Positions 1 through 64,000 of a DNA stretch of 64,000 nucleotides are shown here, in pieces; the first letter of the stretch is position 1; every line of letters begins with the position of its first letter. The notes beneath the pieces were generated by a model that did no database searches, was not told the origin of the DNA, and saw only the letters and a list, made by a program, of their open reading frames with translations. The position numbers and the translations under genes are program-made. The DNA comes from Vogesella urethralis (GTDB taxonomy: Bacteria; Pseudomonadota; Gammaproteobacteria; Burkholderiales; Chromobacteriaceae): assembly GCF_007644045.2 (NCBI RefSeq), contig NZ_VMDW02000058.1:1-64000 (forward strand), given 5' to 3'.

Positions 1-52
1 GGCTGTCACCGGTAGAGTACGAGAAGCAGTATTTCCAACGGCTCAAGAGTGT

Positions 53-565
53 CTAGAGAAGCTGGGGCGATTCACGCAGTGCGTCGGCTTTGTCGAGGAT
101 GGCGGCGATGCGGCGTTGTTCGGGGAAGGGTGGGAGCGGGATTCGAATCTTCGCAACTTGTGCCGGTCTCGCTCGCAACAGCGACCCACCCACACCGGAC
201 ACGGTTTGCATGAACTGGGCGTGAAAGTCATCGCCCAGCAAGACGTGCCGTAGGTACTCAGGCGCCGCATCCTCGCTGCGGAAAACAATCCACTCACCCG
301 AAGCAATCTGTCGATGTTCTCCGACCGGGCCAACAATCCATGACCGTCGGATGTGGGGCACGATTTTTGACAACAGCACATCTCGTGGCTGAACGATTTG
401 CTTTGTCGAGCCAATTTCTGCGCCAGTGACTACCTCGGGTTTGCGACTGTCGAATGCCGGGATGCTGTAAAGCTCAAACGTCTCATCAACAAACTTCGAG
501 GGGTCAACACTACCCAATCGAGTCGCCATCAGCTCTTCAAGCTGAACCATGGGAATGACGCTCAC
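53..565 (-). pseudogene. hsdS: Type I restriction specificity subunit, truncated
   Basis: This would be the DNA-recognition subunit of a type I restriction-modification complex. The 170-residue product holds one target-recognition domain and ends with the conserved spacer motif IPLPPFPEQRRIAAILDKAD (residues about 143-162). Six residues later it runs into a TAG stop at 53-55. Normal HsdS proteins are about 400 residues with two recognition domains, so the second half is missing. The GTG start overlaps the hsdM stop (GTGA, 562-565), the usual hsdM-hsdS coupling. The break falls just after the conserved spacer helix, a typical point for recombination between hsdS halves, so a shuffled half could lie left of the window. 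No hsdR is visible. Confidence 0.8.
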
Positions 566-2100
566 TTCAGCATCCCCTCAAGCTCCGCCATATCAATCTG
601 AATCTCGACTTCGAGCTGCTTCAGCTTGGCGAGGATGTCCAGCGGGTGTTCGTGCTCGACAGCCTCATGCACCACTTCCTTGTAGCGGTTGATGCTGAGG
701 TCGTAACCCTTCGCCGCGATGTCGGCCTTGGGTACGCAGAAGCTCTGCGCGGTACGCAGACGGTCGCGCTCGCTACCATCGCGCAGCGCCCAGCGGGTGA
801 GCACATCGGGCAGGTTGTTCTTGGCGTGTTCGGCCTCGTTCAATGTTTGGGCCGGGTTGGGGCCGAGTTTGTCCTCGTCCAGCAGTGGCTGGCGTTTGTC
901 GTCGAGGCTCCAGCCGTCGGCTAACATGTCGTAGAACCACACATTGTCGGTGCCGCCCGAGTTGGTTTTGGTAAACAACAATATAGCGGTGGAGACGCCG
1001 GCATACGGTTTGAACGCGCCGGCCGGCAATGAAATCACCCCGTCCAGTTTCTGTTCTTCTACCAGCATCTGCCGTAGCGCCTTGTGCGCCTTGCTGGAGC
1101 CGAACAGCACGCCATCGGGGACGATGACAGCGGCTCGGCCACCAGGCTTGAGCAGACGCAGGAAAAGTGCCAGGAACAGCAGCTCGGTCTTCTTGGTTTT
1201 GACGATGCTCAGCAGGTCTTTGGCGGTGTTCTCGTAGTCGAGGCTACCGGCAAACGGCGGGTTAGCAAGGATGAGGCTGTATTTCTCTTCATCGCCGGCA
1301 TGGTCTTGCGCCAGTGAGTCCTTGTAGCGGATGTCCGGGTTATCCACCCCGTGCAGCGCCATATTCATGGAGCCAATGCGCAGCATGGTGTTGTCGAAGT
1401 CGTAGCCGTGGAACATCCTGTGGTGGAAGTGAGTACGGGTCTCAAAGTCGTTAAGTAGGTCAGCGTATTGCTCACGCAGGTATTCGCCTGCAGCAACCAG
1501 GAAGCCGCAGGTGCCGCTGGCCGGGTCGCAGATGATGTCTTTGGGGGTGGGCTGGGTAAGCGCCACCATCAGCTTGATGATATGGCGCGGGGTGCGGAAC
1601 TGACCGTTCTGACCTGCTGCGGCAATCTTGCCCAGCATGTATTCGTACAGGTCACCCTTGGTGTCACGGTCTTCCATCGGTACGTGGTCGAGCATGTCCA
1701 CAATCCTGGACAGCAGGCCGGCTGTCGGAATGGTGTAGCGCGCGTCCTTCATATGCTGCGAATAGGTAGAACCATCACCACCAAGGCTGCGAAGGAAGGG
1801 GAAAACATGCTCGCCAACGACCGTGTGCATTTCGGCCGGAGAGAAATGCTTGAAGCGAGACCAACGCAGGTCGTCGTATGGGCGCCCTTTGGGGTCATTG
1901 CCCTCAGGGAAAATACGCGTAGCCATGGGCTTGCGAAGCAGCGCTGCCATGGACTCTTCTCGCGTGTGTGCATCGTCGAGTCGGCGGATGAACAGTAGGT
2001 AGGTGATTTGTTCCAGCACTTCCATCGGGTTGGAGATACCGCCCGACCAGCAGGCGTCCCAGATGGCGTTGACTTGTGAGCGGATTTCGCCTGTAAGCAT
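562..2100 (-). CDS. hsdM: Type I restriction-modification system DNA methylase (N6-adenine)
   Basis: This is the modification subunit, which transfers a methyl group from S-adenosylmethionine to adenine in the site chosen by HsdS. The 512-residue length is normal for the family. An HsdM N-terminal helical region (about 1-140) is followed by the SAM-binding motif I DPASGTCGF (about 192-200) and the catalytic motif IV NPPF (about 280-283). The stop overlaps the hsdS start by 4 bp, so the two are translationally coupled. With hsdS cut short, the complex may still methylate as an HsdM plus half-HsdS dimer, as known for engineered half-subunits, or it may be inactive. No restriction subunit lies in the window. 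Confidence 0.95.
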   Translation of the reverse strand: MLTGEIRSQVNAIWDACWSGGISNPMEVLEQITYLLFIRRLDDAHTREESMAALLRKPMATRIFPEGNDPKGRPYDDLRWSRFKHFSPAEMHTVVGEHVFPFLRSLGGDGSTYSQHMKDARYTIPTAGLLSRIVDMLDHVPMEDRDTKGDLYEYMLGKIAAAGQNGQFRTPRHIIKLMVALTQPTPKDIICDPASGTCGFLVAAGEYLREQYADLLNDFETRTHFHHRMFHGYDFDNTMLRIGSMNMALHGVDNPDIRYKDSLAQDHAGDEEKYSLILANPPFAGSLDYENTAKDLLSIVKTKKTELLFLALFLRLLKPGGRAAVIVPDGVLFGSSKAHKALRQMLVEEQKLDGVISLPAGAFKPYAGVSTAILLFTKTNSGGTDNVWFYDMLADGWSLDDKRQPLLDEDKLGPNPAQTLNEAEHAKNNLPDVLTRWALRDGSERDRLRTAQSFCVPKADIAAKGYDLSINRYKEVVHEAVEHEHPLDILAKLKQLEVEIQIDMAELEGMLK

Positions 2101-2260
2101 AACTAGTTAATTCCTTGAATTTCACTGCGGCTAAGCACGGAACAGTCGCCCTATGCTAATCATGCAAACATGATAACGGCTAGTCAGTGTTTGATTCAAA
2201 ATATTGGCTGATTGCACATGTCGCGTGACCGGTAATCAGTGGGAGGCGTCATGCTCACGG

Positions 2261-2965
2261 TTAATGTGTCACGAGCAACTCTTCCAGCGTGCGTACCGGG
2301 GTGCCGTAGATAGGAAGCTTTACTATATACGGCAGAGTTGGTAGCTCAAGCATGCCCCGGCCAAATTTGCTAGCCAGCTTGGCTGCCAGGTGGTTGAGCT
2401 TGAGAACTTGACCGCGCACGCCGCTGAATAGCGGCATGGCGGAATGTCGCTCAACCATGGTGGCAATGGCTGCGATGTCTCTCTCTCGCACGGTTTGCAC
2501 CACGGCTGCCTCAAGCTCTGCGTAGCGTGTGGGTACGATTCGCCAGGTCCATGTCGTTGCCTTGACTTTGGGCATGCGCTTTTCGTACTCAAGCAGTTCA
2601 TAGCTGAGAAAGCGCAGATGCTGCCCACGGCGGCGGCTGTCTTTGAATGCGCCGAGGTTCGGAGCTGTGGGGTCAGCAAGTCCTCCTTTGCCTTCCGTCG
2701 AGAGTAAGCACCAGAAAACCTCGCCGTCGTCGAGCGCTACCACTACTAAATGCACAGACGCACTCCGCTTGCGGCGATCATACGCTCGGCCTGGTGCGTC
2801 CCGATGAATGGCGAACTGTTCTAGCTTAGGCTGGAACCGCCCAAGTTTGCTGGCGGGCATCCTGCCTGACAGATGGTAGTAGTGGCCTGCCGCTGTTAGT
2901 TGCTGCATCAGCAGCATGGCGGCAGTTCTGGAACTAGGCAGCTTGATGATTTTGCGAGTAGTCAT
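2261..2965 (-). CDS. Uncharacterised island protein
   Basis: I do not recognise this 234-residue protein. It is basic, with no signal peptide or membrane segment. It starts with a charged stretch (MTTRKIIKLP) and has a central region rich in W, Y and R (KATTWTWRIVPTRYAELEAA). The general look is of a soluble nucleic-acid-associated protein from a mobile element, but that is a guess. The ATG at 2965 is chosen because the region around it is the better start; a GTG at 3004 would add 13 residues, and neither has a clear ribosome-binding site. It lies on the same strand as hsdMS, 160 bp upstream, and is divergent from the structured RNA region that follows. Confidence 0.6.
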   Translation of the reverse strand: MTTRKIIKLPSSRTAAMLLMQQLTAAGHYYHLSGRMPASKLGRFQPKLEQFAIHRDAPGRAYDRRKRSASVHLVVVALDDGEVFWCLLSTEGKGGLADPTAPNLGAFKDSRRRGQHLRFLSYELLEYEKRMPKVKATTWTWRIVPTRYAELEAAVVQTVRERDIAAIATMVERHSAMPLFSGVRGQVLKLNHLAAKLASKFGRGMLELPTLPYIVKLPIYGTPVRTLEELLVTH

Positions 2966-3201
2966 ACTCGGTATAGCACCGCGTAGCGGCGTGCGATTAG
3001 ACACATTTCTAATTGCATGAATGAACTGGGAGAGTCGCGCAGATTTTTGGCGCTATACACAAGCAGGAAAGACGCAATAAGGAATACGTACCTGGGGCGC
3101 CAACCTCTTCCACATCACATCATGCATGGGGTGAGAGGCGCGCCAACGCCTTCACCGCTCTGGAGCAGTGCTCCGACCTTCCGCCAGAGGGTAGTTCTGT
3201 G

Positions 3202-3296
3202 GCGCCGTATGCTCGTAATGGAGCTTGTACGGTGCGAGGGGGAGGCAGGGGACTAATACCGGCTTACGCCGGCGTAACCCCTCTGCTTTATCCCAT
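3202..3296 (+). ncRNA. Group II intron domains V and VI
   Basis: Domain V spans 3202-3235 and has the canonical 34-nt geometry. Positions 1-9 pair with 26-34 (GCGCCGT with ACGGTGC at the base), there is a two-base bulge (TT, 3225-3226), and an upper stem GCTC/GAGC carries a short loop. The catalytic triad is CGC, a known variant of AGC. Domain VI (3240-3296) has a GC-rich inner hairpin (CCGGC TTAC GCCGG) and an outer stem of G-rich and C-rich arms. It ends in CCCAT, a plausible 3' splice site, with an adenosine 7 nt from the end that could be the branch point. The domain V match is strong; the domain VI pairing is approximate. Confidence 0.75.
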
Positions 3297-3327
3297 GGCT
3301 GCCGAGTGCCCAACTCGGCGACAACTG
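3297..3327 (+). other. Candidate circularised exon between 3' and 5' splice sites
   Basis: This 31-nt segment lies between the domain VI end (CCCAT, 3296) and the GTGCG intron start (3328). It contains a perfect 7-bp hairpin, GCCGAGT (3301-3307) with ACTCGGC (3313-3319) and a GCCCA loop. In a CP group II ribozyme back-splicing would release exactly this segment as a small circular RNA. The boundaries are inferred from splice-site consensus and could shift by a few bases. Confidence 0.5.
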
Positions 3328-4120
3328 GTGCGAACACGAAACGGGCCTGGGGAGCAAATGTCCCAGAGTCCCTGACCAATTGAAAATCGGGTGTAAGTCC
3401 CGACGACGGGGACGCGGGAAAGCCGCGTAACGTCTGCCAGACAGGATGGCTGCGTAATCGCCGGTAGTGATGCCGGCCTCGCCAGGATGACCCAAGTGGG
3501 TCAGACCTGGCGGGCGAGCGTGTGGTGAACCAGGGTCGCGCCTGGGAAGCTGCAAGCCGCGCTGAGAGCTTAAACCTGTAACCGCGCCCGCAAGGGTGCA
3601 GTCTGGAAAGTGCAGAAGCCATATAGGGCCTGAAGTGCCTGCTGATTGGTGGAAGCTCTATGGGTAACGATGGATTGAAAAGTAAGCGAGGGGCTTTTCC
3701 CGGTTCGCCCCGCTGAAATACGGTAACCAGCCCGTTTCTATTGCCATAGAGTGAGCCAGTGGCGTTCCTGCATGAACGTGAGAATTTGGTCTAAGTGGTG
3801 CGAAATGCTCTCTTGCGGTCGGTGTGGTGGCACATACCGGCACGGAAGTAACGACTCTGACAAGTCGCATAGAGAGTATGAGCGAGGCTTTTCGATGATG
3901 ACCCTTGACCGAAAGCCAGGGCGAGTTGTGAAGCTGACAGAACGAAGAGAGTAGCGTGATGATGAAAAAGGCAGCAACGTTGGCGCGTTGCGAGCTGACC
4001 TTTAGTCTTGGCGGACGGAGGTCTCATATGTTGGGGTTAAGTGTGTCGGTGACAGCTTGCTAACCCCCAAGCAACTATCTGCAGAGCAATAAGTAGGTAG
4101 AGGCAAACCAACCACTCTGA

Positions 4121-4154
4121 ACAGGCTGCGCTGAAAATGTGCAGCCTGTTTTTC
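4121..4154 (+). terminator. Intrinsic terminator of the structured RNA
   Basis: Perfect 9-bp arms ACAGGCTGC (4121-4129) and GCAGCCTGT (4141-4149) are followed by a T tract. No plus-strand gene precedes it, so it most likely ends the transcript that carries the group II-like RNA. Confidence 0.85.
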
Positions 4155-4305
4155 CAGTTGTGACGCCAGACCGTAGCCATGTCATGTCTGTGTTCCCCCT
4201 GTTTTTTTGGGGGGCTCCGCCCCTCGCCTTGTCACCACCGCTCTAGCTCGGAGTACCTCGGCGAGCCTCCCCGAATTTGGGCTTGGCGCTGTGTTTGCCC
4301 CCTTT
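4155..4305. other. Non-coding gap left of the origin
   Basis: No gene is seen. The stretch contains a C6-T7-G6 block near 4196-4217 and a GGGGC/GCCCC hairpin next to it. These lie on the outer side of the rep gene and its origin and may be a plasmid-derived control or termination structure; nothing more can be supported. Confidence 0.4.
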
Positions 4306-4344
4306 GGGCGCTGCTACCTGATATGGCCTAACCGAGCATTTTGG
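4306..4344 (-). other. ColE2-type replication origin (putative)
   Basis: Read on the minus strand, directly after the rep stop codon (4349-4351), the sequence contains GGCCATATCAGGTAGCAG followed by CGCCC. This matches my recollection of the ColE2/ColE3 plasmid origin (CTTATCAGATAACAG followed by CGCC) with few changes. In ColE2 plasmids the origin lies just downstream of the rep gene, where Rep primes synthesis, so both position and sequence agree. The consensus is recalled, not aligned. Confidence 0.6.
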
Positions 4345-4348
4345 CTGA

Positions 4349-5284
4349 TTACGTCCAGAGATGGCCATAGCCTTCCGATAGCGTAGACACCGAGCAGCCG
4401 AGTGCTTGTGCAACGGTTCTCATCGACGGTTTCCAGCCCTCGACTGAGAGCCTGGCTATGGCGTCATGAATAGCTTGCTCCCGGCGGTTGCGTTTCAATG
4501 TCGCAGTCGCTTCCGCGCCACGGCGCCCGCGTTCCGCTTGAAGCTCACGAAACTCCGCCGGGGAGAAGCGCCGCCATACATAGCGGGCCACACTGCGAGC
4601 GATACCCGCAACTTCAGCGTTGCTTAATGGAACAGGGTAGCAATTCAGGGTTTCCGCTTGCCGCCTAACGACTTCGGCCCAGAAGCGCTGGCCGTCAGGG
4701 CGCCAGTATCCTCTGACAGCACTGTAAGCCCATATTCTCAGTTTATCGAAGAGGTCGCAGTTACGTCCTACACCTGCTGGTATAGGAGCTGGCCTAGTGG
4801 ACAAGTCGGCGAACTCGGCCAGGTAGCCGAGCTCATAGGTCGGCGCGTTGGCCGGCTCCCACAGCCGCCAAGAGAGATGCAGTGGGTTTTTTGCTAATGG
4901 GCCTGTAAAGGCAAAATCTGCACCAACTTTCTCCGTGTAGGCACGCTCAATTGCTGCCAGGTAGCGCATTGGCGCTATCCGGGCCGCATCGGTTGTGCAG
5001 ACCGGTGATGACAAGGCATATCCGATATGTGCATGACCATTTGCAGGATTGATGGCGACATAGGTCGGTGGTGGTAAGCCGAAGTCTTCCCATGCCATTG
5101 CCGCACCAGGGCGGTCGATGTCGAGTATCAACCAAGCCTGATGAGCCGGTGGGTTGAGTTGTATGTATCGCTCGCCAAGTGCGGTGACCCTCGGTCGAAT
5201 ACGAGCGAAGTGTTTTTCATCGGCGCAGTATGGGCGTCGGGGGGCATGCGCTTCGATGAGCGCAGAGAGGGCGGCAGATGCCAA
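4349..5284 (-). CDS. rep: ColE2-family plasmid replication protein (replicase/primase)
   Basis: The 311-residue protein matches the ColE2 Rep/replicase layout. An N-terminal catalytic half has the segments LILDIDRPGAA (about 52-62) and NPANGHAHIGYAL (about 78-90), where ColE2-type Reps carry acidic and histidine residues. A PriCT-like helical segment follows (about 195-245), then a basic C-terminal helix-turn-helix (about 275-308) that would bind the origin. ColE2 Rep both binds the origin and makes the short RNA primer. The start is taken as TTG at 5284 with GGAG six bases upstream; no ATG gives the full N-terminus. A likely origin lies directly downstream. The island therefore includes an integrated plasmid or a plasmid-derived replication module. 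Confidence 0.85.
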   Translation of the reverse strand: MASAALSALIEAHAPRRPYCADEKHFARIRPRVTALGERYIQLNPPAHQAWLILDIDRPGAAMAWEDFGLPPPTYVAINPANGHAHIGYALSSPVCTTDAARIAPMRYLAAIERAYTEKVGADFAFTGPLAKNPLHLSWRLWEPANAPTYELGYLAEFADLSTRPAPIPAGVGRNCDLFDKLRIWAYSAVRGYWRPDGQRFWAEVVRRQAETLNCYPVPLSNAEVAGIARSVARYVWRRFSPAEFRELQAERGRRGAEATATLKRNRREQAIHDAIARLSVEGWKPSMRTVAQALGCSVSTLSEGYGHLWT

Positions 5285-5377
5285 GGCACGCTCCAGTCAA
5301 GGGCGTGCCGCATGCAGCAATCAATGTTGTCCTCGGTATAGTCGGTATGCCCTTACGCTGCAGACGGCGCGGGGTAG

Positions 5378-5581
5378 TTAGTTAAGTGTGGCTGCTGTGT
5401 TGGTGCTGAGCGATGCAATCAATAGCTCGATGTCACTACGTCGCCATAGCGATACTCGTGGTCCGAGCTTGACTGGTGCAGGGAAACGGCCTTTTTTGAT
5501 GCCGTCGTACCACGTCGCACGCGAGACTGGGATAATTGCCAGCACTTCAGGCAGGCGCAGGAAAGAATCGGTTGTAGTCAT
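5378..5581 (-). CDS. alpA: AlpA-family phage/island transcriptional regulator
   Basis: This small DNA-binding protein (67 residues) is of the AlpA/excisionase type, which in P4-like elements activates integrase expression or excision. The start MTTTDSFLRLPEVLAII, the core SRATWYDGIKKGRFPAPVKL and the segment SLWRRSDIELLI are the family's signature. The ATG at 5581 gives the standard N-terminus. A GTG at 5626 with a GGAGG 12 bases upstream would add 15 residues. It sits upstream of rep on the same strand, the order seen in phage-plasmid islands. No integrase is visible in the window. Confidence 0.85.
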   Translation of the reverse strand: MTTTDSFLRLPEVLAIIPVSRATWYDGIKKGRFPAPVKLGPRVSLWRRSDIELLIASLSTNTAATLN

Positions 5582-5973
5582 TACGCATTTCCATCCCCAG
5601 AAGGTTTGCCGGAAATGTGTCCTCACAAGTCAGATATACCTCCACTGGCAAGCTGGGTAGTCCTGCCAGTGTCCGGTGGCGTCAATTGACGCTTGTGACC
5701 GTATAGGCAGTTTTGATGCTGATATTTACATTGTATTTTTCTATCAAAATGAATTTTTGATAGCCGTTTTTGGTGTGGATGCTGCACATCCATGCGGCGA
5801 TGGTTTGAACTCACTGGGCGGGTTCAGTGAGCGATACAAAGCTGGAAGATACGCTAGGGCAAACTCGGTATCACCGCGAACCACCTCAGTGCATGATTAA
5901 AGCGGGTATCCAATCGGGTACTTAAAATTGTTAATTTTATAAAATTCATAATAATCAATAGGATGTGTTTGAT
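5582..5973. other. Island/chromosome junction region without a gene
   Basis: No convincing gene is present. The stretch is AT-rich compared with both sides (notably 5690-5765 and 5915-5960) and holds an imperfect hairpin CTCACTG/CAGTGAG near 5810-5831. The switch from island genes to housekeeping xthA must lie here, but no direct repeat or tRNA fragment that would mark an attachment site was recognised. The right end should carry the xthA promoter. Confidence 0.5.
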
Positions 5974-6744
5974 ATGAAGCTTGCCACCTGGAACGTCAAC
6001 TCGCTGAAAGTGCGCCTGCCGCACGTGCTGCAATGGCTGGCCGATAACCCGGTAGAGGTGTTGTGCCTGCAGGAATTGAAGCTGGACCAGCCGGCATTTC
6101 CGCAAGCCGAGATCGAGGCCGCCGGCTACCAGGCGGTGTGGCTGGGGCAGAAAACCTATAACGGTGTGGCCATCCTGGTAAAGAACGGCTGCCAGCTGAG
6201 CGATGTGGTGACCGGCATGCCCGGCTATGAAGACGAGCAGCGCCGCGTGATTACCGCCACCGTGGACGGCGTGCGCGTGATCTGTGCCTACTTCGTCAAC
6301 GGCGAAGCGGTGGATTCGCCCAAGTACCAGTACAAGCTGGGCTGGTTGGCCGCGATGGAGCGCTACGTGGCCGCCGAGCTGCAGCAGCATACCGAGCTGG
6401 CGCTGCTGGGTGACTACAACATCGCGCCGGAAGACATCGACGTCTACGACCCGGCAGGCTGGCACGAGCAGGTACTGTGCACCACGCCGGAGCGCGACAG
6501 CTTCCGCCGCCTGCTGGGCCTGGGCCTGCACGACAGCTTCCGCCTGTTCAACCAGGAGGCCAAGCAGTACAGCTGGTGGGATTACCGCGCGATGATGTTC
6601 CGCCGCAATATGGGCGTGCGTATCGACCACATCCTGATCACCGACAGCCTGAAAGCGCGCGCCACCGCGTGTGTCATCGACAAGACGCCACGCAAGTGGG
6701 AACGCCCGTCCGACCACACGCCGGTGGTACTGACGCTGGGCTAG
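5974..6744 (+). CDS. xthA: Exodeoxyribonuclease III
   Basis: This is an AP endonuclease and 3'-5' exonuclease of base excision repair, cutting the backbone at abasic sites. The 256 residues match ExoIII length. Visible active-site motifs of the exonuclease/endonuclease/phosphatase fold are WNVNSLKVR (N8), LQELKLD (metal-binding E about 35), LLGDYNIAPEDIDVYDP (D and N), and the C-terminal RIDHILITDSL with PSDHTPVVL (catalytic histidine near residue 250). The ATG at 5974 is chosen over an upstream GTG because AGGA (5960-5963) is correctly spaced. It appears monocistronic and is the first clear core gene after the island. Confidence 0.95.
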   Translation: MKLATWNVNSLKVRLPHVLQWLADNPVEVLCLQELKLDQPAFPQAEIEAAGYQAVWLGQKTYNGVAILVKNGCQLSDVVTGMPGYEDEQRRVITATVDGVRVICAYFVNGEAVDSPKYQYKLGWLAAMERYVAAELQQHTELALLGDYNIAPEDIDVYDPAGWHEQVLCTTPERDSFRRLLGLGLHDSFRLFNQEAKQYSWWDYRAMMFRRNMGVRIDHILITDSLKARATACVIDKTPRKWERPSDHTPVVLTLG

Positions 6745-7015
6745 CGCCAAGCGGCGGGAGAGGGGGGCAAGTGGTGAAAGGTAGGCATTTTTAATGCATA
6801 TTTCATGCTTTCCACCCCCTTGATGCAGAAAGTGCTTGCAGCACAGCGACTTGGTGCGTATAACGTGCCCAGCAAGATTTCAAGCTGTCGATCCAAAGTT
6901 TCAACGTTGTTCCCCTGCACAAGCGGTACGCCATTGTTTCCAGCGGTCTCTTCTTGATGATTTCGCTCCTTAGGGCATAGCCCGATTTTTCACGTTTTTT
7001 CAAAAGGAAACCTTC
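6745..7015 (+). promoter_or_regulatory. Long leader region of the cold-shock gene
   Basis: There is no gene in these 271 bases. Cold-shock mRNAs usually carry a 150-200-nt structured 5' leader acting as a thermosensor, and the AT-rich start near 6785-6810 plus the long gap before the ATG fits that. A strong AAGGAAAC ribosome-binding site (7004-7011) precedes the start. The transcription start cannot be placed from sequence alone. Confidence 0.4.
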
Positions 7016-7219
7016 ATGGAAACCGGTACCGTTAAATGGTTCAACGACGCTAAAGGCTTTGGCTTCATCACTCCGGACGCTGGTGGCAACGACCTGTTCG
7101 CCCACTTCTCCGAAATCCAGAGCAACGGCTTCAAATCCCTGGCCGAAGGTCAGAAAGTAAGCTACGTATCTGGCATGGGCAAAAAAGGCCCGCAAGCTAC
7201 CCAGATCAAGCCGCTGTAA
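7016..7219 (+). CDS. Cold-shock domain protein (CspA family)
   Basis: This single-domain RNA/DNA chaperone melts structured RNA in the cold or during growth. The 67 residues form one OB-fold. RNP1 is KGFGFI (about 13-18) and RNP2 is DLFAHFSEI (about 26-34, with the common V of FVHF replaced by A). The N-terminus [18 protein letters not shown] is typical of the family. It is flanked by a long leader and a strong terminator, so it is expressed alone. Which Csp paralogue it represents cannot be decided. Confidence 0.97.
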
Positions 7220-7248
7220 TTTCAGCGCGATCAGGTACTGCCTGTAGC

Positions 7249-7277
7249 AAAAAAACCCCGCGTCAGCGGGGTTTTTT
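7249..7277 (+). terminator. Terminator after the cold-shock gene
   Basis: CCCCGC (7256-7261) pairs with GCGGGG (7266-7271) around a GTCA loop. A tracts precede it and six T follow, giving a strong, potentially bidirectional terminator. Confidence 0.95.
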
Positions 7278-7282
7278 CATGG

Positions 7283-7319
7283 AAAAGCCCCCGTTGCGGT
7301 AGCAAAGCGGGGGCTTTTT
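7283..7319. terminator. Second terminator, shared by converging genes
   Basis: AAAAGCCCCCG and CGGGGGCTTTTT flank a short loop. The symmetry lets it stop transcription from either side, including the DUF1523 gene that reads toward it. Confidence 0.85.
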
Positions 7320-7339
7320 GCTGGCGGGTGCGGCAGCGG

Positions 7340-7882
7340 CTAGCCAATGACGTCAGGGTCTTTCTCCGTCACCCGGGTCCAGCGCCACACCAAGCGCGCC
7401 AACAAGACCAGGGCAATGCCCCACAGACCGAAGACCAGCCAGCGTACCGCACTCCAGGTGCCCTCGTCGGCCTGGGCCAGCCGGATGCTGGTGATGTTGG
7501 GGTATAGCGAGAACATGTTGATGCGCCAGCCGTAGCTGCGGATGTAGGCCGGCTGGCGTGCGTTTTCCAGCGCGCGGGCGGTGGCCTGCACATCCGACGA
7601 GTCGAACTTCAGGTACGGCGGCCAACCCCAGCCGGTGTCCTCGTTGCGGTAGACGCGCACGTCGTCGATCGCATGCTGGGTATAGATCAGGTACATGTCG
7701 CGCACCGGCTGGTCGGCCGGGTTCTGTTTGCTGATCGGGCCATCCTTGTCCGCCAGTTTCACTTCCACCCCGGTAATGGTGGTGATGGCGTTTTCCGGCA
7801 GGAAGTAATCCAGCACCGCACTACCGGCCAGGGCGACTAGGGCCAGCAGCGTGAAGGCAAACTTGCGTAATTTTTGTTTCAT
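7340..7882 (-). CDS. DUF1523 family membrane-anchored protein
   Basis: The function is unknown. The 180-residue protein has an N-terminal membrane segment (about 9-28), a periplasmic region and a C-terminal membrane segment (about 145-167). The signature of DUF1523 is clear: an early ITTITGVEVK segment and the highly conserved VYRNEDTGWGWPPYLKFDSS block (about 78-97). The protein is probably anchored in the inner membrane at both ends. It stands alone, convergent with the cold-shock gene and divergent from the RNase T2 gene. No partner suggests a role. Confidence 0.85.
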   Translation of the reverse strand: MKQKLRKFAFTLLALVALAGSAVLDYFLPENAITTITGVEVKLADKDGPISKQNPADQPVRDMYLIYTQHAIDDVRVYRNEDTGWGWPPYLKFDSSDVQATARALENARQPAYIRSYGWRINMFSLYPNITSIRLAQADEGTWSAVRWLVFGLWGIALVLLARLVWRWTRVTEKDPDVIG

Positions 7883-8045
7883 TTAATATTTTCCCTTTGC
7901 AAATCTGGCGCTTAGCCACGCGACACATTATGGGCACAAACCGGCTTTGCCCGGTCGGAATTTTGCTGCGCGCCAGCAAAGGCTTATGGCATGGCACCCC
8001 TTGGCGCCGGTACACTAGCAGCCAGTGATCCATTGGAGCCCGCCC

Positions 8046-8684
8046 ATGCGCCGCCTGCTTGCCCTGCTGTTGCCCCTGTTGCTGTTGCCCGCCGCCCGCG
8101 CCGCGGGGACGCCCGGTCAGTTCGATTACTACGTGATGGCGCTGTCGTGGTCGCCCGACTACTGCGCTGCGCGTCCGGACGACCGCGAGCAATGCAGCCG
8201 CCAGTTCGGCTTTGTATTGCATGGGCTGTGGCCGCAATACCAGCGCGGCTACCCGGCCGATTGCAGCGCCGAACGCCTGGACGGCCGCATCGAGCAGCAG
8301 TTTGCCGGCCTCTACCCCAGCCGCAAGCTGTATCGCCATGAATGGGAAAAGCACGGCACCTGCAGCGGCCTGGGCCAGACGGCCTATCACCAGTTGGCCG
8401 CCAGCCTGAAGGCCCGTTTCCAGGTGCCCGCCAGCTACCAGGCGCCGGCGCAGCCGCTGCGCAAGACCGTGGCCGCACTGAAGGCCGAACTGGCTGCGGC
8501 CAACCCCTGGCTGGGGCGTGATGCATTGGCCGTCGCCTGCAGTGGTGGTGGCCGCTTCCTGAAAGAGGTTTACGTTTGCACCGACAAGCAAGGCCGTCAG
8601 GGCCAGCCCTGTGGTGCTGACGTGCTGGCCGGCGAGCGCCGCAGCTGCCGCCAGCCGGACGTGCTGATCCGCAGTGTGCGCTAG
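8046..8684 (+). CDS. Secreted ribonuclease T2
   Basis: This exported endoribonuclease cleaves RNA through a 2',3'-cyclic phosphate. A signal peptide with a long leucine run (1-20, cleavage near ARA-AG) is followed by the two T2 catalytic segments: FVLHGLWPQY (first catalytic histidine) and HEWEKHGTCSG (E and H of the second). The 212 residues are normal for a periplasmic RNase I-type enzyme. The ATG at 8046 has GGAG eight bases upstream. The stop codon overlaps the ribosome-binding site of the following autotransporter gene, so the two are probably co-transcribed. The likely role is scavenging extracellular or periplasmic RNA. Confidence 0.95.
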   Translation: MRRLLALLLPLLLLPAARAAGTPGQFDYYVMALSWSPDYCAARPDDREQCSRQFGFVLHGLWPQYQRGYPADCSAERLDGRIEQQFAGLYPSRKLYRHEWEKHGTCSGLGQTAYHQLAASLKARFQVPASYQAPAQPLRKTVAALKAELAAANPWLGRDALAVACSGGGRFLKEVYVCTDKQGRQGQPCGADVLAGERRSCRQPDVLIRSVR

Positions 8685-8693
8685 GAGCCAGCC

Positions 8694-10883
8694 ATGATGC
8701 GATCTGCCTGGCTGGCGTGCTGCCTGCTGTGTTTCAGTGCGCTGGCCACCGCGGCCGACGCCGTAGCGCCGCGCATCGGCGTGGTGCTCGGCGGGGGCGG
8801 GGCGCGCGGTTTTGCCCATCTGGGCGTGCTGCAGGAGCTGGAAAAGCTGCACGTACCGATTGCCTGCATCGCGGGCACCTCGGCCGGCGCGCTGATCGGC
8901 GGCGCCTACGCCAGCGGCCAGCCGCTGGACGAACTGGAGCGCCAGTTTGCCGCCGCCGACTGGGAAACCCTGCTGTCCGGCAAGCCGAGACGCCAGGACG
9001 TGCCGTACAGCCGCAAGCAGAGCGATAGCCGCAACTATTTCGACCTCACCATCGGTTTTCGCGATGGCAAATGGCGTTTGCCCAAGGCGGCCATCAATGC
9101 CCAGGGGATCGACCTGTTCATCCGCCAGCTCACCCGCGCCCGCAGCGAAGCCAGCTTCGACCGGCTGGCCATTCCGTTCCGCGCGGTTGCCACCGATCTG
9201 GAAAGCGGCGAGCCGGTGGTATTCGACGCTGGCGACCTCAGCCTGGCGATGCGCGCCAGCATGGCGGTACCCGGCATGTTCGCCCCGGTGGAAGACCGCG
9301 ACCGCATCCTGGTCGATGGTGGCCTGGCACGGCAGCTGCCGGTAGAAGAGCTGCAAGGCCGTTGTGCCGACGTGCTGATCGTCATCGACGTCGGCACGCC
9401 GCCGGTGCCGCGCGAGCAGCTGGGCAGCTTTCTGGACGTGCTGGACCAGACCACTTACCTGATGGTGGCGCGTAACAGCCGCGAATCGCTGGCCCGGCTG
9501 GGGCCGCAGGATGTGCTGATCCGGCCGCAGCTGGATGGCGTCTCGCCGGCCGACTTCGGCGACAACGCGGCCATCATCGAGGCCGGTCGCCAGGCGGCAC
9601 GGGCACTGGCGCCCAAGTTGGCCGCATTAGGCGTATCCGCAGAACAGTATGCCGGCTGGCAGCAGGGGCGGCAGCTGGGCGAGCGGCCGCGTATCGACAG
9701 CATCCGTCTGGGCGGCAATTTCGATTTCGTCGACCCGGAGGCCATGCAGCAGAAACTGTCGATCAGCAGCCGGCTGGGTTTGAGCGCGCTGCATCAGAAA
9801 CTGGACGACGTGTTTGCCGAGGGCGACCTCGACAAGCTGGACTACACGCTGCGCCCGGAAGATGGCCGCCACGTGGCCGACGTGCACCTGCAAGAACGCC
9901 ATACCGGCCCCAACTACATCCGGGGCGGGCTGGAGCTGCGCAGTAGCTCGCAAGGCGACGCCACCTTTTCGCTGCTGGGCGAATACAAGCGCACCTGGCT
10001 TAACCGTGCCGGTGGCAGCCTGCTGGGCGAAATGAAGCTGGGCGAGGAGCCCACTTTCCGTGCCGAGTGGCAGCAGCCACTGTCGGCCAACTCGCCGTTC
10101 TTCCTTAGCCTGGGCGCTGGCCGCCGCGAGAAGCGCTACAACCTGTACGTGGACGATCACCAGTCGTCTGCCGAATTCCTGCGCCAGACCAATAGCGTCA
10201 ATGTGGATGCCGGTGTCAGCCTGGGCAAGCTGGGCGAGTGGCGCAACGGCTGGTACGCCAGCCGCGACAGCCTGTCGCTGCAGACCGGCTTCAAAAACCT
10301 GTTCGACGCGTCAGACAGCAAGGCGCGCGAGCAAGGTCTGCGCACCCTGCTGGTACTGGACCAGCTGGATAACCCGCGTTGGCCGCGCAATGGCTTTGCC
10401 GTGCAGCTGGAGGCGCGCAAACCCTTGCATCGTACCGATGACCCTAGCCCGCAACCCAGTGCCTCGTTCATGATCGATACCGTCAGTACCGACCGCCATG
10501 ACATCAGCTGGCGCATGACGCTGCGTGGCGGCTACAGCGACAAGAGCGATTCTGCCGAGGTGTTCGAGCTGGGTGGCTTCCGCAACCTGTCCGGCTACCA
10601 GCCGGGCGAATTGCTGGGGCACCAGATGGCATTCGCCCGTGGCATGGTGTCGTGGCGCGTGTCCAGCCTGCCGTCCGCGCTGGGTTCCGGCTTGTACGTG
10701 GGGGCGTCGGCCGAGGTTGGCCGCGTGTGGTCCACTTTGCTGCAAGACAAGGACACCCGCTGGCTGCCGGCCGGCTCGGTGTTTGTCGGGGCCGATACCT
10801 TGCTGGGCCCGGTGTTCATCGGCGTCGGCCACGGCAAGAAAGGGCAACTGACCGGCTACTTCAATCTGGGCGTGGAGTACTGA
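8694..10883 (+). CDS. plpD: Patatin-like phospholipase of the PlpD type (type Vd autotransporter)
   Basis: This lipid hydrolase is exported with its own outer-membrane barrel. In order: a signal peptide (1-20); a patatin domain with oxyanion loop GGGGARG (33-39), nucleophile GTSAG (Ser63) and the Asp208 of DGG; a POTRA-like segment (about 320-400); and a 16-strand surface-antigen barrel to the C-terminus, ending in FNLGVEY with a terminal aromatic. The 729 residues match Pseudomonas PlpD, the type Vd prototype with phospholipase A1 activity. It follows RNase T2 by 9 bp and precedes a solute-binding protein by 2 bp, so it sits in a three-gene export operon. Confidence 0.92.
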   Translation: MMRSAWLACCLLCFSALATAADAVAPRIGVVLGGGGARGFAHLGVLQELEKLHVPIACIAGTSAGALIGGAYASGQPLDELERQFAAADWETLLSGKPRRQDVPYSRKQSDSRNYFDLTIGFRDGKWRLPKAAINAQGIDLFIRQLTRARSEASFDRLAIPFRAVATDLESGEPVVFDAGDLSLAMRASMAVPGMFAPVEDRDRILVDGGLARQLPVEELQGRCADVLIVIDVGTPPVPREQLGSFLDVLDQTTYLMVARNSRESLARLGPQDVLIRPQLDGVSPADFGDNAAIIEAGRQAARALAPKLAALGVSAEQYAGWQQGRQLGERPRIDSIRLGGNFDFVDPEAMQQKLSISSRLGLSALHQKLDDVFAEGDLDKLDYTLRPEDGRHVADVHLQERHTGPNYIRGGLELRSSSQGDATFSLLGEYKRTWLNRAGGSLLGEMKLGEEPTFRAEWQQPLSANSPFFLSLGAGRREKRYNLYVDDHQSSAEFLRQTNSVNVDAGVSLGKLGEWRNGWYASRDSLSLQTGFKNLFDASDSKAREQGLRTLLVLDQLDNPRWPRNGFAVQLEARKPLHRTDDPSPQPSASFMIDTVSTDRHDISWRMTLRGGYSDKSDSAEVFELGGFRNLSGYQPGELLGHQMAFARGMVSWRVSSLPSALGSGLYVGASAEVGRVWSTLLQDKDTRWLPAGSVFVGADTLLGPVFIGVGHGKKGQLTGYFNLGVEY

Positions 10884-10885
10884 CC

Positions 10886-11674
10886 GTGTCATCGCTGCGC
10901 GTCGGGCTGCTGCTGGCACTGTTGCTGTCGCCAGCGCTGCGCGCCGAGCCGGTGGCCACCGCCTGCGGCCATCACGATTACGCACCGTGGAACTGGCAGC
11001 AAGGCAATCAGATCGTCGGTAGCTGCGTTGACATCGTACAACGCGCGTTTGCCAGCGCCGGTGTGGCGGTGCGCTTCGATTACATCGGCCCCTGGCCCCG
11101 CTGTCAGGCGCTGGTGGCCGCCGGCCGCGTCGATATCAATATCTGCGCTTTTCGCAATGCCGAGCGCGAGGCGTACGCGCAGTTCATTCCGGTACCGCTG
11201 GGCAATAACGAAGTAGCGGCCTTTGTCCGGCGCGATGCCGGCTGGGTGCTGCACGGCTGGGACGACCTCAAGGGCCGCCGCGTCGGGCTGGTGAACGGCG
11301 TGTCGATGGGGGGCGAGCTGGACCAGTTCCTGCAACAGCACACCAGCATCGACCGCACCAACGATTTTGCGGCCAGCCTGCGCAAGCTGGCACTGGGGCG
11401 GGTGGACGTGGTGCCGTTCGGCCGCGAAGCCGGCAAGCTGGCCGTTGCCCGCCTGGGGCTGGGGGCGCAGTTGACGGACTTGCCCACCCCGTTGCTGCAC
11501 GGCCAGTTGTACATCTCGGTATCGAAACAGTCGCGCTGGCTGCTGCCCTACCTGCCGGCAGTGCAGCATTACCTGGCGGCGCCGGCTTACCCGCGACTGT
11601 TACAGGACAGCCTGCAGCGGCAGCACCGCCGCTACCTGCAAGCCAACCCGCCGCCTAGCGACCCCCGGCCGTAA
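10886..11674 (+). CDS. Periplasmic solute-binding protein, family 3 (amino-acid type)
   Basis: This exported binding protein has 262 residues. A short signal peptide (about 1-19, ending LRAEP) precedes an SBP_bac_3 fold: an early YAPWNW ligand segment, then VDIVQRAFASAGVAVRF and LKGRRVGLVNGVS, which are typical of the two lobes. No permease or ATPase follows, so it is an orphan, perhaps a sensor or binding partner rather than a transporter part. The GTG at 10886, two bases after the autotransporter stop, gives a proper signal peptide. Its 3' end overlaps the converging glycosyltransferase gene by 20 bp. Confidence 0.8.
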   Translation: MSSLRVGLLLALLLSPALRAEPVATACGHHDYAPWNWQQGNQIVGSCVDIVQRAFASAGVAVRFDYIGPWPRCQALVAAGRVDINICAFRNAEREAYAQFIPVPLGNNEVAAFVRRDAGWVLHGWDDLKGRRVGLVNGVSMGGELDQFLQQHTSIDRTNDFAASLRKLALGRVDVVPFGREAGKLAVARLGLGAQLTDLPTPLLHGQLYISVSKQSRWLLPYLPAVQHYLAAPAYPRLLQDSLQRQHRRYLQANPPPSDPRP

Positions 11675-12719
11675 ACGCCATACCTTCCTGTTCGCCTATC
11701 GGTCGCGGGTGTAGGTGGGCTTCAAACTGTACCGTGGCCGCTGCCCAGGAAAACCCTTCTGCGACGCGACGCACGTGGTCACGATCGAGCTGCAGCGCCT
11801 GCTGGCAGGCGGTGGCCAGGTCGTCGTGCAACACGCCGCCGCCGCTATTGCCTACCACGTCCAGCGGCCCGGGCACCGGGTAGGCGGCCACCGGGGTGCC
11901 GCAGGCCATCGCCTCCAGCAGTACCAGGCCGAAGGTGTCGGTGCGGCTGGGGAACACGAACACGTCGGCGGCGCGGTAAATGCGCGCCAATTCGGCCTGC
12001 GGCAGTACGCCGGCAAAGTGCACGTCCGGGTAGCGCGCCTGCAGCGCCGCCAGCTGCGGGCCTTCGCCCACCACCCACTTGCTGCCGGGCAGCGCCAGTT
12101 GCAGGAAGGCTTCGATGTTCTTTTCTACCGCCACGCGGCCAACGTAAACAAAGCGCGGTGGCGTGCTGTCCAGCCGGTCGCGCGCGCCGGGGCTGAAGGT
12201 GTCGATGTCCACGCCGCGGCTCCACAGCACCACGTTGTGAAAACCGCGTGCTTTCAGGTCGGCCACGATGGCCGGCGTGGGGGCCATCACCGCCTGGGCG
12301 GCGTTGTGGAAGCGGCGCATCCAGGCGTAGCTGACCGCCAGCGGCAGCCGGGTACGGGCGTGGATGTATTCCGGAAAGCGGGTGTGGTAGGCGGTGCTGA
12401 ACGGTTGACGGTGGCGGCGGCACCAGCGCCGCGCTGCCAGCCCCAGCGGGCCTTCGGTTGCGATGTGCACCGCGTGCGGCGCGAACGCGGCCAACCTGGC
12501 CGCCGCCTTGCGGTAGGGGAACAGCGACAGGCGGATATCGGGGTAGGTAGGGCAGGGCACGGTGAGGAAGCCGTCGCCGTCGTCGTGCTCGCCGCCCAGT
12601 GGTGTCAGCAGCGCCACCTGGTGGCCCAGAAGGCGCAGCTCGCGCACGGTTTCCACGATACTGCGTACCACGCCGTTTACCTGCGGCGCCCAGGCATCGG
12701 TGACGATCATGATGCGCAT
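11655..12719 (-). CDS. Glycosyltransferase family 4
   Basis: This cytoplasmic sugar transferase has 354 residues and a GT-B fold. The N-terminus MRIMIVTDAWAPQVNGVVRS and the acceptor-domain segment STAYHTRFPEY are typical of the MgtA/SqdX-like branch. The donor domain carries RFVYVGRVAVEKN and the EX7E motif region FPSRTDTFGLVLLEAMACG. Relatives transfer mannose or sulfoquinovose to lipids; the acceptor here is unknown. It overlaps the upstream metallophosphoesterase by 13 bp. That pairing suggests both act on one glycolipid or lipid-linked sugar in the envelope. Confidence 0.88.
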   Translation of the reverse strand: MRIMIVTDAWAPQVNGVVRSIVETVRELRLLGHQVALLTPLGGEHDDGDGFLTVPCPTYPDIRLSLFPYRKAAARLAAFAPHAVHIATEGPLGLAARRWCRRHRQPFSTAYHTRFPEYIHARTRLPLAVSYAWMRRFHNAAQAVMAPTPAIVADLKARGFHNVVLWSRGVDIDTFSPGARDRLDSTPPRFVYVGRVAVEKNIEAFLQLALPGSKWVVGEGPQLAALQARYPDVHFAGVLPQAELARIYRAADVFVFPSRTDTFGLVLLEAMACGTPVAAYPVPGPLDVVGNSGGGVLHDDLATACQQALQLDRDHVRRVAEGFSWAAATVQFEAHLHPRPIGEQEGMAFTAGGR

Positions 12720-13507
12720 GCTTCGGTCTCCTCTTCGCGGACGGGTACGGCCTGGGCGGCCAGCACGCCGGCCTGCCGTGTCCAGTACACCACTTCCAGC
12801 CGGCCGTCGTGGTGCTCCACCAGCGCACTCAGGCTTTCCACCCAGTCGCCGCAGTTGCCGTAGACGATGCCGCCGATGTCTTTGACTTCGGCCTTGTGGA
12901 TATGGCCGCAGATCACGCCGTCGTAGCCACGGCGGCGCGCTTCATCGGCCAGGATTTTTTCGAAATCACTGATGAAGTTCACCGCGTTCTTCACCTTGTG
13001 CTTCAGGTACTGCGACAGCGACCAGTACGGCCGCCCCAACTTCTGGCGCAGCCAGTTGTAGTGGCGGTTCAGGTGCAGGATCACCGTGTACAGACTGTCG
13101 CCGACGTAGGCCAGCCACTTCACGTGCTGGATCACGCCGTCGAACTCGTCGCCGTGGATGATCAGCAGGCGCTTGCCGTCGGCGGTGAGATGTTCGGCTT
13201 CCTGCCGGATGGCGATGCCGCCGAAGTCCAGCCCGCAGTACTGGCGCGCTGCCTCGTCGTGGTTGCCGGGGATGTACACCACGCGGGTGCCGCGCCGCGC
13301 CTTGCGCAGCACTTTTTGCACCACGTCGTTGTGGCTCTGCTTCCAGCCCCACGATTTTTTGAGCTGCCAGCCGTCGATGATGTCGCCCACCAGGTACAGC
13401 GTGTCCGACTCGTTGTGGCGCAGGAAATCCAGCAGGAAAGGGGCCTGGCAGCCGCTGGTGCCCAGGTGGACATCCGACAGCCAGATGGTGCGGTAGCGTT
13501 GGTTCAT
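12707..13507 (-). CDS. Metallophosphoesterase, UDP-2,3-diacylglucosamine diphosphatase-like
   Basis: This calcineurin-fold hydrolase has 266 residues. Metal-binding motifs are visible in order: SDVHLG (10-15), GDIIDGW (about 38-44), GNHDE (about 77-81), HGDEFD (about 112-117) and GHIHKAE (about 193-199). Family members related to LpxH remove UMP from UDP-diacylglucosamine, but this subgroup differs from true LpxH and its substrate is not certain. The ATG at 13507 has GGAG upstream; a longer reading frame to 13612 lacks support. It forms a two-gene operon with the GT4 gene, pointing to envelope lipid metabolism. Confidence 0.85.
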   Translation of the reverse strand: MNQRYRTIWLSDVHLGTSGCQAPFLLDFLRHNESDTLYLVGDIIDGWQLKKSWGWKQSHNDVVQKVLRKARRGTRVVYIPGNHDEAARQYCGLDFGGIAIRQEAEHLTADGKRLLIIHGDEFDGVIQHVKWLAYVGDSLYTVILHLNRHYNWLRQKLGRPYWSLSQYLKHKVKNAVNFISDFEKILADEARRRGYDGVICGHIHKAEVKDIGGIVYGNCGDWVESLSALVEHHDGRLEVVYWTRQAGVLAAQAVPVREEETEACAS

Positions 13508-13709
13508 GGGGCGCTCCGGCGGGGCAGATGCTTGCCATGCTGCGGGCACTGTGTGACGGCAGGATGTGACTGGCGTGATGACTGTATGAAAATTGTTCCT
13601 TAATTGATGCATCTCGCGTTGGTGACGATAAGTTTTGCTTAAGAAAGCTTTGGTTCACTGCATGCCTTTGCGTATGCTGTCGCTCCTGTTGCGGCTTCGG
13701 ATAGTGTGA

Positions 13710-15338
13710 ATGAATTTCAAGCTTTTTCAGCCCATGCGCGCCGAATGGCTGGCGCTGGTCGTGGCCTTGCTGCTGGTGGTGGCGTTCAACGTCCCGTTCT
13801 GGGGGCGCCTGTACGCCATCGTGTCGCCGCTGGATGGCCACGGCGTGAAGATGCTGGGGCTGGCTTTCCTGCTGCTGACCGCCTTTTTCAGCCTGCTACT
13901 GCAGCTGCTGGTGTGGCCGTGGCTGGGTAAACCGCTGCTGACCGCGCTGTTGCTGACCACGGCCGGGGTCACCTATTTCATGAGCCAGTACGGCGTGCTG
14001 ATCGACATGAACATGGTGCGTAACGCCATGCAGACCGATGGCGCCGAGGTGCGTGACCTGATCACGCTGAAGATGGTACTCACCGTGTTGCTGCTGGGCG
14101 GCCTGCCCAGCTTGTGGCTGTGGAAAACCCCGGTTAGCTACCGCGCACCGCTGCGCGAGCTGGGTGTGCGCGTGGTGGCCTTGCTGGTCAGCGCCGGCGT
14201 GCTGCTGGCGGTGGCGATGGCCGGTTACCAGGATTTTGCCTCGCTGTTCCGCAACAACCGCGAGCTGCGCTTTGCGCTGACCCCCACCAACTACTTGCAA
14301 GCCACCAGTTCTTACCTGAAGCGTGCCTACGCCAAGCCGATGCCGCTGCAGAAAGTGGGCGTGGACGCTGCCCGTAGTGGTGCCTGGCCGGCCGGCAGCA
14401 AGCCGCGGGTACTGGTGATTGTGGTGGGCGAAACCGCCCGCGCCGACCACTTCTCGCTGAACGGTTATGCGCGCCCCACCAACCCGCAGCTGGCCAAGGT
14501 AGCGGGGCTGGTAAATTACCGTGACGCCTGGTCCTGTGGTACCGAAACCGCCATCTCGGTGCCGTGCATGTTCTCGTCGCTGCCGCGTGAGCAGTTCGAC
14601 GCCGAGCAGGCCAAACACCGCGAAAACCTGCTGGATATCCTGCAGCGTACCGGCATCAGCGTGTACTGGCGCGACAACAACTCCGGCTGCAAGGAAGTGT
14701 GCAACCGCGTGCCCAGTGACATGGTGTTTGGCGACAAGAACCCGGCCTGGTGTGCCGATGGCGAGTGTTTTGACGACATCCTGCTGGACGGGCTGCCGCA
14801 GCGCCTGAAGGCGTTGAAAGGCGACGCCGTGATCGTACTGCACCAGAAAGGCAGCCACGGCCCGGCCTACTACAAGCGCTACCCCAAGCAGTACGAGCGC
14901 TTCACGCCGGTGTGCCGTACCAGCGAACTGCAGAAGTGCAGCCGCGAAGACATCATCAACGCCTTCGACAACACCATCCTGTACACCGACGCCATCCTGG
15001 CCAAAACCATTGCCACGCTGCAGGCCGAGCCGGCGGTGGCCAGCAGCATGATCTACCTGTCCGATCACGGCGAATCGCTGGGCGAAAACAATATGTACCT
15101 GCACGCCACGCCCTACCTGTTGGCACCGGACGCGCAGAAGCACATCCCGATGCTGGCCTGGTTCTCGCCGGACTGGCTGCAGGCATCCGGCATGCAGCCG
15201 GCCTGTCTGCAGCAGGGCAGCAAGCAGAAGGTAAGCCAGGACAACCTGTTCCACAGCGTACTGGGCGTGATGGGGGTAAAAACCTCGGTCTACGACAAGT
15301 CGCTGGACATCTACGCCGCCTGCCGCCCGGCCCACTAG
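13710..15338 (+). CDS. eptA: Phosphoethanolamine transferase (lipid A modification)
   Basis: This inner-membrane enzyme moves phosphoethanolamine from phosphatidylethanolamine to lipid A, lowering surface charge and giving polymyxin resistance. The 542 residues comprise five membrane helices (about 14-34, 47-72, 78-98, 118-138, 155-178) and a periplasmic sulfatase-like domain. Active-site features are VVGETARADHF (Glu near 246), the nucleophile Thr278 in CGTETAISVPC, and the SDHGESLGE segment that binds zinc. Cysteines suited to disulfides are present (SGCKEVCNR). It matches EptA/MCR in length and layout. It is monocistronic with its own terminator, so chromosomal expression may be regulated. 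Confidence 0.95.
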   Translation: MNFKLFQPMRAEWLALVVALLLVVAFNVPFWGRLYAIVSPLDGHGVKMLGLAFLLLTAFFSLLLQLLVWPWLGKPLLTALLLTTAGVTYFMSQYGVLIDMNMVRNAMQTDGAEVRDLITLKMVLTVLLLGGLPSLWLWKTPVSYRAPLRELGVRVVALLVSAGVLLAVAMAGYQDFASLFRNNRELRFALTPTNYLQATSSYLKRAYAKPMPLQKVGVDAARSGAWPAGSKPRVLVIVVGETARADHFSLNGYARPTNPQLAKVAGLVNYRDAWSCGTETAISVPCMFSSLPREQFDAEQAKHRENLLDILQRTGISVYWRDNNSGCKEVCNRVPSDMVFGDKNPAWCADGECFDDILLDGLPQRLKALKGDAVIVLHQKGSHGPAYYKRYPKQYERFTPVCRTSELQKCSREDIINAFDNTILYTDAILAKTIATLQAEPAVASSMIYLSDHGESLGENNMYLHATPYLLAPDAQKHIPMLAWFSPDWLQASGMQPACLQQGSKQKVSQDNLFHSVLGVMGVKTSVYDKSLDIYAACRPAH

Positions 15339-15370
15339 GGCCTGTTAACGCTATTGAAGCCCTCAGCGAC

Positions 15371-15396
15371 ACGCCCCGCGCAAGCGGGGCGTTTTA
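15371..15396 (+). terminator. Terminator after eptA
   Basis: Nine-base arms ACGCCCCGC (15371-15379) and GCGGGGCGT (15384-15392) enclose a GCAA loop and are followed by a short T run. A copy of the TGCGGCCAAC repeat begins three bases later. Confidence 0.9.
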
Positions 15397-15523
15397 CTTG
15401 CGGCCAACCCTTGGGGCCGGCGCCGCTGTAAACAATCGGGCTGACCGGCCTTTAAGCCAGCGCAAGGTGGCGCGGTGGCTGCGGCCTATACTGCAGCGAT
15501 GATCCGGAACTCGGTACCCCCTG

Positions 15524-17026
15524 ATGCAGTACGACACCTCCCTGTTGTGGCCGGCCTGGCTGCCCGGCGTGGCTTTGCCAAGCGCCATGTTGTTGGCCGC
15601 TTTGGCCTGGCGTCGCCCCGCCTTGCGCCGGGCGATGCGCCTGCCGCTGGCGGGCCTGCTGCTGTGCTGGCTGCTGGCGCCGCTGCAGATCCCGCCCGGC
15701 CTGCTGCCGCCAGGCGGCTACTGGCTGCCCGCGCTGCTGGTGCTGGTGGCCGGCATCCTGTTGCTGCGCCTGTGGGGGCTGATCCTGTTCCACCTGCTGC
15801 TACCGTGGCTGGGCTGGCGCCCGCCGCGCATCATCGAAGATATCTTCGTCAGCCTGTGTTACCTGGCCTGGGGCCTGCTGCGGCTGCACAGTGCCGGGGT
15901 GGAACTGGGGCAGATCGTGGCCACCTCGGCCGTCATCACCGCCGTACTGGCGTTTGCCATGCAGGACACGCTGGGCAACCTGCTGGCCGGCGTGGCCATC
16001 CAGCTGGACGATTCGCTGCGCATCGGCGACTGGGTGGAAATCGACAAGACCAGCGGCCGGGTGGTGGAAATCAACTGGCGCGCCACCAGCATCGAAACCC
16101 GCAACTGGGAGACGGTGATCATCCCCAACAGCATGCTGCTGAAGCAGCGCTTCACCATCCAGGGCCGGCGCCGCGGCCAACCCCAGCTGTGGCGGCGCTG
16201 GGTGTGGTTCGACATCACGCTGGACACCTTGCCCACGCAGATCATCCAGCTGGTGGAAAAGTCGCTGCGCGAGGCGTCGCTGCCCGGCATCGCCAGCGAG
16301 CCGGCGCCCAACTGCGTGCTGATGAGTGTGGAAAACGGTATCGGCCGCTACGCGGTGCGCTACTGGCTGACCGACATGCAGGCCGACGACGCCACCGATT
16401 CGTCGGTGCGCACGCTGATCGACGCCGCGCTGCGCCGCAACGACCGCCGCCTGACGCCACCCGTGTTCAACGTGTTCATGAATACCGAAGGCGAGTACCG
16501 CGACGCCCGCCACAAGCGCCACTCTGCCGAGCGGGTGGCGGTGCTGCGCCAGCTGCCGCTGTTTGCCATGCTGGACGACGACACGCTGGCCAGCATGGCC
16601 GACAGCCTGAAGTTCACCCCCTTCGTGCAGGGCGACGTGATGCTGGCGCAAGGGCAGGTGGCGGAATGGCTGTACATCATGGTGCGCGGCGAGGCCGACA
16701 TGCTCTGCCGCCAGCCTGACGGCCAGGAGCTGGTACTGGGCCGGCTGCAAAGCGGCGATTTCTTCGGCGAGATGGGCCTGCTGATGCAGGCACCCAGCGC
16801 TTACGGCGTGCGCGCCGCCGGCCATGTGGAGTGCTACCGCGTTGGCCGCGAGGTGTTCCAGCAAGTGTTCCTGGCGCGCGACGCGCTGCAGCGCCACCTC
16901 AGCGACGTGCTGCAACAGCGGCTGGACGAGCAGCAACTGCTGTTGCAGCAGCACCGCCAGCACGCGCCGCTACCGCGCGACGGCGAGCTGCTGGCCGGCC
17001 TGCGCAGTTTGTTCGGCTGGAAGTAG
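15524..17026 (+). CDS. MscS-type mechanosensitive channel with cyclic-nucleotide-binding domain
   Basis: This 500-residue inner-membrane protein begins with four membrane helices (about 11-28, 38-54, 65-85, 110-150). The pore helix and upper MscS beta domain follow, with the hallmark FAMQDTLGNLLAGVAIQLDD (about 142-161). The C-terminal third (about 345-460) is a cAMP/cGMP-binding fold with the phosphate cassette-like segment GDFFGEMGLLMQAPSAYGVR. This domain order is that of the bacterial cyclic-nucleotide-gated (bCNG) subfamily, which responds poorly to tension and may be ligand gated. A coiled tail rich in Q (about 462-485) ends the protein. It is convergent with the sigma-54 regulator. Confidence 0.93.
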   Translation: MQYDTSLLWPAWLPGVALPSAMLLAALAWRRPALRRAMRLPLAGLLLCWLLAPLQIPPGLLPPGGYWLPALLVLVAGILLLRLWGLILFHLLLPWLGWRPPRIIEDIFVSLCYLAWGLLRLHSAGVELGQIVATSAVITAVLAFAMQDTLGNLLAGVAIQLDDSLRIGDWVEIDKTSGRVVEINWRATSIETRNWETVIIPNSMLLKQRFTIQGRRRGQPQLWRRWVWFDITLDTLPTQIIQLVEKSLREASLPGIASEPAPNCVLMSVENGIGRYAVRYWLTDMQADDATDSSVRTLIDAALRRNDRRLTPPVFNVFMNTEGEYRDARHKRHSAERVAVLRQLPLFAMLDDDTLASMADSLKFTPFVQGDVMLAQGQVAEWLYIMVRGEADMLCRQPDGQELVLGRLQSGDFFGEMGLLMQAPSAYGVRAAGHVECYRVGREVFQQVFLARDALQRHLSDVLQQRLDEQQLLLQQHRQHAPLPRDGELLAGLRSLFGWK

Positions 17027-17028
17027 GC

Positions 17029-17059
17029 AAAAAAACGGCCCGCGTTCGCGGCGCGGGCC
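17029..17059 (-). terminator. Terminator of the sigma-54 regulator gene
   Basis: GGCCCGCG (17037-17044) pairs with CGCGGGCC (17052-17059). On the minus strand a run of seven T follows, so it terminates the gene reading leftward. Confidence 0.85.
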
Positions 17060-17082
17060 AAGGCAAACTTGGAGGTTTGTCG

Positions 17083-18423
17083 CTAGCTAGTAGCATCTGT
17101 CGTGCCAGCTGACAGATCAGCCAGCGTGGCCAGCTTGCGGTACAGCGTGCGCTCGGTCATGCCCAGCGCCGCCGCCAGGCTGGCACGGTCGCCACGGTGG
17201 CTGGCCAGTGCCCACGCCAGGTAGCGCTGCTCCAGCGCCGCCAGTGGCAGCAAGGGGCTATGAAAGTGGCCGTCAGGGTTGGCCGCAGGCTGCGCCAGCG
17301 CATCCAGCCACAGGTGCTCCGGCTGGATGCGGTCGCCGTCGCACAGCAGGCTGGCGCGCTCCAGCAGATTGCGCAGCTCGCGGATATTGCCGGGGAACGG
17401 GTGCTGTAGCAGCCAGGCCAGCGCGTCGGGCGCCAGCGTCAGGCCGCGCCCCGGCGCCACCCGTGCCAGCAGCGCCTCGGCCAGCAGCGGGATGTCTTCC
17501 TGCCGCTCGCGTAGCGGTGGCAGGCGCAGCGGAAACACCGCCAGCCGGTAGTACAGGTCGGCGCGGAAGCTGCCGTCGCGCACCATCTGCGCCAGGTCGC
17601 GGTGGGTGGCGGCAATCACGCGGAAGCGCGCCGGTATGCTGCTGATGCCGCCCACGCGGCGGAAGGTGCCGCTTTCCAGCAGCCGCAGCAGTTTTACCTG
17701 CTGGCTGGGCGGCAGGTCGCCGATTTCATCCAGGAACAGCGTGCCGCCGTTGGCCGCTTCCACCAGGCCCTGCTTGCGCTGCGTCGCGCCGGTGAAGGCG
17801 CCTTTTTCGTAGCCGAACAGCTCGCTCTCCAGCAGCGTTTCGGTGAGGCTGGCGCAATCCACCGCCACAAACGGCCGCGTCGCGCCGCCGCCGTCGTGAA
17901 TGGCGCGCGCCAGACCTTCCTTGCCGGTGCCCGATTCCCCCTGCAACAACACCGCCACCGTCGACGGCGCCGCCCGCTGCGCCAGCAACAGCATGCGGCG
18001 AAACGCCGCACTGCGGCCCACCATGCGGTCCGGCACCGCCTGGCTGCTGGCCAGCGCCAGCGGTTTCATCTTCTCCACAAACAAGAGCGGGTAGCCGCTG
18101 ACGTCTGACATGGGTGACAGTTCTACGTCCACGTGTTCGTCGCCGTGGCGGCTGCGGTGGATGTGCAGCACGCGCTCTGGCTGGCCGCTTTCCAGTGTGG
18201 CTTTCAGCGGGCAGCTTTCGCCTTCCTCGTCGCAGGGGCGGGCGTAGCCGTGCGACACCGCGAAGCAGGCGCGGCCAACGGCGTCGTCGCCATAGGCGGC
18301 GCGGTAGGCCGGGTTGGCGTGACGGATGGTGTAGTCGGGGGTGATGACGATGCGCGGGTCGGGCACGGCGTCCAGCATGGCGGCGATGGTAGCCAGCGTG
18401 GATTGCGGCGGAATGGGTGACAT
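17083..18423 (-). CDS. PAS domain sigma-54-dependent transcriptional activator
   Basis: This enhancer-binding protein has 446 residues. The N-terminal PAS domain (about 12-115) carries four possible metal ligands, C53, H58, C64 and C71, within [19 protein letters not shown]. This suggests a redox or metal sensor. The AAA+ domain has Walker A GESGTGKE (162-169), the sigma-54 contact loop GAFTGA (208-213) and Walker [13 protein letters not shown] Fis-type helix-turn-helix ends the protein (about 400-440). The ATG at 18423 has AGGA upstream; one at 18441 has none. It is divergent from the cyd operon, whose upstream region holds a sigma-54 promoter and paired palindromes, so cyd is the likely target. 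Confidence 0.9.
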
Positions 18424-18440
18424 TTGTGTCAGTCCTGACA
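18418..18440. promoter_or_regulatory. Overlapping palindromes, likely upstream activator sites
   Basis: TGACA-TTTG-TGTCA (18418-18431) and TGTCAG-TC-CTGACA (18427-18440) overlap and are each perfect in their arms. They overlap the start and leader of the sigma-54 activator gene and lie about 70-90 bp upstream of the cyd sigma-54 promoter. That is where an enhancer-binding protein would bind to activate cyd and control itself. Confidence 0.6.
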
Positions 18441-18505
18441 TGACGGTATTGGCTAATTATGCCGCCAAAACGGCGCCTGGGGGCGCATTTTGCCGGCTTC
18501 GGGCA

Positions 18506-18521
18506 TGGCATGCGGCTTGCG
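18506..18521 (+). promoter_or_regulatory. Sigma-54 promoter of the cyd operon
   Basis: TGGCATG-CGGC-TTGCG matches the sigma-54 consensus TGGCACG-N4-TTGCA, with the invariant GG and GC at the required spacing. It faces cydP, whose GTG lies about 105 bp beyond the expected transcription start near 18532. Confidence 0.75.
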
Positions 18522-18638
18522 GTAAGCCGGGCAGGCTGCGGCAACGTGTCACATTCCGGCGGGTTGGCCGCAGCAGCACACTTTAACCCTGTTGCCGGCA
18601 TGGTTTGCCGGCGGCCTTTGCTCAGGGAGGGCTGCATC

Positions 18639-18830
18639 GTGTTACCGGAAGACCGCCGCCTGCGCCGCGAACTGGCGTGGGTGATCGTACTGAAACTGGC
18701 CGTGCTGTACGGCTTGTGGCATGCCTTCATCGCCCCGCAGCGGGTGCAGGTGGATACGCAGGCGATGGCCAGTATGGTCGCGGCGCCGGCCACGGCCGCC
18801 CGTCAATCAGGAGAAGAACATGCTCGATAA
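18639..18830 (+). CDS. cydP: Cytochrome oxidase small subunit CydP
   Basis: This single-pass membrane peptide (63 residues) is found in front of cydA in many proteobacteria. The basic N-terminus ([12 protein letters not shown]) followed by a helix ([17 protein letters not shown], about 14-30) matches the CydP family, a likely accessory of bd oxidase whose exact role is unknown. It starts with GTG at 18639, with GGGAGG eight bases upstream. Its end overlaps the cydA start by 11 bp, so the two are translationally coupled. Confidence 0.8.
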
Positions 18831-20373
18831 TGTTGTGGACCTGTCGCGGCTGCAGTTTGCCGCCACGGCGATGTACCACTTTCTGTTTGTGCCGCTCACG
18901 CTGGGGATGGTGTGGCTGCTGGTGATCATGGAAACCGTATGGGTAATGACCGGCAAGCAGGTGTACCAGGACATGACCAAGTTCTGGGGCAAGCTGTTCG
19001 GCATCAACTTTGCGCTGGGGGTGACCACCGGCATCACCATGGAATTCCAGTTTGGTACCAACTGGGCGTACTACTCGCACTATGTGGGCGATATCTTCGG
19101 CGCCCCGCTGGCTATCGAAGGCCTGATGGCCTTCTTCCTCGAATCTACGATGATCGGCCTGTTCTTCTTTGGCTGGGACCGCCTGTCGCGCAAGCAGCAC
19201 TTGCTGGTGACGGTGCTGCTGGCGGTGGGCTCCAACCTGTCGGCGCTGTGGATTCTCATCGCCAACGGCTGGATGCAGAACCCGATCGGGGCCGAGTTCA
19301 ACTACCACACCATGCGCATGGAAATGACGGACTTCTGGGCGGTGCTGTTCAACCCGGTGGCGCAGGCCAAGTTCGTGCACACCGTGTCGGCCGGCTACGT
19401 TACCGGTGCCATGTTCGTGCTGTCGATTTCCAGCTGGTACCTGCTGCGCGGCCGTGACGTGGAGTTTGCCAAGAAGAGCTTCCGTATTGCCGCCGCGTTC
19501 GGCTTTGCCAGCGTGTGCTCGGTGATCGTGCTGGGCGACGAGTCTGGCTATTCGGTAGGCGAATCGCAACAGACCAAGCTGGCAGCCATGGAAGCGATGT
19601 GGCACACCGAGCCGGCGCCGGCGTCGTTCAACGTGATTGCCTGGCCTAACGAAGCCGAGATGAAGAACGACTGGGCCATCGAAGTACCCTGGGTCATGGG
19701 CCTGATCGGCACCCGTTCGGTGAGCAAGGAAATCCCCGGTATCCACGAGATCATGGCGGCCAACCGTGCCCGTATCGTGTCCGGCCAGCAGGCGGTGGTG
19801 GCGCTGGACAAATTGCGCATCAACCGTGGCGATACCGCGGCACAGGCTCAGCTGAAGGCGCACCAGGCCGACCTGGGCTTTGGCTTGCTGCTGAAGAAAT
19901 ACACCGACGATGTGGCACAAGCCACGCCGGCGATGATTGATGCCGCCGCGCGCGACACCATCCCGAAAGTGGCGCCGATGTTCTGGAGCTTCCGCCTCAT
20001 GGTGGCGCTGGGCATGGCCATGCTGGGCTTGTTTGGCTGGGCGTTGTGGAGCTCGGTGCGCGGCAGCTTTGCGGCCAACCGCCGCTTGCTGAAGCTGGCG
20101 CTGTACAGCCTGCCGCTGCCGTGGGTGGCCTGCGAGGTGGGCTGGTTTGTGGCCGAATACGGCCGCCAGCCGTGGACGATCTACGGTGTGCTGCCAACGC
20201 GGCTGTCGGTGTCCACCTTGTCCGAAGCGTCGCTGTACGGCTCGCTGGCCGGTTTTGTCGGCTTCTACACCGTGCTGCTGTGCGCCGAGATGTACCTGAT
20301 GGTGCGCTTTGCCCGCCAGGGCCCCGGCAGCCTGGGTACTGGCCGCTACGCCAACGAAGCCCCCGCTCACTAA
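18820..20373 (+). CDS. cydA: Cytochrome bd-type (cyanide-insensitive) quinol oxidase subunit I
   Basis: This is the catalytic subunit carrying haems b558, b595 and d, which oxidises quinol and reduces oxygen to water in the inner membrane. The 517 residues start [20 protein letters not shown], with the conserved early histidine that ligates haem. The region [19 protein letters not shown] and the helix with [13 protein letters not shown] are CydA hallmarks. The short Q-loop is typical of the CioA branch. AGGAG (18809-18813) precedes the ATG. It is followed by cydB after nine bases. Expression is probably driven by the sigma-54 promoter upstream of cydP. Confidence 0.97.
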
Positions 20374-20382
20374 GGAGTCATC

Positions 20383-21522
20383 ATGCTGGATTACGCAACC
20401 CTGAAAATCATCTGGTGGCTGCTGGTAGGCGTGCTGCTGGTCGGCTTTGCCATCATGGACGGCCACGATATGGGCGTGGGCACACTGCTGCCCTTTGTCG
20501 GTAAAACCGACGTGGAACGCCGCGTGGTGATCAACACCGTCGGCCCGCACTGGGACGGCAACCAGGTGTGGTTCATCACCGGTGGCGGTGCCATCTTTGC
20601 CGCCTGGCCATTCGTGTACGCCACCGCGTTCAGCGGCTTTTACTGGGCCATGCTGGCGGTGCTGTGGGCGCTGTTCTTCCGCCCGGTGGGTTTTGACTAC
20701 CGCAGCAAGATCGACAACCCCACCTGGCGTACCGCCTGGGACTGGGGCCTGTTCGTCGGAGGTTTTGTGCCGCCGCTGATCTTTGGCGTGGCCTTTGGCA
20801 ACCTGTTCCTGGGCGTGCCCTTCCATTTTGACAGCCATCTGGTGTCATTCTACGAAGGCAGCTTCTGGGCACTGCTGAACCCGTTTGCGCTGCTGTGCGG
20901 CGTGGTGTCCAGCGCCATGATTACCGCCCACGGTGCCATCTACCTGGTGCACCGCACCGAAGACGCCGTGCAGGCCCGTGCCGCCCGTGCGCTGAATATC
21001 AGTGTGCTGGTGGCGCTGTTGGGCTTCACCGCTGCGGGGGTGTGGCTGGCATTGGGGATTGATGGCTACGTGATCAGCTCCGCCGTAAATGGCAATGCCT
21101 TGCCCGACCCGCTGGCCAAAACCGTGGTACGCGAAACCGGCGCCTGGCTGGCCAACTACCAGCGCTGGCCGCTGGCCATGCTGTTGCCGTTGCTGGGCTA
21201 CGCCGGCCTGATCGGTGCCGTGCTGCTGGCCAGAGTTGGCCGCAGCTTTGCCGGTTTCTGGGCCAGTGCGCTGGGGCTGACCGGCATCATCGGCACCGCC
21301 GGCATCTCGCTGTTCCCCTTCATCATGCCGTCGTCCAGCCATCTGGCGTCCAGCCTGACGGTGTGGGACAGCACCTCCAGCCACATGACGCTGGGGCTGA
21401 TGCTGGCGGTAGCGCTGGTATTCGTGCCCATCATCCTGCTGTACACCCGCTGGGCGTATGCGGTGATGGCTGGCAAGGTGACGGCGGCCTACGTGCGTGA
21501 AAACAGCCACAGCACGTACTGA
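20383..21522 (+). CDS. cydB: Cytochrome bd-type quinol oxidase subunit II
   Basis: This is the second integral subunit of the bd oxidase (379 residues, eight to nine membrane helices), which stabilises the haem pair in CydA. The start MLDYATLKIIWWLLVG and the segment DGHDMGVGTLLPFV with the conserved aspartate are diagnostic. NTVGPHWDGNQVW is the most conserved CydB loop. GGAGT upstream of the ATG serves as ribosome-binding site. It is the third gene of the cyd operon. Confidence 0.97.
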   Translation: MLDYATLKIIWWLLVGVLLVGFAIMDGHDMGVGTLLPFVGKTDVERRVVINTVGPHWDGNQVWFITGGGAIFAAWPFVYATAFSGFYWAMLAVLWALFFRPVGFDYRSKIDNPTWRTAWDWGLFVGGFVPPLIFGVAFGNLFLGVPFHFDSHLVSFYEGSFWALLNPFALLCGVVSSAMITAHGAIYLVHRTEDAVQARAARALNISVLVALLGFTAAGVWLALGIDGYVISSAVNGNALPDPLAKTVVRETGAWLANYQRWPLAMLLPLLGYAGLIGAVLLARVGRSFAGFWASALGLTGIIGTAGISLFPFIMPSSSHLASSLTVWDSTSSHMTLGLMLAVALVFVPIILLYTRWAYAVMAGKVTAAYVRENSHSTY

Positions 21523-21532
21523 GGCCGCCGCG

Positions 21533-21883
21533 ATGAAGATAGCCGTGTGTTGCCAGAACGGGCGCGAGGTGAGTGCCCACCCTGGCAAGTGCACTCGCTT
21601 CCTGTTGGTGGATAGCGGTGGCCTGGCCGCGCCGCAGCTGCTGTTGCTGCCGGCCAGCGCCATGCTGCGCCAGGCCAGCCTGCACGGCCACCCGCTGGCC
21701 GCCTGCCAGGTCATCCTGGCCGCCGGCGGCGGGCAGGGGCTGGCGCAAAGGTTGGCCGCAGCCGGCATCACGCTGGCGCAAACGCAGGAACGCGAGCCGC
21801 TGCTGGCGGTGGCCGCCTGGCTTGCCGGGCAGTGCCAGCCGGTGGCGCAGCCGGGCAAGCAGCTTTGCCAGGCGCTGGATTAA
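21533..21883 (+). CDS. NifX/NafY-like (dinitrogenase cofactor family) protein in the cyd operon
   Basis: This 116-residue protein of the NifB/NifX/NafY cofactor-binding fold (PF02579-like) starts MKIAVCCQNGREVSAHPGKC. The fold begins with a strand, a ligand-binding turn and a conserved SxHxGxx-type segment, here SAHPGKCTRF. Family members bind iron-sulfur or FeMo-cofactor precursors, but stand-alone copies without nitrogen fixation genes have no agreed role. Several cysteines (C6, C7, C19) could hold a metal. The ATG at 21533 has GAGG eight bases before it. Its place between cydB and cydX is unusual and suggests a link to haem or iron delivery or redox sensing for the oxidase. Confidence 0.7.
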   Translation: MKIAVCCQNGREVSAHPGKCTRFLLVDSGGLAAPQLLLLPASAMLRQASLHGHPLAACQVILAAGGGQGLAQRLAAAGITLAQTQEREPLLAVAAWLAGQCQPVAQPGKQLCQALD

Positions 21884-21908
21884 AAACGCTGGATCGAAAG
21901 GAAACATC

Positions 21909-22034
21909 ATGTGGTATTTCGCTTGGGTACTGGGCATCGGCTTTGCGGTGCTGCTGGGAGTGTTGAACGCGATGTGGGGCGAGTACGAACAAGACCGCGC
22001 CCAGCGCGGCGTGCCGGAGCAGGGCGGTGTCTGA
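21909..22034 (+). CDS. cydX: Cytochrome bd oxidase small subunit CydX
   Basis: This 41-residue single-helix subunit is required for stable, active bd oxidase in E. coli. MWYFAWVLGIGFAVLLGVLN is the classic CydX/YbgT start, with a tryptophan-rich N-terminus and one membrane helix. A short hydrophilic tail follows. An AGGA site lies upstream. Its TGA overlaps the GTG of the next gene by 8 bp. It is too short for many gene finders but unmistakable here. Confidence 0.93.
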   Translation: MWYFAWVLGIGFAVLLGVLNAMWGEYEQDRAQRGVPEQGGV

Positions 22035-22308
22035 GCCGGCGCGCACCCGGCCGCTGGCCTTGCTGCTGGGGGTAGGGCTGATGCTGGGCATCAGCCTGCA
22101 GCCGCAGTGGCTCACCACGCCGGAAGGGCTGGCCGACCACCCGGCGGCCATGTTGCTGATGTGGGCGATGTCGGCGGCGCTGGTACGCGGCGTCGGTTTT
22201 GTGCCGCAGCACTGGCTGCCGCGCGGGCTGCTGGGCCTGCCGGCGATGGCGCTGGCCTTGCTGGCAGCGCTGTGGCGCATGGCCAGCCTGCACGGTTTGG
22301 CGATATGA
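22027..22308 (+). CDS. ybgE: Cyd operon protein YbgE-like
   Basis: This 93-residue membrane protein has three short hydrophobic segments (about 9-24, 41-55, 66-84). Its position directly after cydX, starting with a GTG inside the cydX end, is that of ybgE in E. coli and relatives. The sequence agreement is modest and the assignment rests mainly on context and topology. The function of YbgE is not known. Confidence 0.65.
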   Translation: MSEPARTRPLALLLGVGLMLGISLQPQWLTTPEGLADHPAAMLLMWAMSAALVRGVGFVPQHWLPRGLLGLPAMALALLAALWRMASLHGLAI

Positions 22309-22338
22309 TGCGAGCCATTCTCATCTGAAAGCCCTGCC

Positions 22339-22806
22339 ATGCTGCGCCGCCTGTTTGCCCTGCTGTCGCTATGCCTGTTGCTGAACCCGGCTGCCCTGGC
22401 GGCCAACCTTGCGGTGGGCGATACGCTGCCGCCGCTGGCGCTGGCCGACCAGTTCGATAAAAACCACACGCTGACGACCGACACGCGCTGGCTGCTGTTC
22501 AGCCACGACCGCGCCGTCAGCGACGCGCTGCACCCGGTGTTGGCCGCCTTGCCGGCGGCGCAGCGCGATGGCGTGGTGTACGTGGCCGACATCAGCCGCA
22601 TGCCGGCGCTGGTGTCGCGGCTGTTTGCCGTACCGGCCATGCGCGAGCTGCCGTTTGCGGTGTGGCTGGCGCGCGATGCGGCCAATGTAGCGATGTTGCC
22701 GCGCGAAGCCGGCAAACTCACGGTATTGGCACTGCAAGACGGCAAGGTGGCGGCGCTGCATTACCTGGCCGATGTGGGCGCCTTGCCGGCCTTGCTGCAG
22801 CGCTAG
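22339..22806 (+). CDS. Exported thioredoxin-fold protein without CXXC
   Basis: This 155-residue protein starts with a signal peptide (about 1-21, LNPAALAAN). After it comes a thioredoxin-like pattern: VGDTLPPLALADQFDKNHTL, where redox members have the first strand and helix, then WLLFSHDRAVSD where a CXXC would be expected. Since the cysteines are absent it is unlikely to be an oxidoreductase and resembles YtfJ-type or peroxiredoxin-like relatives. It is probably the last gene of the cyd operon. The TAG stop overlaps a GTTGGCCGCA repeat. Confidence 0.6.
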   Translation: MLRRLFALLSLCLLLNPAALAANLAVGDTLPPLALADQFDKNHTLTTDTRWLLFSHDRAVSDALHPVLAALPAAQRDGVVYVADISRMPALVSRLFAVPAMRELPFAVWLARDAANVAMLPREAGKLTVLALQDGKVAALHYLADVGALPALLQR

Positions 22807-22822
22807 TTGGCCGCAAGCTGCA

Positions 22823-22851
22823 TTGCTTATCGAAGAATGCTTGATAAGCAA
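22823..22851. promoter_or_regulatory. Palindrome upstream of sbp
   Basis: TTGCTTATC (22823-22831) and GATAAGCAA (22843-22851) form perfect 9-base inverted arms, 78 bp before the sbp start. It is a candidate operator for CysB or another sulfur regulator. It lacks a T tract, so it is not a terminator. Confidence 0.5.
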
Positions 22852-22929
22852 AGCAGATTTTCTTGGTTCTGGCCGGCCGCCGCCTTGGCTAGATTTCCCC
22901 CATCGCACTCTCACTGATGGGGATACACC

Positions 22930-23931
22930 ATGACGCGCCTTACCCGCCTTGCTACTGCTACTACCCTGCTGTTTGCCCTGGCCGGCCACGCCCTGGCCGA
23001 CGTGACCCTGCTCAACGTGTCCTACGACCCGACCCGCGAGCTGTACCAGGACTTCAACACCGCCTTCGCCAAGCAGTGGAAAGCCAAGACCGGTGAAACC
23101 GTTACCATCAAGCAATCGCACGGTGGCTCCGGCAAGCAGGCGCGCGCCGTGATCGACGGCCTGGAGGCCGACGTGGTGACGCTGGCGCTGGGCTACGACG
23201 TGGACGCGTTGAACACCGAAGCCAAGCTGATTCCGCCGACCTGGCAAAAGCGCCTGCCGAACAACTCGGCACCGTATACCTCCACCATCGTGTTCCTGGT
23301 GCGCAAGGGCAACCCCAAGGCCATCAAGGACTGGAACGACCTGATCCGCCCGGGCGTGGAAGTGGTCACCCCGAACCCGAAAACCTCCGGCGGCGCGCGC
23401 TGGAACTACCTGGCGGCCTGGGGCTACGCGCTGAAGCAGCCGGGTGGCAATGACGCCAAGGCCAAGGACTTCGTGAAGAAAGTCTTCCAGAACGTGAAGG
23501 TGCTGGATTCCGGTGCCCGTGGTGCCACCGTTACCTTCACCCAGCGCGGCATCGGTGACGTACTGCTGGCGTGGGAAAACGAAGCCTACCTGGTAACCAA
23601 GGAGCTGGGCCCGGACAAGTTCGACATCGTCACCCCGTCGCTGTCGATTCTGGCCGAGCCGCCGGTGAGCGTGGTGGACAAGGTGGTAGACAAGCGCGGT
23701 ACCCGCAAGGTAGCCGAGGCTTACCTGCAGTACCTGTACAGCCCGGAAGGCCAGGAGTTGGCCGCGGCCAACTACTACCGCCCGCGTGACGCCAAGGTGG
23801 CTGCCAAGTACGCCGACAAGTTCAGCAAGGTGAAACTGTTCACCATCGATCAGCTGTTCGGCGGCTGGACCAAGGCACAAAAGACCCACTTCGACGACGG
23901 TGGCGTGTTCGACCAGATCCAGGCCAAGTAA
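22930..23931 (+). CDS. sbp: Sulfate-binding periplasmic protein
   Basis: This is the binding component of the sulfate/thiosulfate ABC transporter. The 333 residues have a signal peptide (1-23, cleaved after ALA) and the core start [19 protein letters not shown] typical of Sbp/CysP. The motif [20 protein letters not shown] is a conserved oxyanion-contacting segment, and [16 protein letters not shown] is another. Sbp and CysP cannot be separated by eye, so substrate preference (sulfate or thiosulfate) is open. It is followed by an overlapping unknown gene and then the permease operon. The upstream palindrome may mediate sulfur control. Confidence 0.93.
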
Positions 23932-24383
23932 TGATCCCGCCTTCGTTGCCCTTGCTGCTGCAGGGCGACGTCAGCCACCCCGATGGCCTCACCCTGCTGG
24001 CGCTGGCGCGCCGGCAGGGTGTTTTGCCTGACGCCGATGGCCTGCTGTTGCCGCCTGCCGGCCAGCCCTTCCTGTTGCTGGCGCACGGCGGTCATTGCTT
24101 GCCGGCCTTGGCCAGCTGGCGTGGCAACGCGCTGTGCCGTGCCGCCTTGCTGCTGCAGCCGGACGGTGACGCGCTGGCGGCATCCCCTTTGCCTTTCCCC
24201 GCGTTGGTGGCGTGTCATCGCCCCGACGCCCATTCGGCACGCCTGACCCAGGCCGCCTCGCTGGCGGCGGTGTGGCAGGCGCGATTCCACTTGCTGCAAG
24301 GCCGCGACGCGCTGGCCGAACTCAGCCCGCTGTTGGCCGCATTGCGCCGGCTGGCGGCGCAGCCGCAGTTCGGCGAATTCTAG
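23931..24383 (+). CDS. Uncharacterised protein coupled to sbp
   Basis: I do not recognise this 150-residue protein. It starts at an ATG overlapping the sbp stop (TAATG), which indicates translational coupling. It is leucine- and alanine-rich, with no signal peptide or clear membrane helix. Three scattered cysteine/histidine pairs are visible (HGGHC, LCRAA, ACHRPDAH). A regulatory or accessory role in sulfate uptake is possible from position alone. Codon use resembles its neighbours and the copy of GTTGGCCGCA inside it is in frame, so it looks like a resident gene. Confidence 0.55.
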   Translation: MIPPSLPLLLQGDVSHPDGLTLLALARRQGVLPDADGLLLPPAGQPFLLLAHGGHCLPALASWRGNALCRAALLLQPDGDALAASPLPFPALVACHRPDAHSARLTQAASLAAVWQARFHLLQGRDALAELSPLLAALRRLAAQPQFGEF

Positions 24384-24435
24384 TGCCGGTCGCGCCGTGA
24401 TCTGTCTGCACTCGCTTTAGTGCATTTTCTTCTAT

Positions 24436-24466
24436 CAATAGCCAGTTTTTTCTTTTCTGGTTATTG
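24436..24466. promoter_or_regulatory. Near-perfect palindrome upstream of cysT
   Basis: CAATAGCCAG (24436-24445) and CTGGTTATTG (24457-24466) pair at nine of ten positions in an AT-rich gap. It lies about 115 bp before cysT and is a candidate CysB site for a second promoter of the sulfate operon. Confidence 0.5.
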
Positions 24467-24579
24467 AATAAGTAACGAAGAAATCCTTATTTCTGGAATA
24501 AAGCGGCGGCCAATATGCTGTTCCCAGTCATATCAACCACGGGATGCATGATGATGCTCACCCTGAAAGGACGCCGCCC

Positions 24580-25419
24580 ATGAGCCGCGCTGCCACCTTG
24601 CCACGGGTATTGCCCGGCTTTGGCCTGTCGATGGGTTTCACCCTGGCTTATCTGTCGCTGATCGTGCTGATCCCGCTGTCAGCCGTGTTCATCCGCTCCA
24701 GCGCGCTGCCGCTGGAAGCGTTCTGGGACGCGGTGACCGCGCCGCGCGTGCTGGCCTCGTACCGGCTGAGCTTCGGCATGGCGCTGTTGGCCGCCGCCAT
24801 CAATAGCGTGTTCGGCCTGCTGCTGGCGTGGGCGCTGGTGCGCTACCGCTTTCCTGGCAAGAAGCTGGTGGACGCGCTGGTGGACCTGCCATTCGCGCTG
24901 CCGACCGCAGTAGCCGGTATTGCGCTGACTGCGCTGTACGCCGGTAACGGCTGGCTAGGCCAGTACCTGGAGCCACTGGGCATCAAGGTGGCGTTCGGCC
25001 CGCTGGGCGTGCTGGTGGCGCTGGTATTCATCGGCCTGCCGTTTGTGGTGCGTACCGTGCAGCCGGTGCTGGAAGACATGGAAACCGAGCTGGAAGAAGC
25101 CGCGACCAGCCTGGGCGCGCACCGCTGGCAGACCTTCCGCCACGTGATCCTGCCGGTGTTGCAGCCGGCAATGATGACCGGTTTTGCGCTGGCCTTTGCC
25201 CGCGCCGTAGGCGAGTACGGCTCGGTGATCTTCATTGCCGGCAATATCCCGATGGTGTCGGAAATTACCCCGCTGATGATCATCAGCAAGCTGGAGCAAT
25301 ACGACTACGCCGGCGCGACCGCCATCGCCAGCGTGATGCTGGTGGCGTCGTTCCTGTTGCTGCTGGCGATCAACGGTTTGCAGGCGTGGCAGGCACGCCG
25401 TAACGGAAGGAGTGCGTAA
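24580..25419 (+). CDS. cysT: Sulfate/thiosulfate ABC transporter permease CysT
   Basis: This is the first permease of the sulfate importer (also named CysU). It has 279 residues and six membrane helices. The EAA loop that docks the ATPase is at [20 protein letters not shown] (about 173-192). [20 protein letters not shown] is the typical CysT N-terminus. The ATG at 24580 is chosen because an AAAGGA site lies upstream and the longer frame adds a non-family extension. Its TAA overlaps the cysW ATG. Confidence 0.95.
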
Positions 25420-26309
25420 TGGCCGGTGCCGTATCCTCATTGACCCTGCAGCACGACAAGGCGGCGCTGCTGGAAAGCCGCCAGGCCACCCGCGAGGCGC
25501 CGTGGGTGAAGTACACCATCCTCACCGTTGCGCTGGGCTTCTTTACCGTGTTCTTGCTGCTGCCCTTGCTGGTGGTGTTTGTCGAGGCGCTGGCCAAGGG
25601 CTGGGACACCTACCTCGCCGCGCTGGTAGAGCCGGACGCGCTGTCGGCGGTGAAGCTGACGCTGTTGGCCGCCGTCATCTCGGTACCGCTGAACCTGGTG
25701 TTTGGCGTGGCCGCTGCTTGGGCCATCACCCGTTTTGACTTCCGTGGCAAACAACTGCTGATCACGCTGATTGACCTGCCGTTTTCGGTGTCGCCGGTGG
25801 TGGCCGGCCTGATCTACGTGCTGGTGTTCAGCAGCCACGGCTGGGTTGGCCCCTGGTTGCTGGCGCACGATATCAAGGTGATTTTTGCCGTGCCCGGCAT
25901 TGTGCTGGCCACCGTGTTTGTGACCGTACCGTTCGTGGCGCGCGAGCTGATTCCGCTGCTGCAGGCGCAGGGGCGGGAGGAAGAAGAAGCCGCTGTGGTA
26001 CTGGGCGCCCGTGGCTGGCAGGTGTTCTGGCACGTAACGCTGCCCAATGTGCGCTGGGCGCTGCTGTACGGCGTGATCCTCAGCAATGCGCGGGCGATGG
26101 GCGAGTTCGGCGCGGTATCGGTGGTATCCGGCCACATTCGTGGCGAAACCAACACCCTGCCGCTGCATGTGGAAATTCTTTACAACGAGTACAACTTCGC
26201 GGCTGCCTTTGCCGTGGCGTCGCTGCTGGCCCTGTTGGCGCTGGTGACGCTGGCGGTGAAGAGCTGGGTGGAATGGCGTGCCAGCAACAGCCTTGTGCAG
26301 GAGGATTGA
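25419..26309 (+). CDS. cysW: Sulfate/thiosulfate ABC transporter permease CysW
   Basis: This is the second permease of the sulfate importer: 296 residues, six membrane helices. The EAA loop is [20 protein letters not shown] (about 188-207), and the C-terminal helix precedes VKSWVEWRA. It overlaps cysT by one base (TAATG) and cysA follows at once, as in most sulfate operons. A hydrophilic N-terminal extension of about 30 residues is normal for CysW. Confidence 0.95.
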
Positions 26310-26310
26310 G

Positions 26311-27387
26311 ATGAGCATTCAGGTACAAAACATTCACAAGGCGTTCGGCAACTTCGTGGCGCTGGACAACCTGACCCTGGACTTCCCCGCCGGCGAGCTG
26401 GTGGCGCTGCTGGGTCCGTCCGGTTGCGGCAAGACCACTTTGCTGCGCGTCATTGCCGGCCTGGAACAAGCCGACAGCGGCAAGGTGCTGCTGGATGGCG
26501 AAGACGCCTCCGACACCCACGTGCGCGAGCGCCAGGTGGGCTTTGTGTTTCAGCACTATGCGCTGTTCCGCCACATGACCGTGTTCGACAACGTGGCCTT
26601 CGGCCTGCGCATGAAGCCGCGCGGCCAACGTCCGTCCGAAGCCGAGATCAAGCGCAAGGTGCACGAGCTGTTGAACCTGGTACAGCTGGACTGGCTGGCC
26701 GACCGCTTTCCGGCTCAGCTGTCCGGCGGCCAGCGCCAGCGTATTGCACTGGCCCGTGCGCTGGCGGTAGAGCCGCGCGTGCTGCTGCTGGACGAGCCGT
26801 TCGGCGCGCTGGACGCCAAGGTGCGCAAAGAGCTGCGCCGCTGGCTGCGCCGCCTGCACGACGAGCTGCACATCACCTCCATCTTCGTGACCCACGACCA
26901 GGAAGAAGCGCTGGAAGTGGCCGACCGCGTGGTGCTGATGAACCACGGCCGCGTCGAGCAGATCGGCAGCCCGGCCGAGGTATACCGCCAGCCGGCCACA
27001 CCGTTCGTGTACGGCTTTCTGGGTGCGGCTAACCGCTTTGAAGGCAGCAGCAGCGCCGGCGGCATCGCCGTGGGCGCCAGCACGCTGACCGGTGAGGCAC
27101 AGCCGGCGCACGACAAGGTTGTTGCCTTCGTTCGCCCGCACGAGCTGGACATCGTGCTGCAGCCGGACGCCAGCGGCATTCCGGCACGCATCAGCCGCGT
27201 GCTGACGCTGGGCGCGCTGACCCGTGTGGAGCTGGAAGGCCTGGCCGACGTGGCGGGTCAGCATTTTGACGTCGAACTGCACGCGGCCAACCCGCTTGTG
27301 GCACAGTTGGCCGCAGGCCAGACTGTGCGCCTGCAACCGCGCGCCGTGCGCGTGTTTGCCCAACCCGAAACCGCAGGTGCCGCATGA
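26311..27387 (+). CDS. cysA: Sulfate/thiosulfate ABC transporter ATP-binding protein
   Basis: This is the ATPase of the sulfate importer (358 residues). Walker A is GPSGCGKTT (about 36-44), the ABC signature is LSGGQRQR (about 139-146), Walker B is [15 protein letters not shown], and the switch histidine lies in [13 protein letters not shown]-like C-terminal domain (about 240-350) with RPHELDIV distinguishes CysA-type importers and often has a regulatory role. GGAGG precedes the ATG at 26311. Its TGA overlaps the cysB start (ATGA). Confidence 0.97.
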
Positions 27388-28313
27388 ATTTCCAGCAACT
27401 TCGCATCATCCGTGAAACGGTGCGCCAGAACTTCAACCTGACCGAGGTCGCCAACGCGCTGTTTACCTCGCAGTCTGGCGTATCCAAACACATCAAGGAC
27501 CTGGAAGACGAGCTGGGCGTGGAGCTATTCATCCGCAAGGGCAAGCGCTTCCTGGGCCTGACCGACCCCGGCAAGGAACTGCTGGTGATCGTGGAGCGCA
27601 TGCTGCTGGACGCCGGCAACATCAAGCGCCTGGCCGAGCAGTTCAGCCTGCGCGACGAGGGCCAGCTCACCATTGCCACCACCCACACCCAGGCGCGCTA
27701 CGCGCTGCCCAAGGTGGTGACCGCGTTCAAGAAAGCCTTCCCAAAAGTGCACCTGGTGCTGCACCAGGCCAGCCCGGACGAGCTGGTGCGCCTGCTGCTG
27801 GCCGGCGAGGCCGACATCGGCATCGCCACCGAAGCGGTGGCCGAGGTGCCGGAGCTGGTGTCCTTCCCGTACTACAGCTGGCACCACGCGGTGATCGCAC
27901 CGCCCGAGCACCCGCTGCACGGGCAAACGCTGTCGCTGGACACGCTGGCCGAGTACCCGATCGTCACTTACCACCAGGGCTTTACCGGGCGCGCCCAGAT
28001 CGACCGCGCCTTTGCCGACGCTGGCCTGGCGCCGGACATCGTGATGGCAGCGCTGGATGCCGACGTGATCAAGACCTACGTGGAGCTGGAGCTGGGCGTC
28101 GGCATCATCGCCTCGATGGCGGTGGATGCGCAGCGCGACAGCCAGGTACGCGTGGTAGAAGGCGCGCCGCTGTTTGGCCACCAGACCACCCGCGTCGCCA
28201 TCCGTCGCGGCCACTACCTGCGCAGCTACGCCTACCGCTTCATCGAGCTGTGCTCGGCCGCGCTGGACGAAGACAGCGTGCGCCAGGCGCTGCTGCCGGC
28301 AGTGCAGGACTGA
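27384..28313 (+). CDS. cysB: LysR-type sulfur regulator CysB
   Basis: This is the activator of cysteine biosynthesis and sulfate uptake, answering to N-acetylserine. The 309 residues begin [20 protein letters not shown], the CysB/Cbl signature, with a winged helix containing [18 protein letters not shown]. The effector domain (about 90-300) has [11 protein letters not shown], which contacts sulfate or acetylserine in relatives. It is translationally coupled to cysA, so the transport operon produces its own regulator. Cbl is a less likely alternative. Confidence 0.95.
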
Positions 28314-28367
28314 GTACCCGCATAAGGCACAGCGTGGCCCCCGCCTGCCAGCGGGCGGGGCAGCCCT

Positions 28368-28396
28368 TGCGGCCAACCTTGGCCGCTTTCCTTTTT
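28368..28396 (+). terminator. Repeat-containing hairpin after cysB
   Basis: A copy of TGCGGCCAAC folds as GCGGCC (28369-28374), AACCTT loop, GGCCGC (28381-28386), followed by TTTCCTTTTT. It probably ends the cys operon, and is an example of the 10-mer built into a terminator-like element. Confidence 0.65.
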
Positions 28397-28412
28397 CCTT
28401 GCGAGGCATGGC

Positions 28413-29237
28413 GTGAATCTGCAACGGCTGGTCAGCTATTTCGAGATCTGGGGCCGTTCGCAGCACGGCGCCGGGCCGCAGCTGGCCTTTGACGACGACG
28501 GCGCCTTCGGCCGCCTTGGCCACTTGCGGCTGGACAGCCACTACCAGCCCTTGCTCGACCGCCAGTAACGAGCGGTGGCCTACGAAGCGCTGCTGCGCGT
28601 CAGCGACCCGCAGGGGCGGCGCATCGCGCCGGACCGCTTTTTTGCCGCGCTGGACGACAGCCACAACGTGATCGGCGTGGACCGGCTGTGCCGCGTCATC
28701 CACAGCGTCAACTTCCTGACCCAGCAGCCGCAACAGCAGGCCTTGTACCTGAACGTCAACGGCCGCCATCTGCTGGGCATTGCCAGCGGCCGCCACGGCG
28801 CTACCTTCGAAGCGTTGCTGGCTTACTGCGGGCTGGCGCCGCAACAGGTGGTGCTGGAGATCATCGAATCCAGCGTCGATGACCTGGCCTTGCTGCAGCA
28901 GGCCATTACCGCGTACAAGGCCAAGGGTTTCCGCATTGCCATCGATGATTTCGGTGCCCGCCATTCCAACTTCGACCGCCTGTGGGCGCTGGAGCCGGAC
29001 ATCGTCAAGCTCGATCGCAGCCTGACGGCGCAGGCAGCGCAGAACCCGCGCGCGGCCAAGGTGCTGCCGGTGCTGGTGCGGCTGATCCAGGACCTGGGCG
29101 CCCAAGTGGTGTGCGAGGGCATCGAAACACCGGTGCAGCAGGCGCTGGCGCTGGACGCCGGCGCCGACCTGCTGCAGGGCTATCTGTACGGTGAGCCGTC
29201 GCCGCGCTTGCTGGCGGCGCAGACGCTGCCGGCTTGA
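28413..29237 (+). pseudogene. EAL-domain cyclic-di-GMP phosphodiesterase, interrupted by a stop codon
   Basis: The gene reads from GTG 28413 through a complete EAL domain of 274 codons, but codon 52 is TAA (28566-28568). The stop falls between SHYQPLLDRQ and RAVAYEALLR, where EAL proteins have an uninterrupted strand-loop. All catalytic residues follow in the same frame: E of YEALLR, N of LNVNG, E of LEIIES, IDDFG, K of VKLDRS, E of CEGIET and Q of LLQGYLYG. One C-to-T change (CAA to TAA) explains it. A GTG at 28575 could restart but has no ribosome-binding site and loses the first strand. It is either a recent pseudogene, a readthrough case or a sequencing error. Confidence 0.85.
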
Positions 29238-29238
29238 T

Positions 29239-30123
29239 TCAGGCGGCGGCGCTCTGCCGTGCCGGCCACGCCAGCCATAAGGCGGCGCCGGCGATCATCA
29301 GTCCGCCCAGCCAGCCGCTAGCGGCCAGCGGCTCGCCCAGCCAGCTCACCGCAAATAGCGCGCCCCACAGCGGTTCGCTACCCAGCAGCAGCGCCACCTT
29401 GCTGGGGCTGGTGGCCGCCAGCGCGCGGTTCATCGCCCAGAACGCAAACAGCGTGCAGCACAGCGTCAGGAACAGCATCGGCAGCCAGAAGTCCGCCTGC
29501 AGCGGCAAGGCCGGCAGCCCGCCCGGCTGCAGCAGGCCCAGCGCCAGCGCGGCGGCGCCCACCAGCAGGCCTTGCACCGCAGTCAGCCCCAGCATGTCGA
29601 TGCCCTTGCCGGCGGTCAGCCGCGTCGCCAGACAGCTCTGGAAGGCGCGGATCAGCGCCGCCAGCAGCATCAGCGCGTCGCCTGGATTCAGGCCGCCGCC
29701 GGCCATGCCGGTAAGCAACCAGGTGCCCAACAGCGACACGATGGCGGCCAGCCACAGCTTGCCGGCCGGACGCTTGCCCAGCCACAGCCATTCCACCGGC
29801 GGCGTCAGCAGCAGGCACAGGCTGACCAGAAACGCCGCCTTGCCGGCGCTGGTGTGCGCCACGCCGGCGGTCTCGGCCAGAAAAATGGCCAGCAGGCCGA
29901 CGCTGGTCGGCAGCGCTACCCGTACCGTGGCGGCACGCTGTGGCGCCGGCAGCCGCAGCCAGTACGGCAGCAGCAGCGCGGCGGTCAGCAGAAAGCGGAT
30001 GGCGATGACGCCGGCCACCGGGTAGTAGGCCAGCGCGGTCTTCACCATGCTGTAGCTGCTGCCCCAGATCACGGCAGTCAGCAGCAATAGCAACTCGGGC
30101 GGCAGTGGGCGGCGGGTGGGCAT
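29239..30123 (-). CDS. EamA-family drug/metabolite exporter
   Basis: This inner-membrane exporter has ten helices in two EamA repeats (294 residues). The first repeat opens with LLLLTAVIWGSSYSMVK, where W and the small-residue stretch are typical. The second has a matching FWAMNRALAATSPSKVALLLGSEPLWGALF motif pattern near residues 230-260. Substrates of such proteins range from amino acids to metabolites and cannot be named. The ATG at 30123 has AGGAG correctly placed. A LysR gene is divergent 87 bp away and probably controls it. Confidence 0.9.
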   Translation of the reverse strand: MPTRRPLPPELLLLLTAVIWGSSYSMVKTALAYYPVAGVIAIRFLLTAALLLPYWLRLPAPQRAATVRVALPTSVGLLAIFLAETAGVAHTSAGKAAFLVSLCLLLTPPVEWLWLGKRPAGKLWLAAIVSLLGTWLLTGMAGGGLNPGDALMLLAALIRAFQSCLATRLTAGKGIDMLGLTAVQGLLVGAAALALGLLQPGGLPALPLQADFWLPMLFLTLCCTLFAFWAMNRALAATSPSKVALLLGSEPLWGALFAVSWLGEPLAASGWLGGLMIAGAALWLAWPARQSAAA

Positions 30124-30209
30124 GATTTCTCCTTGTCTTGGGTGTGGCCCAGTATGAAACTGGTCATTCAGGCTGATAATCGGCCATTCAGGCAAAGGAT
30201 TTGTGCGCC

Positions 30210-31151
30210 ATGAGAACAAATGAACTGTTACCGCTGCTGCCGGACCTGGCAGTGCTGGTGGACGTGGTGGAAGCCGGCTCGTTCAGCGCGGCGGCACGGC
30301 TGCAGGGCAGCACGCCGTCGGCGGTCAGCCGGCAGATGGCGCGGCTGGAGGCGGCACTGGGGCTGACGCTGCTGGAGCGCAGCACGCGCCGGCTACGGCT
30401 GACCAGTGGCGGACAGGAAGTGGTACGCCACGCGCGCAGCATGCTGGACGCGGCCCGTGCCGCTTGCGACGGCGCCGCCCGGCACGCCAGCACCGTGGCA
30501 GGGCGGGTGAGGTTGGCCGCACCGAAGGCCGCCTTGCGCCAGATCATTCATCCACAGCTACCGGCCTTGTTGCAGACTTATCCACAGTTGGCGCTGGAAT
30601 TGCAGGTAAGCGACCAGCCGGCCGACCTGATCGCCGACGGCGTGGACATCGCGCTGCGGCTGGGCGACCCGCCCGCCGGCTACGTGGCGCGGCCGTTCAT
30701 GGTGGTGCGTACCAAGCTGTACGCCGCACCGGCCTATCTTGCGCAGCACGGCACGCCGCAGCACCCGTCCGAACTGGTGCGCCACAGCTGCCTGCACCTG
30801 GCCGAGCAGGCCGGCGACGACGAGTGGTGTGCGGTGCGCGACAACGAACGGGTAGTGGTGAACGTGCGCGGCCGCTACGCCAGCAACCACAGCGAGATGC
30901 GGCGCGAGGCCGCCGAGTGGGGCATGGGTATCGCCAGCCTGCCCGACTTTACCGCCCGCCAGGCGCTGGACGAGGGCAGGCTGCTGGCGGTGCTGCCGGA
31001 CTGGCAGCTGCTGGGCCGCTACCAGGGCACCAGCTGGCTGGTGTACCACGCCGATCGTTACCGTTCGGCGCGGGTACGCGCGGTGGTGGATTTCCTGCTG
31101 GGCGTGGCCACGCGGCTGGGCTATGGCACGTCTAGCCTGCCGCCTGGCTGA
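30210..31151 (+). CDS. LysR-family transcriptional regulator next to the EamA exporter
   Basis: This 313-residue regulator has a winged helix (DLAVLVDVVEAGSFSAAARL, about 11-30, then STPSAVSRQMARLEAALG) and a periplasmic-binding-like effector domain (about 92-300). It resembles the DhlR/CrgA-type subgroup with the segment DLIADGVDIALRLG. The ATG at 30210 has AAAGGA ten bases upstream. The 86-bp gap to the exporter contains a near-duplicate of GGCCATTCAGG (30159-30192), a candidate operator. The inducer is unknown. Confidence 0.88.
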   Translation: MRTNELLPLLPDLAVLVDVVEAGSFSAAARLQGSTPSAVSRQMARLEAALGLTLLERSTRRLRLTSGGQEVVRHARSMLDAARAACDGAARHASTVAGRVRLAAPKAALRQIIHPQLPALLQTYPQLALELQVSDQPADLIADGVDIALRLGDPPAGYVARPFMVVRTKLYAAPAYLAQHGTPQHPSELVRHSCLHLAEQAGDDEWCAVRDNERVVVNVRGRYASNHSEMRREAAEWGMGIASLPDFTARQALDEGRLLAVLPDWQLLGRYQGTSWLVYHADRYRSARVRAVVDFLLGVATRLGYGTSSLPPG

Positions 31152-31177
31152 TAAGCCGGTAGCTGCACCAAGCAAAA

Positions 31178-31198
31178 CACCCCGCCGTGGCGGGGTGT
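31178..31198 (-). terminator. Terminator of fpr
   Basis: CACCCCGCC and GGCGGGGTG form a tight hairpin with a two-base loop. On the minus strand it is followed by TTTT, 25 bp beyond the fpr stop. A GTTGGCCGCA repeat lies between stop and hairpin. Confidence 0.85.
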
Positions 31199-31223
31199 GG
31201 CAGGGTTGGCCGCAGACCGGCGC

Positions 31224-32003
31224 TTACTTCTCGACGAAGGCGCGCTCGATGGCGAAGTGGCCCGGCTCGCCCATGCGCGGCGACTCCTTGAAGCCCAGCT
31301 CTTCCAGAATGTGGCAGGTGTCTTCCAGCATGGCCGGGCTGCCGCACAGCAGGGCGCGGTCGGTTTCCGGGTTCAGCTGCGGAATGCCCAGGCGCTGTGC
31401 CAGCTCGCCGCTCTTGATCAGGTCGGTCAGACGGCCCTGGTTGGCGAACGGTTCGCGGGTAACGGTGGGGTAGTACACCAGCTTCTCGCTGATGATCTCG
31501 CCCAGGAACTCGTGTGCCGGCAGCTCTTTGGTGATGTAGTCGTGGTAGCCCAGCTCGCTGACCCAGCGTACGCCGTGGATCAGGAAGATCTTGTCGTACA
31601 GGTCGTAGACTTCCGGGTCCTTGATGATGGACATGAACGGGGCCAGGCCGGTGCCGGTGGACAGCAGGAACAGGTGCTTGGCGTTCGGCAGCAGGTTGTC
31701 CTGCACCAGGGTGCCGGTGGGCTTGCCGGAGATCACCACCTTGTCACCCGGTTGCAGGTGCTGCAGGCGCGAGGTCAGCGGGCCGTTCTGTACCTTGATG
31801 GAGTAGAACTCCAGGTGTTCTTCCCAGTTGGCGCTGGCCACCGAGTAGGCACGGATCAGCGGTTTGCCGTTCACTTCCAGACCGATCATCACGAACTGGC
31901 CGTTGATGAAACGCAGACCCGGGTCGCGGGTGCAGGTGAAGCTGAACAGGGTGTCGTTCCAGTGATGGACGGACAGGACGGTTTCGGTCGAAAGAGTAGC
32001 CAT
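31224..32003 (-). CDS. fpr: Ferredoxin/flavodoxin-NADP+ reductase
   Basis: This FAD enzyme exchanges electrons between NADPH and ferredoxin or flavodoxin, supporting iron-sulfur chemistry and oxidative-stress defence. The 259 residues are of the short bacterial subclass. FAD contacts are in LIRAYSVAS (about 49-57), the NADP-binding site is STGTGLAPFMS (about 115-125), and ALLCGSPAM and the C-terminal FVEK are subclass signatures. The ATG at 32003 gives the normal N-terminus. It appears monocistronic, with a terminator downstream. Confidence 0.96.
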   Translation of the reverse strand: MATLSTETVLSVHHWNDTLFSFTCTRDPGLRFINGQFVMIGLEVNGKPLIRAYSVASANWEEHLEFYSIKVQNGPLTSRLQHLQPGDKVVISGKPTGTLVQDNLLPNAKHLFLLSTGTGLAPFMSIIKDPEVYDLYDKIFLIHGVRWVSELGYHDYITKELPAHEFLGEIISEKLVYYPTVTREPFANQGRLTDLIKSGELAQRLGIPQLNPETDRALLCGSPAMLEDTCHILEELGFKESPRMGEPGHFAIERAFVEK

Positions 32004-32122
32004 GTGGATTGTCTTTGGATACAGGCAAAAATCATCAAGCCGCCATTCTACCGCAGCTTGCAAATAACTGCTTGGACGGAAAGGTTCTGTCTTTATTGCG
32101 TTTTTTGATGTTGGTCAATTTA

Positions 32123-32245
32123 TATAATGATATAAGTTCTCGATACGCAGCACGTACGCGGCTGTCAGGGTGTCGGACAGCCTGTAGTTGCGCGCCTACA
32201 CGCGGCGCGCTATGTTGCCCTGCAACAACAACACGGAGAGCAGTG
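32123..32245 (+). promoter_or_regulatory. Promoter element and hairpin-rich leader of the dehydrogenase gene
   Basis: A perfect TATAAT (32123-32128) in an AT-rich stretch is a likely -10 element. The following leader of about 110 nt contains two hairpins: GGCTGTC/GACAGCC (about 32160-32183) and GCGCGCC/GGCGCGC (about 32190-32211). A GGAG ribosome-binding site (32235-32238) follows. The leader could be an attenuator, but no known riboswitch was recognised. Confidence 0.45.
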
Positions 32246-33235
32246 ATGAAACTGTGCGTGATCGCCGGTGACGGCATTGGCGCCGAGGTGGTGCCGCAGG
32301 CAGTACGGGTGCTGCAGCACCTGCTGCCCGCCTTGCAAACGGTCAGCGCCGACGCCGGTTGGGCCACCTTTCAGCAGCAGGGCACGGCGTTGCCGGACGC
32401 CACGCTGGCGGCGGCGCGTGCGTGCGGCGCGGTGCTGTTTGGCGCGGTCAGCTCGCCGGCGCGGGCGGTGGCCGGCTACCGCTCGCCCATCGTGCAGTTG
32501 CGGCGCTTGCTGGGCTGCCACGCCAACCTGCGGCCAACCCTCAGCCTGCCAGACTGCGGCCTGCCGGGGGTGGATCTGTGGGTGGTGCGCGAAAACACCG
32601 AAGACCTGTACGTGGGCGAGGAGCAAAGCGACGGCGACACCGCCACCGCCATCAAGCGCATCACCCGCGCTGCGTCGCTGCGGGTGGCCGAGAGCGCGTT
32701 TGCGCTGGCCGCAGCGGCCGGGCGCCGCCGCGTCACCATCGTGCATAAAGCCAATATCATGCCGCTGAGCGACGGCCTGTTCCGCGATTGCGCACGCGAG
32801 GTGGCGGTGCGTTACCCGCAGCTGCAGGTAGACGAAATGCTGGTGGATACCGCCGCGCTGAAACTGGCGCAGGCGCCGCAGGCGTTCGACGTGCTGCTGG
32901 CGCCCAATCTGTACGGCGACATCCTGTCCGATCTGGCGGCGGCATTTGGCGGCGGCCTGGGCGTGGCGGCGTCGCTGAACCTGGGGCAGGGCGTGGCCAT
33001 TGCCGAACCGGTACACGGCAGCGCGCCCGACATTGCCGGCCAGGGCGTGGCCAACCCGGTGGCTAGCCTGCTGTCGCTGGCCATGCTGTTGCGCCACCAC
33101 TGGCAGCAGCCGCAGGAAGCCAACCGGCTGGAACAGGCCGTCCGGCAGGTGCTGGCAGGCGGCGAATGCACGCCGGACTTGGGGGGCAGCGCCGGCACTG
33201 CGCAGTTCTGCGATGCGGTGATCGCCGCCTTGTAG
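32246..33235 (+). CDS. Isocitrate/isopropylmalate-family decarboxylating dehydrogenase
   Basis: This NAD(P)-dependent beta-decarboxylating dehydrogenase has 329 residues. The start MKLCVIAGDGIGAEVVPQ is the family's nucleotide-binding segment. WVVRENTEDLYVGEE (about 111-125) holds the substrate-binding RENT motif, VHKANIMPLSDGLF has the catalytic lysine, and NLYGDILSDLAAAFGGGLG the metal aspartates. RENTEDLYVG resembles isocitrate and homoisocitrate dehydrogenases more than LeuB, and the length fits homoisocitrate or small NAD-isocitrate enzymes. The exact substrate is unresolved. It stands alone between fpr and regB. Confidence 0.85.
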   Translation: MKLCVIAGDGIGAEVVPQAVRVLQHLLPALQTVSADAGWATFQQQGTALPDATLAAARACGAVLFGAVSSPARAVAGYRSPIVQLRRLLGCHANLRPTLSLPDCGLPGVDLWVVRENTEDLYVGEEQSDGDTATAIKRITRAASLRVAESAFALAAAAGRRRVTIVHKANIMPLSDGLFRDCAREVAVRYPQLQVDEMLVDTAALKLAQAPQAFDVLLAPNLYGDILSDLAAAFGGGLGVAASLNLGQGVAIAEPVHGSAPDIAGQGVANPVASLLSLAMLLRHHWQQPQEANRLEQAVRQVLAGGECTPDLGGSAGTAQFCDAVIAAL

Positions 33236-33334
33236 CCCCCCTGCGGCAAGGTGTCGCATTCCGCCGCCGCCGGCCATGCGCTACATTGCTGGTCAGCAGG
33301 GGGGCGCCCCTGCTTGCGAACTAGAACAGTTGAG

Positions 33335-33366
33335 GCCACCCACTGCGAACGGGTGGCTTTCTTTTT
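33335..33366 (+). terminator. Terminator after the dehydrogenase gene
   Basis: GCCACCC (33335-33341) pairs with GGGTGGC (33351-33357), followed by a T-rich tail. A second hairpin GCAGGGG/CCCCTGC lies just upstream (about 33296-33313). Confidence 0.8.
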
Positions 33367-33428
33367 TGTGGCCGCGACAAAATGCCGCAGCGCTGCGCCA
33401 CTATCGATGGCGATGGTAAAGTGCCGCC

Positions 33429-34679
33429 ATGATGCCTACCGTGTTTCCGGCCCTGTTTGCGGCCAACCTCGAACTGGTGCAGCAGCGCCTGCTGCAACTG
33501 CGCTGGGCCATGCTGCTGGCCGCGCTATTGCTGATCGTGTTGGGCCAGCTGGCCGGCCTGGTGCTGCCGTTGGTCTTGCTGGGGCAGGCGTGGCTGACGC
33601 TGGCGCTGCTGAATCTGCTGACGCCTTGGCTGGCGCGGCGCGGCTTGCCGCCGCGCGAGCTGATTACCATCGGCCTGCTGGCCGATATCGCGGTGCTGAC
33701 CGAAATGCTGGCGCTGACCGGCGGTGCGGCCAACCCGCTGGCTTCGCTGTATTTGCCGCCGGTGCTGTTTGGCGCCTTGCTGCTGCCGCCGGCGCGGGCC
33801 TGGGGGCTGGCCATCGTCAGCCTGATGGCTTACGGCCTGCTGTTTGTCTGGCACCTGCCGTGGCCGCTGGCCGGTGACGATGCCGCCTACGCCTTCCAGC
33901 TGCACCTGGTGGGGATGTGGATCACCTTTGCGGTGTCGGTGACGCTGCTGACCGGCTTTGTGTCCTACCTCGCCTGGCAACTGGCGCAGCGCGAAGCGGC
34001 GCTGGCCGCCGCGCGCGAGGCGCAGCTGCGCGACGAACAGCTGGTGGCGCTGGGGGTGCAGGCGGCAGGGGCGGCGCACACGCTGTCCACCCCGCTCAAT
34101 ACGCTGACCCTGCTGTGCGAAGACATGCAGGCCAGCTACGCCACGCCACCCGAGCTGGTGCAGGACCTGCAGCTGATGCACGGCCAGCTGGCGGTGTGCC
34201 GCGAAGCGCTGGCGCGACTGAAAGCCGGCGCTGAAAGCCGGCCGGCGCCGCAGCCCTTATGCGAGGCGCTGGACGAGCGGCTGCAGGGCTGGCATTCCAG
34301 CCGCCCGGACGTGAAGCTGCTGCGCCATGGTTTACACCACGGTGGCCCGGCGGTGGCGTTCGACCCGCGCTTCTGGCCGGCCTTTTTCAATCTGCTGAAC
34401 AATGCGGCGGAAGCCGGCGGCGGCGAAGTGGAGCTGACCGTCGCCAGCGACGATGGCTGGCTGACCTTGCAGATCCGCAACCGGCGCGGCAGCCTCAGCC
34501 CTGCGCAACTGGCGCGTGCCGGCCTGGCGCCGCTGGACAGCAGCAAGCCGGCCGGCCTGGGCCTGGGGGTGATGCTGTCGCACGTGACGCTGTCGCACCT
34601 GGGCGGCGAACTGAACCTGGATAACGACCCGCAGGGCGGCGTCTGCGCCACCTTGCGCTTGCCACTGGAAACCCCATGA
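33429..34679 (+). CDS. regB: Redox sensor histidine kinase RegB/PrrB
   Basis: This membrane sensor has six transmembrane helices (about 25-175) and a cytoplasmic kinase (416 residues). GGAANPL (98-104) is the quinone-sensing heptad region of RegB. The phosphorylated histidine is H217 in AAHTLSTPLNTLTLL and the redox cysteine is C230. The ATP domain has FFNLLNNAAEAGG (N box) and AGLGLGVML (G box). RegB responds to the ubiquinone pool and oxygen, controlling respiratory genes. Its stop overlaps the regA start by 4 bp. Confidence 0.92.
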   Translation: MMPTVFPALFAANLELVQQRLLQLRWAMLLAALLLIVLGQLAGLVLPLVLLGQAWLTLALLNLLTPWLARRGLPPRELITIGLLADIAVLTEMLALTGGAANPLASLYLPPVLFGALLLPPARAWGLAIVSLMAYGLLFVWHLPWPLAGDDAAYAFQLHLVGMWITFAVSVTLLTGFVSYLAWQLAQREAALAAAREAQLRDEQLVALGVQAAGAAHTLSTPLNTLTLLCEDMQASYATPPELVQDLQLMHGQLAVCREALARLKAGAESRPAPQPLCEALDERLQGWHSSRPDVKLLRHGLHHGGPAVAFDPRFWPAFFNLLNNAAEAGGGEVELTVASDDGWLTLQIRNRRGSLSPAQLARAGLAPLDSSKPAGLGLGVMLSHVTLSHLGGELNLDNDPQGGVCATLRLPLETP

Positions 34680-35203
34680 ACGACTTGCTGATCATCGACG
34701 ACGACGTGGCCTTTGCCACGGTGCTGGCGCGCAGCCTGACGCGGCGCGGCTATGCCGTACGCCATGCGGCCAACCCCGATGCGGCGCTGGGCGAAGTTGC
34801 GGCGGCGCCGCCGCCGCACATTATCCTCGACCTCAACCTGGCCGGCGAAAGCGGCCTGCGCCTGCTGCCGCTGTTGCTGGAAAAAGCCCCGGCGGCACGG
34901 ATTCTGGTCTTGACCGGCTACGCCAGCATCGCCACCGCCGTGGAGGCGGTGAAGCTGGGCGCGGTCAACTATCTGGCCAAACCGGCCGGTGTCGACGACA
35001 TCCTGAACGCATTGGGCCAGGTGGCGGCCAACCCCGAGCAGGACGTCACCACGCAGCCGATGTCGCTCAAGCGCGTCAGCTGGGAGCACCTGCAGCGCGT
35101 GCTGGCCGAGCACGACGGTAATGTGTCGGCCACCGCCCGGGCGTTGAACATGCACCGCCGCACGCTGCAGCGCATGCTGGCCAAGCGGCCGGTGAAGAAC
35201 TGA
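34676..35203 (+). CDS. regA: Response regulator RegA/PrrA/ActR
   Basis: This is the partner of RegB, with 175 residues. The receiver domain has acidic DDD (8-10), phospho-acceptor D52 in ILDLNLAGESG, and the switch lysine in YLAKPAG. A short linker leads to the Fis-type DNA-binding domain VSWEHLQRVLAEHDGNVSAT and MHRRTLQRML, which is nearly invariant among RegA proteins. The gene overlaps regB (ATGA). Likely targets are respiratory oxidases; the cyd operon 15 kb away is a candidate but has no direct evidence. Confidence 0.95.
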   Translation: MNDLLIIDDDVAFATVLARSLTRRGYAVRHAANPDAALGEVAAAPPPHIILDLNLAGESGLRLLPLLLEKAPAARILVLTGYASIATAVEAVKLGAVNYLAKPAGVDDILNALGQVAANPEQDVTTQPMSLKRVSWEHLQRVLAEHDGNVSATARALNMHRRTLQRMLAKRPVKN

Positions 35204-35240
35204 GACAGGCACCGGCCCGGCAGGCTGCTGGCGTGGTGAA

Positions 35241-35275
35241 CACAAGGGCTGCTTGCCATGCAAGCAGCCCTTGTG
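35241..35275 (+). terminator. Long hairpin after regA
   Basis: Perfect 15-base arms (35241-35255 and 35261-35275, CACAAGGGCTGCTTG and its complement) enclose CCATG. The T tract is weak (CTGTTT), so it may act as a terminator or as an mRNA 3' stabiliser for regBA. Confidence 0.75.
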
Positions 35276-35534
35276 CTGTTTGACGGATTGCCAGTTGCTT
35301 GGATTGCGGTAGCGGTCAATGCCTATGGGATTGATGCAGTCTGTTTAGCCTGCTTGGCGAACAAAATCACCACGTGCAAGCGGAACTTATTGCCAATCCC
35401 CTGATAAAACAATGGACAATCTAGAGTAATTGCCTTAAATTGTGCAGCGCACTCAAGCCGAAAGGTTTTTGTGGTGTTAGCCCCTCGAAGCATCGTGTCG
35501 GCCCAGCCGGCGAGATGTTTCTTCCTCGTGTTGG
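35276..35534 (+). ncRNA. Gene-free region, candidate small RNA upstream of an orphan terminator
   Basis: No protein gene is supported here. The right half contains three related segments ending in GTGTTAGCCC, GTGTCGGCCC and GTGTTGGCCCC (about 35470-35538) and runs straight into a strong plus-strand terminator that no annotated gene uses. A small RNA of roughly 100-170 nt starting near 35400 would explain this. The promoter was not pinned down. Confidence 0.4.
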
Positions 35535-35566
35535 CCCCTGTGGAGTATCCCAGGGGATTTTTTTTT
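35535..35566 (+). terminator. Orphan plus-strand terminator
   Basis: CCCCTG (35535-35540) pairs with CAGGGG (35551-35556), extended by GG/CC, followed by A and nine T. It is only functional rightward, yet the gene on that side is on the minus strand, so it needs an unseen plus-strand transcript. Confidence 0.85.
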
Positions 35567-35571
35567 GCCCG

Positions 35572-37383
35572 TCATCCGGGCGTGCCCCCAGCCGTGGCCG
35601 TCGCGGCTGCCACCCGGAAGCGCAGCGTAAAGCGCGTGCCGCCGCCCGGTGGCGTATCGCATTCCAGGCTGGCATGCAGTAATTGCGCCAGCAAGGGCAG
35701 CATCTGGAACCCCAGCGAGCGGCCCGGGCCCGGGTAGCTGCCGGCCGGCAGGCCGCAGCCGTTGTCGCGCACCACCAGGCAGGTGGTGTCGCCGTCTTGT
35801 TGCAAGTCCAGGTAAATGTCCCCCAGGCCGCTGGCAAACGCGTGGTGTATGGCGTTGCTGATCAGCTCGCTGACCAGCAAGCCCAGCGGTATGCCCTGCG
35901 ACATCGCCAGCATCACTTCCTTGGCCGCCGGCTGGTAATGCAGCCGGATGTCGCCGTGTGCCGGTTGCAGCAGTTGCAGCAGACGGTGCAGGTAATCGCC
36001 CAGCGGCAAGTGGGCGAAGTCCTTGCGCTCGTACAGCAGCTGGTGGATCAGCGCCATGGCGCGCACGTGGTTCTGGCTGTCGGCCAGCGCGGCCTGCACT
36101 TCGGCACTGGCGTGGCGCGCCTGCAATTGCAGCAGATTGGAGATCACCTGCAGGTTGTCGTTGACGCGGTGGTGCACCTCGCCCAGCAGCGCGGTTTTTT
36201 CCTGCAGCGCCTGTTCGATGGCCTGTCGCGCCTGATAGCGCTCGGTAATGTCGGTGATCGACGCCAGCACGTGCGGCTTGCCGCCCACCAGCAAAGGTGT
36301 CAGGCCGATCTCGCACGGAAACAGGCTGCCGTCGCGGCGCCGGGCCTGCAGCACCTGGCTGCTGGCGATATCCCGGCTGGCAGGGGCTTGCATGTAGTGC
36401 TGTACCCGGGCTCGGTGCGACTCGCGCAGGGTTTCCGGCAGCAGATAGTCGAAGTGCTGCCCCAGCAGCGTGGCGCGCGGGTAGCCGAACAGGCTTTCCA
36501 TGCGCTGGTTCACCAGCCGGATCAGCCCCTGGCTATCGATCATCATCAGCCCGTCGGGGATGGCCTCGACCACTTCGCGCAGCAGGGCTTCGTTTTGGCG
36601 CAGCGCGTCTTCGCTGCGCTTGCGGGCGCTGATGTCGATGGCGGAGGCGATCAGGTGGGTGATCTGGCCGTGCTCGTCGCGTAACGGCGCCAGCATGAAG
36701 TCGATCGGCAAGCGGCTGTCGCCAGCCATGCGGACCACCACGTCAAAGCGCGACACCTCGCCACAGGCGGCCTGCATCACGGCGTGCTCCAGCTGGGCCT
36801 GGACGTGCGGGGCGTAGCTCCACCAGTAGCAATCCCAGAATTTCAGCCCGTACACATCGCTCATGCGGATGCCGGCGGCTTCCAGCGGTGCACGGTTGGC
36901 GCTGTGCAGGGTGCCGTCCGGACTGAGTACGCCGACAAAGGTGAACAGGTTGTCCAGCACGCGGCGGACGTGGGCGTCGTTTTCGCGTTGCAGGCGCTCG
37001 GCTTCGTGGCGGACGGTGACGTCCTCCACCATGGCGATGATGCCGGCTGGCTGGCCGTCGCGCCCCGGCAGCGGGTGATAGCTGGCTTCCCAGTGCCGCA
37101 ATTTGCCGGAGCCGGGCGGGATCTCGGCACAGGCGGCAAAGCGGGTGCGCGCCTGGTTGCTGGCCAGCACCGCCTGCATGATGGTTTCCAGCCCGGGGCC
37201 GGCGTCCGGCAGCACGTCTCGCGGCCGCTGGCCGATATGGGCGGCTGCCGGCAGCCCGTTGGAGGCGGCCAGCAAGGCGTTGATGTGCAGGTAGCGGCAC
37301 TCGGCGTCCAGCACCGCAATGCCGATCGGGGCCGTCTCCAGCAGGCTGGTGATCAGCAGCTGTGGGTCGGGTTCGGTGGCCAT
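35572..37383 (-). CDS. Multi-PAS sensor histidine kinase (HisKA_2 type)
   Basis: This soluble sensor kinase of 603 residues has three PAS domains (about 8-125, 140-258, 270-390). Each ends in the typical DVTVRHEAE / DISARKRSE / DITERYQAR linker. The dimerisation/phosphoacceptor domain is HisKA_2, with EVHHRVNDNLQVISNLLQLQ (about 405-424); family members usually have KNN where this has NDN. The HATPase shows ELISNAIHHAFASG and DNGCGLP. No membrane segments are present, so the signal is cytoplasmic. The ATG at 37383 is favoured over a GTG at 37410 that has no spacing for its ribosome-binding site. No response regulator is adjacent. Confidence 0.88.
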   Translation of the reverse strand: MATEPDPQLLITSLLETAPIGIAVLDAECRYLHINALLAASNGLPAAAHIGQRPRDVLPDAGPGLETIMQAVLASNQARTRFAACAEIPPGSGKLRHWEASYHPLPGRDGQPAGIIAMVEDVTVRHEAERLQRENDAHVRRVLDNLFTFVGVLSPDGTLHSANRAPLEAAGIRMSDVYGLKFWDCYWWSYAPHVQAQLEHAVMQAACGEVSRFDVVVRMAGDSRLPIDFMLAPLRDEHGQITHLIASAIDISARKRSEDALRQNEALLREVVEAIPDGLMMIDSQGLIRLVNQRMESLFGYPRATLLGQHFDYLLPETLRESHRARVQHYMQAPASRDIASSQVLQARRRDGSLFPCEIGLTPLLVGGKPHVLASITDITERYQARQAIEQALQEKTALLGEVHHRVNDNLQVISNLLQLQARHASAEVQAALADSQNHVRAMALIHQLLYERKDFAHLPLGDYLHRLLQLLQPAHGDIRLHYQPAAKEVMLAMSQGIPLGLLVSELISNAIHHAFASGLGDIYLDLQQDGDTTCLVVRDNGCGLPAGSYPGPGRSLGFQMLPLLAQLLHASLECDTPPGGGTRFTLRFRVAAATATAGGTPG

Positions 37384-37505
37384 GCGCTTACCTGTTAGTG
37401 ATGGATTCACTCCTCAGGATAGCCATTTGTCCTGAAAGCACAATGCTATTTCAATCGTTTACTATCAATAAGATGCGTGCATGCAACGCATAAGAGCAGG
37501 TAATG

Positions 37506-38888
37506 CTAGAGCCAGCGCCCCGGGTTCATCAGGCCTTGCGGGTCCAGCAGCTGCTTGATGCCGCGCATCAGCGTCAGCGCGGCCGGGTCTTTGTAGCGTT
37601 GCAGCCAGTGCGCCTTCAGCTGGCCGACACCGTGTTCGGCGGCCAAGGTGCCGCGGTAGCGGTAGACGTGCTCGTAGACGATGGCGTTCACCGCGTCTTC
37701 GTCGGCAAACAGCTCGGCGTTGCCAGGGCGGGTATAGCTGATGTTGTAGTGCAGGTTGCCGTCGCCAGCGTGGCCGAAGGCGACGATGCGCACGCCGGGG
37801 AAGGCCGCCTCCAGCGCATCACCACAGCTGGCCAGGAAGGCCGGGATGGCCGAGCTGGGTACGCCGATATCGTGCTTGATGCTGGGGCCTTCGCGCTTTT
37901 GCATGTCGGAGATGTCTTCGCGCAGCTGCCACAGGCTGGCGCGTTCGGCTTCGCTTTGCGCCAGCACGCCGTCGCGGAAGTCTTGCTGACCCAGCCACTG
38001 TTCGAAGCTGGCTTGCAGCGCGGCCGGCTCGCCGCCATCGGACAGCTCCACCAGCAGCGCCCATGGTGCAAAGAACGGCATGCAGCCGGGCTTGTGTCGC
38101 TCGGAGATGCGCTGGCAGGGTTCGGAGATCATCTCGAAGGTGGTAAGGCGGTCGCCAAAGCGTGCCTGCAACGCGTTCAGCGTGGCAATGGCGGCCTCGG
38201 CGCTGTCTACCGCCAGCAGCGCGGTGCTGTAGGCGGTAGGTAGCGCAAACAGTTTCAGCGTGGCGCCGGTAATCAGCCCCAGCTGGCCTTCTGCGCCGAT
38301 GAACAGCTGCTTCACGTCCAGCCCGGTGGTGTCCTTGCGCAGCGCGGACAGCGCGTCCAGCAGCGTGCCGTCCGGCAGCACCACTTCCAGCCCCAGCGTC
38401 AGCTCGCGCATGGTGCCGTAGCGCAGCACCGCCAGGCCACCGGCGTTGGTGGACAGGTTGCCGCCGATCTGGCAGCTGCCCTCGCTGGCCAGCGACAGCG
38501 GAAACAGCCGCCCCACGCCGGCAGCCGCCTGCTGTACCTGGGCCAGCGTGCAGCCGGCGTCCACGGTGATGGACTGGTTGGCCGCATCGATATGGCGCAC
38601 GCGCTGCATGCGGCGCAGGCCGATGATCAGCTGGCGGCCGCTGCCATCCGGCGTGGCGGCGCCGCAGGTAGAGGTGTTGCCGCCTTGCGGCACGATGGCG
38701 ATGCCTTCGGCCGCGCACAGGCGCACCAAGGCCGAGACCTCATCGCGGCTGGCCGGCAGCGCCATCGCCAGTGGCCGGCCGCTATAGCGGCCGCGCATGT
38801 CGGTGACCGCCGGGGCCAGGTCGTGCGGGTCGGTCAGCAGGTTGGCCGCACCCACGATGGCGGCCAGGCGGGCGTGCAGATCAGTCAT
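37506..38888 (-). CDS. FAD-binding 2-hydroxyacid dehydrogenase (GlcD/D-lactate type)
   Basis: This flavin oxidoreductase of the VAO family has 460 residues. The FAD-binding half shows PQGGNTSTCGAATPDG (about 68-83), which holds the pyrophosphate, and GGNLSTNAGGLAVLRYG. The C-terminal substrate domain contains FGHAGDGNLHYNI, a metal/substrate histidine motif of D-lactate and D-2-hydroxyglutarate dehydrogenases, and AEHGVGQLK. Which hydroxyacid is used cannot be told. Its ATG overlaps the end of the Cys-cluster gene (ATGACTGA), so the GST, Cys-cluster and oxidase genes form one operon. Confidence 0.9.
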   Translation of the reverse strand: MTDLHARLAAIVGAANLLTDPHDLAPAVTDMRGRYSGRPLAMALPASRDEVSALVRLCAAEGIAIVPQGGNTSTCGAATPDGSGRQLIIGLRRMQRVRHIDAANQSITVDAGCTLAQVQQAAAGVGRLFPLSLASEGSCQIGGNLSTNAGGLAVLRYGTMRELTLGLEVVLPDGTLLDALSALRKDTTGLDVKQLFIGAEGQLGLITGATLKLFALPTAYSTALLAVDSAEAAIATLNALQARFGDRLTTFEMISEPCQRISERHKPGCMPFFAPWALLVELSDGGEPAALQASFEQWLGQQDFRDGVLAQSEAERASLWQLREDISDMQKREGPSIKHDIGVPSSAIPAFLASCGDALEAAFPGVRIVAFGHAGDGNLHYNISYTRPGNAELFADEDAVNAIVYEHVYRYRGTLAAEHGVGQLKAHWLQRYKDPAALTLMRGIKQLLDPQGLMNPGRWL

Positions 38889-39222
38889 CTTCGGTTTCCG
38901 GTTCGGGGTAGGCCTCGACATAGGCATCGCAGCCGTGGCCAATGGCCAGATAGCGGCGCGCCAGGCGCAGGAACAGCGGCTGGGCCAGCGCAGGCAGCCA
39001 GCGCAGGTAGTGACGCGGCGCCAGCAGCAGGCCGCAGCCGTAGCGGCTACCCGCGGTTTGCCATTGCAGCGCCGGGCACGGGCCGTGGCGATGCGCCAGC
39101 AGCAGCCGTGACAGCGGGCAGGGCGCGGCGGCACAGCATACGCCACAGCCGTTGCACGGTGCCCCCGGCGCCGGCTTGGCCGGGGCCTCGCGCTGAAGCC
39201 AGATGCGCTGCGGCGGCGCCAC
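38881..39222 (-). CDS. YkgJ-like cysteine-cluster protein
   Basis: This 113-residue protein carries an N-terminal PCNGCGVCC cluster (about 21-29) plus CPLSR, CPALQ and CGLLL. That is the pattern of the YkgJ/CxxCxxCC family, thought to bind iron-sulfur or zinc. The function is unknown. A GTG at 39222 just after the GST stop gives the shortest sensible start, although the ribosome-binding site is weak. It is sandwiched and overlapped between a GST and a flavin oxidase, suggesting a redox or metal role in the same operon. Confidence 0.75.
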   Translation of the reverse strand: MAPPQRIWLQREAPAKPAPGAPCNGCGVCCAAAPCPLSRLLLAHRHGPCPALQWQTAGSRYGCGLLLAPRHYLRWLPALAQPLFLRLARRYLAIGHGCDAYVEAYPEPETEDD

Positions 39223-39230
39223 GGCAGGGT

Positions 39231-39854
39231 TTACTCGTGGAAGTCCGGCGCCATCAGTGTGGCGATCGGCTCCCAGCCCGGTTGCGCGGCAATGCGCGCC
39301 AGCCAGGCGGCGACATGCGGCCAGGCGTCCAGCGTCAGGCCGGCGTCTTCGATCAGCCACAGGTAGCCGCTGCAGGACAGGTCGGCGATGGTCAGGCCGC
39401 TGGGCAGCAGGTAGTCCTGCTTGGCCAGGTGGGCGTCCAGCACGTCCAGGTCGCGGCGGGTACGGGTTTCCATCCACGCTTCGGCGCCCGGGTCCAGCGG
39501 CGAAAACAGGCGCGAGTAGCGCAGGTTGGGCAGCGAAAACCCGATGCGGTTGGCTTCCCAGCTCAGCCATTCGCGAATGCCCTGGCGCTCGCCGGGCTGG
39601 CCGGCCAGTACGCCTTCGCTTTCGGCCAGCCATTGCAGGATGGCGTTGGATTGCACCATCGGCACGCCGTCTACCACCAGGGCCGGAACTTCGTCCCAGC
39701 GGCTGGCGGCGCGGAATTCAGGCTCGCGCTCTTCGCGCGGCAAGTGCAGCGACACGTGGCGGTATTCGTGCGACACATCGCCCAGTACCAGGGCCAGGCG
39801 GACTTTATAGCTGTGGCCGGACAGACGGTTGCCGAACAGGGTGATAGTGCTCAT
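39231..39854 (-). CDS. Glutathione S-transferase family protein
   Basis: This 207-residue cytosolic GST has a thioredoxin-like N-terminal domain with SGHSYKVRLAL (active-site serine near residue 12) and the cis-proline/EVPALVVDGVPMVQSNAILQ pattern (about 55-74). An all-helical C-terminal domain contains LTIADLSCSGYLW. The substrate is unknown. It is the first gene of a short operon with a Cys-cluster protein and a flavin oxidase. Confidence 0.92.
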   Translation of the reverse strand: MSTITLFGNRLSGHSYKVRLALVLGDVSHEYRHVSLHLPREEREPEFRAASRWDEVPALVVDGVPMVQSNAILQWLAESEGVLAGQPGERQGIREWLSWEANRIGFSLPNLRYSRLFSPLDPGAEAWMETRTRRDLDVLDAHLAKQDYLLPSGLTIADLSCSGYLWLIEDAGLTLDAWPHVAAWLARIAAQPGWEPIATLMAPDFHE

Positions 39855-39934
39855 GAGGGGTCCTGTGCCAGAGGCGGATGCGTAAAAGCACGATCATACG
39901 CCCAAGGCCTCGCCTTGGCAGCCCTGGCGCCCGC

Positions 39935-40582
39935 TTACAGCCAGCCGCTTGGCAGGCGTTGGCTTAGCCACAGCAGGATTTCGGCGCCTGCCCACCACAG
40001 CAGGCCCACGTACAGCCAGGCCAGCACCGTGGTGACGTAGCCGGCTAGCAGCAGGCCGCCGTCCCGCACGCGCAGGCCCCAGGCCAGCAGCGCGATGGCG
40101 GCGGCAGGCACCACGTTGTCGAACGATACCAGCGGCATCGGCGTCATCATCGACGCGCCGGCCAGCGCCAGCATCAGCGCGTTGGGCAGCCGCCAGCGCG
40201 GGCTGCTCAGAGCCAGCAGGCGGGGTTGGCTAATGCGGCCCAGCACGCCGGCCAGGCGGTGCAGGACGCGGTGTAGCGGGCCGTGCAGCGCATCCGGCAC
40301 CTGGCGGCGCCCCAGCCAGCCCGGCAGCGCGAGCGGCTTGCCCAGCAGCAGCGACAGCGCCACCAGCAGGCAGAAGGCACCGACGGTGGTGGCCATGCCC
40401 GGAATGGCCACCGGCAGCAGCAAGGGTGCGGCTAACAGGCCCAGCCAGGTCAGCTGCTGGCGCGGGTGGCGGCCGATGACGTCGGCCAGCGTGCCGTGCT
40501 GCAATTGCTGCGCGGCCAGCGCGATGCGCAGCCAGCTGCTGCGGGGCGAATTTTTAAGAGAGCGGGGGCGGGAAGACAGCAT
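39935..40582 (-). CDS. ExoD family membrane protein
   Basis: This 215-residue inner-membrane protein has several hydrophobic segments (about 45-85, 135-190). It matches ExoD, first described for exopolysaccharide production and alkali tolerance in rhizobia: GTLADVIGRHPRQQ near the N-terminus, then LLLPVAIPGMATTVGAFC and LPLVSFDNVVPAAAIALLA-like core. The real biochemical role is unknown. It has its own short upstream gap and no clear operon partner. Confidence 0.82.
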   Translation of the reverse strand: MLSSRPRSLKNSPRSSWLRIALAAQQLQHGTLADVIGRHPRQQLTWLGLLAAPLLLPVAIPGMATTVGAFCLLVALSLLLGKPLALPGWLGRRQVPDALHGPLHRVLHRLAGVLGRISQPRLLALSSPRWRLPNALMLALAGASMMTPMPLVSFDNVVPAAAIALLAWGLRVRDGGLLLAGYVTTVLAWLYVGLLWWAGAEILLWLSQRLPSGWL

Positions 40583-40637
40583 GGTGGCGGCAAGGTGAGG
40601 GCAACAGTGCGGTGCGACCGCACGCTTGCGCGCCGGT

Positions 40638-41993
40638 TCATTTCTGCCAGTAGGTTTTGACGTTGACGAACTCGTACAGGCCGAACTCGGACAGCTCGCG
40701 GCCGTAGCCGGAAGCCTTCACGCCGCCAAACGGCAGCCGCAGGTCGGAGCTGGTGTAACGGTTGATGAACACGGCGCCGGCTTCGATGTCGCGGCCCAGC
40801 TGCCAGGCGCGTTCCACATCGGCACTGAAAATGCTGGCGCCCAGGCCGAACGGCGTGTCGTTGGCCAGCCGCAGCGCGTCGGCCTCGTCGCGGGCACGCA
40901 GGATGCTAGCCACCGGGCCGAACACTTCTTCCTGGTACACGCGGCAAGCCGGTGTGACGTGGTCCAGCACCGTGGCCGGGTAGAAGAAGCCGGCACCGTG
41001 GGGCATCACGCCGCCGGCCAGCAGGCTGGCGCCGTGGCTGACCGCGTCCAGCACCTGGGCGTGGAGCGCCTCGCGCAAATCGGCGCGTGCCAGCGGCGCC
41101 AGCGTGGTGTGGTCGTCGGCCGGGTGGCCGGGGCGCAGCGCTGCCACGTGTTGCAGAAAGCGCGCCACGAAGGCGTCGGCGATTTCGGGTACCACGATCA
41201 TGCGCTTGGCGGCGTTGCAGCTCTGGCCTGCGTCGCGGTAGCGCGAGTGGGCGGCTTCTTGCGCAGCGGCGTCGATGTCGGCGTCGGCCAGCACGATGAA
41301 CGGGTTGCTGCCGCCCAGCTCCAGCACGGTTTTCTTCAGGTGGCGGCCAGCCATGGCCGCTACCTGGCGGCCGGCGCTGGTGGAGCCGGTAAACGCCACC
41401 GCGTCGCAGCCCTTGATGGCGTCTTCGGCCAGGTCGTGGTTGATCCAGGCCACGTCCAGTACGTCCAGCCCGGCTTCGCGCACGATATCCAGCAGCAGCG
41501 CCGTGCATTGCGGCACCGACGGCGCCGGTTTCACCAGACAGCCGTTGCCGGCCATCAGCGCCGGCACGGCAAAGCGCAGCACCTGCCACACCGGGTAGTT
41601 CCACGGCATGATGGCCAGTACCAGGCCCAGCGGCTCGAACGCCACGCCACTACGGCTGGCCTGGGTGGGGATGTCTTTGGGCGCCAGCAGCGCCGGCGCC
41701 AGCTCGGCGTAGTAGCGGATCAGCTGTGCCGACTTGTCGATCTCGGCCAAGCATTCGCGCTCCAGCTTGCCCACTTCCAGCGATACCAGCGCGGCCAGCG
41801 CGTGGCGATGGGCGCTGAGGGTGTCGGCCAGCCGCAGCAGGCGCGCCGCCCGGGTGGCGGTATCGAGGTGGGCCCAGCGGTGTTGGGCGTGGCGCAGGGT
41901 GGCCAACTGGCTGGTCAGCTGTTCGCTGCTGCTGACGGGGCGGGTGAACACGACTTCGCCGGAGGCGGGGTTACAGCTGGTAAACGCGGTCAT
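40638..41993 (-). CDS. NAD(P)-dependent succinate-semialdehyde (aldehyde) dehydrogenase
   Basis: This enzyme of the ALDH superfamily has 451 residues. The general base is E225 in LELGGSNPF and the catalytic cysteine is C259 in GQSCNAAKR. The N-terminus FTSCNPASGEVV and overall length match the Sad/GabD-like group that oxidises succinate semialdehyde to succinate in GABA and putrescine breakdown. PuuB, an earlier step of putrescine breakdown, lies 4 kb away, which supports the idea without proving it. The ATG at 41993 gives the standard start. Confidence 0.88.
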   Translation of the reverse strand: MTAFTSCNPASGEVVFTRPVSSSEQLTSQLATLRHAQHRWAHLDTATRAARLLRLADTLSAHRHALAALVSLEVGKLERECLAEIDKSAQLIRYYAELAPALLAPKDIPTQASRSGVAFEPLGLVLAIMPWNYPVWQVLRFAVPALMAGNGCLVKPAPSVPQCTALLLDIVREAGLDVLDVAWINHDLAEDAIKGCDAVAFTGSTSAGRQVAAMAGRHLKKTVLELGGSNPFIVLADADIDAAAQEAAHSRYRDAGQSCNAAKRMIVVPEIADAFVARFLQHVAALRPGHPADDHTTLAPLARADLREALHAQVLDAVSHGASLLAGGVMPHGAGFFYPATVLDHVTPACRVYQEEVFGPVASILRARDEADALRLANDTPFGLGASIFSADVERAWQLGRDIEAGAVFINRYTSSDLRLPFGGVKASGYGRELSEFGLYEFVNVKTYWQK

Positions 41994-42045
41994 GGCAGGG
42001 CGTAGTAAGAGGGTTACATGACGGGTAGTACCGCACTGTAACAAA

Positions 42046-42094
42046 TGCGGCCAACCCTGACCACGCTGCAGCAGCAGGGGCAAGGTTGGCCGCA
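42046..42094. repeat. Inverted pair of the TGCGGCCAAC repeat
   Basis: Copies at 42046-42055 (forward) and 42085-42094 (reverse) face each other between two co-directional genes. The arms extend to TGCGGCCAACC and GGTTGGCCGCA, so the RNA can fold into an 11-bp stem with a loop of about 27 nt. This resembles the inverted uptake-sequence pairs that serve as terminators in Neisseria. No T tract follows. Confidence 0.7.
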
Positions 42095-42114
42095 GGGTGC
42101 GCAGCGCTTGCCGT

Positions 42115-43290
42115 TCAGGCCGGCTGCAGGTCCAGCGGTTTTTCGCCGGTGAGGAAGTAGTGGATGGTTTCGCTGGCGCTGCGGATGGCGTCGCCAAACG
42201 GCAGCGGGTCGGCGCCGCGGAAGAACAGCCCCTTGCTGACTTCGCCACGGAAGGCGGCCGCCAGTTTGAGGTCGATGCAGAACTGGCCCACCTTGGCCAG
42301 GCCATCACGCAGGCCGCACACGGTGAGGCAGTTCAGCGCCTGCGTGCAGCGTGCCGGGTCGGCCTTGGCGTTGGCCTGCAGCTTGTCCTCGCGCTTGAGG
42401 TAGCTTTTGAGGAACGGCGTCAGCACGCCGCGCGCCGGCAGGCCGGCTACCGACATGAACTCGGCAATGTCGTCGCGGCTGGCACCGGCCAGCGTGCGCT
42501 TGAAGTTGATGTGGGCGTCGCCGTCGCTGGTGACGGCAAACGCGGTGCCGATCTGCACGCCGCTGGCGCCGTAGCCGTTGAGGTAGGTTTGCACCTTCTC
42601 GTGGCTGTTGACGCCGCCTGCCACGATCAGCGGAATGCGCTCGCGCTCCAGCCCCAGCCCTTTGAATAGCTCGAAGGTTTCTTCCAGCACGCGGGCGAAG
42701 TCGAACTTGGCATCGCCGACGTCGCCAATACGGGCGGCACCCAGGTGGCCACCGGCGTGGTTGGGGTGCTCGATGACGATAGCGTCCGGCAGGCGGCCCT
42801 TTTTCATCCAGCGCTTCAGCACAATGCCGATGCCGCGCGACTCGGACAGGATAGGGATCAGCGCCACGTCGGGGTGGCTGGCGGTCATTTCGGGCAGGTC
42901 CAGCGGCAGGCCGGCGCCCATCACCACGGCGTGGGCACCCGACTCGCACGCCTGGCGTACCAGTGCGGCGTGGTTGTCCACGGCTTTCATCACGTTGACG
43001 GCTACCATGCCGTGGCCTTCGGCACGCGTCAGTGCCCCTTTGATTTCGCGGTCCAGCGCGATCAGGTTCAGGCGGTTGATGCCGTCCTGCCCCTGCTGGT
43101 TGGCCGCGTCGGCCATCAGGTCGTCGTGCAGGTGGCGCAGGTCCACGCTGGCCACGGTGCCGACGCCACCGGCGCGGGCCACGGCACCGGCCAGCTGCTT
43201 GGCAGAAATGCCGACGCCCATGCCCCCCTGCACGATGGGCAGGAGTTCACGGCCACGGATGACAAGCGGGGAAAAGAGAGAGCGGGACAT
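42115..43290 (-). CDS. Nitronate monooxygenase/FabK-like flavin oxidoreductase
   Basis: This FMN enzyme of the 2-nitropropane dioxygenase (NPD) family has 391 residues. The TIM-barrel start LPIVQGGMGVGISAKQLA is diagnostic. The phosphate-binding segments AGGVNSHEKV and GASGVQIGTAFAVTSD follow, with IEHPNHAGGHLGA holding the catalytic-histidine region. A C-terminal extension with cysteines (CTQALNCLTVCGL) marks a subgroup whose substrate is not settled. The ATG at 43290 fits the family. It is single, with the inverted repeat pair just downstream. Confidence 0.88.
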   Translation of the reverse strand: MSRSLFSPLVIRGRELLPIVQGGMGVGISAKQLAGAVARAGGVGTVASVDLRHLHDDLMADAANQQGQDGINRLNLIALDREIKGALTRAEGHGMVAVNVMKAVDNHAALVRQACESGAHAVVMGAGLPLDLPEMTASHPDVALIPILSESRGIGIVLKRWMKKGRLPDAIVIEHPNHAGGHLGAARIGDVGDAKFDFARVLEETFELFKGLGLERERIPLIVAGGVNSHEKVQTYLNGYGASGVQIGTAFAVTSDGDAHINFKRTLAGASRDDIAEFMSVAGLPARGVLTPFLKSYLKREDKLQANAKADPARCTQALNCLTVCGLRDGLAKVGQFCIDLKLAAAFRGEVSKGLFFRGADPLPFGDAIRSASETIHYFLTGEKPLDLQPA

Positions 43291-43403
43291 GCGTGCTTTC
43301 GGGGTGGTTAGAGCAGGAGCACGATTCTGACCAGCGCAAAACAGCCGTGCGTTGACGAACGTCAAGCACGGCCGGATAGGGCGATGTCCTGCCCGGAGCC
43401 TGC

Positions 43404-44078
43404 TCAGGCCGCCAAGCCTTTCTGGATGCCCAGCACGATGGCGTGGGTGCGGTTGTTGGCTTCCAGTTTGCGGATGATGTTGGCCGCGTGAAATTTCACC
43501 GTGCGCTCGCTGATATCGAGGATGGTGGCGATTTCCCAGTTGGTTTTGCCACGCATCATCCAGTGAAAGATGTCTTTTTCACGGTGCGACAGCGGGTTGC
43601 TGCCAGCGGCGGCCGGCGCCAGACGCTGCAGTGTGGGGTGCAGGTGCGGCAGCAGGCTGCCCAGCATGCGCAGCGTGGCGGCGTCGTCAGCCATGCGCGG
43701 TTGTACGTACAGCAGCGTGGCAAAGCCGTCGCGTTGCAGCGCAAAGCAGGCGGTTGCCGGGCTGGTGTGGGGCAACCAGCTGAATTGCACCTGCTGGCCG
43801 ATATCGTCCGGCAGGCGCTGCCAGTCGTGGCTGTGGCAGGCTGCCGGCTGACCGAAGCTGCGCGGGCTGGCCTGCCAGCCTTGCGGTGTGGCCTGACCAT
43901 GAATAATCCACAGGGCTGATACCTCGGCTTCCTTGCCAAGCGCCTGCAGGAAGGTGTGCATTTCTCTCTCGTCTGCCATTTGCGGCAGGCCGTGGATCCA
44001 TTCCAGCAACTGGCTGAGTTGAGCGTGTGACAGACCCGCGGAGATTGAGCCAGACGCAAAAGGAATACCTTTCGACAT
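43404..44078 (-). CDS. LuxR-type transcriptional regulator (solo)
   Basis: This 224-residue regulator's C-terminal helix-turn-helix reads LSHREKDIFHWMMRGKTNWE and ISERTVKFHAANIIRKLEAN (about 162-210), typical of quorum-sensing LuxR proteins rather than response regulators. The N-terminal half (20-150) is a possible autoinducer-binding domain with WQRLP and aromatic residues. The usual conserved W, Y and D set is not complete, so ligand binding is uncertain. No luxI gene is in the window, making it a solo. It is divergent from a LysR gene across a 407-bp gap. Confidence 0.85.
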   Translation of the reverse strand: MSKGIPFASGSISAGLSHAQLSQLLEWIHGLPQMADEREMHTFLQALGKEAEVSALWIIHGQATPQGWQASPRSFGQPAACHSHDWQRLPDDIGQQVQFSWLPHTSPATACFALQRDGFATLLYVQPRMADDAATLRMLGSLLPHLHPTLQRLAPAAAGSNPLSHREKDIFHWMMRGKTNWEIATILDISERTVKFHAANIIRKLEANNRTHAIVLGIQKGLAA

Positions 44079-44485
44079 ACTGTTCCCCTTGTATGTTTTT
44101 TGTGTTGAGGGGCTATCTTAACCAAGGGGACAAGGCAACCCAACATTTCTTGCTTTTGGCATGAGTAAAATGCATGGCTGCTATCTGGTGCGGTATTGCG
44201 GTAACACGAAATCAGGCTTTGCGCTGTGCCTGGCTGTTGCAAATCTGCATCAGGTTGCAAACTGGCTGATAGGACGGTGCCAACTGGCTGAACGGCGGGT
44301 AGTTTGTTGCGATGCGGCGTGGTAAATCGTCATTTGACAGGAAAGTCGAAAATATCTTTAAGTGAATCTGATTTTGTCCTATTATTTGTCAGCGATAGTG
44401 TCAATTTTGCCGAACTTTATACTGGCACCATTTTCAAATCGGGTGGCATTTGCCGCCCTGAATATGTCATTTGCGAGATAGCCCG
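44079..44485. promoter_or_regulatory. Divergent control region between LuxR and LysR genes
   Basis: There are 407 bases without a gene. The sequence is AT-richer than its neighbours. AACTGGCTGA occurs twice within 30 bp (44260-44291), each copy followed by a GC-rich stretch, and TTGCAAA/TTTGCAA-like pairs lie near 44237-44262. They look like operator half-sites for one of the flanking regulators. Confidence 0.4.
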
Positions 44486-45454
44486 ATGGATACATTAAAA
44501 GCGCTTATGGTCTTCATGACCACTGCCGAGAATGGCAGCTTTTCCGATGCCGCTCGCAAGCTGGGCGTCTCGCCTGCTGCCGTCAGCCAGAGCATTGCGC
44601 GATTGGAGCAGGAGCTGGAAGTGCGCCTGTTCAACCGCACCACCCGCCAGCTGACGCTGACTGAAGACGGCCGCCGCTTCTACGCGCAGTGCCGCGGCCC
44701 GGTCAACAACCTGGACTCGGCCATCAATCAGCTGAAGGCCAGCCGTGACGAGCCTGCCGGTCATCTGCGCATCAGTTTGCCTAATGCTTTCGGTCGACGC
44801 TTCATCCTGCCGCTGATGGAAGAATTCTGCCAGCGTTATCCGAAGATCCGAGTGTTCTTTGGTATGGACGATCATTTCAGCGACCTGATCGAAGATGGTT
44901 ACGACGTGGGCGTGCGCGTCGGCATGATGCCGGACAGCCGCATGGTGGCGCGTCACCTGGCGCACATTCCGCAGTACGTGGTGGCATCGCCGGCCTACTG
45001 GGCCGAACACGGCAAGCCGCGTAGCCCGGAAGAGCTGTCGGCGCACGACTGTATCAACTTCCAGTTCCCCACCTCCGGCCGGCTGTACAAATGGGAATTC
45101 GAACGCAATGGCGAGCGTATTCCGCTGGAAGTGACCGGTACCTACACCGTCAATGACGTGGATTCGGTAGTGGAAATGGCCCGCCTGGGCCTGGGCGTGG
45201 CGCAATTGCCGGGCCACGAAGTGCTGGCCGACGTTCGCGCTGGTCGCCTGCAGGCAGTGCTGACCGACTACGTGTCGATGGAGCGCTCAATCTATATCTG
45301 CTTCCCGCACCGCGATCACATTGCCCCGCGTACCCGCGTGTTCGTGGACTTCGCCGTCGAGAAGCTGCTGGATCACCCGGACATCATTGCTGACCTGCCG
45401 GGGGTGGACCTGTCCGCCAAGCGCGAGGCGCTGCGCATGCACCTCACCATGTAA
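44486..45454 (+). CDS. LysR-family transcriptional regulator
   Basis: This 322-residue regulator's winged helix starts MDTLKALMVFMTTAENGSF and continues SPAAVSQSIARLEQELEVRL. The effector domain follows (about 90-300) with GHLRISLPNAFGRRFILP. It belongs to the broad CrgA/DsdC-like set and the inducer is unknown. The ATG at 44486 is used; a TTG at 44471 would add five residues. The next gene downstream is puuB, 218 bp away past a terminator, so the two are separate units, but the regulator could control it. Confidence 0.88.
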   Translation: MDTLKALMVFMTTAENGSFSDAARKLGVSPAAVSQSIARLEQELEVRLFNRTTRQLTLTEDGRRFYAQCRGPVNNLDSAINQLKASRDEPAGHLRISLPNAFGRRFILPLMEEFCQRYPKIRVFFGMDDHFSDLIEDGYDVGVRVGMMPDSRMVARHLAHIPQYVVASPAYWAEHGKPRSPEELSAHDCINFQFPTSGRLYKWEFERNGERIPLEVTGTYTVNDVDSVVEMARLGLGVAQLPGHEVLADVRAGRLQAVLTDYVSMERSIYICFPHRDHIAPRTRVFVDFAVEKLLDHPDIIADLPGVDLSAKREALRMHLTM

Positions 45455-45472
45455 ACCTGGTTGGCCCGGCAC

Positions 45473-45526
45473 AGCCGGCAAGCCCACCGTTGGCCGCAAG
45501 GCTGGCCTGGGGCTTGCCGGCTTTTT
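45473..45526 (+). terminator. Terminator with a repeat copy in its loop
   Basis: Thirteen-base perfect arms AGCCGGCAAGCCC (45473-45485) and GGGCTTGCCGGCT (45510-45522) are followed by T5. The loop contains a GTTGGCCGCA copy (45490-45499). Confidence 0.92.
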
Positions 45527-45672
45527 CTTGTGGTGCGCCGGCATCACGCCGGCGATGACATTTGCGTCATTGGCGTTTAACATATTAGACAAACGGCAAA
45601 GGCTTGCGCATAATCAGCCCATAAACCGGCGTCACCTGCACGCCAGTGTTTAAAAAATGGATGACATACATC

Positions 45673-46959
45673 ATGAGCCAGCGCATCGAACACACCCATT
45701 CCTATTACGCCCATTCTGCCAACCCCAGCCCGGCACGCCCGGCACTGGCGGGCAGTGTGCGCGCAGACGTCTGCGTCATCGGCGCCGGCTACACCGGCAT
45801 CTCCACCGCCCTGCACCTGGCTGAAGCCGGTTTCAGCGTGGTGGTGCTGGAAAGCGCCCGCGTTGGCTGGGGCGCGTCCGGCCGCAATGGCGGCCAGATC
45901 GTTAACAGCTACAGCCGCGATATGGACGTGATCGAGGCGCGCCACGGCAAGGAAGCCGCCAAACGCCTGGGCGCCATGGCCTTCGAGGGCGGCAAGATCA
46001 TCCGCGAGCGCATCGCCAAGTACAACATCCAGTGTGACCTGAAGGACGGCAACGTGTTTGCTGCCTTCACCCACAAGCAGCTGGACGAGCTGGACGCCAA
46101 GCGCCGGCTGTGGGAAAGCTTTGGCCATACCGGCATCGAGATGGTGGACAAGGCCGGCATGGGCCGCATCGTGCAGTCCGACCAGTACGTCGGCGCGCTG
46201 CTGGACCACTGGGGTGGCCACATCCACCCGCTGAACCTGGCGCTGGGCGAAGCGGCCGCGTTCGAATCGCTGGGCGGCCGCATTTACGAACAATCGGCGG
46301 TGACCGAGGTGGTACGCGGCGAGCCGGCGGTGGTGAAAACCGCGCAAGGCCAGGTGACGGCCAACTTTGTGGTGGTGGCCGGCAACGCCTACCTGGGCAA
46401 CCTCATTCCGGTACTGGCCGAGAAGACCCTGCCGTGCGGCACCCAGGTAATTACTACCGAGCCGCTGCCAGCCGACCTGGCGCGCAGCCTGCTGCCGGGC
46501 GACAACTGCGTGGAAGACTGCAACTTCCTGCTGGACTACTACCGCCTCACCGGCGACAACCGTCTGCTGTACGGCGGCGGTACTGTGTACGGTGCGCGCG
46601 ACCCGGGCCAGATCGAAAGCCTGATCCGCCCCAAAATGCTGAAGACCTTCCCGCAGCTGAAAGACGTGAAGATCGAATTCGGCTGGACCGGCAATTTCTC
46701 GCTAACGCTGACCCGCCTGCCGCAGGCTGGCCGCATCGGCAACAACATTTACTACTCGCAAGGCTGCAGCGGCCACGGCGTCACCTACACCCACCTGGCT
46801 GGCCGCATCATGGCCGAAGCCATCCGTGGCCAGAGTGAGCGCTTTGATGCCTTTGCCAGCCTGCCGCACTACCCGTTCCCGGGCGGGCGCCTGTTCCGGG
46901 TGCCGATGCTGACGCTGGGCGCCTGGTGGTACGGCATGCGTGACCGTTTGGGGGTGTAA
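45673..46959 (+). CDS. puuB: Gamma-glutamylputrescine oxidoreductase
   Basis: This FAD enzyme oxidises gamma-glutamylputrescine in the glutamylated putrescine-degradation pathway. The 428-residue sequence runs closely with E. coli PuuB throughout. It has the Rossmann start DVCVIGAGYTGISTALHLAE, GASGRNGGQIVNSYSRDMDV, ALLDHWGGHIHPLNLA, NFLLDYYRLTGDNRLLYGGG, and the C-terminal HYPFPGGR with DRLGV. The ATG at 45673 gives the family N-terminus; in-frame ATG 45661 would add four residues. PuuA, PuuC and PuuD are not adjacent, although an aldehyde dehydrogenase lies 4 kb upstream. Confidence 0.95.
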   Translation: MSQRIEHTHSYYAHSANPSPARPALAGSVRADVCVIGAGYTGISTALHLAEAGFSVVVLESARVGWGASGRNGGQIVNSYSRDMDVIEARHGKEAAKRLGAMAFEGGKIIRERIAKYNIQCDLKDGNVFAAFTHKQLDELDAKRRLWESFGHTGIEMVDKAGMGRIVQSDQYVGALLDHWGGHIHPLNLALGEAAAFESLGGRIYEQSAVTEVVRGEPAVVKTAQGQVTANFVVVAGNAYLGNLIPVLAEKTLPCGTQVITTEPLPADLARSLLPGDNCVEDCNFLLDYYRLTGDNRLLYGGGTVYGARDPGQIESLIRPKMLKTFPQLKDVKIEFGWTGNFSLTLTRLPQAGRIGNNIYYSQGCSGHGVTYTHLAGRIMAEAIRGQSERFDAFASLPHYPFPGGRLFRVPMLTLGAWWYGMRDRLGV

Positions 46960-47020
46960 GGCAGGACGTGCTTTTCTCCCATGGCCCCGGCGTGGCCGGG
47001 ACCCATCGTTGTCCATCCTG

Positions 47021-47050
47021 GGCTGGCCTTGTGCCAGCCGTTTTTTTTTT
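47021..47050 (+). terminator. Terminator of puuB
   Basis: GGCTGGC (47021-47027) pairs with GCCAGCC (47033-47039), followed by G and ten T. Confidence 0.92.
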
Positions 47051-47163
47051 GTGACGAGCCGGTGTTGGCGTCATCAGGGCTTGGCGCTGCTGCAATGAAA
47101 AACGTCTGGGCACCCCCTTGCCAGGGTATGGAGGATGCCTCAGACGTAGTCAGTCCAACCATG

Positions 47164-47658
47164 CTAGCGGCGCTGGCGTGGCCTTACCCAGTCTGGACTG
47201 GCACTTTGTACACCTGGCAGTGTGGCCAAGGCTGTGGCGGCCTCCAGGCTGTCATTGCCGGGTGCGGTATTGATATGCCAATAGCCGTCGATACCCGCCG
47301 GGCTGGCTTTTAATTGGCGCTGTGCAGCCCAGGTTTGTAAGGCCGCCGGATTATTGCTTTGCACGATGACACCCCCGGCAGGGACCAGGTAGGGGGCATC
47401 GGCCGCGTTGCCCAGACGTACGATAGGTAGCAGCTTGCTGTCGCGTGGTATGCCAAGCGCAGACTTGCTGCGGCTGGTAGCAGGGTAGGGTTTGGGGATG
47501 GCTTGGCCGCTACTGGTGTCGAGCCCGTTTTGCAGGTCTAGCCAGCCTTGGCGCGTTTGGCCATTTTCATGCCATTGATAATTCGGTGGCGTAGCGTGGG
47601 CGCAGGCGGTAAGCAGCAAGACTGCCAGGCCGAGGCCGAGTGTGTGATTTGACATCAT
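47164..47658 (-). CDS. Small lipoprotein paired with the S8 protease (candidate chaperone/propeptide)
   Basis: This 164-residue (or 163) lipoprotein has the signal LGLGLAVLLLTAC, with the lipobox cysteine near residue 19. It starts one gap of three bases after the S8 protease stop. Near its C-terminus LATLPGVQSASPDWVRPR resembles the end of subtilisin propeptides, where a strand enters the protease active site. In Aeromonas, the kexin-like protease ASP needs a small downstream-encoded chaperone (ORF2) to fold; this gene has the same size and position. The function is therefore proposed by analogy. It shares the lower GC content of the protease gene. Confidence 0.7.
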   Translation of the reverse strand: MMSNHTLGLGLAVLLLTACAHATPPNYQWHENGQTRQGWLDLQNGLDTSSGQAIPKPYPATSRSKSALGIPRDSKLLPIVRLGNAADAPYLVPAGGVIVQSNNPAALQTWAAQRQLKASPAGIDGYWHINTAPGNDSLEAATALATLPGVQSASPDWVRPRQRR

Positions 47659-47661
47659 CTT

Positions 47662-49323
47662 TCAGTGCCCCCAAACGGTAATGCGCAAGCTATTGAGCGT
47701 GGCGGGTGCTTCGTTGACCTGTACACCGCCCTCTCTGTAGATACGACGGGTATCACTCAGGCGGAGTTTCCAGTTGCCGGAGCCAAAGCTTTCCCCCAGA
47801 TGGCGTACCGAACCAAAGGTAAATGGATTCATCGGTACACTGCATCGTCTCGAGCTTGGCATCCATCCTGGCTGACCATAGCAAGAACGGGGCATGGCAA
47901 GCATGCTGCTACGTCCGTTCGGGCTATCCAGCGTTATATCCATATCACTGCTACTGGCGGCATCCGGTATGGCCAGTGTGATTTCAACAAACTCAATGGT
48001 GTTGATGCTGCAGCTGTTCAGGGTCAGGGTAGTGCTGACTTCGGAGCTGTCATCCGGAATGGACAAGTTGGGTGACGAGCTAGCCTCGCATTTCCGTAAT
48101 GCTGGCAGGCCGCTAAAAGTACGTGCCATCGTCACTGCCGCATTGCTGTCGAGACGGCCAAAGCCGGTGCGGTAGGTAAAATTGCCATTACCAATGGCAG
48201 AGGGAAACTTCGGGGTTTCCAGATCGGTACGTGCGGTGCTGGCCAGAATCCAGCGGATGTCGCGCCAGCTAAGCATGGGGTTGGCCCGAAGCATCAGCGC
48301 GGCAGTACCACTCACCAACGGTGTGGCAGCCGACGTGCCGGCAAAGTTGTTGCGGTACTGTTTGTTGTTGCCGAGGTTACCGGTCTGGCTTAGTGCTGTT
48401 GTCAGCAGTCTGGTGCTGGCAATATTTGTACCGCCTTCAGCGGCGATCAGGACATTGCTGCCGGGCTCTGTAAAGGAAGACGCTGACCCATTCTCGTTGA
48501 TCGATCCGACAGTCATCATCATCGGGTGGTTGTTGAGATAGTCGTAATTGCTACGCTCGTAAGTGGCACTACTGGGCTCGCCGCCATTGCCCGCTGCGAT
48601 GAAGTACACCAGGCCGCGTCCGCAACGCGCTTGGGTGGCACCGTTGATAACGCTCTGGCGCCACAGGGTGCCTGCATCAGGATACAGCTCACCGGTGCCG
48701 TCTGTACTGCCCCAACTGTTATTCACAACCGACACGACATCATTGGCATGCAGCATGGCCGCTGCGTCCTGCAGGTCGGAGCTGCCATTGGCCGCGAGCA
48801 GGTTGTGTGCGACTAGCTTGGCATTGGGGGCGATCCCCAGCACACCTTTACCGTTCGCCGCTGCCGCAATGAGGCCAGCCACTGCAGTGCCGTGATCGTT
48901 GCTCGTCAAGGTTGGGCTGGGGTCAGCGGCGCTTTTACCGTTATCAACGATATTGCGCGATTGTCCGGTCAGCACATTGCTGGCCAGGTCTTCATGATTC
49001 AGTTCCACCCCATCGTCCACGACCGATACCACGATACCCTGGCCTGTATTGCCCGCAAGCCAGGTATTTTCCAAGGCAAGCGCCGTTGGCTGCAGGTGCC
49101 ATTGCTGGCTCGAATAGCCTTCCCCCAACTGTGCAATGGCCGTCGCCGGCTGTAGCGCGTTGCAATTGCTTGTGCCGTTGCTGGTAACAGCGGGGACCGC
49201 TGTGTAAGCATTGCCGGCAGTATCAATACTGGTCTGACTTGCGCTGTTGTTCCCACCACCGCCACCGCCACAAGCGGTCAGCAGCGTGGTGGCCAGCAGC
49301 AAGCCAAGAGAAGTTGTTTTCAT
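47662..49323 (-). CDS. Lipoprotein S8 family (kexin-like) serine protease with P-domain
   Basis: This secreted or surface protease has 553 residues. The signal peptide ends in lipobox LLTAC (Cys18) followed by a poly-Gly linker. The subtilisin domain (about 90-400) holds the catalytic aspartate in VVDDGVELNHEDL (103/104), H144 in DHGTAVAG, oxyanion N247 region AAGNGG, and S331 in GTSAATPLVSG. The last 150 residues fit a P/proprotein convertase domain, ending LRITVWGH. No N-terminal I9 propeptide precedes the catalytic domain, which fits a separate folding partner. The immediately downstream small lipoprotein is the candidate. Base composition is lower in GC than flanking genes and the 10-mer repeat is absent, suggesting acquisition by transfer. 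Confidence 0.92.
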   Translation of the reverse strand: MKTTSLGLLLATTLLTACGGGGGGNNSASQTSIDTAGNAYTAVPAVTSNGTSNCNALQPATAIAQLGEGYSSQQWHLQPTALALENTWLAGNTGQGIVVSVVDDGVELNHEDLASNVLTGQSRNIVDNGKSAADPSPTLTSNDHGTAVAGLIAAAANGKGVLGIAPNAKLVAHNLLAANGSSDLQDAAAMLHANDVVSVVNNSWGSTDGTGELYPDAGTLWRQSVINGATQARCGRGLVYFIAAGNGGEPSSATYERSNYDYLNNHPMMMTVGSINENGSASSFTEPGSNVLIAAEGGTNIASTRLLTTALSQTGNLGNNKQYRNNFAGTSAATPLVSGTAALMLRANPMLSWRDIRWILASTARTDLETPKFPSAIGNGNFTYRTGFGRLDSNAAVTMARTFSGLPALRKCEASSSPNLSIPDDSSEVSTTLTLNSCSINTIEFVEITLAIPDAASSSDMDITLDSPNGRSSMLAMPRSCYGQPGWMPSSRRCSVPMNPFTFGSVRHLGESFGSGNWKLRLSDTRRIYREGGVQVNEAPATLNSLRITVWGH

Positions 49324-49401
49324 TTTGTGTCGTCATCGAAGCGTGATGGCAACATTTTATCTGCCTGGCATGGTTGTGCAAACGGCATTTCTGCCAGCAG
49401 C

Positions 49402-49779
49402 CTAGAATGGCCACACCAGCTTGGTCTTGGCCACTGCAATCATGTAGAGCGGCATCGCCAGCGCTGCCAGCAGCACCACGGCGCGCCACGGCGATCCTTG
49501 CAGCCGTTTCAGGCCGATGCTGGCCAGCGCGATGTACGCCAGCAGGGCAACCAGCTTGGCCGCCAGCCACGGCTGGTTGTGCGGCGACAGCCCGGCCATC
49601 ACCGCCAAGGTGATGGCGGCGGCCAGCAGCGCGGTATCGATCAGGTGCGGGGTGATGCGCAGCGCACGGGTGTGCAGCGCGGCCGGGCGCAGGTAGGACA
49701 ACGCGGCGCGCACGGCAAACAGGCTGACCGACAGGTAGGCCAGGCCGGCGTGGGCGTGTTTCAAAGTCTGGTAATCCAT
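49402..49779 (-). CDS. sirB2: SirB family membrane protein
   Basis: This 125-residue inner-membrane protein has four helices (about 14-31, 45-64, 70-88, 100-118). The start MDYQTLKHAHAGLAYLSVSL and the segment RITPHLIDTALLAAAITL are typical of SirB2, named as an invasion gene up-regulator in Salmonella, but with no known biochemistry. It is divergent from recC. Confidence 0.88.
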   Translation of the reverse strand: MDYQTLKHAHAGLAYLSVSLFAVRAALSYLRPAALHTRALRITPHLIDTALLAAAITLAVMAGLSPHNQPWLAAKLVALLAYIALASIGLKRLQGSPWRAVVLLAALAMPLYMIAVAKTKLVWPF

Positions 49780-49878
49780 CTCGTGTTTCCGGGGTAAAGG
49801 TTGGCCGCCATGATAGCGGTTTGAACAGGCAGCAGAATGCTACACTGCCGGCATCGATGCCTTCGCCATAGCTGTGCC

Positions 49879-52800
49879 ATGCCGCTGAACCTGTATCAAT
49901 CCAACCGCCTAGAAGCCCTGGGCATCCTGTACAGCCACCTCACAGACAGCCCGCTGGACGATCCGTTCGCGCCCGAGCGCATCATCGTGCAAAGCCGGGG
50001 CATGGGGCGCTGGCTCACGCTCAATCTGGCGCGCCAGCGCGGGCTGGCGGCCAACCTCGATTACGTGCTGCCGGCCGGTTTTGCCTGGCGGCTGATGAAA
50101 ACCGTGCTGCCCGAGCTGCCGCCCAAGTCGGCGTTTGCGCCGGAGGTGCTGGCCTGGCGGCTGGTAGACGTACTGCCCACGCTGTCCGGCGAGCCGTTCA
50201 CCCCGCTGCAACGCTATCTGGAAGGCGGCCCGCTGGCCTGTTTTGAGCTGGCCGGTAAAGTGGCCGACATCTACGACCAATACCTGGTGTTCCGCCCGGA
50301 CTGGATTCGCGCCTGGGAAGCCGGCCGCCTGCTGGGGCTGGGCGACGACGAAGCGTGGCAGGCCGCGCTGTGGCAGCAGTTGGCCGCCGACGTGCCCGGC
50401 CGCCACCGCGTGATGATGCTGGACGACTTCTTTGCCGGCCTGCGCCGCGAGCACCTGCCGCAGCGGGTATCGGTATTCGGCATTGCCACGCTGGCGCCGA
50501 TGTACCTGGCCTTGCTGCAACGCATGGCGCAGCTTACCGAGGTCAACGTGTTCCTGCTCAACCCCAGCGAGGCCTACTGGGGCGACCTGCGCGCCCGCGC
50601 GCCGCAGGGCGACCTGTTCGGCGACGCCGCCGCGGCCAGCGGTCACCCGCTGCTGGCGTCGCTGGGCCAGCAAGGGCGCGACTTTTTCGACGAGATTGCC
50701 GGCGGTGTCGGCGAGCCGGTGTCTGCCTTCATGGCACCCGACAGCGACAGCCTGCTGGCGCGGCTGCAGCACGACATCCTTACCCTGACGCCGCCGTCGC
50801 AGCAGCCGGCACCGCATCAGCCCGGCGATGCCTCCATCGTCTGCCACATCGCGCACAGCCCGATGCGCGAGCTGGAAATCCTGAAGGATCAGCTGTTGGC
50901 GATGCTGGCCGCCGATCCGTCGCTGACGCCGGCCGACATCGCCGTGCTCACCCCCGACATCAACGCCTACGCGCCGTATATCGACGCCGTGTTCGGCTAC
51001 CGCGACGACGCGCCGTCCATCCCGTACAGCATTGCCGACCGCCGCCTGGCGCGCGAAGTGCCGCTACTGGCCACCTTCGGCAAGGTACTGCAGCTGGTGG
51101 ACGGCCGCTTCGAAGCCAGCGAAGTGCTGGCGCTGCTCGATTGTGCCCCGTTGCTGGCACGCTTCGGCCTGGGCGACGACGACGTCAGCCTGCTCACCGC
51201 CTGGGTGCGCCGCGCCGGCATCCGCTGGGGCCGCGACGCCGCGCACAAGGCAGCGCTGGGGCTGCCGGCCGACGCCACCCACACCTGGCGCTGGGGGCTG
51301 GACCGCCTGCTGCTGGGCACCATGCTGCCGGCCAGCCTGGCTGGCGACGGCGCGCCGCTGTTTGCCGGCCTGCTGCCGGACAGCGCAGCCCAGGGCCAGT
51401 TGGCCGACAAGCTGGCCAGCCTGGCCGCGCTGTACGACACGCTGGCAGGGTTGGCCGCCAGCTGGGCGCAGCCGGCTAGCGTGGCCGACTGGGCCGAGCG
51501 CCTGCGGTTGGCGGCGCAGGCGCTGTTTAGCGTGGCAGAAGACGACGAAGCCGCGCTGCAGCAGCTGTACGCCATCGCCGACGCGCTGGCCGCCGACGCC
51601 GCGCTGGCGCAGTTCCACCGCCTGGTGCCGCTCACCGTCATCCGCGACGCCGTGCTGCGCCAGCTGGAAATGTCGTCCAGCGGCGGCTTCCTTACCGGCG
51701 GCCTCACCTTCTGCGCCATGGTGCCGATGCGCTCCATCCCGTTCCGCGTGCTGTGCCTGGTGGGCATGAACGACGGCGCCTACCCGCGCGACGAGCGCCC
51801 GGTCAGCTTCGACCTGGTGGCGCGCCACCCGCGCCGTGGCGACCGCTCGCGCCGTTTCGACGACCGCTACCTGTTCCTGGAAGCCATCCTGTCGGCGCGC
51901 GACACCCTGTACCTGAGCTGGGTTGGCCGCAGCGTGCGCAGTGACGAACCGCTGCCGCCGTCGCCGCTGGTAGCCGAGCTGCTGGATACGCTGGGCCAGA
52001 TGTGCGGCGAAGACGTGGCCCCGGCGCTGACCACCCGCCACCCGCTGCAGCCGTTCAGCCGCCATTACTACGACGGCACGCTGCCCAGCTACGAACCGCT
52101 GTGGGCGGCCGCGCTGGCGGCGCCCGCCGGCGACGCGCCACCGTTTGCCACCGCCTTGCCGTACGCCACGCCGCCGGTGGTACTGCTGGCCGACTTCCTG
52201 CGCTTCTGGCGCAACCCGGTGCGCGCTTGGCTGGCAGACCGCCTGGGCCTGAAACTGGCGCGCCACGCCGACGAGCTGCCGGTACGCGAACCGTTTGCCA
52301 TCGACCGCGACAGCCGCAGCACGCTGCGCGACACGCTGGTGGGTGCCATGCTGGCCGGCCAGCCGCTGCGCCATGCCGAAGCGCGGCTGGCAGGGCAGGG
52401 CTTGCTGCCCGACGCGGCGCTGGGCGAGGCCTGGCTGGGGCTGGAGCGTGCCGCCAGCGCCCGCTTTGCCGCCCGCCTGCCGGACGCGCTGCTGGCCGAC
52501 ACCCTGCCGCCGCAGCCGGTACGGCTGCAACTGGGCGAGGTGATGCTTAGCGGCGAGCTGGCCGGCTTGCGGCCGGAAGGCCTGCTACGGGTAGTGCCGC
52601 GCAAGGCCAACGCGCCGGAGCTGATCACCTTGTGGCTGGAGCACCTGGTACGCTTGGCCGCCGGCCTGCCCGGCGTGGCGCCGGACAGCGTGCTGTACGC
52701 CGACGACGGCGTGCATCGCTTTGGCGCCTTCGACGCCGATGGCGTGGCGCTGGCCGCCGGCGAGCTGCTGCAGGCGTGGCTGGCGCGTTACCTGCAAGGC

Positions 52801-53055
52801 CAAAGCCAGCCGCTGCCGTTCTTTGCCCGCACCTCGCTTGCCTACGCCCGCGCCGACAGCGGCAAGGAAATGGGCGCCGCGCAAAACGAATGGGCGCCCG
52901 ACTTCACCGGCCTCGGCCGCAGCCCGCAGCGCGACGACGCGGCCAACCTGCTGGCCTTCCGCCATCAGGAGCCGCTGTCCGACCCGCTGTTCGTACAGCT
53001 GGCCGAGACCCTGCTGCGGCCGCTGGTGGGCGCGCTGCAGCAGGTGAAGGATTGA
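49879..53055 (+). CDS. recC: Exodeoxyribonuclease V subunit gamma
   Basis: This is the Chi-recognising, scaffold subunit of RecBCD, with 1058 residues. The start MPLNLYQSNRLEALGILYSH and PFAPERIIVQSRGMGRWL are RecC hallmarks; SYSIADR-like IPYSIADRRLAREVPLLATF and RVLCLVGMNDGAYPRDERP mark the inactive helicase-like core. The ATG at 49879 fits the family. RecB follows after a 262-bp gap with hairpin repeats, and recD lies further downstream. Residues reading Chi cannot be compared by eye, so the Chi sequence of this organism is open. Confidence 0.97.
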   Translation: MPLNLYQSNRLEALGILYSHLTDSPLDDPFAPERIIVQSRGMGRWLTLNLARQRGLAANLDYVLPAGFAWRLMKTVLPELPPKSAFAPEVLAWRLVDVLPTLSGEPFTPLQRYLEGGPLACFELAGKVADIYDQYLVFRPDWIRAWEAGRLLGLGDDEAWQAALWQQLAADVPGRHRVMMLDDFFAGLRREHLPQRVSVFGIATLAPMYLALLQRMAQLTEVNVFLLNPSEAYWGDLRARAPQGDLFGDAAAASGHPLLASLGQQGRDFFDEIAGGVGEPVSAFMAPDSDSLLARLQHDILTLTPPSQQPAPHQPGDASIVCHIAHSPMRELEILKDQLLAMLAADPSLTPADIAVLTPDINAYAPYIDAVFGYRDDAPSIPYSIADRRLAREVPLLATFGKVLQLVDGRFEASEVLALLDCAPLLARFGLGDDDVSLLTAWVRRAGIRWGRDAAHKAALGLPADATHTWRWGLDRLLLGTMLPASLAGDGAPLFAGLLPDSAAQGQLADKLASLAALYDTLAGLAASWAQPASVADWAERLRLAAQALFSVAEDDEAALQQLYAIADALAADAALAQFHRLVPLTVIRDAVLRQLEMSSSGGFLTGGLTFCAMVPMRSIPFRVLCLVGMNDGAYPRDERPVSFDLVARHPRRGDRSRRFDDRYLFLEAILSARDTLYLSWVGRSVRSDEPLPPSPLVAELLDTLGQMCGEDVAPALTTRHPLQPFSRHYYDGTLPSYEPLWAAALAAPAGDAPPFATALPYATPPVVLLADFLRFWRNPVRAWLADRLGLKLARHADELPVREPFAIDRDSRSTLRDTLVGAMLAGQPLRHAEARLAGQGLLPDAALGEAWLGLERAASARFAARLPDALLADTLPPQPVRLQLGEVMLSGELAGLRPEGLLRVVPRKANAPELITLWLEHLVRLAAGLPGVAPDSVLYADDGVHRFGAFDADGVALAAGELLQAWLARYLQGQSQPLPFFARTSLAYARADSGKEMGAAQNEWAPDFTGLGRSPQRDDAANLLAFRHQEPLSDPLFVQLAETLLRPLVGALQQVKD

Positions 53056-53061
53056 CGGTTT

Positions 53062-53253
53062 TTAGCCACGAACCCCACGAAAAGCACGAAAAAAGCCAGT
53101 GAGATGCTTGTTGTTAGGCTGCTTTCGTGTTGTTTCGCGGTTTTGTGGCAAAAGAATGCTTAGCCACGAACGCCATGAAAAGCACGAAAAAAGCCAGTGC
53201 GATGCGTGTTGTCAGGCTGTTTTTCGTGTTGGTTCGTGGTTTTCGTGGCAAAA
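53062..53253. repeat. Two tandem copies of a hairpin-forming repeat between recC and recB
   Basis: Copy 1 (53062-53153) and copy 2 (53160-53253) agree closely. Each starts AGCCACGAA, continues through GCACGAAAAAAGCC, and has a mirror-image right half (TTTCGTG, TTCGTGG, GTGGC), so the whole unit folds into one long imperfect hairpin of about 88 bp. The internal beat CACGAA recurs about every ten bases. It is widespread-looking, REP/MITE-like material with no coding capacity. Confidence 0.85.
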
Positions 53254-53317
53254 ACAGCCTTTGATTTTCTGACGCTAGCAGTAAACGTTTATTGAACCTC
53301 TTTGACGGTCGTACCGC

Positions 53318-56300
53318 ATGCACCCCCTCGACGCCCTGAACTGCCCGCTGTCGGGCATCAACCTGATCGAAGCCTCGGCCGGTACCGGCAAGACCTGGAC
53401 CATCGCCGCGCTGTACACGCGCCTGCTGCTGGAGGACGCGCCGGACGGCACGCCGCCGCCCACGCTGGACCGCCTGCTGGTGGTGACCTACACCAAGGCC
53501 GCCACCGCCGAGCTGCGCGAGCGGCTGCGGCGCCGGCTGGTGGAGCTGTGGCAGCTGCTGGACGGGCAGGGCCCGGATCAGGGTCTGGGCGGCGACCCCT
53601 TCCTGCAGGCGCTGGCCGAGCGCTTGGCCGCCAGTAACCTGGACCTGGCGCGGCAACGGCTGCGCGACGCCATCACCGGCTTTGACGCCGCCGCCATCTA
53701 CACCATCCACGGCTTCTGCCAGCGCGTGCTCACCGACGCCGCCTTCGACAGCGGCCAGACCTTTGCCGCCGAGCTGGCCACCGACAACCTGGCCGAACTG
53801 CAGCAGCTGGCCGACGATTTCTGGCGCACCCGCATCGTGGCGCAGCCGGCGCTGGCGCAGATACTGGCCGAAAACGGCGACACGCCGGAAGGCTGGCTGG
53901 CCGAGGTGCGGCCGTGGCTGTCCAAGCCCTACCTGCGCATGCCCGCCATCGCCAGCGACGCGCTGCTGGCCGCCCGCGAGGCCGCGGCCAAGGCCTGGGC
54001 GCAGCTGCAGGCCGACGCGGCCAGCCTGCCGCAGGCGGCCGACCTGCTGTTGGCCGCGCCCGGCCTGAAGCAGACCAGCTACAAGCCGGCGCAGTGCCAG
54101 CGTTACCTGCGCCTGCTGCAATTGCTGCTGGCCGACGCCAGCCTGCCGCAGCTGTCGGCGCAGCAGGCGAAAGACCTGGCGCGGCTGGCACAAAGCCAGC
54201 TCGACAAGGGCGTCAACAAGGGCCACAGCGCGCCACAGCACCCGCTGTTTGTGCGGGTGGAAGCCTGGCTGGCGGCGTGGGATGGCTACAGCGCCTTGCT
54301 GGCGCAACAGCTGGCCGGCCTGAAGCTGGCGATGATCGTGTGGATCAACGAACAGGCGGTGGCGCAGCGCCGCGCCACGCGCCGTCGCGGCTTTGACGAC
54401 CTGCTTACCGACCTGGCCGCCGCGCTGGACGACCCGCAGCACGGCGACAGGTTGGCCGCACGCATCGCGGCCGACTTCTCCATCGCGCTGATCGACGAAT
54501 TCCAGGATACCGACCCGCTGCAATACCGCATCTTCCGCCGCGCCTTCGTGCTGCAGCAGCGGCCGGTGTTCATGGTGGGCGACCCCAAACAGGCCATTTA
54601 CAGCTTTCGCGGCGCCGACATCTTTGCCTACCTCAGCGCCCGCCGCGACGCCCCGGCCGAACGCCAGTACACGCTGCTGACCAACCGCCGCAGCCAGCCG
54701 CCGCTGGTGCAGGCGGTGAGCGGCCTGTTTGCGCGGCCGCAGCCGTTCCTGCTGGACGGTATCGATTACCCGCCGGTGGACGCCGCACCCAGCGGCGGCA
54801 GCCGTTTGCAGGCCGACGACGGCGACGCCGCCTTCAACGTGCTGCGCTTTCCGGCCAGCGACAGCGCCAAAGGCGTCAGCAAGGGCGAGGCCACGCAGTA
54901 CGCCGCCGAAGCCACCGCCCACGAGATTGCCCGCCTGTTGGGCGACGCCCGCGCTGGCCGCGCCGCACTGGCTAAAGGCGAGCAGACGCGGCCGCTGTGC
55001 GGCGGCGACATCGCGGTGCTGGTCGCCACCCACCGCCAGGGCGACGCCGTGCGCGAGGCGCTGGCGGTACGCGGCGTGAAAGCGGTGGCACTGACGCAGG
55101 AAAGCGTGTTCGCCAGCCACGAGGCCGGCGAGCTGCTGGCGCTGCTGCGCGCCTGGGCCGAGCCGGCGTCGGAAACGCGGCTGAAAGTGCTGTGCGCCAC
55201 CACGCTGCTGGGGCTGGACGCAGCGCAGCTGCTGGCGCTGACCGAAGACGAAACGGCGTGGGAAGCGCGGCTGGCGGCCAACCAGGACGACCACCGCCGT
55301 TGGCTGCAGCGCGGCTTCATGGCGGCCTGGCGCAGCTTCATGGCACGCGAGGGCGTGGCAGCGCGCCTGCTGCCGTTGCCCGACGGCGAGCGGCGGCTGA
55401 CCAACCTCGGCCATCTGGCCGAACTGCTGCAGCAGGAGGCCGAACGCATTGCCGGCATGGCGCCGCTGCTGGCCTGGTTCGAGGCGGCGGTGGCCAACCC
55501 GCCGGCCGGCGAGGAGGCGCTGCTGCGGCTGGAAAGCGACGCCGAACTGGTCAAGATCGTCACCATCCACACCTCGAAGGGGCTGCAGTACCCGCTGGTG
55601 TTCTGCCCCTTCCTGTGGGACGGCGCGCTGGAGCGGCGCGACACCACCTTCTGGCGCTACCGCGACGGCGACGAGGCTTGGCTGGCGCCGGGCGAGCTGG
55701 TGGACGCTGCCGCCCGCGACGCGGCGCGCGGCGAGATCCTGGCCGAAAAGCTGCGCCTGCTGTACGTGGCGCTGACTCGCGCTGAGCACCGCCAGTACAT
55801 CGTGTGGGGCCACGTGAAAGACATGCAGACCGCGGCGCTGTCGTGGCTGCTGCACGGCCGCCATGCGGCCAACCTGGCGGCGCTGGAAGACACCGAGTTG
55901 TCCGACGCGCTGATCGGCGCCGACCTGGCCGCCTACGCCGCCGGGCAGGGCGGGGCGGTGTGCTGCCGCGAGGTGAATGTGGCGGTGAACACCTTGCCGC
56001 CGCCGCCGGCCAGCGTGTTCCAGCCGCAGGTGCAGGCGGTGCACCGCCGCCTGCGCACGCCGTGGTTCATCAGCAGCTTCAGCAGCCTGACGCGCACGCT
56101 GCACGGCAGTGCGCCGCAGGCCAGCGAGGCGCCGGACCACGACCATGGCGTGCTACAGCCGGTGGACCCCACCGAGCTGCGGCCGGACCGTTTTGCCTTC
56201 CCGCGCGGCGCGCGCGCCGGCACCTGCCTGCACGACATGTTCGAGCGGGTGGACTTCACCCAGCCGCAAGGTTGGCCGCAGGTGGTGGCCGAGGCCTTGC

Positions 56301-56887
56301 AGCGCCATGGTTTTGACGCGCTGTGGCAGGACGCCGCGCTGGACATGCTGCACGCCACCATCACCGCCGAGCTGGCCCCCGGCGTGCGGCTGGCCACGGT
56401 GCCGGCGACGCAGCGGCTGGTGGAAATGGAATTCACGCTGCCGGCCGACGGCCTGAGCCTGCCGGCGCTGCAAGCGGTGCTGACCGACCCCGGCAACGGC
56501 CTGGCGGCACCGCTGCGTGCCGCGGCGGCGCAGCTGGATTTCGACCGCGTGCGCGGCTACCTGAAAGGCTTCATGGACCTGGTGTTCGTGGCCGACGGCG
56601 CGCTGTGGCTGGTGGATTACAAGTCCAACCACCTGGGCGACAGCGTGGCTGACTACGGCCACGACGCGCTGGCGGCGTCGATCGCGCGCGAACACTACTA
56701 CTTGCAGTACCTGATCTACTGTGTGGCGCTGCGCCGCTACCTTACGCAACGCGCGCCGCAGCTGCGGCTGGGCGGCGTGCGTTACCTGTACCTGCGCGGC
56801 ATCGACGGCAGCGGTGCCGGCGTGTGGTGCGACGCGCCCGGCGAGGCGTTGCTGGCGCAGCTGGACGCGCTGTTCGTGGCGGGCTGA
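53318..56887 (+). CDS. recB: Exodeoxyribonuclease V subunit beta
   Basis: This is the helicase-nuclease subunit of RecBCD: a 3'-5' superfamily 1 helicase with a C-terminal nuclease (1189 residues). Walker A is EASAGTGKTWTI (about 17-28), Walker B/motif II is IALIDEFQDTDPLQYRIF (about 390-407), and motif VI region is LLYVALTRAEHRQYI. The RecB nuclease signature DYKSNHLG (about 1104-1111), with metal-binding Asp and Lys, is present. GDPKQAIYSFRGADIF is textbook. The ATG at 53318 has only a weak ribosome-binding site. It is separated from recD by two unrelated genes. Confidence 0.97.
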   Translation: MHPLDALNCPLSGINLIEASAGTGKTWTIAALYTRLLLEDAPDGTPPPTLDRLLVVTYTKAATAELRERLRRRLVELWQLLDGQGPDQGLGGDPFLQALAERLAASNLDLARQRLRDAITGFDAAAIYTIHGFCQRVLTDAAFDSGQTFAAELATDNLAELQQLADDFWRTRIVAQPALAQILAENGDTPEGWLAEVRPWLSKPYLRMPAIASDALLAAREAAAKAWAQLQADAASLPQAADLLLAAPGLKQTSYKPAQCQRYLRLLQLLLADASLPQLSAQQAKDLARLAQSQLDKGVNKGHSAPQHPLFVRVEAWLAAWDGYSALLAQQLAGLKLAMIVWINEQAVAQRRATRRRGFDDLLTDLAAALDDPQHGDRLAARIAADFSIALIDEFQDTDPLQYRIFRRAFVLQQRPVFMVGDPKQAIYSFRGADIFAYLSARRDAPAERQYTLLTNRRSQPPLVQAVSGLFARPQPFLLDGIDYPPVDAAPSGGSRLQADDGDAAFNVLRFPASDSAKGVSKGEATQYAAEATAHEIARLLGDARAGRAALAKGEQTRPLCGGDIAVLVATHRQGDAVREALAVRGVKAVALTQESVFASHEAGELLALLRAWAEPASETRLKVLCATTLLGLDAAQLLALTEDETAWEARLAANQDDHRRWLQRGFMAAWRSFMAREGVAARLLPLPDGERRLTNLGHLAELLQQEAERIAGMAPLLAWFEAAVANPPAGEEALLRLESDAELVKIVTIHTSKGLQYPLVFCPFLWDGALERRDTTFWRYRDGDEAWLAPGELVDAAARDAARGEILAEKLRLLYVALTRAEHRQYIVWGHVKDMQTAALSWLLHGRHAANLAALEDTELSDALIGADLAAYAAGQGGAVCCREVNVAVNTLPPPPASVFQPQVQAVHRRLRTPWFISSFSSLTRTLHGSAPQASEAPDHDHGVLQPVDPTELRPDRFAFPRGARAGTCLHDMFERVDFTQPQGWPQVVAEALQRHGFDALWQDAALDMLHATITAELAPGVRLATVPATQRLVEMEFTLPADGLSLPALQAVLTDPGNGLAAPLRAAAAQLDFDRVRGYLKGFMDLVFVADGALWLVDYKSNHLGDSVADYGHDALAASIAREHYYLQYLIYCVALRRYLTQRAPQLRLGGVRYLYLRGIDGSGAGVWCDAPGEALLAQLDALFVAG

Positions 56888-56956
56888 ACAGGCATTGCCA
56901 CTTATTGCCGGCTGTCTACACTGAAACATCCGCATCGCCACTCCACGGGGCTGCCC

Positions 56957-57913
56957 ATGATCCATCGCTTTCTGCTGCTGGCCGGCGTGCTTGCCACCTT
57001 GTGCGCGTCGGCAGCGGCGGCGCCGGCCAGCATCATTTTCATTCCCAAGGGTGCCAGCCACGTGTTCTGGAAGGAAATGGCGCGTGGCGCGGAGGAGGCG
57101 GCGCGCCAGCAGGGCCTGAAACTGACCTGGCGAGGCCCGGCGCTGGAAAACGACGCGGTGTCGCAAGGCAAGCTGATCGGCTACTACAGCGGCAAAGGCA
57201 TGGCCGGCATGATTGTGGCGCCGAACGCGTCGGCCGAGTTGCAGGCGCCGCTGCAAGGCGCACGCCAGGCCGGCAGCCAGCTGGTGATCGTCGATTCGCC
57301 GTTGCAGCCGTCGCTGGGCCTGCCGTATGTGGGCACCCATAATCTGGCCGCCGGCGAGGCCGCGGCCGACTTTGCCGCCCGCCTGAAGCCGCCGCCGCGC
57401 AAGGTGCTGCTGTTGCGCTTTTCGTCGCTGCACGACTCTACCCGCGAACGCGAAAACGGCTTCCGCGACCGTTTGCGCCAGCTGCTGCCGGCGGTGCAGT
57501 TCGAAGACGTGCCCGACACCGGCATCTCGGTGGCCGACAGCCGCAGCAAGACGCGGGTGCAGCTGGCGCGGGTGACGGACGCCGACCTGGTGTTCACCCC
57601 CAACGAGTCCACCACCGAAGGCAGCATCCAGGCGCTGCAGCAAAGCGGGCTGGCCGGCAAGATCCGGCATATCGGTTTCGATTACACGCCGCTGATCGAC
57701 AGGGCACTGCGCAGCGGTCAACTGCAGGCGACCGTGATGCAGGACCCGTACCAGATGGGCGTGCGCGCGGTGGCCGTCATGCAGCTGCTGCTGGACGGCA
57801 AGCCGGTGCCGGCCACCAGTTACATCCCGGCAACGCTGGTGACGCGGCAGAACCAGGCCGAGCCGGCGGTGGCGGCCAAGGTGCGCCCGTTCCTGGGGTA
57901 TATCCAGCGCTGA
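56957..57913 (+). CDS. Periplasmic ribose-type solute-binding protein, orphan
   Basis: This 318-residue exported protein has a signal peptide (about 1-22) followed by a type I periplasmic binding fold with early segment IIFIPKGASHVFWKEMARGA, as in sugar-binding proteins of the RbsB group. Further marks are LIGYYSGKGMAGMIVAPN and IRHIGFDYTPLIDRALRSGQ near the hinge. No permease, ATPase or two-component gene is adjacent, so it is an orphan. It separates recB from the polyphosphate gene in the same direction; co-transcription is possible. Confidence 0.85.
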   Translation: MIHRFLLLAGVLATLCASAAAAPASIIFIPKGASHVFWKEMARGAEEAARQQGLKLTWRGPALENDAVSQGKLIGYYSGKGMAGMIVAPNASAELQAPLQGARQAGSQLVIVDSPLQPSLGLPYVGTHNLAAGEAAADFAARLKPPPRKVLLLRFSSLHDSTRERENGFRDRLRQLLPAVQFEDVPDTGISVADSRSKTRVQLARVTDADLVFTPNESTTEGSIQALQQSGLAGKIRHIGFDYTPLIDRALRSGQLQATVMQDPYQMGVRAVAVMQLLLDGKPVPATSYIPATLVTRQNQAEPAVAAKVRPFLGYIQR

Positions 57914-58006
57914 TGCGGCGTGCCATTGCCTGAACAGCGTGCTCTGGCTTTACAATCCTGTCATGCCCGCCGCCGCCGTGCGGCCAACCAGACAGGAAGG
58001 ACCACC

Positions 58007-59494
58007 ATGTTCGAATCCGCCGAGATCGGCCACGCCATCGACAAGGCCAGCTACAAAGCCGAAGAAGCCCGTCTGCGCGAGGCGCTGCTGGAGGTGCAAT
58101 ACGAGCTGAAGCAGCGCAGCGAGTTTCCGGTGCTGCTGCTGATCCACGGCATGGACGGCGCCGGGCGCGGCGAAATGCTGAATCAGCTGAACGAATGGCT
58201 GGACCCGCGCCTGATCCACACCGCCGCCTTCGACACCCCCAACGACGACGCCCGCGAGCGGCCATGGATGTGGCGCTACTGGCGCGAGCTGCCAGCCAAG
58301 GGCCGGCTGGGCATGTTCTTCGGGTCGTACTATTCCGACGCGCTGTTCGACCGCGTGGACAGCAAGACCAATCGCGATACCTTCGACAAGCAGCTGTTCG
58401 ACATCCTGCGCTTCGAGCGCATGCTGGCCAACGACGGCGTGATGATCATGAAGTTCTGGCTGCATCTCACCGAGGAAAAGCAGAAGAAACGGCTGAAAGC
58501 GCTGGAAAAAGACCCGGCCACCGCCTGGCGCGTCACCCCGGCCGACTGGCAGCACCACCAGCAGTACAAGCGCATCCGCGACAACGCCGAGCACATGATG
58601 CGCCTTACCAATACCGCCTACGCGCCGTGGCTGGTGGTGGACGGCGAAGACGCCAACTACCGCAGCCTGGCAGTGGGCCGCGCCTTGCTGCAGGCGCTGC
58701 AGCAACGGCTGGCGCTGGCGCAGGGCTGGCACGCGCGCTCCGACGACGGTGCCATCACCCCGCCGGCCGACAACAAGCTGCTGCTGGATTCGCTGCAGCT
58801 GGACCATGCACTGAGCAAGGACGACTACAAAGTCCAGCTGGAGGCGCTGCAAGGCCGCCTCAACGGGCTCACCCGCCACCCCGGCTTTGCCGAGCATTCG
58901 CTGGTGCTGGCGTTTGAAGGCAACGACGCCGCCGGCAAGGGCGGTGCCATCCGCCGCATTACCCAGGCGCTGGACGCCCGCCGCTACCGCGTGGTGCCGG
59001 TGGCGGCGCCCACCGAGGAAGAGCGCGCCATGCCGTGGCTGTGGCGCTTCTGGCGCCACGTGCCGGGCAAGGGCAAGGTCACCATCTTCGACCGCACCTG
59101 GTACGGCCGCGTGCTGGTGGAGCGGGTAGAAGGCTTTGCCAGCGCCACCGACTGGATGCGCGGCTATTACGAGATCAACGACTTCGAGCACCAGCTCACC
59201 GACAACAAGGCCATCGTGTTGAAGTTCTGGCTGGCCATCAGCGCCGACGAGCAGCTGGCGCGCTTCAAGTCGCGCGAGGAAACCGGCTTCAAGCGCTTCA
59301 AGATCACCGAAGAAGACTGGCGTAACCGCGACAAGTGGGACGACTACAAGGTGGCGGTGTGCGACATGATCGACCGCACCAGTACCAGTGCCGTGCCGTG
59401 GACGCTGGTGCCGGCCAACAACAAGTACTACGCCCGCATCAAGGTACTCACCACCATTTGCGAGGCGCTGGAAGCCAGGCTGGGCAAAGCATGA
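58007..59494 (+). CDS. pap: Polyphosphate:AMP phosphotransferase (two PPK2 domains)
   Basis: This enzyme uses polyphosphate to turn AMP into ADP. The 495 residues comprise two PPK2 modules. The first (about 20-240) has a degenerate P-loop LLIHGMDGAGRGEML, and the second (about 275-490) has the full FEGNDAAGKGGAIRR near 301-315 with lid FDRTWYGRVLVERVEG. This tandem layout defines the Pap subfamily, as in Acinetobacter. AGGAAGGA precedes the ATG at 58007, and a TGCGGCCAAC repeat sits just before that site. Its TGA overlaps the recD ATG. Confidence 0.93.
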   Translation: MFESAEIGHAIDKASYKAEEARLREALLEVQYELKQRSEFPVLLLIHGMDGAGRGEMLNQLNEWLDPRLIHTAAFDTPNDDARERPWMWRYWRELPAKGRLGMFFGSYYSDALFDRVDSKTNRDTFDKQLFDILRFERMLANDGVMIMKFWLHLTEEKQKKRLKALEKDPATAWRVTPADWQHHQQYKRIRDNAEHMMRLTNTAYAPWLVVDGEDANYRSLAVGRALLQALQQRLALAQGWHARSDDGAITPPADNKLLLDSLQLDHALSKDDYKVQLEALQGRLNGLTRHPGFAEHSLVLAFEGNDAAGKGGAIRRITQALDARRYRVVPVAAPTEEERAMPWLWRFWRHVPGKGKVTIFDRTWYGRVLVERVEGFASATDWMRGYYEINDFEHQLTDNKAIVLKFWLAISADEQLARFKSREETGFKRFKITEEDWRNRDKWDDYKVAVCDMIDRTSTSAVPWTLVPANNKYYARIKVLTTICEALEARLGKA

Positions 59495-61212
59495 GCGTGA
59501 CGGATACCGCCGACAGCCTGCTGCCGGCGCAGCTGGGCAGTTTGCTGGCGCGGCTGGACCCGCAGCACGGCGCGGCGCTGGCGCCGCTGTTGCAACGCCT
59601 GCTGGCAGCGTTGGCCGCCGGCCACGTGTGCCTGGCCGGTGTTGGCCGCGACGAGCTGGCGCTGTTGCGGCGCAGCCCGCTGGCCGGGCGCCCCGGCGAC
59701 TACGCGCCGCTGATCGTGGACGACGCCGGCCGCCTGTACCTGGCGCGGCAATGGCAGGACGAAACGCGGCTGCTGCACGCCCTGCAGGCACTGGCGGCCG
59801 ACCCGCAACCGCTGGCTGGCGACGTGGACGGCGTGCTGGGCGGCTTGTTTCCCACCGCAGCGGCTGGCGACTGGCAACGCTTGGCCGCCTGGCTGGCCAC
59901 CCGCCGCCGCTTCATGGTGATCTCCGGTGGCCCCGGCACCGGCAAAACCACCACCGTGGTGCGCTTGCTGGCGGCTCTGGCGGCGCTATCCGACCGCCCG
60001 CTGGTGATGGCGATGGCCGCGCCCACCGGCAAGGCGGCGGCGCGGCTGACCGAGTCGGTACGCGGCGCCCGCGACGCGCTGCCGGTAGCCGACGCCGTAC
60101 GTCGCCAGCTGCCCGACAAGGCGCAGACGCTGCACCGCCTGCTGGGCCTGGTGCCCGGTACCGCGCAGCCGCGCCACCATGCGGCCAACCCCTTGCCGCT
60201 GGATGTGCTGGTGGTAGACGAGGCGTCGATGGTGGACCTCACGCTGATGGCGCAGACGGTGGCAGCGCTGCCGCGCCACGCCCGGCTGATTCTGCTGGGC
60301 GACCGCTATCAGCTGGCGTCGGTGGAGGCCGGGGCCGTGCTGGGCGATATTTGCAGCCAGCAAGCGTGGACCCCGGCGACCGCGGCCAGCCTGCAAGCCT
60401 GCGGCGTGACGCCGCCGGGCGCGGTGGACGGCGACGCGGTGCTGGCCGATAGCGTGGTGGTGCTGGAAAAAAGCCACCGTTTTGGCGAGCACTCCGGCAT
60501 CGGCAAGCTGGCCCGTGCCGTCAACGCCGGCGACGCCGCCGCGGCGCAAGCGCTGCTGCAGGACGGGCGCGACGATCTGGCGTGGCAGGCGCACGGCCCC
60601 GACGCCGCGCATTTGCTGGCGCTGCGCCAGCCGTACTGGCAAGCACTGGACGGGCTAGGCGACAGCGACGACTGGGCCGGCCTGTTTGCCGCCTTCAACC
60701 AGTGCATGCTGTTGGCCGCAGAGCGCCACACGGTGGACGAGGTCAATGCCGCCATCACCGCCACCTTGCAACAGCGTGGCCGCAAAGCGGCCGACAGCGA
60801 CTGGTACCCCGGCCGCCCGGTGATGGTGACGCGCAACGACTACAGTGTGGGCCTGTTCAACGGCGACATCGGCCTCACCGTGCAGCGCGGCGAGCGGCTG
60901 CGGGTGATCTTCCCCACTACCGACGGCGGCTGGCGCGAGGTATCGCCCGCCCGCCTGCCCGAGCACGACACCGTGTACGCGATGACGGTGCACAAATCGC
61001 AAGGCTCCGAGTTTGGCGAGGTGTGGTTGCTGCTGCCGGCACAACCTACTGCCACGCTGACGCGGGCGCTGGTGTACACCGCCATCACCCGTGCGCGGCA
61101 GCGCTTCGTACTGGCTGGCAGCCTGGCCGTGCTGCAAGCCGGCGTACAACTGGCGCCGCTGCGGCAATCGGGCCTGGCCGAGCGGCTGTGGCAAGCGGCG
61201 AGCGCGGGCTGA
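59491..61212 (+). CDS. recD: Exodeoxyribonuclease V subunit alpha
   Basis: This is the 5'-3' helicase subunit of RecBCD, with 573 residues. Walker A is ISGGPGTGKTTTVVRLL (about 146-162), motif II is VLVVDEASMVDLTLM, and motif VI is MTVHKSQGSEFGEV with ALVYTAITRARQRFVL, all of the RecD1 family. The ATG overlaps the pap stop (ATGA), so its translation is coupled to the polyphosphate enzyme, not to recB. This is an unusual gene order for recBCD. Confidence 0.96.
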   Translation: MSVTDTADSLLPAQLGSLLARLDPQHGAALAPLLQRLLAALAAGHVCLAGVGRDELALLRRSPLAGRPGDYAPLIVDDAGRLYLARQWQDETRLLHALQALAADPQPLAGDVDGVLGGLFPTAAAGDWQRLAAWLATRRRFMVISGGPGTGKTTTVVRLLAALAALSDRPLVMAMAAPTGKAAARLTESVRGARDALPVADAVRRQLPDKAQTLHRLLGLVPGTAQPRHHAANPLPLDVLVVDEASMVDLTLMAQTVAALPRHARLILLGDRYQLASVEAGAVLGDICSQQAWTPATAASLQACGVTPPGAVDGDAVLADSVVVLEKSHRFGEHSGIGKLARAVNAGDAAAAQALLQDGRDDLAWQAHGPDAAHLLALRQPYWQALDGLGDSDDWAGLFAAFNQCMLLAAERHTVDEVNAAITATLQQRGRKAADSDWYPGRPVMVTRNDYSVGLFNGDIGLTVQRGERLRVIFPTTDGGWREVSPARLPEHDTVYAMTVHKSQGSEFGEVWLLLPAQPTATLTRALVYTAITRARQRFVLAGSLAVLQAGVQLAPLRQSGLAERLWQAASAG

Positions 61213-61349
61213 GCGGCAGCGCGTGCGGCCAACTGTTGCATTCCTGCCAGCGGGGGCGCGTTATCGATAGGGCCACAGCGGTCAAAGCTGCACAGCGCGA
61301 TGGCATTCTCCGTAAGATGGCGCCTTCTCGAAAGCAGCAGGGAGTGCTC

Positions 61350-62231
61350 ATGCAGGTGCAAGCCGTTGCCGACTGGCTGGAAGACGCCATCCGCTACGAT
61401 GATTCGGATTTTCTGCCTTTGATGCTGGGTAACCATGCCATCGGTTACGTCAATACCGCCTGGCGCCAGCGCCTGCAGCAAGCGCACGGCGAGCTGTTTG
61501 CCGTGCAGGCTGATCGTGTGGCATTGCTGGCCGAGGGCCTGGATTACGCCGCCTGTTCCGCCAGACTGCAACAGGCGGCCGAAGCCTGGCGCGACGCCGG
61601 CTGGCTGAACGGCTGGCGCAACGAGCGCTTTATCGCCTACCTGCCCGACGGTACGCCCTGTTTCGAGCTGGAGCGCGCCGCGTTCCGCCCGCTGGGCCTG
61701 ACCAGCCGTGCGGTACACCTGAATGGCCTTAGCCGCTTGCCGGATGGCGAAATCCGCATGTGGATCGGCCGCCGCAGCCCGTTCAAGGACGTGGCCCCCA
61801 ACCGGCTGGACAACCTGATGGGCGGCGGCGTGGCCGCCGGCGAAAGCATTACCGATGCGCTGCTGCGTGAAGGCTGGGAAGAGGCTGGCATGCAGCCGGC
61901 GCAACTGCAGCCGTTGCAGCAGCAGGCCTTGTTGCTGGCTACCCGCCCGGTGGCGCGTGGTCTGCATCGTGAGTGGCTGTTCGTGTACGACATCTGGCTG
62001 GACCCGGCTACGGCGCCGCAGAACCAGGACGGCGAGGTGGCCGAACACGTATTGATGCCGCTGGCCGACGTGGTGCAGCACATCCTCAACGGCCAGTTCA
62101 TGAGCGACGCCGCGCTGGTGGCGGCCGACTGTCTGGCGCGGCTGGGCTACTGGGGCGATGCGTCGTCGCAGCTGGCGGCCAAGCTGGCACCCGTACGTGC
62201 GGTTGTGGGCGAAAACGTACAGGGGCGGTAA
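61350..62231 (+). CDS. Nudix hydrolase with DUF4743-type N-terminal domain
   Basis: This 293-residue protein has an N-terminal region (about 1-115, MQVQAVADWLEDAIRY) resembling DUF4743, found with Nudix domains in thiamine pyrophosphokinase-like plant proteins. The Nudix box begins at residue 158, GGGVAAGESITDALLREGWEEAG, and matches the GX5EX7REUXEEXGU rule at each fixed residue. The substrate is unknown; relatives hydrolyse damaged thiamine diphosphate or ADP-ribose. GGGAG lies upstream of the ATG at 61350. The terminator follows shortly after the stop. Confidence 0.85.
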   Translation: MQVQAVADWLEDAIRYDDSDFLPLMLGNHAIGYVNTAWRQRLQQAHGELFAVQADRVALLAEGLDYAACSARLQQAAEAWRDAGWLNGWRNERFIAYLPDGTPCFELERAAFRPLGLTSRAVHLNGLSRLPDGEIRMWIGRRSPFKDVAPNRLDNLMGGGVAAGESITDALLREGWEEAGMQPAQLQPLQQQALLLATRPVARGLHREWLFVYDIWLDPATAPQNQDGEVAEHVLMPLADVVQHILNGQFMSDAALVAADCLARLGYWGDASSQLAAKLAPVRAVVGENVQGR

Positions 62232-62253
62232 CGGGTGCACCCCGTCAGCATGC

Positions 62254-62281
62254 AAAAAGCCGGCGTAGCGCCGGCTTTTTT
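62254..62281 (+). terminator. Terminator after the Nudix gene
   Basis: AAAAAGCCGGCG and CGCCGGCTTTTTT are fully complementary around a TAG loop, so it can stop transcription from both sides. Confidence 0.93.
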
Positions 62282-62398
62282 GTTGATTGTCCGACAGTGG
62301 CTGGTGCGGGTCGGTTTTATCGATTATCGATGCTGTAAAGCTGTTGTATTGTGGCTACCGTAGATTGCACGCAATAAAATAACAATACGGTACTTGCC

Positions 62399-62599
62399 AT
62401 GTTCCGCTTGCGTTTGGTGTCGCGCCACTTTGGCGTGGACGAAAAGGGGCCGCTGTACGCCAGCCGTGAAGAGGCGGTGAAAGCGGCGCAGCTGATGCTG
62501 CATATCCATTCCTACCCGGTACGCGCCGAAGTGCGCCAGTTTGTCGATGGCAACTTCCGCCAGACCAGGGTGGTAGAAGTGCTGGAGCGGCACGAGTAA
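62399..62599 (+). CDS. Small conserved-looking protein of unknown function
   Basis: This 66-residue protein starts MFRLRLVSRHFGVDEKGPLY and has an amphipathic helix REEAVKAAQLMLHIHSY (about 23-39). The end RQTRVVEVLERHE looks like a beta strand. I do not recognise it. There is no clear ribosome-binding site, but codon usage fits the neighbourhood and a dedicated terminator follows 14 bp after the stop, which supports expression. Confidence 0.6.
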   Translation: MFRLRLVSRHFGVDEKGPLYASREEAVKAAQLMLHIHSYPVRAEVRQFVDGNFRQTRVVEVLERHE

Positions 62600-62612
62600 T
62601 GTCACGGGCATG

Positions 62613-62643
62613 AAAAAGCCCCGCCAGTGTTGGGCGGGGCTTT
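62613..62643 (+). terminator. Terminator between the small gene and tRNA-Arg
   Basis: GCCCCGCC (62618-62625) pairs with GGCGGGGC (62633-62640), with an A run before and TTT after. It serves converging transcripts from the small gene and the tRNA. Confidence 0.88.
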
Positions 62644-62652
62644 GCAATGAGG

Positions 62653-62729
62653 TGGCGTACCCGACTGGAATCGAACCAGCGACCTTCAGCTTCGGAGGCT
62701 GACACTCTATCCAACTGAGCTACGGGTAC
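62653..62729 (-). tRNA. tRNA-Arg (anticodon CCG)
   Basis: The cloverleaf on the minus strand has acceptor GTACCCG with CGGGTAC, a D arm with AGCTCAGTTGGATAGAGT, anticodon stem TCAGC/GCTGA around loop CTCCGAA (anticodon CCG), and a T arm with GGTTCGATTCC. The CCA end is encoded (62653-62655). Total length is 77 nt with CCA. It reads CGG arginine codons. Confidence 0.97.
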
Positions 62730-62885
62730 ACTTCAAGCCGCGCAATATAGCCTATGCGCGGCATTTTCGTCCAGCGCCATTGCGCTGGCGCAAACATTAT
62801 CGAAGCGACATTTTGCCGCGGCAAGGCTTTGCCGTATAATTTCCCTATTCTTCGGATTGTCATTATTAATTCAGGTGAGGCAGGA

Positions 62886-63626
62886 ATGAGCAACGAAACC
62901 AAAGCCCCAGGCAAGATCATTACGGTCCTGTTGGGCGTTGTCGTGCTGTTGGTAATAGCAGTTTATCTGCTGGCCAAATTGGCCACCGGCGGCTTTGATG
63001 TCAATGCGGAAGTGATGACCAAGGAAGCCGTGGCTGCCCGTCTGAAGCCGGTTGGTGAAGCCAAGGCCAGCGATGCACCGCCGGGCATGAAAACCGGCAA
63101 ACAGGTTTACGAAGGTATCTGTATCACCTGTCACGGCGCCGGCCTGGCCGGCTCTCCGAAGTTTGGTGACGCTGGTGCCTGGGGCGCCCGTATCGCCAAA
63201 GGCTGGGACACCCTCACCCTGCACGCGCTGCAAGGCTTTAACGCCATGCCGGCCAAAGGTGGTGCTGCCGACCTGACCGACGACGAAGTCAAACGTGCGG
63301 TTGCCTACATGGGTAACGCTGCTGGTGGCAAGTTCACCGAACCGCCGGTAGGTGGTGCTGCAGCAGCCGGTGCCGATCTGGACCCGGCCACCGTGGGCAA
63401 GAAAGTGTACGAAGGCGTGTGTGTGGCCTGTCACGGTAGCGGTGCTGCCGGTGCGCCGAAGTTTGGCGACAAGACTGCCTGGGCCCCGCGTCTGAGCAAA
63501 GGCGAAGACGCTCTGCTGGCCTCGGCCACCAAAGGCCTGAACGCCATGCCGGCCAAAGGTGGCTACACCGGTTCCGATGCCGAGTTCAAAGCTGCCGTCC
63601 AGTACCTGACCGGCGCTGCCAAGTAA
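62886..63626 (+). CDS. cycB: Membrane-anchored di-haem cytochrome c5
   Basis: This periplasmic electron carrier has 246 residues. An N-terminal membrane anchor (about 10-32) holds two cytochrome c domains, with haem sites CITCH (79-83) and CVACH (179-183) and methionine ligands likely in FNAMPAKGG and LNAMPAKGG. The two domains are near-duplicates (KKVYEGVCVACHGSGAAGAP against KQVYEGICITCHGAGLAGSP). Neisseria c5 (CycB), which feeds the cbb3 oxidase or nitrite reductase, has the same layout. The ATG at 62886 has GAGGCAGGA directly upstream. Terminator follows. Confidence 0.92.
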   Translation: MSNETKAPGKIITVLLGVVVLLVIAVYLLAKLATGGFDVNAEVMTKEAVAARLKPVGEAKASDAPPGMKTGKQVYEGICITCHGAGLAGSPKFGDAGAWGARIAKGWDTLTLHALQGFNAMPAKGGAADLTDDEVKRAVAYMGNAAGGKFTEPPVGGAAAAGADLDPATVGKKVYEGVCVACHGSGAAGAPKFGDKTAWAPRLSKGEDALLASATKGLNAMPAKGGYTGSDAEFKAAVQYLTGAAK

Positions 63627-63655
63627 TTTGCCGCCCGCTTGGCGGGCTGGCCATG

Positions 63656-63690
63656 AAAAACCCCTGCTTTTTGGCAGGGGTTTTTCTTTT
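63656..63690 (+). terminator. Terminator of the cytochrome gene
   Basis: CCCCTGC (63661-63667) pairs with GCAGGGG (63674-63680), flanked by A5 and T5, giving a near-symmetric terminator. Confidence 0.92.
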
Positions 63691-63792
63691 GCTGCCGGCT
63701 ACGGTGCGGCATGTGGCTGTGGTCTGGCTGCGGCCAACCTTGGCCTGCCATACGTAAGCCTGCGCGGCAGCAACAAATCGTGATAACAGACC

Positions 63793-64000
63793 CTAGTGCA
63801 TGCCGGCCAGCAGCGCTTTCATGGCTTGGTCGGCGTCGTTGACGCGGATCAGCCCCTGGCGCGGGTATTCCAGATCGACAATCACGAATACCGCCAGCGC
63901 CATGATGGTGGCGAACACGATGATGTGCAGCCAGCTGCGTTCGCCGTTGCCGGCCATGTCAAAGCCCACCAGTAGCGCCCCCACCAGAATCAGCACCGCC
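63793..64000 (-). CDS. C-terminal part of a DUF4239-like membrane protein (cut by window edge)
   Basis: Only the last 69 or so codons are in the window; the frame continues past 64000. The visible part has two hydrophobic helices and ends with VDLEYPRQGLIRVNDADQAM. The phrase D-x-x-x-PRxGLIRV is typical of the C-terminus of DUF4239 (bestrophin-like) proteins of about 260 residues. Function unknown. An upstream M inside the fragment is not a real start. Confidence 0.55.
   Translation of the reverse strand, partial: AVLILVGALLVGFDMAGNGERSWLHIIVFATIMALAVFVIVDLEYPRQGLIRVNDADQAMKALLAGMH

Follow-up and report, generated by a model that had tools for sequence, protein, structure and literature searches.

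The window, by which we mean the whole 64,000-nucleotide stretch of Vogesella urethralis DNA analysed here, contains a group II intron-like domain V that precedes, rather than follows, sequence resembling domain I, which raises the question of whether these parts form a single permuted ribozyme and of which gene, if any, serves it. We put a probability of roughly 0.85 on the reading that positions 3094-4154 encode a circularly permuted (CP) group II ribozyme with a partner gene, acpG, alongside. CP group II ribozymes were described by Roth et al. 2021 (PMC8637638), with examples in Polaromonas pPNAP05, Thermus pTT8 and Comamonas testosteroni KF-1; that study comprises about 290 sequences, and the class had no known role at its first description. 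The open PMC literature on this class, on AcpG and on TTHC007 yielded PMC8637638 as the primary source, and later work may exist elsewhere. The original prediction for this locus had proposed such a ribozyme with an unexplained host function, which holds for all of the class as published, and had missed both acpG and the hairpins upstream of domain V.

Architecture of the permuted element

The RNA is encoded on the plus strand in the order domains V and VI (D5-D6), a 31-nt segment (3297-3327), GUGCG and domains I to IV (D1-D4), and the ORFs within the element are short ones only. D5-D6 matches Rfam RF00029 over 3200-3296 (36.3 bits, E 4.1e-5 in a 1.5-kb search with permissive filters; the gathering score is 40). 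At gathering scores, Rfam reports across the whole window a cspA thermoregulator RNA (RF01766, 84.4 bits, 6850-7280) and a tRNA alone, leaving the D5-D6 region unreported. The assignment of D5 to 3202-3235 rests on RF00029, the predicted fold and compensatory stem changes, and its alignment columns are those of the pPNAP05 domain. Positions 3202-3210 pair with 3227-3235, the U3210-G3227 pair included, and the CGC triad (3203-3205) is separated by five pairs (3206-3210 with 3227-3231) from a UU bulge of the UN type (3225-3226). The 34-nt domain V originally described, with its CGC triad and two-base bulge, is therefore present in sequence, fold and RF00029 match. The accompanying description of its geometry as perfect proves nearly but not fully right, since triad, bulge and pairing hold while distally the domain forms a 4-bp stem capped by the hexaloop GUAAUG (3215-3220) instead of a 5-bp stem with a GNRA tetraloop. 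A D5 descriptor with an obligatory GNRA loop missed the window D5 and returned a single chance match.

Domain VI occupies 3238-3296, folding as the anticipated hairpin over 3238-3294 and ending in AU at the 3' splice site (3296/3297). The fold leaves one bulged A, A3290, which is the predicted branch point, seven nucleotides before the 3' end, and the branch region TTTATCYCRT is found in 5/5 members of the window clade. The minimum free energy (MFE) of 3200-3297, covering D5-D6, is -51.4 kcal/mol (z -5.0), and none of 200 shuffles folded as low.

The 31-nt segment at 3297-3327, followed by GTGCG at 3328, is exactly as first reported. It contains a hairpin, measures 26-31 nt across the five clade members, and separates splice sites that stand in reversed order, the short linker between them falling inside the published range. 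GUGCG at the 5' splice site opens domain I (3328-3791), which comprises covarying consensus helices 1-23 and whose end was mapped from alignment columns. Within a D1 hairpin loop (3700-3705), the delta nucleotide C3700 precedes EBS1 (CGGTT, 3701-3705), and both can pair with the linker edges: EBS1 CGGUU pairs with IBS1 AACUG (AACTG in the DNA, 3323-3327) at 5/5 positions in the window, L002 and L016 and at 4/5 in L003 and L012, and the C preceding EBS1 can pair with the first linker base, a G, in 5/5 members. The pPNAP05 counterpart is AAUCUC with GAGAUU. Among 28 scanned loci of the GGGCG type, reading identified a perfect 6-nt match in a recognisable EBS1 loop in 14, and 7 were without a perfect match in the scanned stretch; at the sequence level, EBS1-IBS1 complementarity is evident in the window clade, the GGGCG-type loci having been checked in part.

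From the bulged A3290, the two splice sites, IBS1-EBS1 and delta, we predict that the element yields a branched RNA and a 31-nt circle. A3290 would attack the 5' splice site (3327/3328), the freed 3' end at 3327 would then attack the 3' splice site (3296/3297), and the expected products would be an RNA circle of the 31 linker nucleotides (3297-3327) and a branched RNA remaining in the transcript. We infer catalysis by the window RNA by analogy with published relatives assayed in vitro, CP RNAs of five species having given circles or the expected products in the assays described in PMC8637638.

Short hairpins flank the ribozyme on both sides. Two P1-like 5' hairpins with the loop CGCCAA (copy 1 at 3094-3107, conserved in 5/5 clade members; copy 2 at 3137-3150, also conserved) are complementary to UUGGCG, which is held in the loops of domain IV-like hairpins at 3974-3991 and 4005-4016, and a P2-like hairpin upstream of D5 (3162-3174) has a stem compensated across the five members. 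Given these conserved 5' hairpins, the element begins earlier than position 3128, where its start had been placed. Under a loop-pair rule of a 4-bp stem, a 6-nt loop and at most one G-U, 3974-3991 alone passes on the 3' side in the window, the stem of 4005-4016 being 3 bp. By the same comparison, complementary 5'-3' loop pairs occur in 5/5 window-clade members and in 14/25 members overall (none in 11/25), against a mean of 0.77 and a maximum of 4/25 in composition-preserving shuffles, and in L036, L017, L018 and pTT8 the loop sequences differ and the pairing is kept. The transcript would be pictured as folding in the order D5-D6-linker-D1-D2-D3-D4, with its 5' and 3' ends joined by one or two hairpin-loop contacts.

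A stem-loop with a T run at 4121-4154 is a likely transcription terminator. The earlier call of a terminator here holds by eye and in the MFE fold, although a simple consensus terminator scan does not list it, and a promoter scan found no sigma-70 promoter ahead of the RNA. Between acpG and the ribozyme (3020-3058), the motifs AATGAACTGGGA (3020-3031) and CGCTATAC (3051-3058) are identical in the window, L002, L003 and L012; in L016, TGAACTGGGA replaces AATGAACTGGGA and the second motif is changed. These motifs are possibly a shared promoter or operator.

Relatives and class membership

Four of 101 genomes, comprising the window's own and its relatives, were matched by blastn: the window itself, G057 (78% over query 9-1251), G064 (72% over 134-951) and G071, whose 28-base match was judged to be chance. 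A Zoogloea MAG (L012) with a full-length RNA was added by an AcpG scan, and G216 (L016) came from the first covariance model. Blastn of 3000-4250 against plasmids and phages gave no match, and the exact 5' splice-site pattern was absent from the viral contig set. All four relatives (L002, L003, L012 and L016) present the permuted order D5-D6-linker-GUGCG-D1. The proposal of a CP group II ribozyme is thus supported by homologues in four other genomes, as well as by the published pPNAP05 and pTT8 elements with matching geometry. Furthermore, the suggestion that 3202-3296 and 3328-4100 might belong to two unrelated fragments is countered by these homologues, which keep D5-D6, linker and D1-D3 as one permuted unit.

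RNAalifold, applied to the five-member alignment of 3328-3944, predicted 175 pairs in D1-D3, of which 81 show compensatory changes on both sides, with 95.8% of cells paired. None of 500 shuffles matched any of five measures of this covariation, and slid versions of the structure gave 8-14 both-side pairs, a comparison that favours the predicted structure because it was derived from the tested alignment. Following the order of the consensus helices, helices 24-27 (3799-3884) are the putative domain II and helix 28 (3886-3935) the putative domain III. The covariance check originally proposed for domain I gave a divided answer, in that the Rfam D1-D4 models have no match in the domain I-III part up to E 10 while covariation across D1-D3 is strong in the five-member alignment. 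The missing Rfam match is not diagnostic, because the record of pTT8, a published CP member, likewise has no Rfam group II match at E 0.01; model R2 matches the pTT8 CP RNA with 28.6 bits (E 4.7e-6).

The window RNA resembles published CP group II ribozymes in its D5-D6-linker-D1-D4 order, its lack of an internal ORF, the UN bulge, the bulged A in D6, the short hairpin-bearing linker, EBS1-IBS1 and delta, the end-to-end loop contact, the acpG neighbour and its plasmid-type surroundings. The published consensus, as given in PMC8637638, has the 5' splice site GGGCG, the D5 triad AGC and a linker of 15-86 nt, with one P1 contact, between the P1 loop and a 3'-end segment, and a pseudoknot between P2 and the D2 loop. 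Compared with these RNAs, the window has GUGCG instead of GGGCG and CGC instead of AGC (both in 5/5 clade members), a long D6, and two same-loop 5' hairpins in place of one P1 contact. Since GGGCG and AGC figure in that source as resemblance and not as a membership rule, and the domain order, linker, bulge, EBS1-IBS1, end contact and lack of an internal ORF agree with the class, we keep the window RNA in it: this is a new member of a known, rare class, within a GUGCG and CGC subclade. Like canonical bacterial group II introns, it has a D5-D6 fold, a GUGCG start, an AU end and a branch A seven nucleotides from the 3' end; unlike them, it has a permuted order, splice sites that are reversed and internal, and no intron-encoded protein. 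The CGC triad is a feature of IIC introns, and the canonical-like GUGCG and CGC make the window clade a comparison point for the divergence of permuted ribozymes from ordinary introns. We know of no assays on members of the GUGCG/CGC clade.

AcpG and its association with CP ribozymes

The acpG gene lies on the minus strand at 2264-2968, divergent from the ribozyme, and encodes a protein of about 234 aa (ATG at 2965; a longer ORF starts at GTG 3004). By sequence comparison this ORF is AcpG, of the family tied to CP RNAs in PMC8637638. In tblastn searches of the fetched loci, the protein neighbouring the pPNAP05 CP RNA was matched at E 1.5e-8 with the window query and 4.6e-9 with the L002 query. 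A 43-protein AcpG profile lacking the pTT8 protein recovers that protein at E 8.9e-18 among 104 plasmid ORFs (next ORF, 0.44), and for the pPNAP05 protein the corresponding leave-out profile gives E 2.1e-58 (88 ORFs). When single sequences are compared, matches to the pTT8 protein are weak, at E 0.009 for the L012 query and 0.045 in a pairwise comparison. The pTT8 protein, TTH_RS11295 (259 aa), is presumably TTHC007, judging by its length and position. The window protein thus resembles the AcpG/TTHC007 family in length, divergent position, leave-out profile matches and the motif P-x-[FY]-[SAG]-G-V-[RW]-x-Q, common to it and the Thermus and Polaromonas proteins, although its identity to the pTT8 and pPNAP05 proteins is about 22-24% only.

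AcpG had no match in Pfam, NCBIfam, PHROGs or PADLOC, its sole match among solved structures had an E-value of 1.8, and its structure model, built from 4 sequences, is poor (pLDDT 51). Profile and fold tests against three intron-encoded proteins and one further reverse transcriptase protein did not support AcpG as a maturase relative, a weak test because one of these four, L133, does not look intron-encoded. A phylogeny of 44 AcpG proteins groups the five GUGCG-type members in a single clade (support 0.999) that also includes L037 and the protein from Deefgea, which lacks the RNA; among the remaining loci whose splice site could be read, two have the GUGUGCG type and all others the GGGCG type, so that RNA type follows AcpG clade. 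The shared AcpG would argue for one permutation event over several. Two loci, L017 and L018 (G422 and G313), represent a third CP type with a D5 loop GAAA, an AU bulge, a GUGUGCG start and a diverged AcpG, their D5 being closer to that of canonical introns. G216 carries two CP types, GGGCG (L069, on a 45,416-base contig) and GUGCG (L016, on the largest contig), each with its own acpG.

The association was surveyed in an identical set of 399 genomes of the order for AcpG and for the RNA models R1 and R2. The AcpG profile matched 30 genomes. Model R1 matched 13 at E 0.01, which on reading the sequences comprised 10 CP genomes, one canonical intron end and two chance matches, and model R2 matched 28 (22 strong and 6 weak, the score line between the two having been drawn after the lists were seen). 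The 6 weak R2 rows, of 32 in the order set, were read as chance; of the 14 R1 rows, L019 proved to be D5-D6 of a canonical intron and L024 and L025 were also dropped on sequence, and the RNA match L060 of G215 was judged to be chance. R1 and R2 together gave 30 CP places in 25 genomes, and at every place AcpG was encoded within 2 kb on that contig, divergently in 24 cases and, in the other 6, downstream of the RNA in the same orientation. All 25 CP genomes are among the 30 AcpG genomes, for which the hypergeometric value of 4.5e-35 is not a true probability because the order genomes are related.

A class survey of 312 genomes, which included at least 3 order members, found AcpG in 4 genomes, the window's included, and 4 strong R2 places in the other three, all divergent neighbours of AcpG; nine genomes were matched in this set, and five weak ones were dropped on sequence reading. 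Overall, acpG lies within 2 kb of 34/34 confident CP places, distributed over 28 genomes. R2 was trained on 16 sequences, 10 of them taken from AcpG loci, so a fairer count is restricted to places that contributed to neither R1 nor R2; of these, acpG adjoins 13/13 in the order and 4/4 in the class (17/17). A CP RNA too diverged for R1 and R2 could be without acpG, and PMC8637638 reports some CP RNAs without acpG nearby or anywhere in the genome. An AcpG scan of other contigs gave 3 loci in the genome contig set and none in the viral contig set.

Nine plasmid records matched the RNA of pPNAP05. In the seven records covered by the acpG count (pPNAP05 included, H7 and H10 outside), AcpG is on the same record in 7/7 and next to the RNA in 6; in Thiothrix it sits at a different plasmid location, adjacent to another GGGCG-type site. 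On Pandoraea oxalativorans pPO70-4 (L106:4529-6090), an IS256 (4700-5965) is situated inside the CP RNA region, between RNA and AcpG and with R2 matches on both sides, and from its sequence this copy of the RNA looks interrupted by the insertion.

Five of the 30 AcpG genomes lack a confident CP place (G370, G215, G185, G254 and G403). In G370 and G215 acpG is near a contig end, in G185 it is a fragment with an internal stop, and G254 (L068) has a weak RNA match of 31.6 bits at the expected place. The fifth, Deefgea rivuli (L011:9850-9960), has an intact acpG and has lost the ribozyme, the intergenic region leading straight into a terminator-like hairpin, and R1 and R2 found no RNA around its acpG or genome-wide. 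With a dN/dS of 0.084 against L003, and with its own lineage showing 9.5 synonymous against 2.5 nonsynonymous changes, this acpG sequence looks to be under constraint. An AcpG-like protein of 388 aa is also encoded on the alphaproteobacterial Gluconobacter plasmid pSJF2-c (L007:4043-5209), where sequence profiles gave no RNA match.

Reverse transcriptase and maturase domains were counted in 29 CP-bearing genomes, namely the 25 above with G057, G601, G707 and G730. GIIM is matched in 5/29 (4 over the cut-off) and in none of the remaining 24, and RVT_1 in 16/29 (15 over the cut-off) and in none of the other 13. The window genome has no GIIM domain, and its sole RVT_1 match, on another contig (L028:337-1914, minus strand), has the defence reverse transcriptase Drt8 as its best match; the element was thus rightly described as having no reverse transcriptase. 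From the GIIM and RVT_1 counts, we infer that a reverse TRANSCRIPTASE is not needed by CP loci.

Possible roles of AcpG and genomic setting

These observations suggest that AcpG is a dedicated, reverse transcriptase-independent partner of the ribozyme. In our preferred, though uncertain, reading, AcpG would bind the ribozyme and aid its folding, replacing the intron-encoded maturase. Speaking against a folding partner are the lack of homology of AcpG to known families or intron proteins, its poor structure model and the RNA-less Deefgea acpG. A stronger version, in which CP ribozymes are obligate two-component systems, the reverse transcriptase-independent RNA always occurring with AcpG, which would have taken the place of the maturase as a splicing cofactor of a new, RNA-binding kind, is a tentative proposal about which we are more doubtful than confident; were it true, the CP RNAs reported without acpG in 2021 would reflect the sensitivity limit of that protein search. 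Because CP RNAs are coupled almost strictly to a single protein family, and most of their hosts show no group II maturase, the question of CP ribozyme function becomes a two-gene experiment.

Alternative explanations concern both the RNA and its link to AcpG. Group II introns are often truncated, and the locus might comprise two unrelated canonical fragments that happen to adjoin, the end of an intron that lost its 5' part (D5-D6) preceding the start of another that lost its 3' part (D1-D3). The absence of Rfam D1-D4 matches agrees with this explanation, but it is exceedingly improbable given that five divergent genomes preserve the junction (linkers of 26-31 nt), that the downstream EBS1 and delta can pair with the two edges of a single linker, that the loops at the two ends of the element are complementary, and that every confident member has an acpG beside it. 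An improbable but less remote case is that the CP ribozyme is structurally intact and no longer transcribed or active in the window strain. No sigma-70 promoter was found, the Pandoraea member carries IS256 inside its RNA region, Deefgea lost the RNA, and in vivo processing went unseen in PMC8637638, where Polaromonas showed CP transcripts and not processed RNA; the splice elements and covarying helices of the window are nevertheless all intact.

As to the link with AcpG, the coupling could reflect only a shared plasmid-derived module, in which AcpG has a job of its own (e.g. regulation or replication) and makes no RNA contact. In several records, CP loci are indeed plasmid-borne or have replication genes a few kb away, and Deefgea acpG has been kept under apparent constraint without the RNA. 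Still, the 34/34 coupling in just two arrangements persists though the neighbouring genes vary, and RNA type goes with the AcpG clade, so we consider a module of this kind rather unlikely. The divergent or co-directional two-part layout, often plasmid-borne, and the presence of toxin-antitoxin genes a few kb away in two records would also fit a toxin-antitoxin-like or defence pair, with a harmful AcpG restrained by the RNA or its circle. AcpG has no PADLOC match, however, and Deefgea rivuli keeps an intact, apparently constrained acpG with no RNA-model match, which makes a lethal toxin less likely and also counts slightly against AcpG as a cofactor only, provided the RNA was not lost recently; because of Deefgea, we judge AcpG very unlikely to be a toxin.

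The neighbouring plasmid replication gene noted earlier is real: a plasmid-type replicase (PF03090, E 3e-39) lies outside the ribozyme at 4349-5284 on the minus strand, convergent with it, and L002 has a similar neighbour. The element, adjoining the replicase and an AlpA-like gene, is located between type I restriction genes (with the contig edge at window position 1) and a gene that we take to be xthA. In 12/12 congeners, homology to 5300-6400 begins only at the start of xthA, a boundary that non-coding divergence could also produce by ending local alignments. In the Zoogloea MAG (L012:10810-14019), a long CRISPR array with RF01317 repeats directly follows acpG, and Chromobacterium alkanivorans carries a matching block of acpG, RNA and replicase.
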